DNA from: a virus
Direction: 5' to 3' (one strand)
IMG/VR virus record: IMGVR_UViG_3300020205_002550
Coordinates: 1 to 20,731 of that record
Length of the DNA: 20,731 bases
Under the pieces are notes generated by a model. The model was not told where the DNA came from, did no database searches, and saw only the letters and a program-made list of their open reading frames with translations. Numbering within the stretch: position 1 is the stretch's first letter; every line of letters starts with the position of its first letter. A program made the position numbers and the translations under genes. Below are positions 1 through 20,731 of the stretch, piece by piece.

Positions 1-1
1 A

Positions 2-991
2 GCAAGAATTCAAGCAGAGATAGAAGCCCAAGAAGAAGCAGATCGTATTGCAGCAGAAGTTAAAGCAGCAGAAGAAAAAGCAGAGGCAGATAGAATAGCC
101 GAGGAAGAAAGATTGAAGGCTGAAGAAGAAGCACGTATTGCTGAGGAAGAAAGGCTAGAGGCAGAAGCAGAGGCAAAAGCTAAAGCCGAAGAAGATGCCA
201 GACTAGAAGCAGAAAGAATTGCTGCAGAACAAGAGGCCAAAGAAAAAGCTGAGGAAGATAGAATTGCTGAAGAAAAAAGATTGAAGGCAGAGGCTGATGC
301 TAAAGCAAAAGAGGAAGCAGATAGAATTGCTGCTGAAAAAGCAAAAAATGAAACAACTAAAGAAGAAGTAAAAGAAGCAATAGCAGCGGTAATTACTGGT
401 AGTACTATTACTCAGGCACAAGCAACAGAAGTTGTAAATACATTAATGGCTGATGGAAATGTTAGCAAGGCAGAAGTTGCTAATCTTGTAGAAGTATTGA
501 CTGCAGATGGCGGTAAATTAAATGAATCAGAAAAATCTTTAGTAGCAGATGCATTAGTTGCTTCAGCAGATGGAGAAGCTTTAAGTTCTGAGCAAATTAA
601 AGACTCTGGGATTGAGTATAAAGATCTCCCAGCAGAGACACCTGTAGATGTTAGAACAGATGAACAAGGAAATGCAGTTGTTATTACTGCAGAAGTAGCA
701 GCACAAGTTGAGTTACTGCAAGATCCAGGAGCATTATTGGCAAAAGCATTTTCAGATCCAGGAGCAGCATTAGCAGCACTTGGAAGCATCGGTGCTGATA
801 TGTCAACAGAAGAAAGAGAAGAAGCAACCGAAATGGTTGTTGCAACAGTTGTGGCAGCAGGAGCAGCAATGAATGCTGCAGCAGCTGCAGCAGGATCCAC
901 TGGAGGATCATCATCAGGAAGTAGTTCTGGTGGAGGATCAGGTGGAGGAGGAGCCTCTGGCAATTCCAAGGGAGTAAGGAGAAGACCATGA
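2..991 (+). CDS. Coiled-coil phage structural (tail-type) protein, 5' partial
   Basis: The reading frame is open to the left edge, so only the C-terminal part of about 329 residues is seen. The first ~115 codons give an Ala/Glu/Lys/Arg repeat (units such as ADRIAEEERLKAEEEA) typical of a long charged helix or coiled coil. A helical stretch follows with repeated 'MADGNVSKAEV' and 'TADGGKLNESEK' units, then a 'DPGALLAKAFSDPGAALAAL' segment. It ends with a Gly/Ser linker and the basic tail KGVRRRP. Freshwater actinophage tail or fibre proteins often end in this way, which I state from memory of the family. The stop TGA overlaps the next gene's ATG. The exact role (fibre, tape-measure-associated or minor tail) cannot be told from this part. 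Confidence 0.7.
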   Translation, partial: ARIQAEIEAQEEADRIAAEVKAAEEKAEADRIAEEERLKAEEEARIAEEERLEAEAEAKAKAEEDARLEAERIAAEQEAKEKAEEDRIAEEKRLKAEADAKAKEEADRIAAEKAKNETTKEEVKEAIAAVITGSTITQAQATEVVNTLMADGNVSKAEVANLVEVLTADGGKLNESEKSLVADALVASADGEALSSEQIKDSGIEYKDLPAETPVDVRTDEQGNAVVITAEVAAQVELLQDPGALLAKAFSDPGAALAALGSIGADMSTEEREEATEMVVATVVAAGAAMNAAAAAAGSTGGSSSGSSSGGGSGGGGASGNSKGVRRRP

Positions 992-1158
992 TGAGAGTAA
1001 TAAAAGATATGATAGATCAACTTTGGACACTTCTGGGTATGTTTATTGCCTGGGTTGTCCTTGATGGTTCCGCAAAGACGATAGTAGGTTATGCAATTAT
1101 AGGTACATTAATTGCATGGGCAATCACCTATCCGATTAGAAATAGAGATGATGAATAA
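988..1158 (+). CDS. Small membrane protein (56 aa), possible holin partner
   Basis: The ATG overlaps the previous stop (ATGATGA) and the TAA shares one base with the next ATG (TAATG), so the three genes are translationally coupled. The 56-residue product has an amphipathic start (MMRVIKDMIDQLW) and two short hydrophobic stretches at about residues 13-28 and 33-48, then a charged RNRDDE tail. Position between a tail protein and a holin-like gene suggests a lysis or structural accessory role. No family is recognised, and the function is inference. Confidence 0.7.
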   Translation: MMRVIKDMIDQLWTLLGMFIAWVVLDGSAKTIVGYAIIGTLIAWAITYPIRNRDDE

Positions 1159-1445
1159 TGGCAACTAAAAAAATAGTAGTAGAACCCCCTAAAAAAGAAC
1201 ACCCACAAAAAGCAATAACAAATATTCTTATGAGAATTTTAGCGGTATTTGCAGCATCAGGATTATCAGTTCTGGGAGCAGGAGCAGTAGTAGGAATTGA
1301 TACTATGCAGGCAGTATTCTTAGCAGGACTATTAGGCGTAGCCACAGTTATTGAAAGACTGGCAAGAGCTTTTTTGGACGATGGAAAGCTTACATTAGCA
1401 GAGATTAATGAAGCTTTTAAAACAGTAGATAAGAAGGCTAATTAG
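1158..1445 (+). CDS. Holin-like membrane protein
   Basis: A 95-residue product with a basic N-terminus (MATKKIVVEPPKKEHPQK), two hydrophobic segments at about residues 20-48 and 50-66, and a soluble tail with 'DDGKLTLAEINEAFK'. This plan is common among actinophage holins, small inner-membrane proteins that open the membrane for the endolysin. The start overlaps the upstream stop by one base. The endolysin lies 2.1 kb downstream, so this is not a tight holin-lysin pair, and a second candidate holin lies at 9320. Assignment rests on topology and context. Confidence 0.55.
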   Translation: MATKKIVVEPPKKEHPQKAITNILMRILAVFAASGLSVLGAGAVVGIDTMQAVFLAGLLGVATVIERLARAFLDDGKLTLAEINEAFKTVDKKAN

Positions 1446-1461
1446 TCATTCTTAGGCTTGC

Positions 1462-1490
1462 TTGACAGCCCTTTTTGGTGATGGTATACT
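1462..1490 (+). promoter_or_regulatory. Sigma-70-type promoter of the Ntn hydrolase gene
   Basis: Consensus -35 TTGACA (1462-1467), a 17-base spacer, and -10 TATACT (1485-1490). The predicted start near 1497 gives a leader of about 26 bases carrying GGAGAGG before the ATG at 1523. An upstream in-frame ATG at 1475 lies inside the promoter spacer and so cannot be used from this promoter. Confidence 0.75.
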
Positions 1491-1522
1491 TAAGTATAAC
1501 CTATCTGGAGAGGGCTTTAAGC

Positions 1523-2047
1523 ATGACTTGTATTGCTGTAGTAAGACATGAAGAGAAGATTTATTTAGCTGGTGATCGTGGTGCTTCAGATGATGGAACT
1601 ATTCTATCACTTACTGCCCCAAAAGTTTGGAAGCTTGGTCCATATTTAATTGGTTATGCTGGTTCTATGGATGGCGAAAGACTTCGTTACAATTTTAATC
1701 CAGACATTCCAGATATTCGTGACACAGATAAGTTTATGCAGACTAAGTTTATTAAACAACTAAAAAAGTTTTATACAGACTGGTGGGTTGATACAGGTAA
1801 AGATTCAGACTTTGGCTTAATTATTGCGATTAAAGGACAAATTTATGAGCACAGCTCCGCAGATATGTCTTTATCAAAATATGATTTAGATTATTTAGCA
1901 ATGGGTTCTGGTGCTGAGTATGCGTATGGCGCACTTCACGCAACTGAAAAGTCCAGAGATCCACGCAGACGTTTACAATTAGCAGTTGGAGCAGCAATTA
2001 AATTTTCACCATCTTGTGCTGGTCCAGTTGACATTGTCAGTGTTTAG
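1523..2047 (+). CDS. HslV/20S proteasome beta-type Ntn hydrolase
   Basis: A 174-residue protein, the usual length of HslV peptidase. After Met removal the N-terminus is Thr (MTCIAVVR), matching the TTIVSVR start of HslV. With that Thr as residue 1, the catalytic Asp17 (in AGDRGAS) and Lys33 (in APKVWKL) fall exactly in register. Further matches are GYAGSMDGER (HslV GFAGGTADA) and LAMGSGAEYAYGAL (HslV IAIGSGGPYAQAAA). The ATG at 1523 is chosen because it exposes the Thr, has GGAGAGG nine bases upstream and follows a consensus promoter. No HslU or other unfoldase is in the window. It may assemble into a ring that works with a host unfoldase, or act alone in capsid maturation or host-protein turnover. 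The family is confident and the role unknown. Confidence 0.85.
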   Translation: MTCIAVVRHEEKIYLAGDRGASDDGTILSLTAPKVWKLGPYLIGYAGSMDGERLRYNFNPDIPDIRDTDKFMQTKFIKQLKKFYTDWWVDTGKDSDFGLIIAIKGQIYEHSSADMSLSKYDLDYLAMGSGAEYAYGALHATEKSRDPRRRLQLAVGAAIKFSPSCAGPVDIVSV

Positions 2048-2056
2048 GGTTATACT
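2028..2056 (+). promoter_or_regulatory. Leaderless promoter of the 2063 gene
   Basis: TTGACA (2028-2033), 17 bases, TATACT (2051-2056), inside the last codons and stop of the Ntn hydrolase gene. The expected transcription start at 2063 is the A of the next gene's ATG, so the mRNA would have no 5' leader. Confidence 0.7.
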
Positions 2057-2062
2057 TAAAGT

Positions 2063-2245
2063 ATGACTATTGAATACGATCACGATGAGTTTCATATCTG
2101 GTTAACTAATGGAATTGAGCGGGGATGGATAACAGAACCGTTCTGTAATACTCATGATGGCGATCCATACATGAGTGAAGAAGAAATAGAAGAGTGGGAC
2201 CAAGGTGGCGACCCATGTCAAGTAGTAATTAGGATAAAGGATTAA
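2063..2245 (+). CDS. Conserved small acidic actinophage-type protein
   Basis: A 60-residue acidic product with a FHIWLTNGIERGWITEPFC start, a THDGDP motif, a run of Glu residues and GGDPCQVV. This pattern (WL..GI..GW...C..HDG....EE.E.WE.GGDPC) is one I recall among hypothetical actinobacteriophage proteins. Two cysteines and one histidine (in CNTHDG) could bind a metal, but this is not a standard zinc-finger spacing. Its start coincides with the predicted transcription start, and its stop is one base before the subtilase ATG. Function unknown. Confidence 0.7.
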   Translation: MTIEYDHDEFHIWLTNGIERGWITEPFCNTHDGDPYMSEEEIEEWDQGGDPCQVVIRIKD

Positions 2246-2246
2246 T

Positions 2247-3014
2247 ATGAAAAAAGTATTAGCAGCATTTGTATTATTGTTTTCAATCGTAACACCAATT
2301 CAATCACAAGCAACAGAAACCAAGTCTTTAGTTATTATTGACTCATATTTTGATTCAAGAGTAACAGGGCCAACGGTATCATGTATTGTTGCTTCAACAA
2401 ATACATCGTGTTCTGATGTAGTAAAGAAATTCCCTAAATCATTATCAGATAACCTTAATCATGGTACTGCAATGGTTCAGGCTGCACAAAAGCAAAATAT
2501 TAATCTAAGTATTATTGCTTTAAGATCTTCGCCAAGTCCTCAATCAGATGTAACTCCAGCAACCTTTATTAATGCTTTACGTTGGGTAGATGCCAACTCT
2601 TCTAAAGTTGCTGCTGTATCATTTTCAAGATTCTTTAATCATCCGTCAAAACCTTGTATGCCATCAGCATCTTTTCCATACACAATTGATGCAGCAGACA
2701 AAGAGATTAGAAATTTAATCTCCCTACTTAAGTCTAAAGGTATTCCAGTTTTTGTTTCAACTGGTAATGCTCCCAAGAAAAAGGTAGACTATCCAGCATG
2801 CATTACTGATACAAATTCAGTTACAAGCCCAGGAAATGTGTTTGATTTAAATACTGATTTTTCTGTAGATCTTCAAAGAACTAATGGATCTAACTTTATT
2901 TCTAATATTTTTGGTCTTATTCCTTTAACTACTTCTTCTGCTACAGCATCAGTTGCAGCACGTTGGGTAAGCCTTGGCAATCTTCCTACAGGAATGATTG
3001 AGATCTACTCATAA
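2247..3014 (+). CDS. Secreted subtilisin-like (S8) serine protease
   Basis: A 255-residue protein with a Sec signal peptide: MKK, a hydrophobic core, and a likely cut after SQA near residue 22. Short S8 motifs follow in the right order: Asp32 in LVIIDSYFD, His72 in NHGTAM, the oxyanion Asn174 in FVSTGNA, and Ser230 in LTTSSATASVAARW. The Ser motif is degenerate: it reads TTSSA where most subtilases have GTSMA. Several cysteines (C46, C55, C137, C185) could form disulfides, consistent with export. It is small for a subtilase, close to a bare catalytic domain without a prodomain. Roles could include cleaving host surface proteins or superinfection exclusion. Activity is uncertain because of the Ser motif. 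Confidence 0.7.
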   Translation: MKKVLAAFVLLFSIVTPIQSQATETKSLVIIDSYFDSRVTGPTVSCIVASTNTSCSDVVKKFPKSLSDNLNHGTAMVQAAQKQNINLSIIALRSSPSPQSDVTPATFINALRWVDANSSKVAAVSFSRFFNHPSKPCMPSASFPYTIDAADKEIRNLISLLKSKGIPVFVSTGNAPKKKVDYPACITDTNSVTSPGNVFDLNTDFSVDLQRTNGSNFISNIFGLIPLTTSSATASVAARWVSLGNLPTGMIEIYS

Positions 3015-3020
3015 GGGATT

Positions 3021-3093
3021 TGCCCCATAGCTCAGTTGGTAGAGCACCGCACTGTTAATGCGGGTGTCCCTGGATCGAGGCCAGGTGGGGCAG
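3021..3093 (+). tRNA. tRNA-Asn (GTT)
   Basis: Full cloverleaf: acceptor TGCCCCA/TGGGGCA with seven Watson-Crick pairs, D-arm GCTC/GAGC, anticodon arm CCGCA-CTGTTAA-TGCGG, T-arm CCTGG-ATCGAGG-CCAGG, discriminator G as usual for tRNA-Asn. The CCA end is not encoded. The T-loop begins ATC rather than the usual TTC. It starts six bases after the subtilase stop and is probably cotranscribed with it. Confidence 0.95.
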
Positions 3094-3107
3094 CAAATTA
3101 AATAAAG

Positions 3108-3215
3108 TGATATGATTAAAATACCCTATACGGGACCTTAGTGATGGATTAGTTACCCATTAGATAGAGACCGTGGCGCAAGTCAGGTGAATTGCCTGTA
3201 TAGGGCTTTAATATT
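3108..3215 (+). ncRNA. Candidate structured RNA with an 8-bp closing stem
   Basis: An extended -10 (TGATATGAT, 3108-3116) predicts a start near 3123. From there CCCTATAC (3124-3131) is perfectly complementary to GTATAGGG (3198-3205), enclosing about 66 bases, followed by CTTTAATATTT. The interior can form small hairpins such as ATGG/CCAT. No tRNA, riboswitch or ribozyme motif is recognised. It lies between tRNA-Asn and an HNH gene and could be a free small RNA or the leader of the HNH gene. The structure is seen in the sequence and the RNA is inferred. Confidence 0.35.
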
Positions 3216-3221
3216 TAGCGG

Positions 3222-3227
3222 TATAAT
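3222..3227 (+). promoter_or_regulatory. -10 element of the HNH gene
   Basis: TATAAT seven bases before the ATG at 3235, so transcription would begin at or next to the start codon. No good -35 is seen 17 bases upstream, where the 3' part of the candidate RNA lies. Confidence 0.45.
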
Positions 3228-3234
3228 AATTTTA

Positions 3235-3507
3235 ATGACTGACAAAGAGTTGGTAGTTTATAACAAACAACAGTTTAAGAAAAAACTGATAGAGATTAAA
3301 CAGTTGTCTGGGTGTGTAGACTGTGGAATAACAAATCATATAGTCTTAGATTTTGATCACCTTAGAGATAAAAAATATAATATTTCAAGAATGATTCATG
3401 ATGGATTTTCTTGGGCAGCAATCAAAAAAGAGATAGCAAAATGTGAAGTAGTCTGTGCTAATTGTCATAGGATGAGAACTCATATAAGGTTGACAGAGCA
3501 GATCTAG
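3235..3507 (+). CDS. Small HNH endonuclease
   Basis: A 90-residue protein with two zinc-binding CxxC pairs (CVDCGITN and CANCHRMRTH) flanking the HNH core LDFDHLRDKKYNIS. This is the usual order in small phage HNH nucleases: Cys pair, DH, Cys pair, H. The ATG at 3235 is preferred to an in-frame ATG at 3187, which falls within the candidate RNA, because a TATAAT sits seven bases before 3235. It could be a free-standing homing endonuclease or a DNA-nicking enzyme. The promoter of the following endolysin operon overlaps its 3' end. Confidence 0.8.
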   Translation: MTDKELVVYNKQQFKKKLIEIKQLSGCVDCGITNHIVLDFDHLRDKKYNISRMIHDGFSWAAIKKEIAKCEVVCANCHRMRTHIRLTEQI

Positions 3508-3519
3508 TTCTGATATAAT
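3490..3519 (+). promoter_or_regulatory. Promoter of the endolysin operon
   Basis: TTGACA (3490-3495), an 18-base spacer, TATAAT (3514-3519), overlapping the end of the HNH gene. It gives a leader of about 32 bases that carries AAAGGAG seven bases before the endolysin ATG, so this is a normal leadered start. Confidence 0.75.
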
Positions 3520-3557
3520 GGAGTAAGTCTTAAAGACCATACAAAAGGAGATTTATC

Positions 3558-4358
3558 ATGGCAGCAAAGGGATCAGTAGAGGCAATCATTGCGATTGCTA
3601 AAGCAGAAGTTGGAACTATTGAAGGACCAAAAGATAACGAAACAAAATATGGCAAATGGACAGGTATGAATTTTCAACCTTGGTGCCAGTCATTTGTTTC
3701 TTGGTCAGCATTTACAGCAGGATTAGACCCAAAGAAGTATCCAAAGTCTGCATCAACAGTTGCAGCGTCAGACTGGTTTAAGAAAAATAATCGTTGGGCA
3801 GATGCTCGTAATGATGACCCAACTCCAGGAGATTGGATTTACTTTGACTTTCCAGATGATGGCGTAAACCGTATCTCACATGTTGGTATTTGTATTAAAA
3901 ATAATGGGGATGGAACAATTCAAGTTATTGAAGGAAATACTTCAGGAACTGCAAAGGGAGATCAGCGCAACGGCGGTATGTGTGTAGAAAAAACTCGTGG
4001 TTATGTAAAAAATAACAAAAAGAAGTTAGTTAATGCTGTAGTTGGTTGGGGCCGACCAGTCTATACTGGTGAAGAGAATGTTCCCCTTTTATCTAAGGTA
4101 ACTTCTAACGATGTAACAGCAGCAGCTCCAGTAGCAGCAAAGGCCGTTAAGAAGGCTCCAGTAGCCTTTAAACCCTTAAAAGTTGGGGCTAAGGGTGAAA
4201 GTGTTAAGGTTATTCAAACAGCCCTTGGTATCAACGCTGATGGTGAATTTGGCGAAGCAACTAAAAAGGCTCTAATCGCATGGCAAAAAAAGAATCCACA
4301 ATTAGGCGCAGCTGACGGTATAGTTGGTCCTAAAACTTTCAAAGCACTTAAGGGGTAG
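3558..4358 (+). CDS. Endolysin: CHAP amidase/endopeptidase with peptidoglycan-binding domain
   Basis: A 266-residue lysis enzyme. The N-terminal CHAP domain (about 5-155) has Cys43 in PWCQSFVSW, His108 in ISHVGIC and the acidic/Asn third site in VIEGNTS (125-129), the triad order of CHAP hydrolases that cut peptidoglycan peptide or amide bonds. A linker rich in Ala, Val and Lys leads to a PG_binding_1 domain (about 202-266, LKVGAKGESVKVIQTALG through DGIVGPKTFKAL). There is no signal peptide, so release needs a holin. Good SD (AAAGGAG) and own promoter. It heads a long operon of small genes. Confidence 0.9.
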   Translation: MAAKGSVEAIIAIAKAEVGTIEGPKDNETKYGKWTGMNFQPWCQSFVSWSAFTAGLDPKKYPKSASTVAASDWFKKNNRWADARNDDPTPGDWIYFDFPDDGVNRISHVGICIKNNGDGTIQVIEGNTSGTAKGDQRNGGMCVEKTRGYVKNNKKKLVNAVVGWGRPVYTGEENVPLLSKVTSNDVTAAAPVAAKAVKKAPVAFKPLKVGAKGESVKVIQTALGINADGEFGEATKKALIAWQKKNPQLGAADGIVGPKTFKALKG

Positions 4359-4360
4359 TC

Positions 4361-4561
4361 ATGGAATCAACAAAGAGAACACTACTTAAAACAGCGAGTT
4401 GGGAAACTTTTCACCTTGTAGGTGTTGCTGGTGTTATTTATATTTTTACTGGTGAATGGGAATACGCAAGTCTTGGAGCATTAATCTATATTGGTTGGGA
4501 AGCTTTGGGATATTTCTTACATGAAAGAGTTTGGGCTAAGTTTGGCAAAAAGATACAATAA
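4361..4561 (+). CDS. DUF2061 family small membrane protein
   Basis: A 66-residue protein matching the DUF2061 pattern: KRTLLKTASWETFH at the start, a membrane segment with IYIFTGEWEYAS, a second one (LGALIYIGWEALGY), then the hallmark FLHERVWAKFG end. Found in bacteria and phages, function unknown. It starts two bases after the endolysin stop, so it is translationally linked to lysis and could be a lysis accessory. That link is inference from position. Confidence 0.8.
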   Translation: MESTKRTLLKTASWETFHLVGVAGVIYIFTGEWEYASLGALIYIGWEALGYFLHERVWAKFGKKIQ

Positions 4562-4749
4562 TGCCAGCTTATGAATATCGATGTACTGGATCTTGCGAAG
4601 GTACAATTTTAAAAGTTCGTTCAATCAAAGAAGACGATCCAGGGTATGATTGTGAAACTTGCAATCTACCACTAGAACGTGTATACTCTAATGTAGGAGC
4701 AGTTTTCAACGGTAGTGGATTTTATTCCACTGATAACAGAAAGAAGTAG
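4561..4749 (+). CDS. FmdB-type zinc ribbon protein
   Basis: A 62-residue protein starting MPAYEYRC, the signature opening of FmdB-family putative regulatory proteins. Cysteines at 8, 12, 31 and 34 (RCTGSC...CETC) form a zinc ribbon, and the end (VYSNVGAVFNGSGFYSTDNR) also matches the family, whose members usually end in GSGFYxTD. The start shares one base with the preceding stop. The molecular role of the family is not settled. Confidence 0.85.
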   Translation: MPAYEYRCTGSCEGTILKVRSIKEDDPGYDCETCNLPLERVYSNVGAVFNGSGFYSTDNRKK

Positions 4750-4755
4750 TATACT

Positions 4756-5010
4756 ATGAATACGATGTTAGAAGCCTTAGAAGAAAAAAGAGAGTGGCTA
4801 TTGTCACCATTAGACCGCTGTGATTCATGTGGGGCAGAAGCACTAGCTAAAATTTCAGGATTAAATGGAGAACTATTGTTTTGTGGACACCATTATAATA
4901 AAATAATGAATGACCGAGAAGGCTATAAAAAGATGATGAGTTTTGCTATTACTATTATAGATGAACGAGAAAAGCTTATTGAAGATAAGGCGAAAGGTAA
5001 AGACTACTAA
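4756..5010 (+). CDS. DUF7455-type cysteine-rich actinobacterial protein
   Basis: An 84-residue protein with LSPLDRCDSCGAEALAKI and ELLFCGHHYNKI. The CxxC...CGHH arrangement is typical of DUF7455 proteins of Actinobacteria and their phages and probably binds zinc. A C-terminal charged helix follows. In-frame ATGs at 4756 and 4765 are both possible. The gene is followed directly by the nuclease, whose ATG shares one base with this stop. Function unknown. Confidence 0.75.
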   Translation: MNTMLEALEEKREWLLSPLDRCDSCGAEALAKISGLNGELLFCGHHYNKIMNDREGYKKMMSFAITIIDEREKLIEDKAKGKDY

Positions 5011-5417
5011 TGTATGAATATTATGTAAGAAAAGTTGAAGGCGTAGTTGATGGAGATACCATTGATGTCTTAATTGATTTAGGGTTTGATATCCTTTTTG
5101 CATCTCGTGTTAGACTGGCTGGTATTGATACCCCTGAGTCACGCACTAAAGATCTCAAAGAAAAGGCTCTTGGTTTAGAGGCTAAAGAGTACCTCAAGAA
5201 GTCTCTAAAGGATGCTAAGTCTGTTGTTATCAAGACTGAAAAGATGGATTCATCTGAAAAGTATGGTCGCATATTAGGCTGGGTGTATGTAGATGGCAAC
5301 ACAGTATCTCTCAATGACATGATGATTAATGATGGCTACGCATGGGGATACTTAGGAGATACTAAAGTTAAAGACTTTGAGGCACTTGCTAAAGCAAGAA
5401 AAAAGTCTGGTAAATAA
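5010..5417 (+). CDS. Thermonuclease (SNase-like)
   Basis: A 135-residue staphylococcal-nuclease-fold protein. VVDGDTID carries the metal-binding acids, and RVRLAGIDTPES and KYGRILGWVY complete the active site. Arg35, Asp40, Thr41, Glu43 and Arg87 fall at the same numbers as in mature staphylococcal nuclease. It has no signal peptide, so it should act in the cytoplasm on DNA or RNA, for example in host DNA breakdown. It overlaps the previous stop by one base, and the thioredoxin start follows its TAA directly. Confidence 0.9.
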   Translation: MYEYYVRKVEGVVDGDTIDVLIDLGFDILFASRVRLAGIDTPESRTKDLKEKALGLEAKEYLKKSLKDAKSVVIKTEKMDSSEKYGRILGWVYVDGNTVSLNDMMINDGYAWGYLGDTKVKDFEALAKARKKSGK

Positions 5418-5678
5418 TTGAATATCGTACTATATTTTACTGCTGAATGGTGCGGTCCTTGTAAAAAAACAAGACCATTTGTAGAAGAATTAAATAAAGA
5501 TCAATCTGAAACAAGGTTCTATATTATTGATGTAGACAGTGAGATGGAAATGGCAGAAGACTTTGGAATTAAGTCTGTCCCTACCTTTGTTGTCATGAAA
5601 GATAATGCAGAGGTTTATAGAACTACTGGGGCTAAGACAAGACAAGAATTAGAGGAACTGATTAACTATGGAGAGTAA
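5418..5678 (+). CDS. Thioredoxin
   Basis: An 86-residue thioredoxin fold with the WCGPC redox site (Cys12, Cys15) and the cis-Pro site at SVPTFVV (Pro55). It is shorter than bacterial TrxA (about 105 residues), lacking the N-terminal helix and strand, as in many phage thioredoxins and glutaredoxins. The start is TTG directly after the nuclease stop, with no clear SD, suggesting coupled translation. It may supply electrons to a phage ribonucleotide reductase or to the GPx-like protein at 16040. Neither link is shown here. Confidence 0.9.
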   Translation: MNIVLYFTAEWCGPCKKTRPFVEELNKDQSETRFYIIDVDSEMEMAEDFGIKSVPTFVVMKDNAEVYRTTGAKTRQELEELINYGE

Positions 5679-6747
5679 CTTAGATCACACTTCAACAATT
5701 TTTGTTCCAATCGCAGCCTGCAATGAGTATTTAATTGAGCTAACAATTAAAAGTGCTTTAGCTATGTCTTTTAATCCAGAAAGAATATTCTTTGGAGTAT
5801 TTAATAATATATTAAAAAAAGAAAAATCCTTGTGGGATAATCCATTTTTTACAAATAATCCTCAAATTTTCTATACTGAGATACTTACCCCTGCGCCAAT
5901 GGGAACAGGCTTTGGAAGAATGAACGCATCTCTTTTAGCAAATCAAGATTATGACTATGTTTTACAGATAGATTCTCATACAGTTTTTACAAAAGGCTGG
6001 GACATAAAATTAATAGAAAATTTTGATAAAGTTAAAGAAATTGCACAAACAGATAAAATAATTTTAAGTGCTGTTCCAAGAGGAAATATGTATTACCATG
6101 CTGAAAATAGAGATGTTTTGCTTTCTAGCGAAAAGATATTTGAAAATTGGGGTAATTCTGAGATAGATCCTTATACAAATAACTATCATGAGATGGTTGA
6201 TTATAAACTTTCAAAACCAGAGCTAAGATATGATGGCATTCAAGGCAACCATTTTGATGAAGTAAATGTTGGTGTACCTATCACTTATGGAGCGCCTATT
6301 TTTGGTAAAGAAGAATATCCAGAAATAAATTGTATTCATGCTTCAATAGTTTTTTTTCAATATAAGGTTATTAGAGAAGTAATTCATGATCCAGAAGACA
6401 CTTTTAATGGTGACCAGATTAATCAAAGCTTAAGACTTTTGTCAAGGGGCTACAGAATTTTTTCAATGAAAGATCCATTGTTGTTGTCTTTAGATAAAAC
6501 TTTGCCTCATTTAGAATTAAACGATAACGCACCAATTCTTTTTGATCCAGAATGGAATTGGAGAGTGCCTGATCGTTATAAATATTCTGGATGGAAATAT
6601 TTAGAGTACAGTTGTGAAAAATCAAAAATAAATTATAAAAAAATTTTTAGCGGAAAATATGTTGGATACTGGGGAGCACCAGATGAACAATCTTTATGTG
6701 AAGCAAAAAAATTCATGGGATTTAAGGAGATAGAGGATAATGAGTAA
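5668..6747 (+). CDS. GlcNAc-transferase-like (PF11397/GT60-type) glycosyltransferase
   Basis: A 359-residue protein. IFVPIAACNEYLIELTIKSA near the start and DYVLQIDSHTVFTKGWD at about residues 96-112 match the GlcNAc-transferase family (PF11397), where D-S-H replaces the common DxD metal motif. GTGFGRMNAS earlier and GDQINQSLRLLSRGYRIFS later fit the donor and acceptor regions. The enzyme would transfer a sugar from a nucleotide donor to protein, DNA or envelope glycan. It overlaps thioredoxin by 11 bases. A phage copy may modify virion proteins or the host surface. The family call is good and the acceptor unknown. Confidence 0.8.
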   Translation: MESNLDHTSTIFVPIAACNEYLIELTIKSALAMSFNPERIFFGVFNNILKKEKSLWDNPFFTNNPQIFYTEILTPAPMGTGFGRMNASLLANQDYDYVLQIDSHTVFTKGWDIKLIENFDKVKEIAQTDKIILSAVPRGNMYYHAENRDVLLSSEKIFENWGNSEIDPYTNNYHEMVDYKLSKPELRYDGIQGNHFDEVNVGVPITYGAPIFGKEEYPEINCIHASIVFFQYKVIREVIHDPEDTFNGDQINQSLRLLSRGYRIFSMKDPLLLSLDKTLPHLELNDNAPILFDPEWNWRVPDRYKYSGWKYLEYSCEKSKINYKKIFSGKYVGYWGAPDEQSLCEAKKFMGFKEIEDNE

Positions 6748-7069
6748 TAGTGAAGATCAGATTATTGATGAGTTAATTTTAAGTGGAGCACTTGAAATTG
6801 CTGGAATTGACATGGAAACTGGAGAGCCATTGTATAATTTTACTGAAAAATTAGCTGATGTTAATCCAGAATTGCATAATGAAATGTCTACCTATCTTTC
6901 AAAAGAAGCAATGGCTTTATGGCAATACGGCTTTATTTCTATGGATGTAACAGAAAAAAATCCAATTATAAAGTTGCTACCAAAAGCTTTTGATAAATCT
7001 GAAATAAAAAAATTAGATAAAAATCACCAATATACACTGAAAGAAATTATAAGACTCTTAATGGTATAA
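6740..7069 (+). CDS. Conserved actinophage protein of unknown function
   Basis: A 109-residue, mostly helical acidic protein: DELILSGALEIAGIDMETGEPLYNF, then MALWQYGFISMDVTEKNPIIKLLPKAF and a KEIIRLLMV end. The 'ALE..GID..TGE.LY.FT' opening recurs, from memory, in hypothetical actinobacteriophage proteins near structural genes. There are no cysteines, membrane segments or catalytic motifs. It overlaps the glycosyltransferase by eight bases. Confidence 0.7.
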   Translation: MSNSEDQIIDELILSGALEIAGIDMETGEPLYNFTEKLADVNPELHNEMSTYLSKEAMALWQYGFISMDVTEKNPIIKLLPKAFDKSEIKKLDKNHQYTLKEIIRLLMV

Positions 7070-7085
7070 TTAAGTAGAGGTGTAT

Positions 7086-7481
7086 ATGGAATACTTAATT
7101 GGGTCTTTGTCTACTTTTATAGTTTTGTATTTTTCTGCCAAAATATTTTTTAATGAAGAAAATAAAGCAAAAAAATCTAATGTTTTTAAATATAGTCAAA
7201 GCCATATTCACGAAATAGTAAAACCTTTAATGCCATTAATTAGTTTTGAACGTCTTGCCCCAGAAAGACAATCTTCTAACCATGAAGCAAAGACTAGCGT
7301 TAAGGTAATTATACTTGAAGGCAAAGCTTACTGGGTAAAGGATAATGCGTTCTATGTTGCAGATATTAGCGAGCACGGTATAGATAAAGACAGCACAGAA
7401 GTACTTGACATCATTAACATGGATAAGGTACAATTAGATAAGATAATGTTTATTGTTGATAGACTAAGAGATGGGAAATAA
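7086..7481 (+). CDS. Single-pass membrane protein of unknown function
   Basis: A 131-residue product with one N-terminal membrane segment (EYLIGSLSTFIVLYFSAKIFF) and a soluble domain with VKVIILEGKAYWVKDNAFYVADI and a C-terminal helix. The ATG at 7086 is chosen because AGAGG (7076-7080) lies just upstream. A GTG two codons earlier overlaps that site. A TATAAT (7065-7070) lies before it, but without a matching -35. Topology suggests an inner-membrane anchor with a cytoplasmic domain. Confidence 0.7.
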   Translation: MEYLIGSLSTFIVLYFSAKIFFNEENKAKKSNVFKYSQSHIHEIVKPLMPLISFERLAPERQSSNHEAKTSVKVIILEGKAYWVKDNAFYVADISEHGIDKDSTEVLDIINMDKVQLDKIMFIVDRLRDGK

Positions 7482-7833
7482 TGTGATAGTTGGAGTTCAA
7501 GGTACTAGTGCCTTTGATGACTACAATGTATTTTTAAGGGCAATGGCAGTAGCCATGTCTAGTTTGCCACATGAAGATCCTTACTTTTATATTTATTCCG
7601 CAGGGCCATCAAGAATTAATGCAATGGTTTCTGAGTTTTCAAATTTATCTGAAAGAGGGTTAAAGGCAAGAGGAAAGAAGATTAAGTTTTATAATGTTCC
7701 ACCTTGGTGGTTTGAAGAAAATTTTGATTCAGTTAATCACTTTGCTTTTTTAAGTAATCCAAAAGAGCCAGTATCAAAGCTGGTTGAATTAGCCCAACTC
7801 AAAAATATTGATGTTGGTATGTATCGTCACTAA
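7471..7833 (+). CDS. SLOG/YspA-like nucleotide-binding-fold protein
   Basis: A 120-residue protein: VIVGVQGTSAFDDYNVFLRAMAVA, IYSAGPSRINAMVSEFS, KIKFYNVPPWWFEENF and a C-terminal helix. The order (G-x-x-x-F-D-D-Y, then a Gly-rich turn after a strand, then N-A-M.SEF, then P-PWW) resembles DUF2493/YspA-like SLOG domains that bind nucleotides or ligands. The call is by pattern only. It overlaps the previous gene by 11 bases. A GTG at 7483 is an alternative start. A possible internal promoter (TTGACA 7405, TACAAT 7429, spacer 18) lies upstream. Confidence 0.5.
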   Translation: MGNNVIVGVQGTSAFDDYNVFLRAMAVAMSSLPHEDPYFYIYSAGPSRINAMVSEFSNLSERGLKARGKKIKFYNVPPWWFEENFDSVNHFAFLSNPKEPVSKLVELAQLKNIDVGMYRH

Positions 7834-7842
7834 AGGAGTAAA

Positions 7843-8061
7843 ATGAATATCAAATCATTAGAAAAAATGGAAGCAATTGTTTCGTCAAATAAATCTTTGT
7901 ATTGGGATGGTTGGACAGTTATAAATCGTTGGCCTGCCGAAAGCGCAAGAACATCTAAAGATGGAGTTTTTATCAAGGGCAAATGGTATCTACAAAAGAT
8001 TTTTCCAGTAAGTAAAACTGGTTGGGATATACCTGATAAGTTTGTTAGAAATAATGACTAA
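7843..8061 (+). CDS. Small conserved phage protein, unknown
   Basis: A 72-residue product with a good SD (AAAGGAG, seven bases before the ATG... of the gene). Three Trp-containing patches (LYWDGWTVINRW, KGKWYLQKIF, KTGWDIPDKFV) look like a small beta-rich fold. No family is recognised beyond a general likeness to short actinophage proteins. It overlaps the WhiB gene start by eight bases (ATGACTAA), which couples their translation. Confidence 0.7.
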   Translation: MNIKSLEKMEAIVSSNKSLYWDGWTVINRWPAESARTSKDGVFIKGKWYLQKIFPVSKTGWDIPDKFVRNND

Positions 8062-8335
8062 GCATAAATGGAAGGATCAAGCGTCTTGCTTTGAATACGA
8101 TACAAATTTATTTTTTGATAAGTATGAAGAAGAAATTGATTTACGTTTAGCTATTGATAAACTTTGCTCAAACTGTCCAGTAAGCAAGCAATGCTTTGCT
8201 GTAGGTGTTTCTCAGAAAGAGTGGGGAGTATGGGGTGGAGTCTATATTGAAAATGGTAACATATCAAAAGAATTTAATAGCCATAAAAGCAAAAAAGACT
8301 GGTCAGATATTTGGCAGTCATTTACGATAGGATAA
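8054..8335 (+). CDS. WhiB-family [4Fe-4S] transcription regulator
   Basis: A 93-residue protein with the four WhiB cysteines: Cys12 (QASCFEYD), then CSNCPVSKQC giving C-x2-C-x5-C at 38, 41 and 47. The GVWGG turn follows (EWGVWGGVY). WhiB proteins bind an iron-sulfur cluster and act with the primary sigma factor; phage versions can alter host transcription. The family is almost limited to Actinobacteria and their phages, which fixes the host phylum. The basic AT-hook-like C-terminus of host WhiBs is reduced to NSHKSKKDW. ATG 8054 is preferred to a TTG four codons upstream. Confidence 0.9.
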   Translation: MTKHKWKDQASCFEYDTNLFFDKYEEEIDLRLAIDKLCSNCPVSKQCFAVGVSQKEWGVWGGVYIENGNISKEFNSHKSKKDWSDIWQSFTIG

Positions 8336-8337
8336 AG

Positions 8338-8574
8338 ATGTATACAGATGATATGAAAAGAGCCTTTAGATCTATTCAAGCTCCTAAAAACTTTAAGGTA
8401 ACTTTAATAGACCATGATAATTTTATAACTGTTAAGGCCAGTGAAAAAGATTTCTTTTCTTTAACTGGTGAGGATAAAAGAATGGCTGTTGAGTATATGG
8501 TTAGAGTAAAGAAAGCTTTGGAGATGAATGGGGCAATTGTATTATTGGTCCGTGAAGGTGGCAAGGAATTATAA
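8338..8574 (+). CDS. Small protein of unknown function (78 aa)
   Basis: A 78-residue product starting two bases after the WhiB stop. An upstream in-frame ATG at 8311 would overlap WhiB and is less likely. It contains KNFKVTLIDHDNFITVKASEKDFFSL, predicted as beta strands, and a helix EDKRMAVEYMVRVKKALEMN followed by a strand AIVLLVRE. No family is recognised. It overlaps the next ATG by one base. Confidence 0.65.
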   Translation: MYTDDMKRAFRSIQAPKNFKVTLIDHDNFITVKASEKDFFSLTGEDKRMAVEYMVRVKKALEMNGAIVLLVREGGKEL

Positions 8575-8993
8575 TGATTGATTTTATAATATACATCTTA
8601 ATACTATTTATCATGGTGTATCTAATAGCAAAAAATATTACGTTAAAAGCAAAAAATATGTCATTAACTTATGATACACTCCAAGCTTATGTTGATAGAA
8701 ATATCGTTGCTGAAAAATTAAATATCGCATTAATGCAAAAAGACAGCGCAGAGTTAGAAAAAACCGATGACTTTTTAGTGTTTATTTCTCAATCTCGTGA
8801 CTGGGCTTTTGCTTATATTGAAACAACACAAGAACAGATTAATAATTTTATTAATGATGTTGGTCCAACTATTGATTATTTAGAAAAATATTCTCCACCT
8901 ATTTTACTTGATGAGCAAAGGCTGGGGATAATCGAGGGCTATAGAAAAATTAAGTCTATATTGCCAGAGGATTATGGTAAACTAGATACATGA
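8574..8993 (+). CDS. Membrane-anchored helical protein, unknown
   Basis: A 139-residue product. Residues 2-20 (IDFIIYILILFIMVYLIA) are a membrane anchor, followed by a long helical soluble domain including FLVFISQSRDWAFAYIETTQEQINNF and a DYGKLDT end. The sequence SQSRDWAF.YIE recurs, from memory, in actinophage hypothetical proteins. It lies within the endolysin operon between one-base and four-base overlaps, suggesting strict co-expression. Function unknown. Confidence 0.7.
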   Translation: MIDFIIYILILFIMVYLIAKNITLKAKNMSLTYDTLQAYVDRNIVAEKLNIALMQKDSAELEKTDDFLVFISQSRDWAFAYIETTQEQINNFINDVGPTIDYLEKYSPPILLDEQRLGIIEGYRKIKSILPEDYGKLDT

Positions 8994-9148
8994 CAACTTT
9001 CAAGACCTACGACGATTTGGCATATGATGCTTTTTATTCATGCCATGTTGTGGGTTGCGATATTGAAGCAGAAAAATTATATAGTACAGAAACTCAAATC
9101 AGAGATGTCTGTTTAAACCATCATAAAGAATTAACAGAGAGGGATTAG
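8990..9148 (+). CDS. Small Cys/His protein (52 aa)
   Basis: A 52-residue product whose ATGA overlaps the previous stop. It has CHVVGCDIEA and CLNHHKEL, a Cys-His/Cys and Cys-His-His pairing resembling the DUF7455 protein at 4756 and likely to bind zinc. The two may be distant relatives. No stronger assignment is possible. Confidence 0.65.
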   Translation: MTTFKTYDDLAYDAFYSCHVVGCDIEAEKLYSTETQIRDVCLNHHKELTERD

Positions 9149-9150
9149 AA

Positions 9151-9309
9151 ATGAAAGATATTGTCTTATCAATATTAACAGGTTTTGGATGTGGCGTAGT
9201 ATTTGCTGCATTCAAATTGCCAGTACCAGCACCACCAGTTTTTGCGGGAGTCGCAGGAATTATTGGTTTATGGATTGGCTTTACAGTACTAACTAAATTC
9301 ATATCCTAG
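9151..9309 (+). CDS. XapX domain (DUF1427) membrane protein
   Basis: A 52-residue protein with two membrane segments and the XapX signature: GFGCGVVFAAFKLPVPAPPVFAGVAGIIGLWIGF, written here as the segment from residue 11 to 44. XapX proteins are short membrane proteins named after an E. coli operon, with no settled role. It starts two bases after the previous stop, and its own stop lies 10 bases before the next ATG, with AGGAGG between. Confidence 0.8.
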   Translation: MKDIVLSILTGFGCGVVFAAFKLPVPAPPVFAGVAGIIGLWIGFTVLTKFIS

Positions 9310-9319
9310 GAGGAATAAA

Positions 9320-9613
9320 ATGAATGAACAAATTAAAGCACTACTAGCATCATACGGAAGATCTGTACTTGGTGCAGGACTTGCACTATACATGTCTGGG
9401 GTCACAGATCCTAAGACTCTTGCTTACTCACTACTGGCAGCAATCGCACCCGTAGCATTGAGAGCAATTAACCCTAACGATAAGGCCTTTGGGCGCCTTC
9501 CAGCAGCCACAGAAGTAGAGTCTGTACTAAAGACTGCCAAGGTCGTTAAGAAGGCCGCAGCGAAGAAGCCAGCAGCTAAGAAGAAGACACAGTCAAACGG
9601 CGCTGTTCTTTAA
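9320..9613 (+). CDS. Second holin-like membrane protein with Lys/Ala tail
   Basis: A 97-residue product with a strong SD (AGGAGG). The N-terminal half has two hydrophobic segments (RSVLGAGLALYMSGV and LAYSLLAAIAPVALRAI) joined by TDPKT, then NPNDKAFGRLP. The tail is Lys/Ala-rich (KKAAAKKPAAKKK). Such two-segment proteins with an INPNDKAFG end are common in actinophages and often labelled holins or membrane proteins. Codons here are richer in GC (ctggcagcaatcgcaccc) than the neighbours, a hint of high expression or separate origin. It is the last gene before a terminator. Confidence 0.65.
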   Translation: MNEQIKALLASYGRSVLGAGLALYMSGVTDPKTLAYSLLAAIAPVALRAINPNDKAFGRLPAATEVESVLKTAKVVKKAAAKKPAAKKKTQSNGAVL

Positions 9614-9626
9614 TTAATTAGACTAG

Positions 9627-9656
9627 CAGGCCAGGGTAGTTGACTGGCCTGTTTTT
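9627..9656 (+). terminator. Intrinsic terminator of the endolysin operon
   Basis: Perfect 8-bp stem CAGGCCAG (9627-9634) / CTGGCCTG (9644-9651), nine-base loop, then TTTTT (9652-9656), 13 bases after the stop of the holin-like gene. The loop and 3' arm also hold the -35 of the next promoter. Confidence 0.92.
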
Positions 9657-9668
9657 CTATGCTATAAT
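9640..9668 (+). promoter_or_regulatory. Promoter of hsp20, overlapping the terminator
   Basis: TTGACT (9640-9645), 17-base spacer, TATAAT (9663-9668). The start near 9675 gives a leader of about 49 bases. The leader can form TTATTC (9700-9705) / GAATAA (9717-9722), which takes up the 3' end of the SD AAAGGGG (9711-9717). Confidence 0.75.
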
Positions 9669-9723
9669 ATTATGGTACTGCCTACGGGGGTACATTAATT
9701 TATTCGCTTGAAAGGGGAATAAC

Positions 9724-10140
9724 ATGGTAACACAGTTCGCTATGGATCTATTCAATGATCCTTTTTTTATTGGCTTTAACAGAGAGTTAAGCCGTCTTAA
9801 TACCGCACATAAAACAAATTCACAATCATATCCACCTTACGATCTTCTTAAACTAGATGAAGATACATATAGGATTTCATTAGCTATCGCTGGATTTTCC
9901 AGGGAAGACATTGATGTCTCAGTAGATAATGGAACTCTTATTATTAAGGGTGAGATTGTAGAAGTAACAGATGCTGAAGTAGTTCACAAGGGTATCGCTG
10001 GTCGTAAATTTGTACGATCATTTGCTCTTGGAGAATATATGGAAGTAACTGGGGCTGAAATGAAGGATGGTATGCTACATATTAATGTAGATCGTATTGT
10101 TCCTGAAGATAAAAAGCCTAAGACCATCACTATCAACTAA
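9724..10140 (+). CDS. Small heat shock protein (Hsp20, IbpA-like)
   Basis: A 138-residue ATP-independent holdase chaperone. It opens with FAMDLFNDPFFIGFNREL, has the alpha-crystallin domain at about residues 37-130 (YPPYDLLKLDEDTYRISLAI, GTLIIKGE, GIAGRKFVRSFAL, MKDGMLHINVDR) and ends with VPEDKKPKTITIN, including the I-x-I motif that docks between subunits. The likeness to IbpA/IbpB is strong. The gene stands alone between a terminator-promoter and the pstS regulatory region. Phage copies may protect proteins during takeover or assembly. Confidence 0.92.
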   Translation: MVTQFAMDLFNDPFFIGFNRELSRLNTAHKTNSQSYPPYDLLKLDEDTYRISLAIAGFSREDIDVSVDNGTLIIKGEIVEVTDAEVVHKGIAGRKFVRSFALGEYMEVTGAEMKDGMLHINVDRIVPEDKKPKTITIN

Positions 10141-10144
10141 CATT

Positions 10145-10189
10145 CTTGTGTGTCGGTGGACATTTGGGAAAGTGTAGGAAGCACACAAG
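10145..10189 (+). other. 8-bp inverted repeat downstream of hsp20
   Basis: CTTGTGTG (10145-10152) is perfectly complementary to CACACAAG (10182-10189) with 29 bases between. No T-run follows, so it is not a standard terminator. It may stabilise the hsp20 mRNA 3' end or be part of a small RNA. A further GAGC/GGCTC pairing lies at about 10198-10218. Confidence 0.35.
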
Positions 10190-10221
10190 ATACACCTGAG
10201 CATGTGTTTAAAAGGCTCATT

Positions 10222-10254
10222 GTTCACCCAAAGTTATGATTGCGTTAACCAATT
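10222..10254 (+). promoter_or_regulatory. Pho-box-like direct repeats upstream of pstS
   Basis: Three units at exact 11-base spacing: GTTCACCCAAA (10222), GTTATGATTGC (10233), GTTAACCAATT (10244). The first matches the actinobacterial PhoP direct-repeat unit (GTTCACC-type, 11-nt period) closely, the third well and the second weakly. The array ends about 28 bases before the -10 at 10282, a position suited to activation. Together with pstS downstream this suggests control by the host phosphate-starvation regulator. Confidence 0.65.
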
Positions 10255-10281
10255 TTATTAAGAATGTAGACTTGAACACGA

Positions 10282-10287
10282 TACAAT
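10282..10287 (+). promoter_or_regulatory. -10 element of pstS
   Basis: TACAAT six bases before the ATG at 10294, predicting a leaderless transcript. The -35 position (10259-10264, TAAGAA) is poor, as expected for a promoter that needs an activator. An overlapping TATAAT at 10287 is too close to the ATG to serve it. Confidence 0.5.
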
Positions 10288-10293
10288 ATAATT

Positions 10294-11340
10294 ATGAAAT
10301 CTAAATTCATTGTTTTACCCATAGCGTTGGCGATAATATCCAATGCTTTTTTTATTACTAATTCACATGCTGATAACCTACAAGGTGCTGGATCCACATT
10401 TGCTGCTAATTTTATAGACAGATGCAGGGTTGAATTTATGAAATCAACAGGAGATTCTGTTGTGTACGGAGCATCTGGCTCAGGTGCTGGAAAGAATATG
10501 TTTTCAAATGGAGTAACGGACTTTGCTATGTCAGATGTCCCTTATTCTGGATCAGAATTAAAACCATCAAAAGAATTTACATATGTTCCATTAGTAGCAG
10601 GACCAATTGGAATTATATATAAACTTGATGGATACAAGATTACTCTTAAGATGAGCAGAGACACTCTGGCCAAAGTTTTTGCGGGACAAATAACAATGTG
10701 GAATGATCCACAAATACTAAAAGAAAATATGATAGGTGCAAGAGTACCTAGGATTCCAGCAACAAAGATCAGAGTAGTATACCGTATTGATGGCTCAGGA
10801 ACTTCAGAAGTCTTTACTTCATACCTAAATGCAATAGCCCCAACTATCTGGAACAAGCCAGGTAATAAGAGTTTTAATAATGCATTCCCTGGAGATATAG
10901 CAAAAGTATATATGACTAGCGCTTCTGGATCACACGGAATTGCTATGGTACAAGGAACTACAAATGGGTCTATTGGATATAATGAAATATCGTACGCAAG
11001 AGGACTTAAGACAGTATCTGTTGAGAATGAGGCTGGAAGGTTTATGCAGCCAACTATTTCAGCAGCATCAATGTTCCTTGGAGATTTTGTACCAGATAAA
11101 AGTGGGGTAGTTAAAATAAACTATAAAAACCCTAACAAACTATCTTATAATATATCTACTTTTACCTATGGTATAGCCTATAAAGAAAAGAACTCAAAAA
11201 ACGATTCAGTTAAAAATTTCTTCAACTTTATGCTTGATACCTGTGGCAAGAAGGCAGAAGATTTAGGCTATTCTCCAATTAAAGGGGCTATGCTCAAGTT
11301 TTCAAAAGCAAGAGTAGCAGAAATAAGTTCAAAACCGTAG
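10294..11340 (+). CDS. pstS: Phosphate-binding protein PstS
   Basis: A 348-residue periplasmic-type phosphate-binding protein of the ABC uptake system. The signal peptide ends at about SHA-DN (residue 26). There is no lipobox Cys, unlike most actinobacterial PstS lipoproteins. PstS motifs follow: LQGAGSTFAANFI, YGASGSGAGKNMFSNGVTDFAMSD (the phosphate-binding Ser-Gly and Asp region, residues about 55-78), AGPIGIIYKL, VVYRIDGSGTSEVFTSYL and NGSIGYNEISYA. Marine cyanophages carry pstS as a host-derived gene that aids phosphate uptake during infection. Here the same logic appears in a likely actinophage, supported by the Pho-box-like repeats upstream. No pstCAB is present. Confidence 0.93.
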   Translation: MKSKFIVLPIALAIISNAFFITNSHADNLQGAGSTFAANFIDRCRVEFMKSTGDSVVYGASGSGAGKNMFSNGVTDFAMSDVPYSGSELKPSKEFTYVPLVAGPIGIIYKLDGYKITLKMSRDTLAKVFAGQITMWNDPQILKENMIGARVPRIPATKIRVVYRIDGSGTSEVFTSYLNAIAPTIWNKPGNKSFNNAFPGDIAKVYMTSASGSHGIAMVQGTTNGSIGYNEISYARGLKTVSVENEAGRFMQPTISAASMFLGDFVPDKSGVVKINYKNPNKLSYNISTFTYGIAYKEKNSKNDSVKNFFNFMLDTCGKKAEDLGYSPIKGAMLKFSKARVAEISSKP

Positions 11341-11480
11341 TATAATAGTTAACATTCCGCTAATAAGACCTTAAGAAAGTTTTGGCAACGGATGCTCCCC
11401 TTGACGGGAGAGTTAGCAGGAGTTGAATCTTCGTGGCTAATAGACCTGAGCAGTCGTCTATAAACTGCTTTCTTATTATG
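11341..11480 (+). ncRNA. Candidate structured RNA between pstS and the head-type gene
   Basis: TATAAT at 11341-11346 directly after the pstS stop predicts a start near 11353. The following ~125 bases are closed by TAATAAGA (11361-11368) with TCTTATTA (11471-11478). Inside are CTCCC/GGGAG (11395-11410) and AGCAGT/ACTGCT (11449-11469), the latter followed by TTCTT. Two near-copies, GCTAATAAGACCTTAAG (11359) and GCTAATAGACCTGAG (11436), lie within it. The segment ends where the next promoter begins. No known RNA family is recognised. The -35 is weak, so expression is uncertain. Confidence 0.35.
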
Positions 11481-11481
11481 C

Positions 11482-11487
11482 TATAAT
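11482..11487 (+). promoter_or_regulatory. -10 element of the head-type gene
   Basis: TATAAT six bases before the ATG at 11494, so the transcript should start at the A of the start codon. No clear -35 is present at the 17-base position. Confidence 0.5.
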
Positions 11488-11493
11488 AATTGT

Positions 11494-12678
11494 ATGATAA
11501 TTGAAGGTAGCTTTGTTATGGGTATGACCTCAGAAGGAATAGTTCATGGCATGGTCGAGCATATTATGACTGAGGGTGGGGTTTATGGAACACCTGGAAC
11601 AGAGTATGCAATTGAATCAATGCCACCAGAAAACCCTGCGATGGCTGTTAGAATTTATGAAGAAGAAAACGGTATATGGGAGCCAACAGCATACAGCATT
11701 GGCATGATGTATAAAGATGCAATGTTGGTAAATATTGAAGATCATTCTATGAAGTCTGAAACACCAATGGATGTAGCATATAATGCTATCGTAACAGATC
11801 CAATGCCAGCCAATCCATCACCACATCTTAATCCTTCAGTAGGAATGAAAAAGCCACAGTCCATGACAGTTAATCAAGGCAGAGCTACTGGATCAGGAAT
11901 TAATAATAAGCCTGGAGTTGATATTTGGAGTGGATCAGCATTTGGAAAAGCAGAAGCACCACTACCAGAAAATCCAATAATGCCTACCAATACTTATCAA
12001 GGTTGCGAATGTGATATGTGTGAAGCAGATAAAATTGTTTGCGCCTCTTGTCCATTGTGTAGTGGTTTAGATGCAGAAACACAAATGGCTATGTTTGATT
12101 CTCAATTAGGCAAAGCAGATTGCTGCCCAGAAGATATATCTAAACAAGCACCATGCTGGGATGGCTATGTTCAAAGAGGTATGAAGCCAGGAGAGAATGG
12201 TAAACCAGTTCCAAACTGTGTTCCTGCTGCAAAAGCAGATGATCTTTTTGAAGATGACGATACAGTTGAATATGATACAGACTCAGTTTCAAAAGCTGAT
12301 GGATACTCGCCACCTGCAGGAGCAAGATCTGCTGCTCGTCGAGCAATTAAGTTTAAAGAAGATGGTAAGGCAACAGGTGCAGGAACTGCAGTTGGTTGGA
12401 CTAGAGCAGGGCAGTTAGCAAGAGGAGAATCAATATCCCTTAGCACTGTTAAGAGAATGTACTCATACTTCTCACGTCATGAAGTAGATAAGAAGGGTAA
12501 GGACTGGGGAAACACAGCAAATCCTTCTAATGGCTACATCATGTGGTTAGCATGGGGTGGAGATGCGGGATTCTCATGGTCAAGAGGAATTGTTAATCGT
12601 GAAAAAGAAAAATCATTATTTGCTAATTTTGGCAAAGACTACACAAAACAAACAAGAGCAGATAGGTTATTTAGATAA
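11494..12678 (+). CDS. Phage head/protease-associated multidomain protein, function unknown
   Basis: A 394-residue protein in three parts. Residues 1-90 look beta-rich (GSFVMGMTSEGIVHGMVEHIM, PAMAVRIYEEENGIWEPTAY). A Cys-rich middle (about 169-250: GCECDMCEADKIVCASCPLC, ADCCPED, CWDGYVQRGMKPGENGKPVPNC) holds a 'C..GY.Q.GMK...GK.VPNC' motif I recall from phage head or prohead-protease proteins. The C-terminus (about 270-372: PPAGARSAARRAIKF, TAVGWTRAGQLARGE, LSTVKRMYSYFSRHE, NGYIMWLAWGGDAGFSWSRG) is a domain widely found at the ends of phage head-morphogenesis proteins. No complete protease triad is visible. Likely virion-associated. Confidence 0.6.
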   Translation: MIIEGSFVMGMTSEGIVHGMVEHIMTEGGVYGTPGTEYAIESMPPENPAMAVRIYEEENGIWEPTAYSIGMMYKDAMLVNIEDHSMKSETPMDVAYNAIVTDPMPANPSPHLNPSVGMKKPQSMTVNQGRATGSGINNKPGVDIWSGSAFGKAEAPLPENPIMPTNTYQGCECDMCEADKIVCASCPLCSGLDAETQMAMFDSQLGKADCCPEDISKQAPCWDGYVQRGMKPGENGKPVPNCVPAAKADDLFEDDDTVEYDTDSVSKADGYSPPAGARSAARRAIKFKEDGKATGAGTAVGWTRAGQLARGESISLSTVKRMYSYFSRHEVDKKGKDWGNTANPSNGYIMWLAWGGDAGFSWSRGIVNREKEKSLFANFGKDYTKQTRADRLFR

Positions 12679-12815
12679 TGCCAAAAAAGAAATCAGGATC
12701 ATTCAATTCAACTCAGATCAAAGACGGATGGATTGTTAGACTATACAAAGATGGAAGAATTAAAGCTAAGATTGCTCCATACGAACCAAAACATCCACAA
12801 AAAAATAAAGACTAA
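12678..12815 (+). CDS. Small basic protein (45 aa)
   Basis: The ATG shares one base with the preceding stop (TAATG), so it is coupled to the head-type gene. The product is strongly basic (MPKKKSGSFNSTQIKDGWIVRLYKDGRIKAKI segment, then PYEPKHPQKNKD) with a WIVRLYKDGRIKA beta-hairpin-like stretch. It may be a nucleic-acid or partner-binding accessory. Its TAA overlaps the stop of the convergent minus-strand gene. Confidence 0.65.
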   Translation: MPKKKSGSFNSTQIKDGWIVRLYKDGRIKAKIAPYEPKHPQKNKD

Positions 12816-12979
12816 GAATCTAAATCTTTTTTCTCAGTCTTATATTTTTTTAATCCAAACACATTTTTAAACCATTGTTCTACTTTTTGCTCTGCTTTTC
12901 CACCAGGGGTTTCGTTCTTGTAGTACTCACTCTGGAAATAAGGTGAAGCAAAGGTTTTAGCAAAATGGTTTCTTCCCAT
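12812..12979 (-). CDS. Small charged protein (55 aa)
   Basis: A 55-residue product opening MGRNHFAKTFASPYFQSEYYKNE, then a Lys/Glu-rich helix with VEQWFKNVFGLKKYKT. The start is set by a TATAAT placed six bases before the ATG. The stop overlaps that of the plus-strand gene tail to tail. No family is recognised. It is first in the minus-strand arm. Confidence 0.65.
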   Translation of the reverse strand: MGRNHFAKTFASPYFQSEYYKNETPGGKAEQKVEQWFKNVFGLKKYKTEKKDLDS

Positions 12980-12985
12980 AGAACT

Positions 12986-12991
12986 ATTATA
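12986..12991 (-). promoter_or_regulatory. -10 element of the 12979 gene
   Basis: TATAAT on the minus strand, six bases before the ATG at 12979, overlapping the stop codon of the upstream gene. The -35 is weak. Confidence 0.5.
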
Positions 12992-13175
12992 CCACTATAA
13001 TGCCATGTTCTATTAACTTGTCATACATGTTTTCCATTATAAAACCAAGGCTCATTTGACTTAGTTCTATGTTTTTATTAGCTTCTTCTTCAGACATTCC
13101 AGACTGAATACATAGCTCTTTATTATCAGCATTGATTGATTCCATCATAATCTTTAATACATTATTTTTATCCAT
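12987..13175 (-). CDS. Small helical protein (62 aa), unknown
   Basis: A 62-residue acidic, largely helical product (KIMMESINADNKELCIQSGMSEEEANKNIELSQMS segment, ending EHGIIVV). It has a near-consensus leaderless promoter of its own. GMSEEEANKNI looks like a helix cap and could be part of a small regulator, but no DNA-binding motif is clear. Confidence 0.65.
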   Translation of the reverse strand: MDKNNVLKIMMESINADNKELCIQSGMSEEEANKNIELSQMSLGFIMENMYDKLIEHGIIVV

Positions 13176-13181
13176 AGTTCT

Positions 13182-13210
13182 ATTATATACCTTTCATTGT
13201 TAAAAGTCAA
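13182..13210 (-). promoter_or_regulatory. Leaderless promoter of the 13175 gene
   Basis: Minus strand: TTGACT (13210-13205), 17-base spacer, TATAAT (13187-13182), then six bases to the ATG at 13175. The -35 overlaps a small hairpin after the tRNA cluster. Confidence 0.75.
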
Positions 13211-13222
13211 GCCACTTGGCTT
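13205..13222 (-). terminator. Possible terminator after the tRNA cluster
   Basis: On the minus strand AAGCC-AAGT-GGCTT forms a 5-bp hairpin followed by GACTTTT. It is short and could only partly stop transcription. It overlaps the -35 of the next promoter, as the terminator at 9627 does. Confidence 0.35.
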
Positions 13223-13229
13223 AGCTTAG

Positions 13230-13300
13230 AGCGAGTGACCAGAATCGAACTGGCACTACCAACTTGGAAGGATGGTGCACTACCATTATGCAACACTCGC
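13230..13300 (-). tRNA. tRNA-Gly (TCC)
   Basis: Acceptor GCGAGTG/CACTCGC, D-arm GCATAATGGTAGTGC, anticodon loop CTTCCAA (anticodon TCC), T-arm CCAG-TTCGATT-CTGG core, discriminator T, no encoded CCA. The anticodon stem CCATC/GTTGG has one T-T mismatch, which may point to relaxed selection or a modified tRNA. Confidence 0.88.
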
Positions 13301-13304
13301 TTAG

Positions 13305-13378
13305 TACACCAGATAGGACTTGAACCTATGATAGCCGAATTATGAGTTCGGTGCCTTAACCAACTTGGCTACTGGTGC
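13305..13378 (-). tRNA. tRNA with CAT anticodon (elongator Met or Ile2)
   Basis: Acceptor GCACCAG/CTGGTGT, D-arm GCCAAGTTGGTTAAGGC, anticodon arm CCGAA-CTCATAA-TTCGG, T-arm ATAGG-TTCAAGT-CCTAT, discriminator A. The first acceptor pair is G-T. Initiator features (C1-A72 mismatch and three GC pairs below the loop) are absent. Whether C34 is changed to lysidine, making it an AUA-reading Ile tRNA, cannot be told from sequence. An AT-rich phage would benefit from that. Confidence 0.9.
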
Positions 13379-13383
13379 TTATG

Positions 13384-13456
13384 TCCCCTTGGCAGGAATC
13401 GAACCTGCGACACATGGCTTAGAAGTCCATTGTTCTATCCACTGAACTACAAAGGG
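13384..13456 (-). tRNA. tRNA-Arg (TCT)
   Basis: Acceptor CCCTTTG/CAAGGGG, D-arm GTTC-AGTGGATA-GAAC, anticodon loop CTTCTAA (TCT), T-arm GCAGG-TTCGATT-CCTGC, discriminator A, no CCA encoded. It reads AGA/AGG, codons that AT-rich phage genes use often; AGA is frequent in this window. The last pair of the anticodon stem is A-G. Confidence 0.92.
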
Positions 13457-13468
13457 TAACCTATTTAA

Positions 13469-13633
13469 TTATTTTGTTGCAATAATTCCTAACAAGAATC
13501 CAACTATAGCAGAAAAGAATCCAATTGACCAGTAGTATGTTGTCATAAGCTTGTCTTGAATTATTTCGTACTGAATATCTTTTGGAACTTCAATAAAGTT
13601 GTCATCTCCAAGATCAAGTAAATACTTATTCAT
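13469..13633 (-). CDS. C-terminally anchored small membrane protein (54 aa)
   Basis: A 54-residue product: soluble acidic start (MNKYLLDLGDDNFIEVPKDI) and one membrane segment near the end (YYWSIGFFSAIVGFLLGIIA). Its ATG overlaps the upstream stop as ATGA. The gene ends 12 bases before tRNA-Arg, so the tRNAs are probably part of the same transcript. Confidence 0.65.
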   Translation of the reverse strand: MNKYLLDLGDDNFIEVPKDIQYEIIQDKLMTTYYWSIGFFSAIVGFLLGIIATK

Positions 13634-13734
13634 TTATGCTCCTTGTTATGTCTATAGAGTGTGTCATGTGCAAATATTCCTTTCCTAACTTCTAATTCCT
13701 TTTTACATATTGGACAAATAACAACTCTACTCAC
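13630..13734 (-). CDS. Zinc-finger micro-protein (34 aa)
   Basis: A 34-residue product from a GTG start, VVICPICKKELEV followed by FAHDTLYRHNKEHK. C-x2-C and spaced histidines form a C2H2-like single finger. The start overlaps the previous stop region by six bases and the stop overlaps the next ATG (ATGA). It may bind nucleic acid or act in protein contacts. Confidence 0.55.
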   Translation of the reverse strand: MSRVVICPICKKELEVRKGIFAHDTLYRHNKEHK

Positions 13735-13816
13735 CCTGATCAACTCCATAAGTCATCTGAACATAACATACAATCCATCCAGCAATAAACATTACAATAG
13801 GTAGTATTACTTTCAT
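13727..13816 (-). CDS. Membrane micro-protein (29 aa)
   Basis: A 29-residue product with a single membrane segment (ILPIVMFIAGWIVCYV) and the tail MTYGVDQGE. A perfect SD (AGGAGG, 13823-13828) precedes it, and the ATG shares one base with the upstream stop (TAATG). The SD strongly supports translation despite the length. Confidence 0.6.
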   Translation of the reverse strand: MKVILPIVMFIAGWIVCYVQMTYGVDQGE

Positions 13817-14019
13817 TAGTATCCTCCTAAACATAAATTACGAGTGTGGTATAAACGAGATTCGCTAATAGTTTTCTTGCTTGGTGCAAACAGTTTTTCA
13901 TTACATGAGCTGCAAAGGTAAGACCATTCACGAGCAAAGAAATCATACTTAGATCCCTTATAGTTTGCGTATTTTTTACTCACAAACTCTAAGAAATCAT
14001 CTGGCATATCGTATCTCAT
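13816..14019 (-). CDS. Small Cys-containing protein (67 aa)
   Basis: A 67-residue product: MRYDMPDDFLEFVSKKYANY, then FFAREWSYLCSSCNEKLFAPSK with a CxxC pair, and a final HTRNLCLGGY. Three Cys and a His may form a small metal site. It has its own near-consensus leaderless promoter and heads a set of three overlapping genes and three tRNAs. No family is recognised. Confidence 0.65.
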   Translation of the reverse strand: MRYDMPDDFLEFVSKKYANYKGSKYDFFAREWSYLCSSCNEKLFAPSKKTISESRLYHTRNLCLGGY

Positions 14020-14025
14020 ATCTTA

Positions 14026-14054
14026 AGTATACTCTCTCTAAAATTAAAAGTCAA
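14026..14054 (-). promoter_or_regulatory. Leaderless promoter of the 14019 gene
   Basis: Minus strand: TTGACT (14054-14049), 17 bases, TATACT (14031-14026), six bases, ATG at 14019. The -35 lies inside the last codons of the upstream nuclease gene. Confidence 0.75.
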
Positions 14055-14457
14055 GTTTTGCGGGAAGAAGGTATCTAACCTCATCAATAATGTCATGTTT
14101 TAAAGCAGTATTAATCATCTCAGTAGCATATCCTTCGCTAGGCTCAGAAGAAAAATATACTACATAGTATACTGACGCATCTACAGTTTGTATTAAAGCG
14201 CCATTAGCAATAGCTTTTTTAACATTGTCAGTTCTCTTAGCCCCTGGCCTTTTGCCATCACCATCAAGGCCACCCTTTGCCTCTACATACTCAACAAGAT
14301 CATACTTGCTATCGTAGGCAACAAAGTCTACTTCACAACCAGCGCCGTCAATATAAACATTTGGCTGGATATAATCAAAACCCCTACTAACCAAATCTTG
14401 ATATACAAGTTCTTCAAAAGCATCTCCTGTCTTTTTAGATTCTGATTGAAAGTTCAT
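14044..14457 (-). CDS. PD-(D/E)XK-like nuclease
   Basis: A 137-residue protein with a restriction-nuclease-like layout: a helix with an early Glu (KKTGDAFEELVYQDLVSRGF), then GAGCEVDFVAYDSKYDLVEYVEAKGG, giving Asp in VDFVAY and the E-x-K motif EAK about 14 residues on. A basic stretch (GDGKRPGAKRTDNVKKAI) follows. The order E...D...ExK fits PD-(D/E)XK enzymes such as resolvases and repair nucleases. The ATG shares a base with the previous stop (TGATG). The last gene of a six-gene operon. Substrate unknown. Confidence 0.7.
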   Translation of the reverse strand: MNFQSESKKTGDAFEELVYQDLVSRGFDYIQPNVYIDGAGCEVDFVAYDSKYDLVEYVEAKGGLDGDGKRPGAKRTDNVKKAIANGALIQTVDASVYYVVYFSSEPSEGYATEMINTALKHDIIDEVRYLLPAKLDF

Positions 14458-14627
14458 CAAACTTCTTTCTTAGTAACTGGCTCTAGCCTATCCCAATAAC
14501 CATCTTTGTTACCAGTATACACCTGTCCTGTTTCACGGTCAACTAACATCCATTTTGTAGGTGAAAGAGTATGTACTTGTAGGGTTACGGCGTCATCTAA
14601 TTCTTCAAATTCAAAACTGTTTCGCAT
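14457..14627 (-). CDS. Small acidic protein (56 aa)
   Basis: A 56-residue product with a short beta-like segment WMLVDRETGQVYTGNKDGYWDRLEP. It begins directly after the HAD gene's TAA and its TGA overlaps the nuclease start, so it sits inside the operon. Possibly a partner of the nuclease. No motif identifies it. Confidence 0.65.
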   Translation of the reverse strand: MRNSFEFEELDDAVTLQVHTLSPTKWMLVDRETGQVYTGNKDGYWDRLEPVTKKEV

Positions 14628-15002
14628 TTATTTAAATATATTCCAAACTGTATCAGTATCTTTTATGTCTGCTGGATCTAATGTTTTAATACCTGATTTT
14701 TCATAAGCAGCACGAGCATTAGCATTATTTTCTATAGCAAGGCTAACGTAGGAAGCAAAATCTTCTCCTATTCGTTCTTTAAATTTATGAGAATCTCTAT
14801 AATCTCCTGGATTCATAATTAGCCTACTATACTTAACTCCAGCAGCATGTAATGCGTACACTGTTTCAGCACGTTTAGATTTATTTCTACCAGTTACAAC
14901 TATAATCATTCCTGGCAAAGAGTTTACATAATCAATAACACGCTGAACAGGCTCGTCACCATTTTCTAGCAGGGTATCATCAATGTCTACAATAATACTC
15001 AA
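14628..15002 (-). CDS. HAD-superfamily hydrolase (PNK 3'-phosphatase-like)
   Basis: A 124-residue HAD domain. Motif I is VDIDDTL (nucleophile Asp6, Asp8) and motif II is VVTGR. This is like the 3'-phosphatase half of T4 polynucleotide kinase. Motif III may be FKERIGE. Motif IV, usually an acidic pair (EDR or DD), reads AIENN, so one acid is replaced. I choose TTG 15002, which overlaps the previous stop as TTGA and has GGAG five bases upstream; TTG 15014 is the longer choice. Possible roles are end repair of DNA or tRNA, or nucleotide turnover. Confidence 0.75.
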   Translation of the reverse strand: MSIIVDIDDTLLENGDEPVQRVIDYVNSLPGMIIVVTGRNKSKRAETVYALHAAGVKYSRLIMNPGDYRDSHKFKERIGEDFASYVSLAIENNANARAAYEKSGIKTLDPADIKDTDTVWNIFK

Positions 15003-15205
15003 CTTTTTCTCCAATGCATAAATGATTTAACATACACAATACCATAAGCAACCGCAGCGAATATGAAACCATACTGCTCTGTAGCAAGGGCATAGGCAAT
15101 CCAAAGACATTCGTTGACACAAAGTACCAACCATCCCCAAATAGTCTTTCTACCGACCAGGAATATGCCTGTAACACCTATTATTGCTAAAATCCATGAC
15201 CACAT
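14999..15205 (-). CDS. PnuC-like small membrane protein
   Basis: A 68-residue protein with three hydrophobic stretches: MWSWILAIIGVTGIFLVGRK, TIWGWLVLCVNECLWIAYAL, and YGFIFAAVAYGIVYVKSF. The Trp-rich pattern with 'GRK..WGW.....N..LW.AYA......GF..AA..Y' resembles half of a PnuC-type vitamin transporter, and is common in actinophages. It is too short to be a full transporter unless it forms oligomers. It starts directly after the zinc-ribbon gene's stop. Confidence 0.65.
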   Translation of the reverse strand: MWSWILAIIGVTGIFLVGRKTIWGWLVLCVNECLWIAYALATEQYGFIFAAVAYGIVYVKSFMHWRKS

Positions 15206-15328
15206 TTAAGCACCTATTGAAGGCATAGATTGATCACAGGGGCAGATTATTGATTCAGGCAAGTCATGGACTTCTGTTTCAATTGTGATAATAGTTTTAC
15301 AGTCTTCACACTTATAAATACTTTTCAT
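15206..15328 (-). CDS. Zinc-ribbon micro-protein (40 aa)
   Basis: A 40-residue product with CEDCKTIITIE and ESIICPCDQS: two Cys pairs in a zinc-ribbon spacing. Its ATGA overlaps the upstream stop, and its TAA directly meets the next ATG. One of several short Cys-pair proteins in this phage. Confidence 0.6.
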   Translation of the reverse strand: MKSIYKCEDCKTIITIETEVHDLPESIICPCDQSMPSIGA

Positions 15329-15474
15329 TTTAACGCCTCCGAAATAATTTTAACTCTTAGCCTGTCAAGGTAAAGTTCATGCTTACTTTTATGAGGCTTA
15401 TCCTTAATGCGTTTTTTATTTTTTAAAGATCTCTTAGCTTTATGCTGAGATACTTTATTATTTGATTTCTTCAT
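15325..15474 (-). CDS. Strongly basic small protein (49 aa)
   Basis: A 49-residue Lys/Arg-rich product (MKKSNNKVSQHKAKRSLKNK then KRIKDKPHKSKHELYLDRLR). Basic charge and lack of hydrophobic core suggest RNA or DNA binding. It is first in a six-gene operon (15474 to 14044) behind a leaderless promoter. The operon continues with a zinc ribbon, a membrane protein, the HAD enzyme, a small protein and the nuclease. Confidence 0.6.
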   Translation of the reverse strand: MKKSNNKVSQHKAKRSLKNKKRIKDKPHKSKHELYLDRLRVKIISEALK

Positions 15475-15480
15475 GTATTA

Positions 15481-15509
15481 AGCATAGCATATCTTAATAG
15501 TTTATGCAA
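15481..15509 (-). promoter_or_regulatory. Leaderless promoter of the nuclease operon
   Basis: Minus strand: TTGCAT (15509-15504), 17 bases, TATGCT (15486-15481), six bases, ATG at 15474. The -35 overlaps the stop of the upstream membrane micro-gene. Confidence 0.6.
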
Positions 15510-15597
15510 ATATTGCTGTAATAAAAGAAACAATAACAAAACAGGCAAAGATAATAAGTAAAATCTTTGCTTCTTTTTCAGTCTTTTTTGTGTCCAT
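15502..15597 (-). CDS. Membrane micro-protein (31 aa)
   Basis: A 31-residue product with a charged start (MDTKKTEKEAK) and one membrane segment (ILLIIFACFVIVSFITAIFA). A TATAAT (15608-15603) lies five bases before the ATG, so it may have its own leaderless transcript. The topology is like holin-inhibitor or membrane-stress peptides, but no function can be assigned. Confidence 0.5.
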   Translation of the reverse strand: MDTKKTEKEAKILLIIFACFVIVSFITAIFA

Positions 15598-15612
15598 AGT
15601 TAATTATACACC

Positions 15613-15933
15613 TTACTCTTTATCCCAATAGGGTATACCATTTTCATCGTAATCATCCCAAGCAGATCCTTCCAAATCTTTTTTCATTGCTTTTATGTCA
15701 AGTTCGTAATATGTTCCCCACCATTTATATGGTTTACGAAGTATTGTCCACATAATTACATGGTATTTATAAGCAAACCCATGATAGTCATGATCATCAT
15801 AATGTAAAGCCTTCATTAAATGAGGGCTAGAAATCTTTTCAAATAAATTGCCTATCCATCGTAATGGAACAATCTTAGTCTTCTGATGTTTGATTGTATG
15901 ACTTAACATCTTTTTCCCATACCAATCTGCCAT
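15613..15933 (-). CDS. Trp/Tyr/His-rich protein, unknown (up to 106 aa)
   Basis: A product of 106 residues from ATG 15933, or 98 from ATG 15909. Both overlap the upstream 40-residue gene in a different frame, by 59 or 35 bases. It is rich in His, Tyr and Trp (MKALHYDDHDYHGFAYKYHV, KPYKWWGTYYELDI) and ends acidic (DDYDENGIPYWDKE). The HYDDHDYHGF patch could bind metal. No SD is clear at either start. Unrecognised. Confidence 0.6.
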   Translation of the reverse strand: MADWYGKKMLSHTIKHQKTKIVPLRWIGNLFEKISSPHLMKALHYDDHDYHGFAYKYHVIMWTILRKPYKWWGTYYELDIKAMKKDLEGSAWDDYDENGIPYWDKE

Positions 15934-15997
15934 CTTTATATACAGGCCAATAGCCCAGAGCTTTCCAGTCCATGCGGAATATGCTTGGTTCTTTCAT
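15875..15997 (-). CDS. Small protein (40 aa)
   Basis: A 40-residue product (FRMDWKALGYWPVYKDGRLVWEKD core) behind a near-consensus leaderless promoter. It overlaps the next gene in another frame. The core reads like a short two-strand sheet. Support is the promoter geometry rather than any family. Confidence 0.55.
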   Translation of the reverse strand: MKEPSIFRMDWKALGYWPVYKDGRLVWEKDVKSYNQTSED

Positions 15998-16003
15998 ATT
16001 ATA

Positions 16004-16032
16004 AGTATAGCGGATATAAGATCTTAAGTCAA
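16004..16032 (-). promoter_or_regulatory. Leaderless promoter of the 15997 gene
   Basis: Minus strand: TTGACT (16032-16027), 17 bases, TATACT (16009-16004), six bases, ATG at 15997. Confidence 0.75.
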
Positions 16033-16039
16033 ATAAGAT

Positions 16040-16816
16040 TTAAGCGTTAGGATTAATTAAAGACTTTTTGCCTGCAATTAGTTCTTCAATTTCTTTGCAA
16101 ACTACTGAGTACTCTTCTTCAAATATTTTCATAGATCTACCAGGACCAACATCAATAGGTCTACCTTCTCTTGCTGCTGCTTCCTTAACTCCCTTTTCAG
16201 AGTCGTAGTTAAGAACTGTGCACTGGTACCACTTAGAAATATATCCATCTTTATCAATAAGATACTTTTCGAAGTTTCCACCTTGCTCGGAACCGCCAGT
16301 ATCCATATTTAACCAGTATGAGTAATATTCTTTTTTGTTTACAATTCCTAATTCTTTTTCTTTCTGACCCATATTATTCATCTGCTCTGCAACCTGTTGA
16401 TATAATTCGTGAGGAGTTTGTCTTGGTTGACCTAAACCATTTACTGTGTTGTCACCATTGTGAGGACTAATTTCATTAACAGAGGTATTTGGATTTGATG
16501 CTACCATTTCTGAATATTGGAAGGTAGTTCCGTAAACATCTTTACCATAGTTCTGTGAATCAGCACCGCAAGTAATACCCTGTGACCACTTTCCGTGAGT
16601 AATGCCAGGACCACAATAGTCGTTAGTAGGGATAGCAATAACTTGGAAGTCATCTCCACCATAAGTATCTTGGAGTCTTTGTAAAATTTCCATCTGGTTT
16701 GCGTTTCCACAACCAACTGTTGTGTTCACAAGAAGGCCAACTTTGCCTTTAAATTGATCTAAAAAATTAGGGGCTTCATCAGCCGAAAGCAGAGGGATAT
16801 CATATATAGGTTTCAT
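16040..16816 (-). CDS. Glutathione-peroxidase-like thioredoxin-fold protein
   Basis: A 258-residue protein. KGKVGLLVNTTVGCGNANQMEIL matches the GPx segment around the peroxidatic residue, with Cys36 in place of the usual Sec/Cys. VIAIPTNDYCGPG matches the second GPx motif (FPCNQFGGQEPG), with Cys68 possibly resolving. FEKYLIDKDGYISKWY matches the GPx C-terminal strand. A long insertion (about residues 75-185) makes it larger than usual GPx (about 160). Start 16816 is set by TATAAT six bases upstream; a longer frame to 16906 would overlap another gene. It may reduce peroxides using thioredoxin. Activity is unproven. Confidence 0.75.
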   Translation of the reverse strand: MKPIYDIPLLSADEAPNFLDQFKGKVGLLVNTTVGCGNANQMEILQRLQDTYGGDDFQVIAIPTNDYCGPGITHGKWSQGITCGADSQNYGKDVYGTTFQYSEMVASNPNTSVNEISPHNGDNTVNGLGQPRQTPHELYQQVAEQMNNMGQKEKELGIVNKKEYYSYWLNMDTGGSEQGGNFEKYLIDKDGYISKWYQCTVLNYDSEKGVKEAAAREGRPIDVGPGRSMKIFEEEYSVVCKEIEELIAGKKSLINPNA

Positions 16817-16822
16817 ATCTTC

Positions 16823-16828
16823 ATTATA
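16823..16828 (-). promoter_or_regulatory. -10 element of the GPx-like gene
   Basis: Minus-strand TATAAT six bases before the ATG at 16816. No clear -35 at the expected place, which lies in the end of the upstream micro-gene. Confidence 0.5.
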
Positions 16829-16841
16829 CCCTATTTTTAAA

Positions 16842-16940
16842 CTAAACACTTTCATCCATCTCTTTCTGCCAAATAAGAAAACACTTAGTACAGGTAATAC
16901 CTTCATCCCTCATATACCAAGTATGGCTACATTCTTTCAT
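16842..16940 (-). CDS. Zinc-ribbon micro-protein (32 aa)
   Basis: A 32-residue product, MKECSHTWYMRDEGITCTKCFLIWQK: Cys and His near the start and a CxxC pair make a minimal zinc site. It has a strong leaderless promoter, which is the main support for such a short gene. Confidence 0.6.
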   Translation of the reverse strand: MKECSHTWYMRDEGITCTKCFLIWQKEMDESV

Positions 16941-16946
16941 TAAACC

Positions 16947-16975
16947 ATTATCTCAGAATTTCAAGGGTATGTCAA
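16947..16975 (-). promoter_or_regulatory. Leaderless promoter of the 16940 gene
   Basis: Minus strand: TTGACA (16975-16970), 17 bases, GATAAT (16952-16947), six bases, ATG at 16940. The 15 bases TGTCAAGTATATTTT around the -35 recur at 18675. Confidence 0.75.
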
Positions 16976-16982
16976 GTATATT

Positions 16983-17051
16983 TTATGCGGGGTAAAAGAA
17001 AAACAATCCAGCCATAGCCATAACTAGTATAAAAGATATAACCCCTATCAT
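16983..17051 (-). CDS. Membrane micro-peptide (22 aa)
   Basis: A 22-residue, almost wholly hydrophobic product (MIGVISFILVMAMAGLFFFY...). Its ATGA overlaps the stop of the upstream gene in the manner of the other coupled genes here. Size makes this tentative. Confidence 0.35.
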   Translation of the reverse strand: MIGVISFILVMAMAGLFFFYPA

Positions 17052-17179
17052 GATGATAGCCCCATTCTAAGATGTTTCTTACATACGCTGGACATGCTAT
17101 AGACTAAATCCTCTACGACAAGGTCATTGTACTCTGCTGGCTTATCGCAGTAGAAACATTTTTCCTTTAGTGTAGGCAT
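17048..17179 (-). CDS. Small Cys-pair protein (43 aa)
   Basis: A 43-residue product (MPTLKEKCFYCDKPAEYNDL, SMSSVCKKHLRMGLSS) with CxxC and a later CKKH, a probable zinc site. The ATG at 17179 follows TACAAT by six bases. A longer in-frame ATG at 17242 has no SD or promoter at the right place and would add a basic segment. Confidence 0.6.
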   Translation of the reverse strand: MPTLKEKCFYCDKPAEYNDLVVEDLVYSMSSVCKKHLRMGLSS

Positions 17180-17185
17180 ATATCT

Positions 17186-17191
17186 ATTGTA
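17186..17191 (-). promoter_or_regulatory. -10 element of the 17179 gene
   Basis: Minus-strand TACAAT six bases before the ATG at 17179. No convincing -35. Confidence 0.4.
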
Positions 17192-17242
17192 GCATATCGC
17201 TTTTAAAGTTCGGCGAAAATAGAGGTACTTAAACCACCCCAT

Positions 17243-17255
17243 GCCCTAAGAGGGC
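17243..17255. other. Short hairpin between divergent genes
   Basis: GCCCT-AAG-AGGGC, a perfect 5-bp stem with a three-base loop, in the short region between the minus-strand gene at 17179 and the plus-strand ATP-grasp gene. It could be an operator or a small structural element. It has no T-run. Confidence 0.3.
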
Positions 17256-17292
17256 ACTATCGGTTAATATTCCAGGGGATAAAAACCTATTA

Positions 17293-17298
17293 TATAAT
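17293..17298 (+). promoter_or_regulatory. -10 element of the ATP-grasp gene
   Basis: TATAAT seven bases before the ATG at 17306. It overlaps the earlier in-frame ATG at 17297, which argues for the later start. The -35 position (TTCCAG) is poor. Confidence 0.45.
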
Positions 17299-17305
17299 GA
17301 AATAC

Positions 17306-18097
17306 ATGACTACTATAATCCTATACGGAAACCCTATAACACATTGGCGAGATAGCCTAAAGGAAGACTCTAGCCTTTGGTCTAATATAGATGGAGCGCC
17401 AAATGCTTTAATTAGTCTTGATAGAGATGAGATTGAGGCTATTGAGGATAAGATCGTAATCCCTTTACAAGAAGATGAGATAGTAAATTGCCCATTTGAA
17501 TGTCTTAAGCCTGATAATGAAACCATTAAGATTTTTAGGGACAAAAGACAGTTTAAAGATTTTCTAAGAGCAAATAACATAGATAACTACGCCAAAGACT
17601 ATACTGTTGAGGATGTTGAGTTTCCTGTAATTTTAAAAAGAACTGACTTGGTAAAAGGCCAAGGTGTGTACTTGATAAATGGAATAGAAAAATTAAACCT
17701 ATACTTATCCAGAGGAATGTTTAAAGATCAGCCATATATAATTGAGCAATATATCCCTACAGACTTTGAGCCTGCTACATGGATGATCTGTAAGGATGGA
17801 GAGGTTTTATGGCATAGATCTTTACAATGGTCAAAGATAACCAGTCCAACTATTAAACGTGGTGGTGAGCCAGGGGGTAAAGAATATCATCCTGATGAAG
17901 CTACTATAGCCTTATTCAAACAAATAGTCAAGCTATCTAACTACAGCGGACCTATTACTTTTAATTATAAGATGCTTGATGGCAAGGCTATATTGTTTGA
18001 GGCTAATCCAAGGCTTGGTGGAACTTTAATGCTTGAGGAAAATAGGCATCTGCTCATAGAAGCAATAAACCTGATCATAAAATTGCAGGGTAAGTAA
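17306..18097 (+). CDS. ATP-grasp ligase-like protein
   Basis: A 263-residue protein. A pre-ATP-grasp region (about 1-85) precedes FRDKRQFKDFLRANNI. PVILKRTDLVKGQGVYLI carries the two lysines that bind ATP, YIIEQYIP is the adenine-contact strand, and FNYKMLDGKAILFEANPRLGG is the metal-binding end with Glu and Asn in EANPRLGG. ATP-grasp enzymes join a carboxylate to an amine or thiol by way of an acyl-phosphate. The acceptor is unknown; peptide-tag or cell-envelope ligation are options. It is the only clear plus-strand gene in the minus-strand arm and appears monocistronic, which suggests separate acquisition. Confidence 0.8.
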   Translation: MTTIILYGNPITHWRDSLKEDSSLWSNIDGAPNALISLDRDEIEAIEDKIVIPLQEDEIVNCPFECLKPDNETIKIFRDKRQFKDFLRANNIDNYAKDYTVEDVEFPVILKRTDLVKGQGVYLINGIEKLNLYLSRGMFKDQPYIIEQYIPTDFEPATWMICKDGEVLWHRSLQWSKITSPTIKRGGEPGGKEYHPDEATIALFKQIVKLSNYSGPITFNYKMLDGKAILFEANPRLGGTLMLEENRHLLIEAINLIIKLQGK

Positions 18098-18127
18098 AGA
18101 TAGCCCCATTACCCCTATAGTAAATAC

Positions 18128-18247
18128 CTATTCAAAGTCTACTTGAGTCTCAAACATGCTATTGTCCATATCATCATCCATAGCCCCACATATAGTACAT
18201 GTGATAGAGCCATCAAGGTCTAATTCATAGTTACACTCGTGTGTCAT
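18128..18247 (-). CDS. Zinc-ribbon micro-protein (39 aa)
   Basis: A 39-residue acidic product, MTHECNYELDLDGSITCTIC then GAMDDDMDNSMFETQVDFE: a Cys/His start and a CxxC pair form a short zinc ribbon. ATGA overlap with the upstream gene supports translation. It converges on the ATP-grasp gene with 30 bases between. Confidence 0.55.
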   Translation of the reverse strand: MTHECNYELDLDGSITCTICGAMDDDMDNSMFETQVDFE

Positions 18248-18387
18248 GTCAAACAGATGATTTTTGTAATGTTCATATAAGGTTCTTCACGCATGGCTAT
18301 AGCTTTAGCCTCTTCTTCTGATGTGGCAAAGACCTCAAGATCAAATGCTCTGGCATATTCTAATAGGGATATTTTATATATGTTCAT
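18244..18387 (-). CDS. Small protein (47 aa)
   Basis: A 47-residue product, MNIYKISLLEYARAFDLEVF then ATSEEEAKAIAMREEPYMNI: a strand-helix-strand pattern like short phage proteins that convert a strand with 'A.SEEEA...A' helix. It has a perfect-consensus leaderless promoter. Function unknown. Confidence 0.65.
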   Translation of the reverse strand: MNIYKISLLEYARAFDLEVFATSEEEAKAIAMREEPYMNITKIICLT

Positions 18388-18393
18388 AATCTA

Positions 18394-18422
18394 ATTATAG
18401 GGCATAAAGGAAGGTTTGTCAA
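18394..18422 (-). promoter_or_regulatory. Leaderless promoter of the 18387 gene
   Basis: Minus strand: TTGACA (18422-18417), 17 bases, TATAAT (18399-18394), six bases, ATG at 18387. A full consensus. A GTTTG motif overlaps the -35. Confidence 0.8.
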
Positions 18423-18508
18423 TAGTGTATAGGGGGTGGTTTTGATACTATATGTAGTGGTGGTTTGAGAAATATATGTTACTGATTATATAAGTAGACA
18501 GAGTTAAA

Positions 18509-18538
18509 GTGGAGCAAAGTGGAGGATAGTGGAGTATA
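18509..18538. repeat. Three 10-bp tandem repeats (AGTGGAGNNN)
   Basis: AGTGGAGCAA (18509), AGTGGAGGAT (18519), AGTGGAGTAT (18529): an exact 7-base core repeated at 10-base, one-helical-turn spacing, as expected for a protein that binds one face of DNA. Confidence 0.7.
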
Positions 18539-18594
18539 GAGCATTTTCAGAAGAGGCGTCGTAATATCCCAAACCCCATATCCCCTATCAAACA

Positions 18595-18623
18595 CTTATA
18601 CCACATATCCAAACCTTTGTCAA
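18595..18623 (-). promoter_or_regulatory. Promoter-like sequence in the regulatory region
   Basis: Minus strand: TTGACA (18623-18618), 17 bases, TATAAG (18600-18595). No ATG at the leaderless position, so any product would be an RNA or a leadered mRNA. The spacer holds a GTTTG motif. Confidence 0.5.
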
Positions 18624-18651
18624 ACCTTATATCCCCATAGCTCGATAGCGC

Positions 18652-18680
18652 ATTATATACCAAACATTAGTGTTTGTCAA
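18652..18680 (-). promoter_or_regulatory. Consensus promoter in the regulatory region
   Basis: Minus strand: TTGACA (18680-18675), 17 bases, TATAAT (18657-18652). The spacer contains the palindrome CAAACACTAATGTTTG, well placed for a repressor. No gene begins at the predicted start near 18645. Confidence 0.6.
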
Positions 18681-18982
18681 GTATATTTTGTACCAAAATA
18701 GTATGACAAAATCTGTGAAATTTGTGTGATATTCGTAATAAAAATATAGAAAGGTTTTATAAAATTAAATAAATCAAAAGAAAACTATTGTTTTATATAT
18801 AGTGTTTTATATAGGGGTGTTTGGGTATCATATGATGCTCTTTATCCCCTGGCCTGGGGCGTCTGACAGGATAATTAGACATCGAAAAGTTCCAGGGATT
18901 TAAAACACTCTTCGTAATACCCCTATAGATATACAAACCTCTATAGCTAGATACACTTGAGCTTTGGATATAAGGTTTGATA

Positions 18983-19011
18983 TTGACAAACAAAGGTTTG
19001 TATGATATAAG
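18983..19011 (+). promoter_or_regulatory. Plus-strand promoter in the regulatory region
   Basis: TTGACA (18983-18988), 17 bases, TATAAG (19006-19011), with CAAACAAAGGTTTG across the -35/spacer junction. A transcript from about 19018 would reach a weak hairpin GCTG/CAGC and GATTTTTT near 19073, so a short RNA of about 55 bases is possible. Confidence 0.5.
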
Positions 19012-19151
19012 GTTTGGGGAAAAATATTGTTTGATCGTAATCTAATATAGCTGCAAACTTCCAGCGATTTTTTCAATCTCGTCATAATCTTTTTTTCAAA
19101 ATATCTTAAAGTGGTTTGTACGAAAGAAAAATCCTAGGAAAAATGGCAGAC

Positions 19152-19182
19152 AAAAGGGAGAGGCATTGCAGCTGCCCCTCCC
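19152..19182 (-). terminator. Intrinsic terminator of the right-arm block
   Basis: Minus strand: GGGAGGGGCA, loop of seven, TGCCTCTCCC, then TTTTG. The 10-bp stem has one G-T pair. It lies seven bases after the stop of the 19485 gene. Confidence 0.88.
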
Positions 19183-19188
19183 AATGAA

Positions 19189-19485
19189 TTATTCTTTACC
19201 TTCTGCCTCATCTTTGTCATAGCGATAAGCCATTAGATCTTCTAAGTTGTCAATGCCATCGATCTCTTCTTCTGTTACTTCGATTGCGGCGAGTAGTAGG
19301 TCAAATGTTTCATTGATATATTGTTCTGATAGTGGAGTTTCTTTTACTAAACCCTCAGCAATAAAATATGCGATAGGTAAGCCCACATCGTTGTACTCAA
19401 GAAAAGTTTTTAACTCTTCATCTTCTCTGTACTCAATCCAAAATCTACCGAGTATTCCACACTTATCTGCGAAAGGTGTTGCCAT
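19189..19485 (-). CDS. Conserved acidic actinophage protein
   Basis: A 98-residue acidic product: MATPFADKCGILGRFWIEYR, FLEYNDVGLPIAYFIAEGLV, INETFDLLLAAIEV, and a very acidic end. I recall this 'MATPFA.KC.IL...W..YR' opening from many actinobacteriophage hypothetical proteins. The gene has a GAGGAG SD and follows the 19713 gene by three bases. Function unknown. Confidence 0.75.
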   Translation of the reverse strand: MATPFADKCGILGRFWIEYREDEELKTFLEYNDVGLPIAYFIAEGLVKETPLSEQYINETFDLLLAAIEVTEEEIDGIDNLEDLMAYRYDKDEAEGKE

Positions 19486-19488
19486 AAT

Positions 19489-19713
19489 TTATTCTCCTCT
19501 AAGTTCTAACATAAGTTTATCATACTCTTCCATTGCTGTCAAACTGACAACCTCAAATCTATGATAAACGATAACGGGTAAGTTACGGACTAAGTGGAAT
19601 CCTACTGACTCTAAGTCCATAGAGAAATCCTCAGTTAGGAGTTTGCCGATCTTTGCTGCTTGCTTTATTTCTTTAGTGTTTGCGGGTTGTGCTCGTCTTA
19701 TGCTGTAAGCCAT
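19489..19713 (-). CDS. Small conserved phage protein (74 aa)
   Basis: A 74-residue product (MAYSIRRAQPANTKEIKQAA then KIGKLLTEDFSMDLESVGFH, a VIVYHRFEVV strand and a C-terminal helix). An SD (GAGAGGAG) and a promoter just upstream support the start, an exception to the leaderless pattern. It is paired with the 19485 gene. Function unknown. Confidence 0.7.
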   Translation of the reverse strand: MAYSIRRAQPANTKEIKQAAKIGKLLTEDFSMDLESVGFHLVRNLPVIVYHRFEVVSLTAMEEYDKLMLELRGE

Positions 19714-19730
19714 AGTAACTCCTCTCTTTC

Positions 19731-19759
19731 ATTATACCCGAAAAAGGAAGGGAGAGCAA
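19731..19759 (-). promoter_or_regulatory. Promoter with short SD leader for the 19713 gene
   Basis: Minus strand: TTGCTC (19759-19754), 17 bases, TATAAT (19736-19731). The start near 19724 leaves an 11-base leader with AGGAG before the ATG at 19713. Confidence 0.6.
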
Positions 19760-19787
19760 ACCCCACGCTTGCCCCCCCTGTCCTATA

Positions 19788-19946
19788 TTAGCGAGAGGTG
19801 ACCCGTTCCCCTTGCTTTAGTGCGGTAAGACTGGTATTATCGACAAACTTACCATTCTTACGAAGTACAAGACGTTGAGACTTACCATAACGGGTGTTCC
19901 ATGTTTCAAGGTACGGGACGGTCTTTGCTTTTGCTTTCTTAGCCAT
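19788..19946 (-). CDS. Small basic protein (52 aa)
   Basis: A 52-residue basic product (MAKKAKAKTVPYLETWNTRY then GKSQRLVLRKNGKFVDNTSL). The RLVLRKNGKFVDNTSL stretch looks like a beta hairpin. AAGGAG seven bases upstream supports the start. It is likely to bind nucleic acid, going by charge alone. It is 10 bases after the previous gene. Confidence 0.65.
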   Translation of the reverse strand: MAKKAKAKTVPYLETWNTRYGKSQRLVLRKNGKFVDNTSLTALKQGERVTSR

Positions 19947-19956
19947 TTGTTTCTCC

Positions 19957-20331
19957 TTAGTTAGTTAGTGTTAGATGTGGTGCATATGCATTAATAAATG
20001 CGTTAAATTCAACAGGGTGAATATCAGTAACAGTATTGTTAGTGAAGTCAATAACAACTGTCTGCTCTCCTAAGTCCATAGAGCCACGGTCATTGATAGC
20101 ATAAATACCAAACCCGTGCTCCTCTAATATGCTGTGCTGTATTAAATAACTAATCATCATGCGAGTTGCATAAGACGAATCATTCCAACGTACACGAGCA
20201 TGTGTAAGCGCTGCTGCAATATCAGGTTGCCAGTCTGTCTGGCCCCAGTGTGAGTAGAGTACGACATATGCCGTTGGCTCTCCTACAGCAGGATCTGAAT
20301 CTTTAAAAACATAATTAATACGGGCACCCAT
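19957..20331 (-). CDS. Conserved actinophage protein (124 aa), unknown
   Basis: A 124-residue protein: MGARINYVFKDSDPAVGEPT, AYVVLYSHWGQTDWQPDIAAALTHARVRWNDSSYATRMMIS, and an acidic second half with VVIDFTNNTVTDI. The 'INYVFK....VLYSHWG.......AL.HAR.RW.D.SY..R' pattern is one I recall from actinophages with no assigned function. Its ATG shares a base with the previous stop (TAATG). Confidence 0.75.
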   Translation of the reverse strand: MGARINYVFKDSDPAVGEPTAYVVLYSHWGQTDWQPDIAAALTHARVRWNDSSYATRMMISYLIQHSILEEHGFGIYAINDRGSMDLGEQTVVIDFTNNTVTDIHPVEFNAFINAYAPHLTLTN

Positions 20332-20522
20332 TAGTTCTCCTCTTCATAACATCCGCAGCATTCTGTGCAGATCTGTTCATCATCTTTGTAGCAGTTAGGG
20401 CACATGTACTCTGACATATTCATATCAGGGTCCTTGCACCATTCACATATGGCAACGCATAGTTCATCAAATGTGTATTCGGATAAACGCTTATCTAATC
20501 TGTTAGTCTGTATCGTTGTCAT
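20331..20522 (-). CDS. Cys-rich zinc-binding-type protein (63 aa)
   Basis: A 63-residue product with nine cysteines: ELCVAICEWC, YMCPNCYKDDEQIC, TECCGCYEEEN. The spacing suggests two zinc sites of the ribbon or knuckle type. ATG 20522 overlaps the upstream gene by 20 bases; an earlier ATG at 20555 would overlap it by 53. Probably protein- or nucleic-acid-binding. Confidence 0.65.
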   Translation of the reverse strand: MTTIQTNRLDKRLSEYTFDELCVAICEWCKDPDMNMSEYMCPNCYKDDEQICTECCGCYEEEN

Positions 20523-20731
20523 CAAAACATTCACAGTTGTCAACAATGTATTCACGATTTAACATCCATTCAAAAACATCTTCTTGATGTTGATCTGCTC
20601 CATATTCTAATGAAAATCCCTGACCAGCAGAAACAGCCTCGCAAAGGTGCTCCCACATTTGGTCTTGTGTAACTTTTGCTTTGTATTCAGGGTCATCTAA
20701 AATATTAACAATAGTAGACCATGTCCATAGC
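20503..20731 (-). CDS. Acidic protein, 5' partial at the window edge
   Basis: The frame is open to the right edge; 75 residues are seen (LWTWSTIVNILDDPEYKAKV, DQMWEHLCEAVSAGQGFSLE, EWMLNREYIVDNCECFDDND). The acidic end is probably helical. The gene continues outside the window and overlaps the next by 20 bases. Function unknown. Confidence 0.65.
   Translation of the reverse strand, partial: LWTWSTIVNILDDPEYKAKVTQDQMWEHLCEAVSAGQGFSLEYGADQHQEDVFEWMLNREYIVDNCECFDDNDTD

Follow-up and report, generated by a model that had tools for sequence, protein, structure and literature searches.

Does the pstS gene of this phage answer to the phosphate switch of its host? In the window, by which we mean the whole 20,731-nt stretch analyzed, pstS is preceded by repeats with an 11-base period, which the original prediction took for a host-type Pho box. 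On comparative evidence, we put at roughly 0.83 the probability that these repeats form an operator through which a host regulator of the RegX3/PhoP type would activate the phage gene under phosphate starvation. Feature coordinates are collected in Table 1.

Table 1. Features of the phage pstS locus, in window coordinates
Feature	Coordinates	Strand	Basis or remark
hsp20, upstream gene, place not conserved	9724..10140	+	PF00011, PHROG 432; upstream context varies in relatives
H-type RNA pseudoknot downstream of hsp20, separated from the Pho box by 3 nt	10192..10218	+	Covariation
Predicted Pho box, three 11-nt direct-repeat units: GTTCACCCAAA (10222-10232), GTTATGATTGC (10233-10243), GTTAACCAATT (10244-10254)	10222..10254	+	Top match of host-trained matrix; kept in relatives
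-10 box TACAAT	10282..10287	+	TAnnnT at +60, as in host pstS promoters and main-clade phages
pstS, phosphate-binding protein of ABC transporter, 348 aa	10294..11340	+	PF12849 (E 1.9e-42); PHROG 5385; PDB PstS
Type I signal peptide, ending ...TNSHA/DN, no lipobox	10294..10371	+	Sequence; same type in related phages and host PstS

Promoter geometry upstream of pstS

The claimed repeats do lie in front of pstS, and their register is exactly 11 bases throughout the three units. The actinobacterial PHO unit, as described for Streptomyces PhoP, is GTTCACCnnnn, 11 nt long (PMC4415409; PMC6754071); its GTTCACC core is matched at 7/7 positions by unit 1 and 6/7 by unit 3, and at only 3/7 by unit 2. The TACAAT -10 box begins 60 nt downstream of the start of unit 1, across a 27-base gap from the end of the Pho box, and ends 6 bases before the pstS ATG, so that the predicted transcript is leaderless. 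The promoter had been described as having a poor -35, and we agree: the best candidates are TAAGAA (17-base spacer) and TTAAGA (18-base spacer), and no -35 better than 4/6 exists in the window's pstS promoter.

The likeness of the three units to one another is not significant alone, since their self-similarity score of 14 is equalled at 1,204 of 20,699 window positions, and we dropped it as a significance test. That such self-similarity is common in the window would suit a chance repeat standing before an ordinary phage promoter, a reading we consider scarcely credible; it is already contradicted by the rank of the site under a host-derived matrix and by its conservation in relatives, and it is from these two, rather than from unit self-similarity, that the Pho box draws its significance.

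Search with a host-trained weight matrix

We trained the matrix on 49 bacterial pstB-pstS intergenic regions, all taken from an actinobacterial order with small genomes, excluding phage sequences and limiting the EM motif search to the intergenic part; without that limit, the C-terminus of pstB came out instead. The motif found de novo, CCAaTTGTTCACcTAA...GTT, reached a log-likelihood of 691, versus 107-129 on shuffles. A matrix scan had been suggested as a check on the original prediction, and with this matrix the site at 10216-10246 ranks first in the window at 17.5 bits (second-best site, 6.6 bits; maximum over 60 shuffled windows, 16.1 bits). On a Markov background the matrix gave 2 such sites in 6 million positions, or about 0.014 expected per window by chance. 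Among related phages we scanned 74 loci; the site upstream of pstS was likewise the top match in 54 of them and fell behind another site in the other 20. No further Pho boxes were found in the sampled phage stretches, where the other sites above 5 bits lacked a -10 at +60 and were mostly intragenic.

The closest bacterial PstS found, 36% identical to the phage protein, is that of L079, a MAG of a freshwater actinobacterium whose order is probably Ca. Nanopelagicales; PstS is present in 115 of 121 genomes of that order (1.0-2.2 Mb). In the complete genomes, a histidine kinase and a RegX3-like regulator (best PDB match RegX3 2oqr, E 1.3e-98) are divergent from phoU-pstC-pstA-pstB-[box]-pstS, and the host matrix finds a second bacterial site before phoU. 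In 86% of the bacterial pstS promoters, TAnnnT starts at exactly +60, counted from the first repeat; the use of a bacteria-only matrix and the identical spacing to the -10 thus back the description of the phage box as host-type. The layout of the repeats differs, the bacterial units being strongest at 0, 22 and 44 and the phage units lying at 0, 11 and 22. Taken together, the 11-nt units, the GTTCACC core, the fixed -10 spacing and the cognate regulator in the presumed host order support assigning the predicted box to the actinobacterial PHO boxes. The PstS phylogeny and the box match suggest small freshwater actinobacteria as hosts. A WhiB gene was rejected as host evidence, being not discriminating, and a DNA search of the window against named phages returned short nuclease-gene matches only.

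Might another host regulator of the OmpR family, an MtrA-like one for example, bind these repeats, so that pstS would answer a non-phosphate signal? There are 4-5 OmpR-type regulators per host genome, members of the family bind similar tandem sites, and PolR of Microlunatus binds GTTCACnnnnnGTTCAC (PMC6754071). We nevertheless judge this unlikely: the clear bacterial boxes precede pstS and phoU, adjoining the RegX3-like regulator, and an IUPAC pattern with the correct gap matches in the bacteria before these same two genes, its remaining matches being low-scoring, mostly intragenic and of the kind expected by chance.

Conservation of the box among related phages

The original prediction was to be given up if close relatives had lost the repeats. 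We collected 77 IMG/VR loci coding for the same PstS (48-94% identity) and compared their 42 distinct upstream regions. Such loss did not occur: right before the promoter we again find [GA]TTCAYCTAAA-RTTAATTCTTA-GTTWACC or one of its variants, and the repeats stay even where the upstream gene differs, the sequence farther upstream varying among hsp20 ends, other gene ends and different structured intergenic RNAs. Repeats and spacing are retained where the phage PstS proteins are ~70-94% identical; within the main clade, the TT of every unit never varies, and each of the 31 distinct promoters has TAnnnT at +60. The Pho-box columns average 1.29 bits versus 0.62 for the following 22 columns, and the phage profile repeats at lag 11. 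In a more distant clade (L067/L068/L070/L071/L074, 50-55% identity), exactly 11 bases, equal to one repeat unit, are missing between the box and the -10. L050 and L072/L073 are degenerate, with a leader that carries a ribosome-binding site and mainly GTTAACC kept; the Pho box of L050 is weak.

These data also bear on whether the box could be a functionless relic that was brought in with a host-derived pstS. The phage PstS groups with actinobacterial PstS, and gene and promoter may therefore have arrived together. Yet phage and host PstS share no more than about 36% identity while the box letters and exact spacing have been kept, conservation in the box columns is double that of the neighbouring spacer, and the promoter indel was exactly 11 nt; we regard a relic as very improbable.

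The phage PstS and its origin

The phage pstS is intact and under purifying selection, with dN/dS of 0.05-0.14 against ten relatives. Its product scores 195.5 bits against TIGR00975, under the 205 cut-off of that model, and carries the phosphate-binding motifs listed in PMC10987575 (T, GSGxG and RxxxSGT), in the window as GSGAG and RIDGSGT, with a core that is invariant in relatives. The lipobox Cys of Gram-positive lipoprotein PstS was looked for in the phage PstS and is absent, as had been noted from the sequence; the cleavage site is SHA/DN. This absence is normal, because the bacterial PstS of the presumed host order also have a signal-peptidase-I type leader, nearly all AxA, without a lipobox, making it a trait common to phage and bacteria.

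A common origin with the cyanophage PstS lineage was tested and not found. In the tree, the phage PstS groups with the PstS of this actinobacterial order (97/91 versus other actinobacteria and proteobacteria), and phage and cyanophage PstS fall on opposite sides of a 100/100 branch; cyanophage PstS are at most 35% identical to that of the window. The two phage genes are thus of separate origin, and the tree bears out the original claim of evolution separate from cyanophage pstS.

RNA elements around pstS

The pseudoknot after hsp20 has the form S1(4 bp)-CTGAGYA-N-S1'-NNAAAC-TGCTC and is found just past stop codons. A second window copy follows pstS (11442-11470), and more copies occur in L314, L338, L357 and L366. 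When 18 copies are compared, pairing holds in 97.5% of cells and 17 double changes are seen (0/500 shuffles). A scan of the virus collection that did not require S1 pairing matched at least 120 stretches, of which 80 were examined; among the matches listed for these 80, S1 pairs in 83 of 99 copies (chance about 5%), most often located 5-9 nt past a gene end. Comparison with Rfam gave no match. The element looks new and is possibly a 3'-end or termination element, the copy at 10192-10218 being likely the 3' end of the upstream transcript.

A putative small RNA of ~115 nt lies after pstS (11341-11471), with its own TATAAT at 11341-11346 and the pseudoknot at its end; a near-identical element is found upstream of pstS in L007, L008, L028, L030, L039 and L053. 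The window also carries a tRNA cluster (Gly-TCC, Met-CAT and Arg-TCT, 13229-13456) and a separate tRNA-Asn (3021-3094).

Proposed mechanism and comparison with known systems

In a phosphate-poor infected cell, the phosphorylated host RegX3/PhoP-type regulator would bind the 11-nt repeats head-to-tail and recruit host RNA polymerase to a promoter that has a good -10 but lacks a -35, so that pstS is switched on as a leaderless mRNA. Exported by its type I signal peptide, the phage PstS would then supply the host PstCAB permease, so that phosphate uptake might be maintained while host expression declines. Four elements of this scheme are inferred: binding by the regulator, dependence on phosphate, cooperation with host PstCAB, and which bacteria serve as host.

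It seems likely that phages of streamlined freshwater actinobacteria placed pstS under the host RegX3/PhoP switch independently of cyanophages, reproducing the host promoter geometry to the base. If so, phages would have captured the Pho switch repeatedly, as an outcome to be expected wherever there is little phosphate, pointing to convergent evolution of phage Pho control; and host-Pho control of phage genes, known from marine cyanophages, would also hold for phages whose probable hosts form one of the most abundant groups of bacteria in fresh water. The promoter model, exact to the base (box at 0, -10 at +60), is testable on cultured Nanopelagicales phage-host pairs and can be used to scan viromes sampled along phosphate gradients.

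As an auxiliary gene pstS was already known, from nine freshwater phage sequences among others (PMC10987575); the report of the first cultured Nanopelagicales phages makes no mention of phosphate genes (PMC10202952), and in the open-access papers searched we found no earlier report of pstS with Nanopelagicales viruses or of Pho-controlled pstS in actinophages. Pho control of pstS in marine cyanophages, to which the original prediction had appealed, is confirmed by the activation of cyanophage pstS by host PhoBR (PMC10976474); the same study found that predicted phage Pho boxes are not always bound and that prediction is unreliable without gel shifts.

Like the marine T4-like cyanophages (P-SSM2 and others), the phage has an auxiliary pstS behind a Pho box of its host's own type, and, as in cyanophages Syn19 and P-RSM1 (there in the order hsp20, small gene, pstS), an hsp20 lies near pstS, although the PstS lineages differ. 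It departs from the cyanophages in host phylum, in PstS lineage and in the letters of the box, the cyanobacterial box being PyTTAAPyPyT/A. With the actinobacterial PHO box (Streptomyces PhoP, mycobacterial RegX3), it has in common direct repeats of 11 nt that lie upstream of pstS and are built on a GTTCACC core; unlike that box, it is located on a phage, is A+T-rich and has three adjacent units, whereas in the promoters of bacteria of this order the best units are 22 nt apart.
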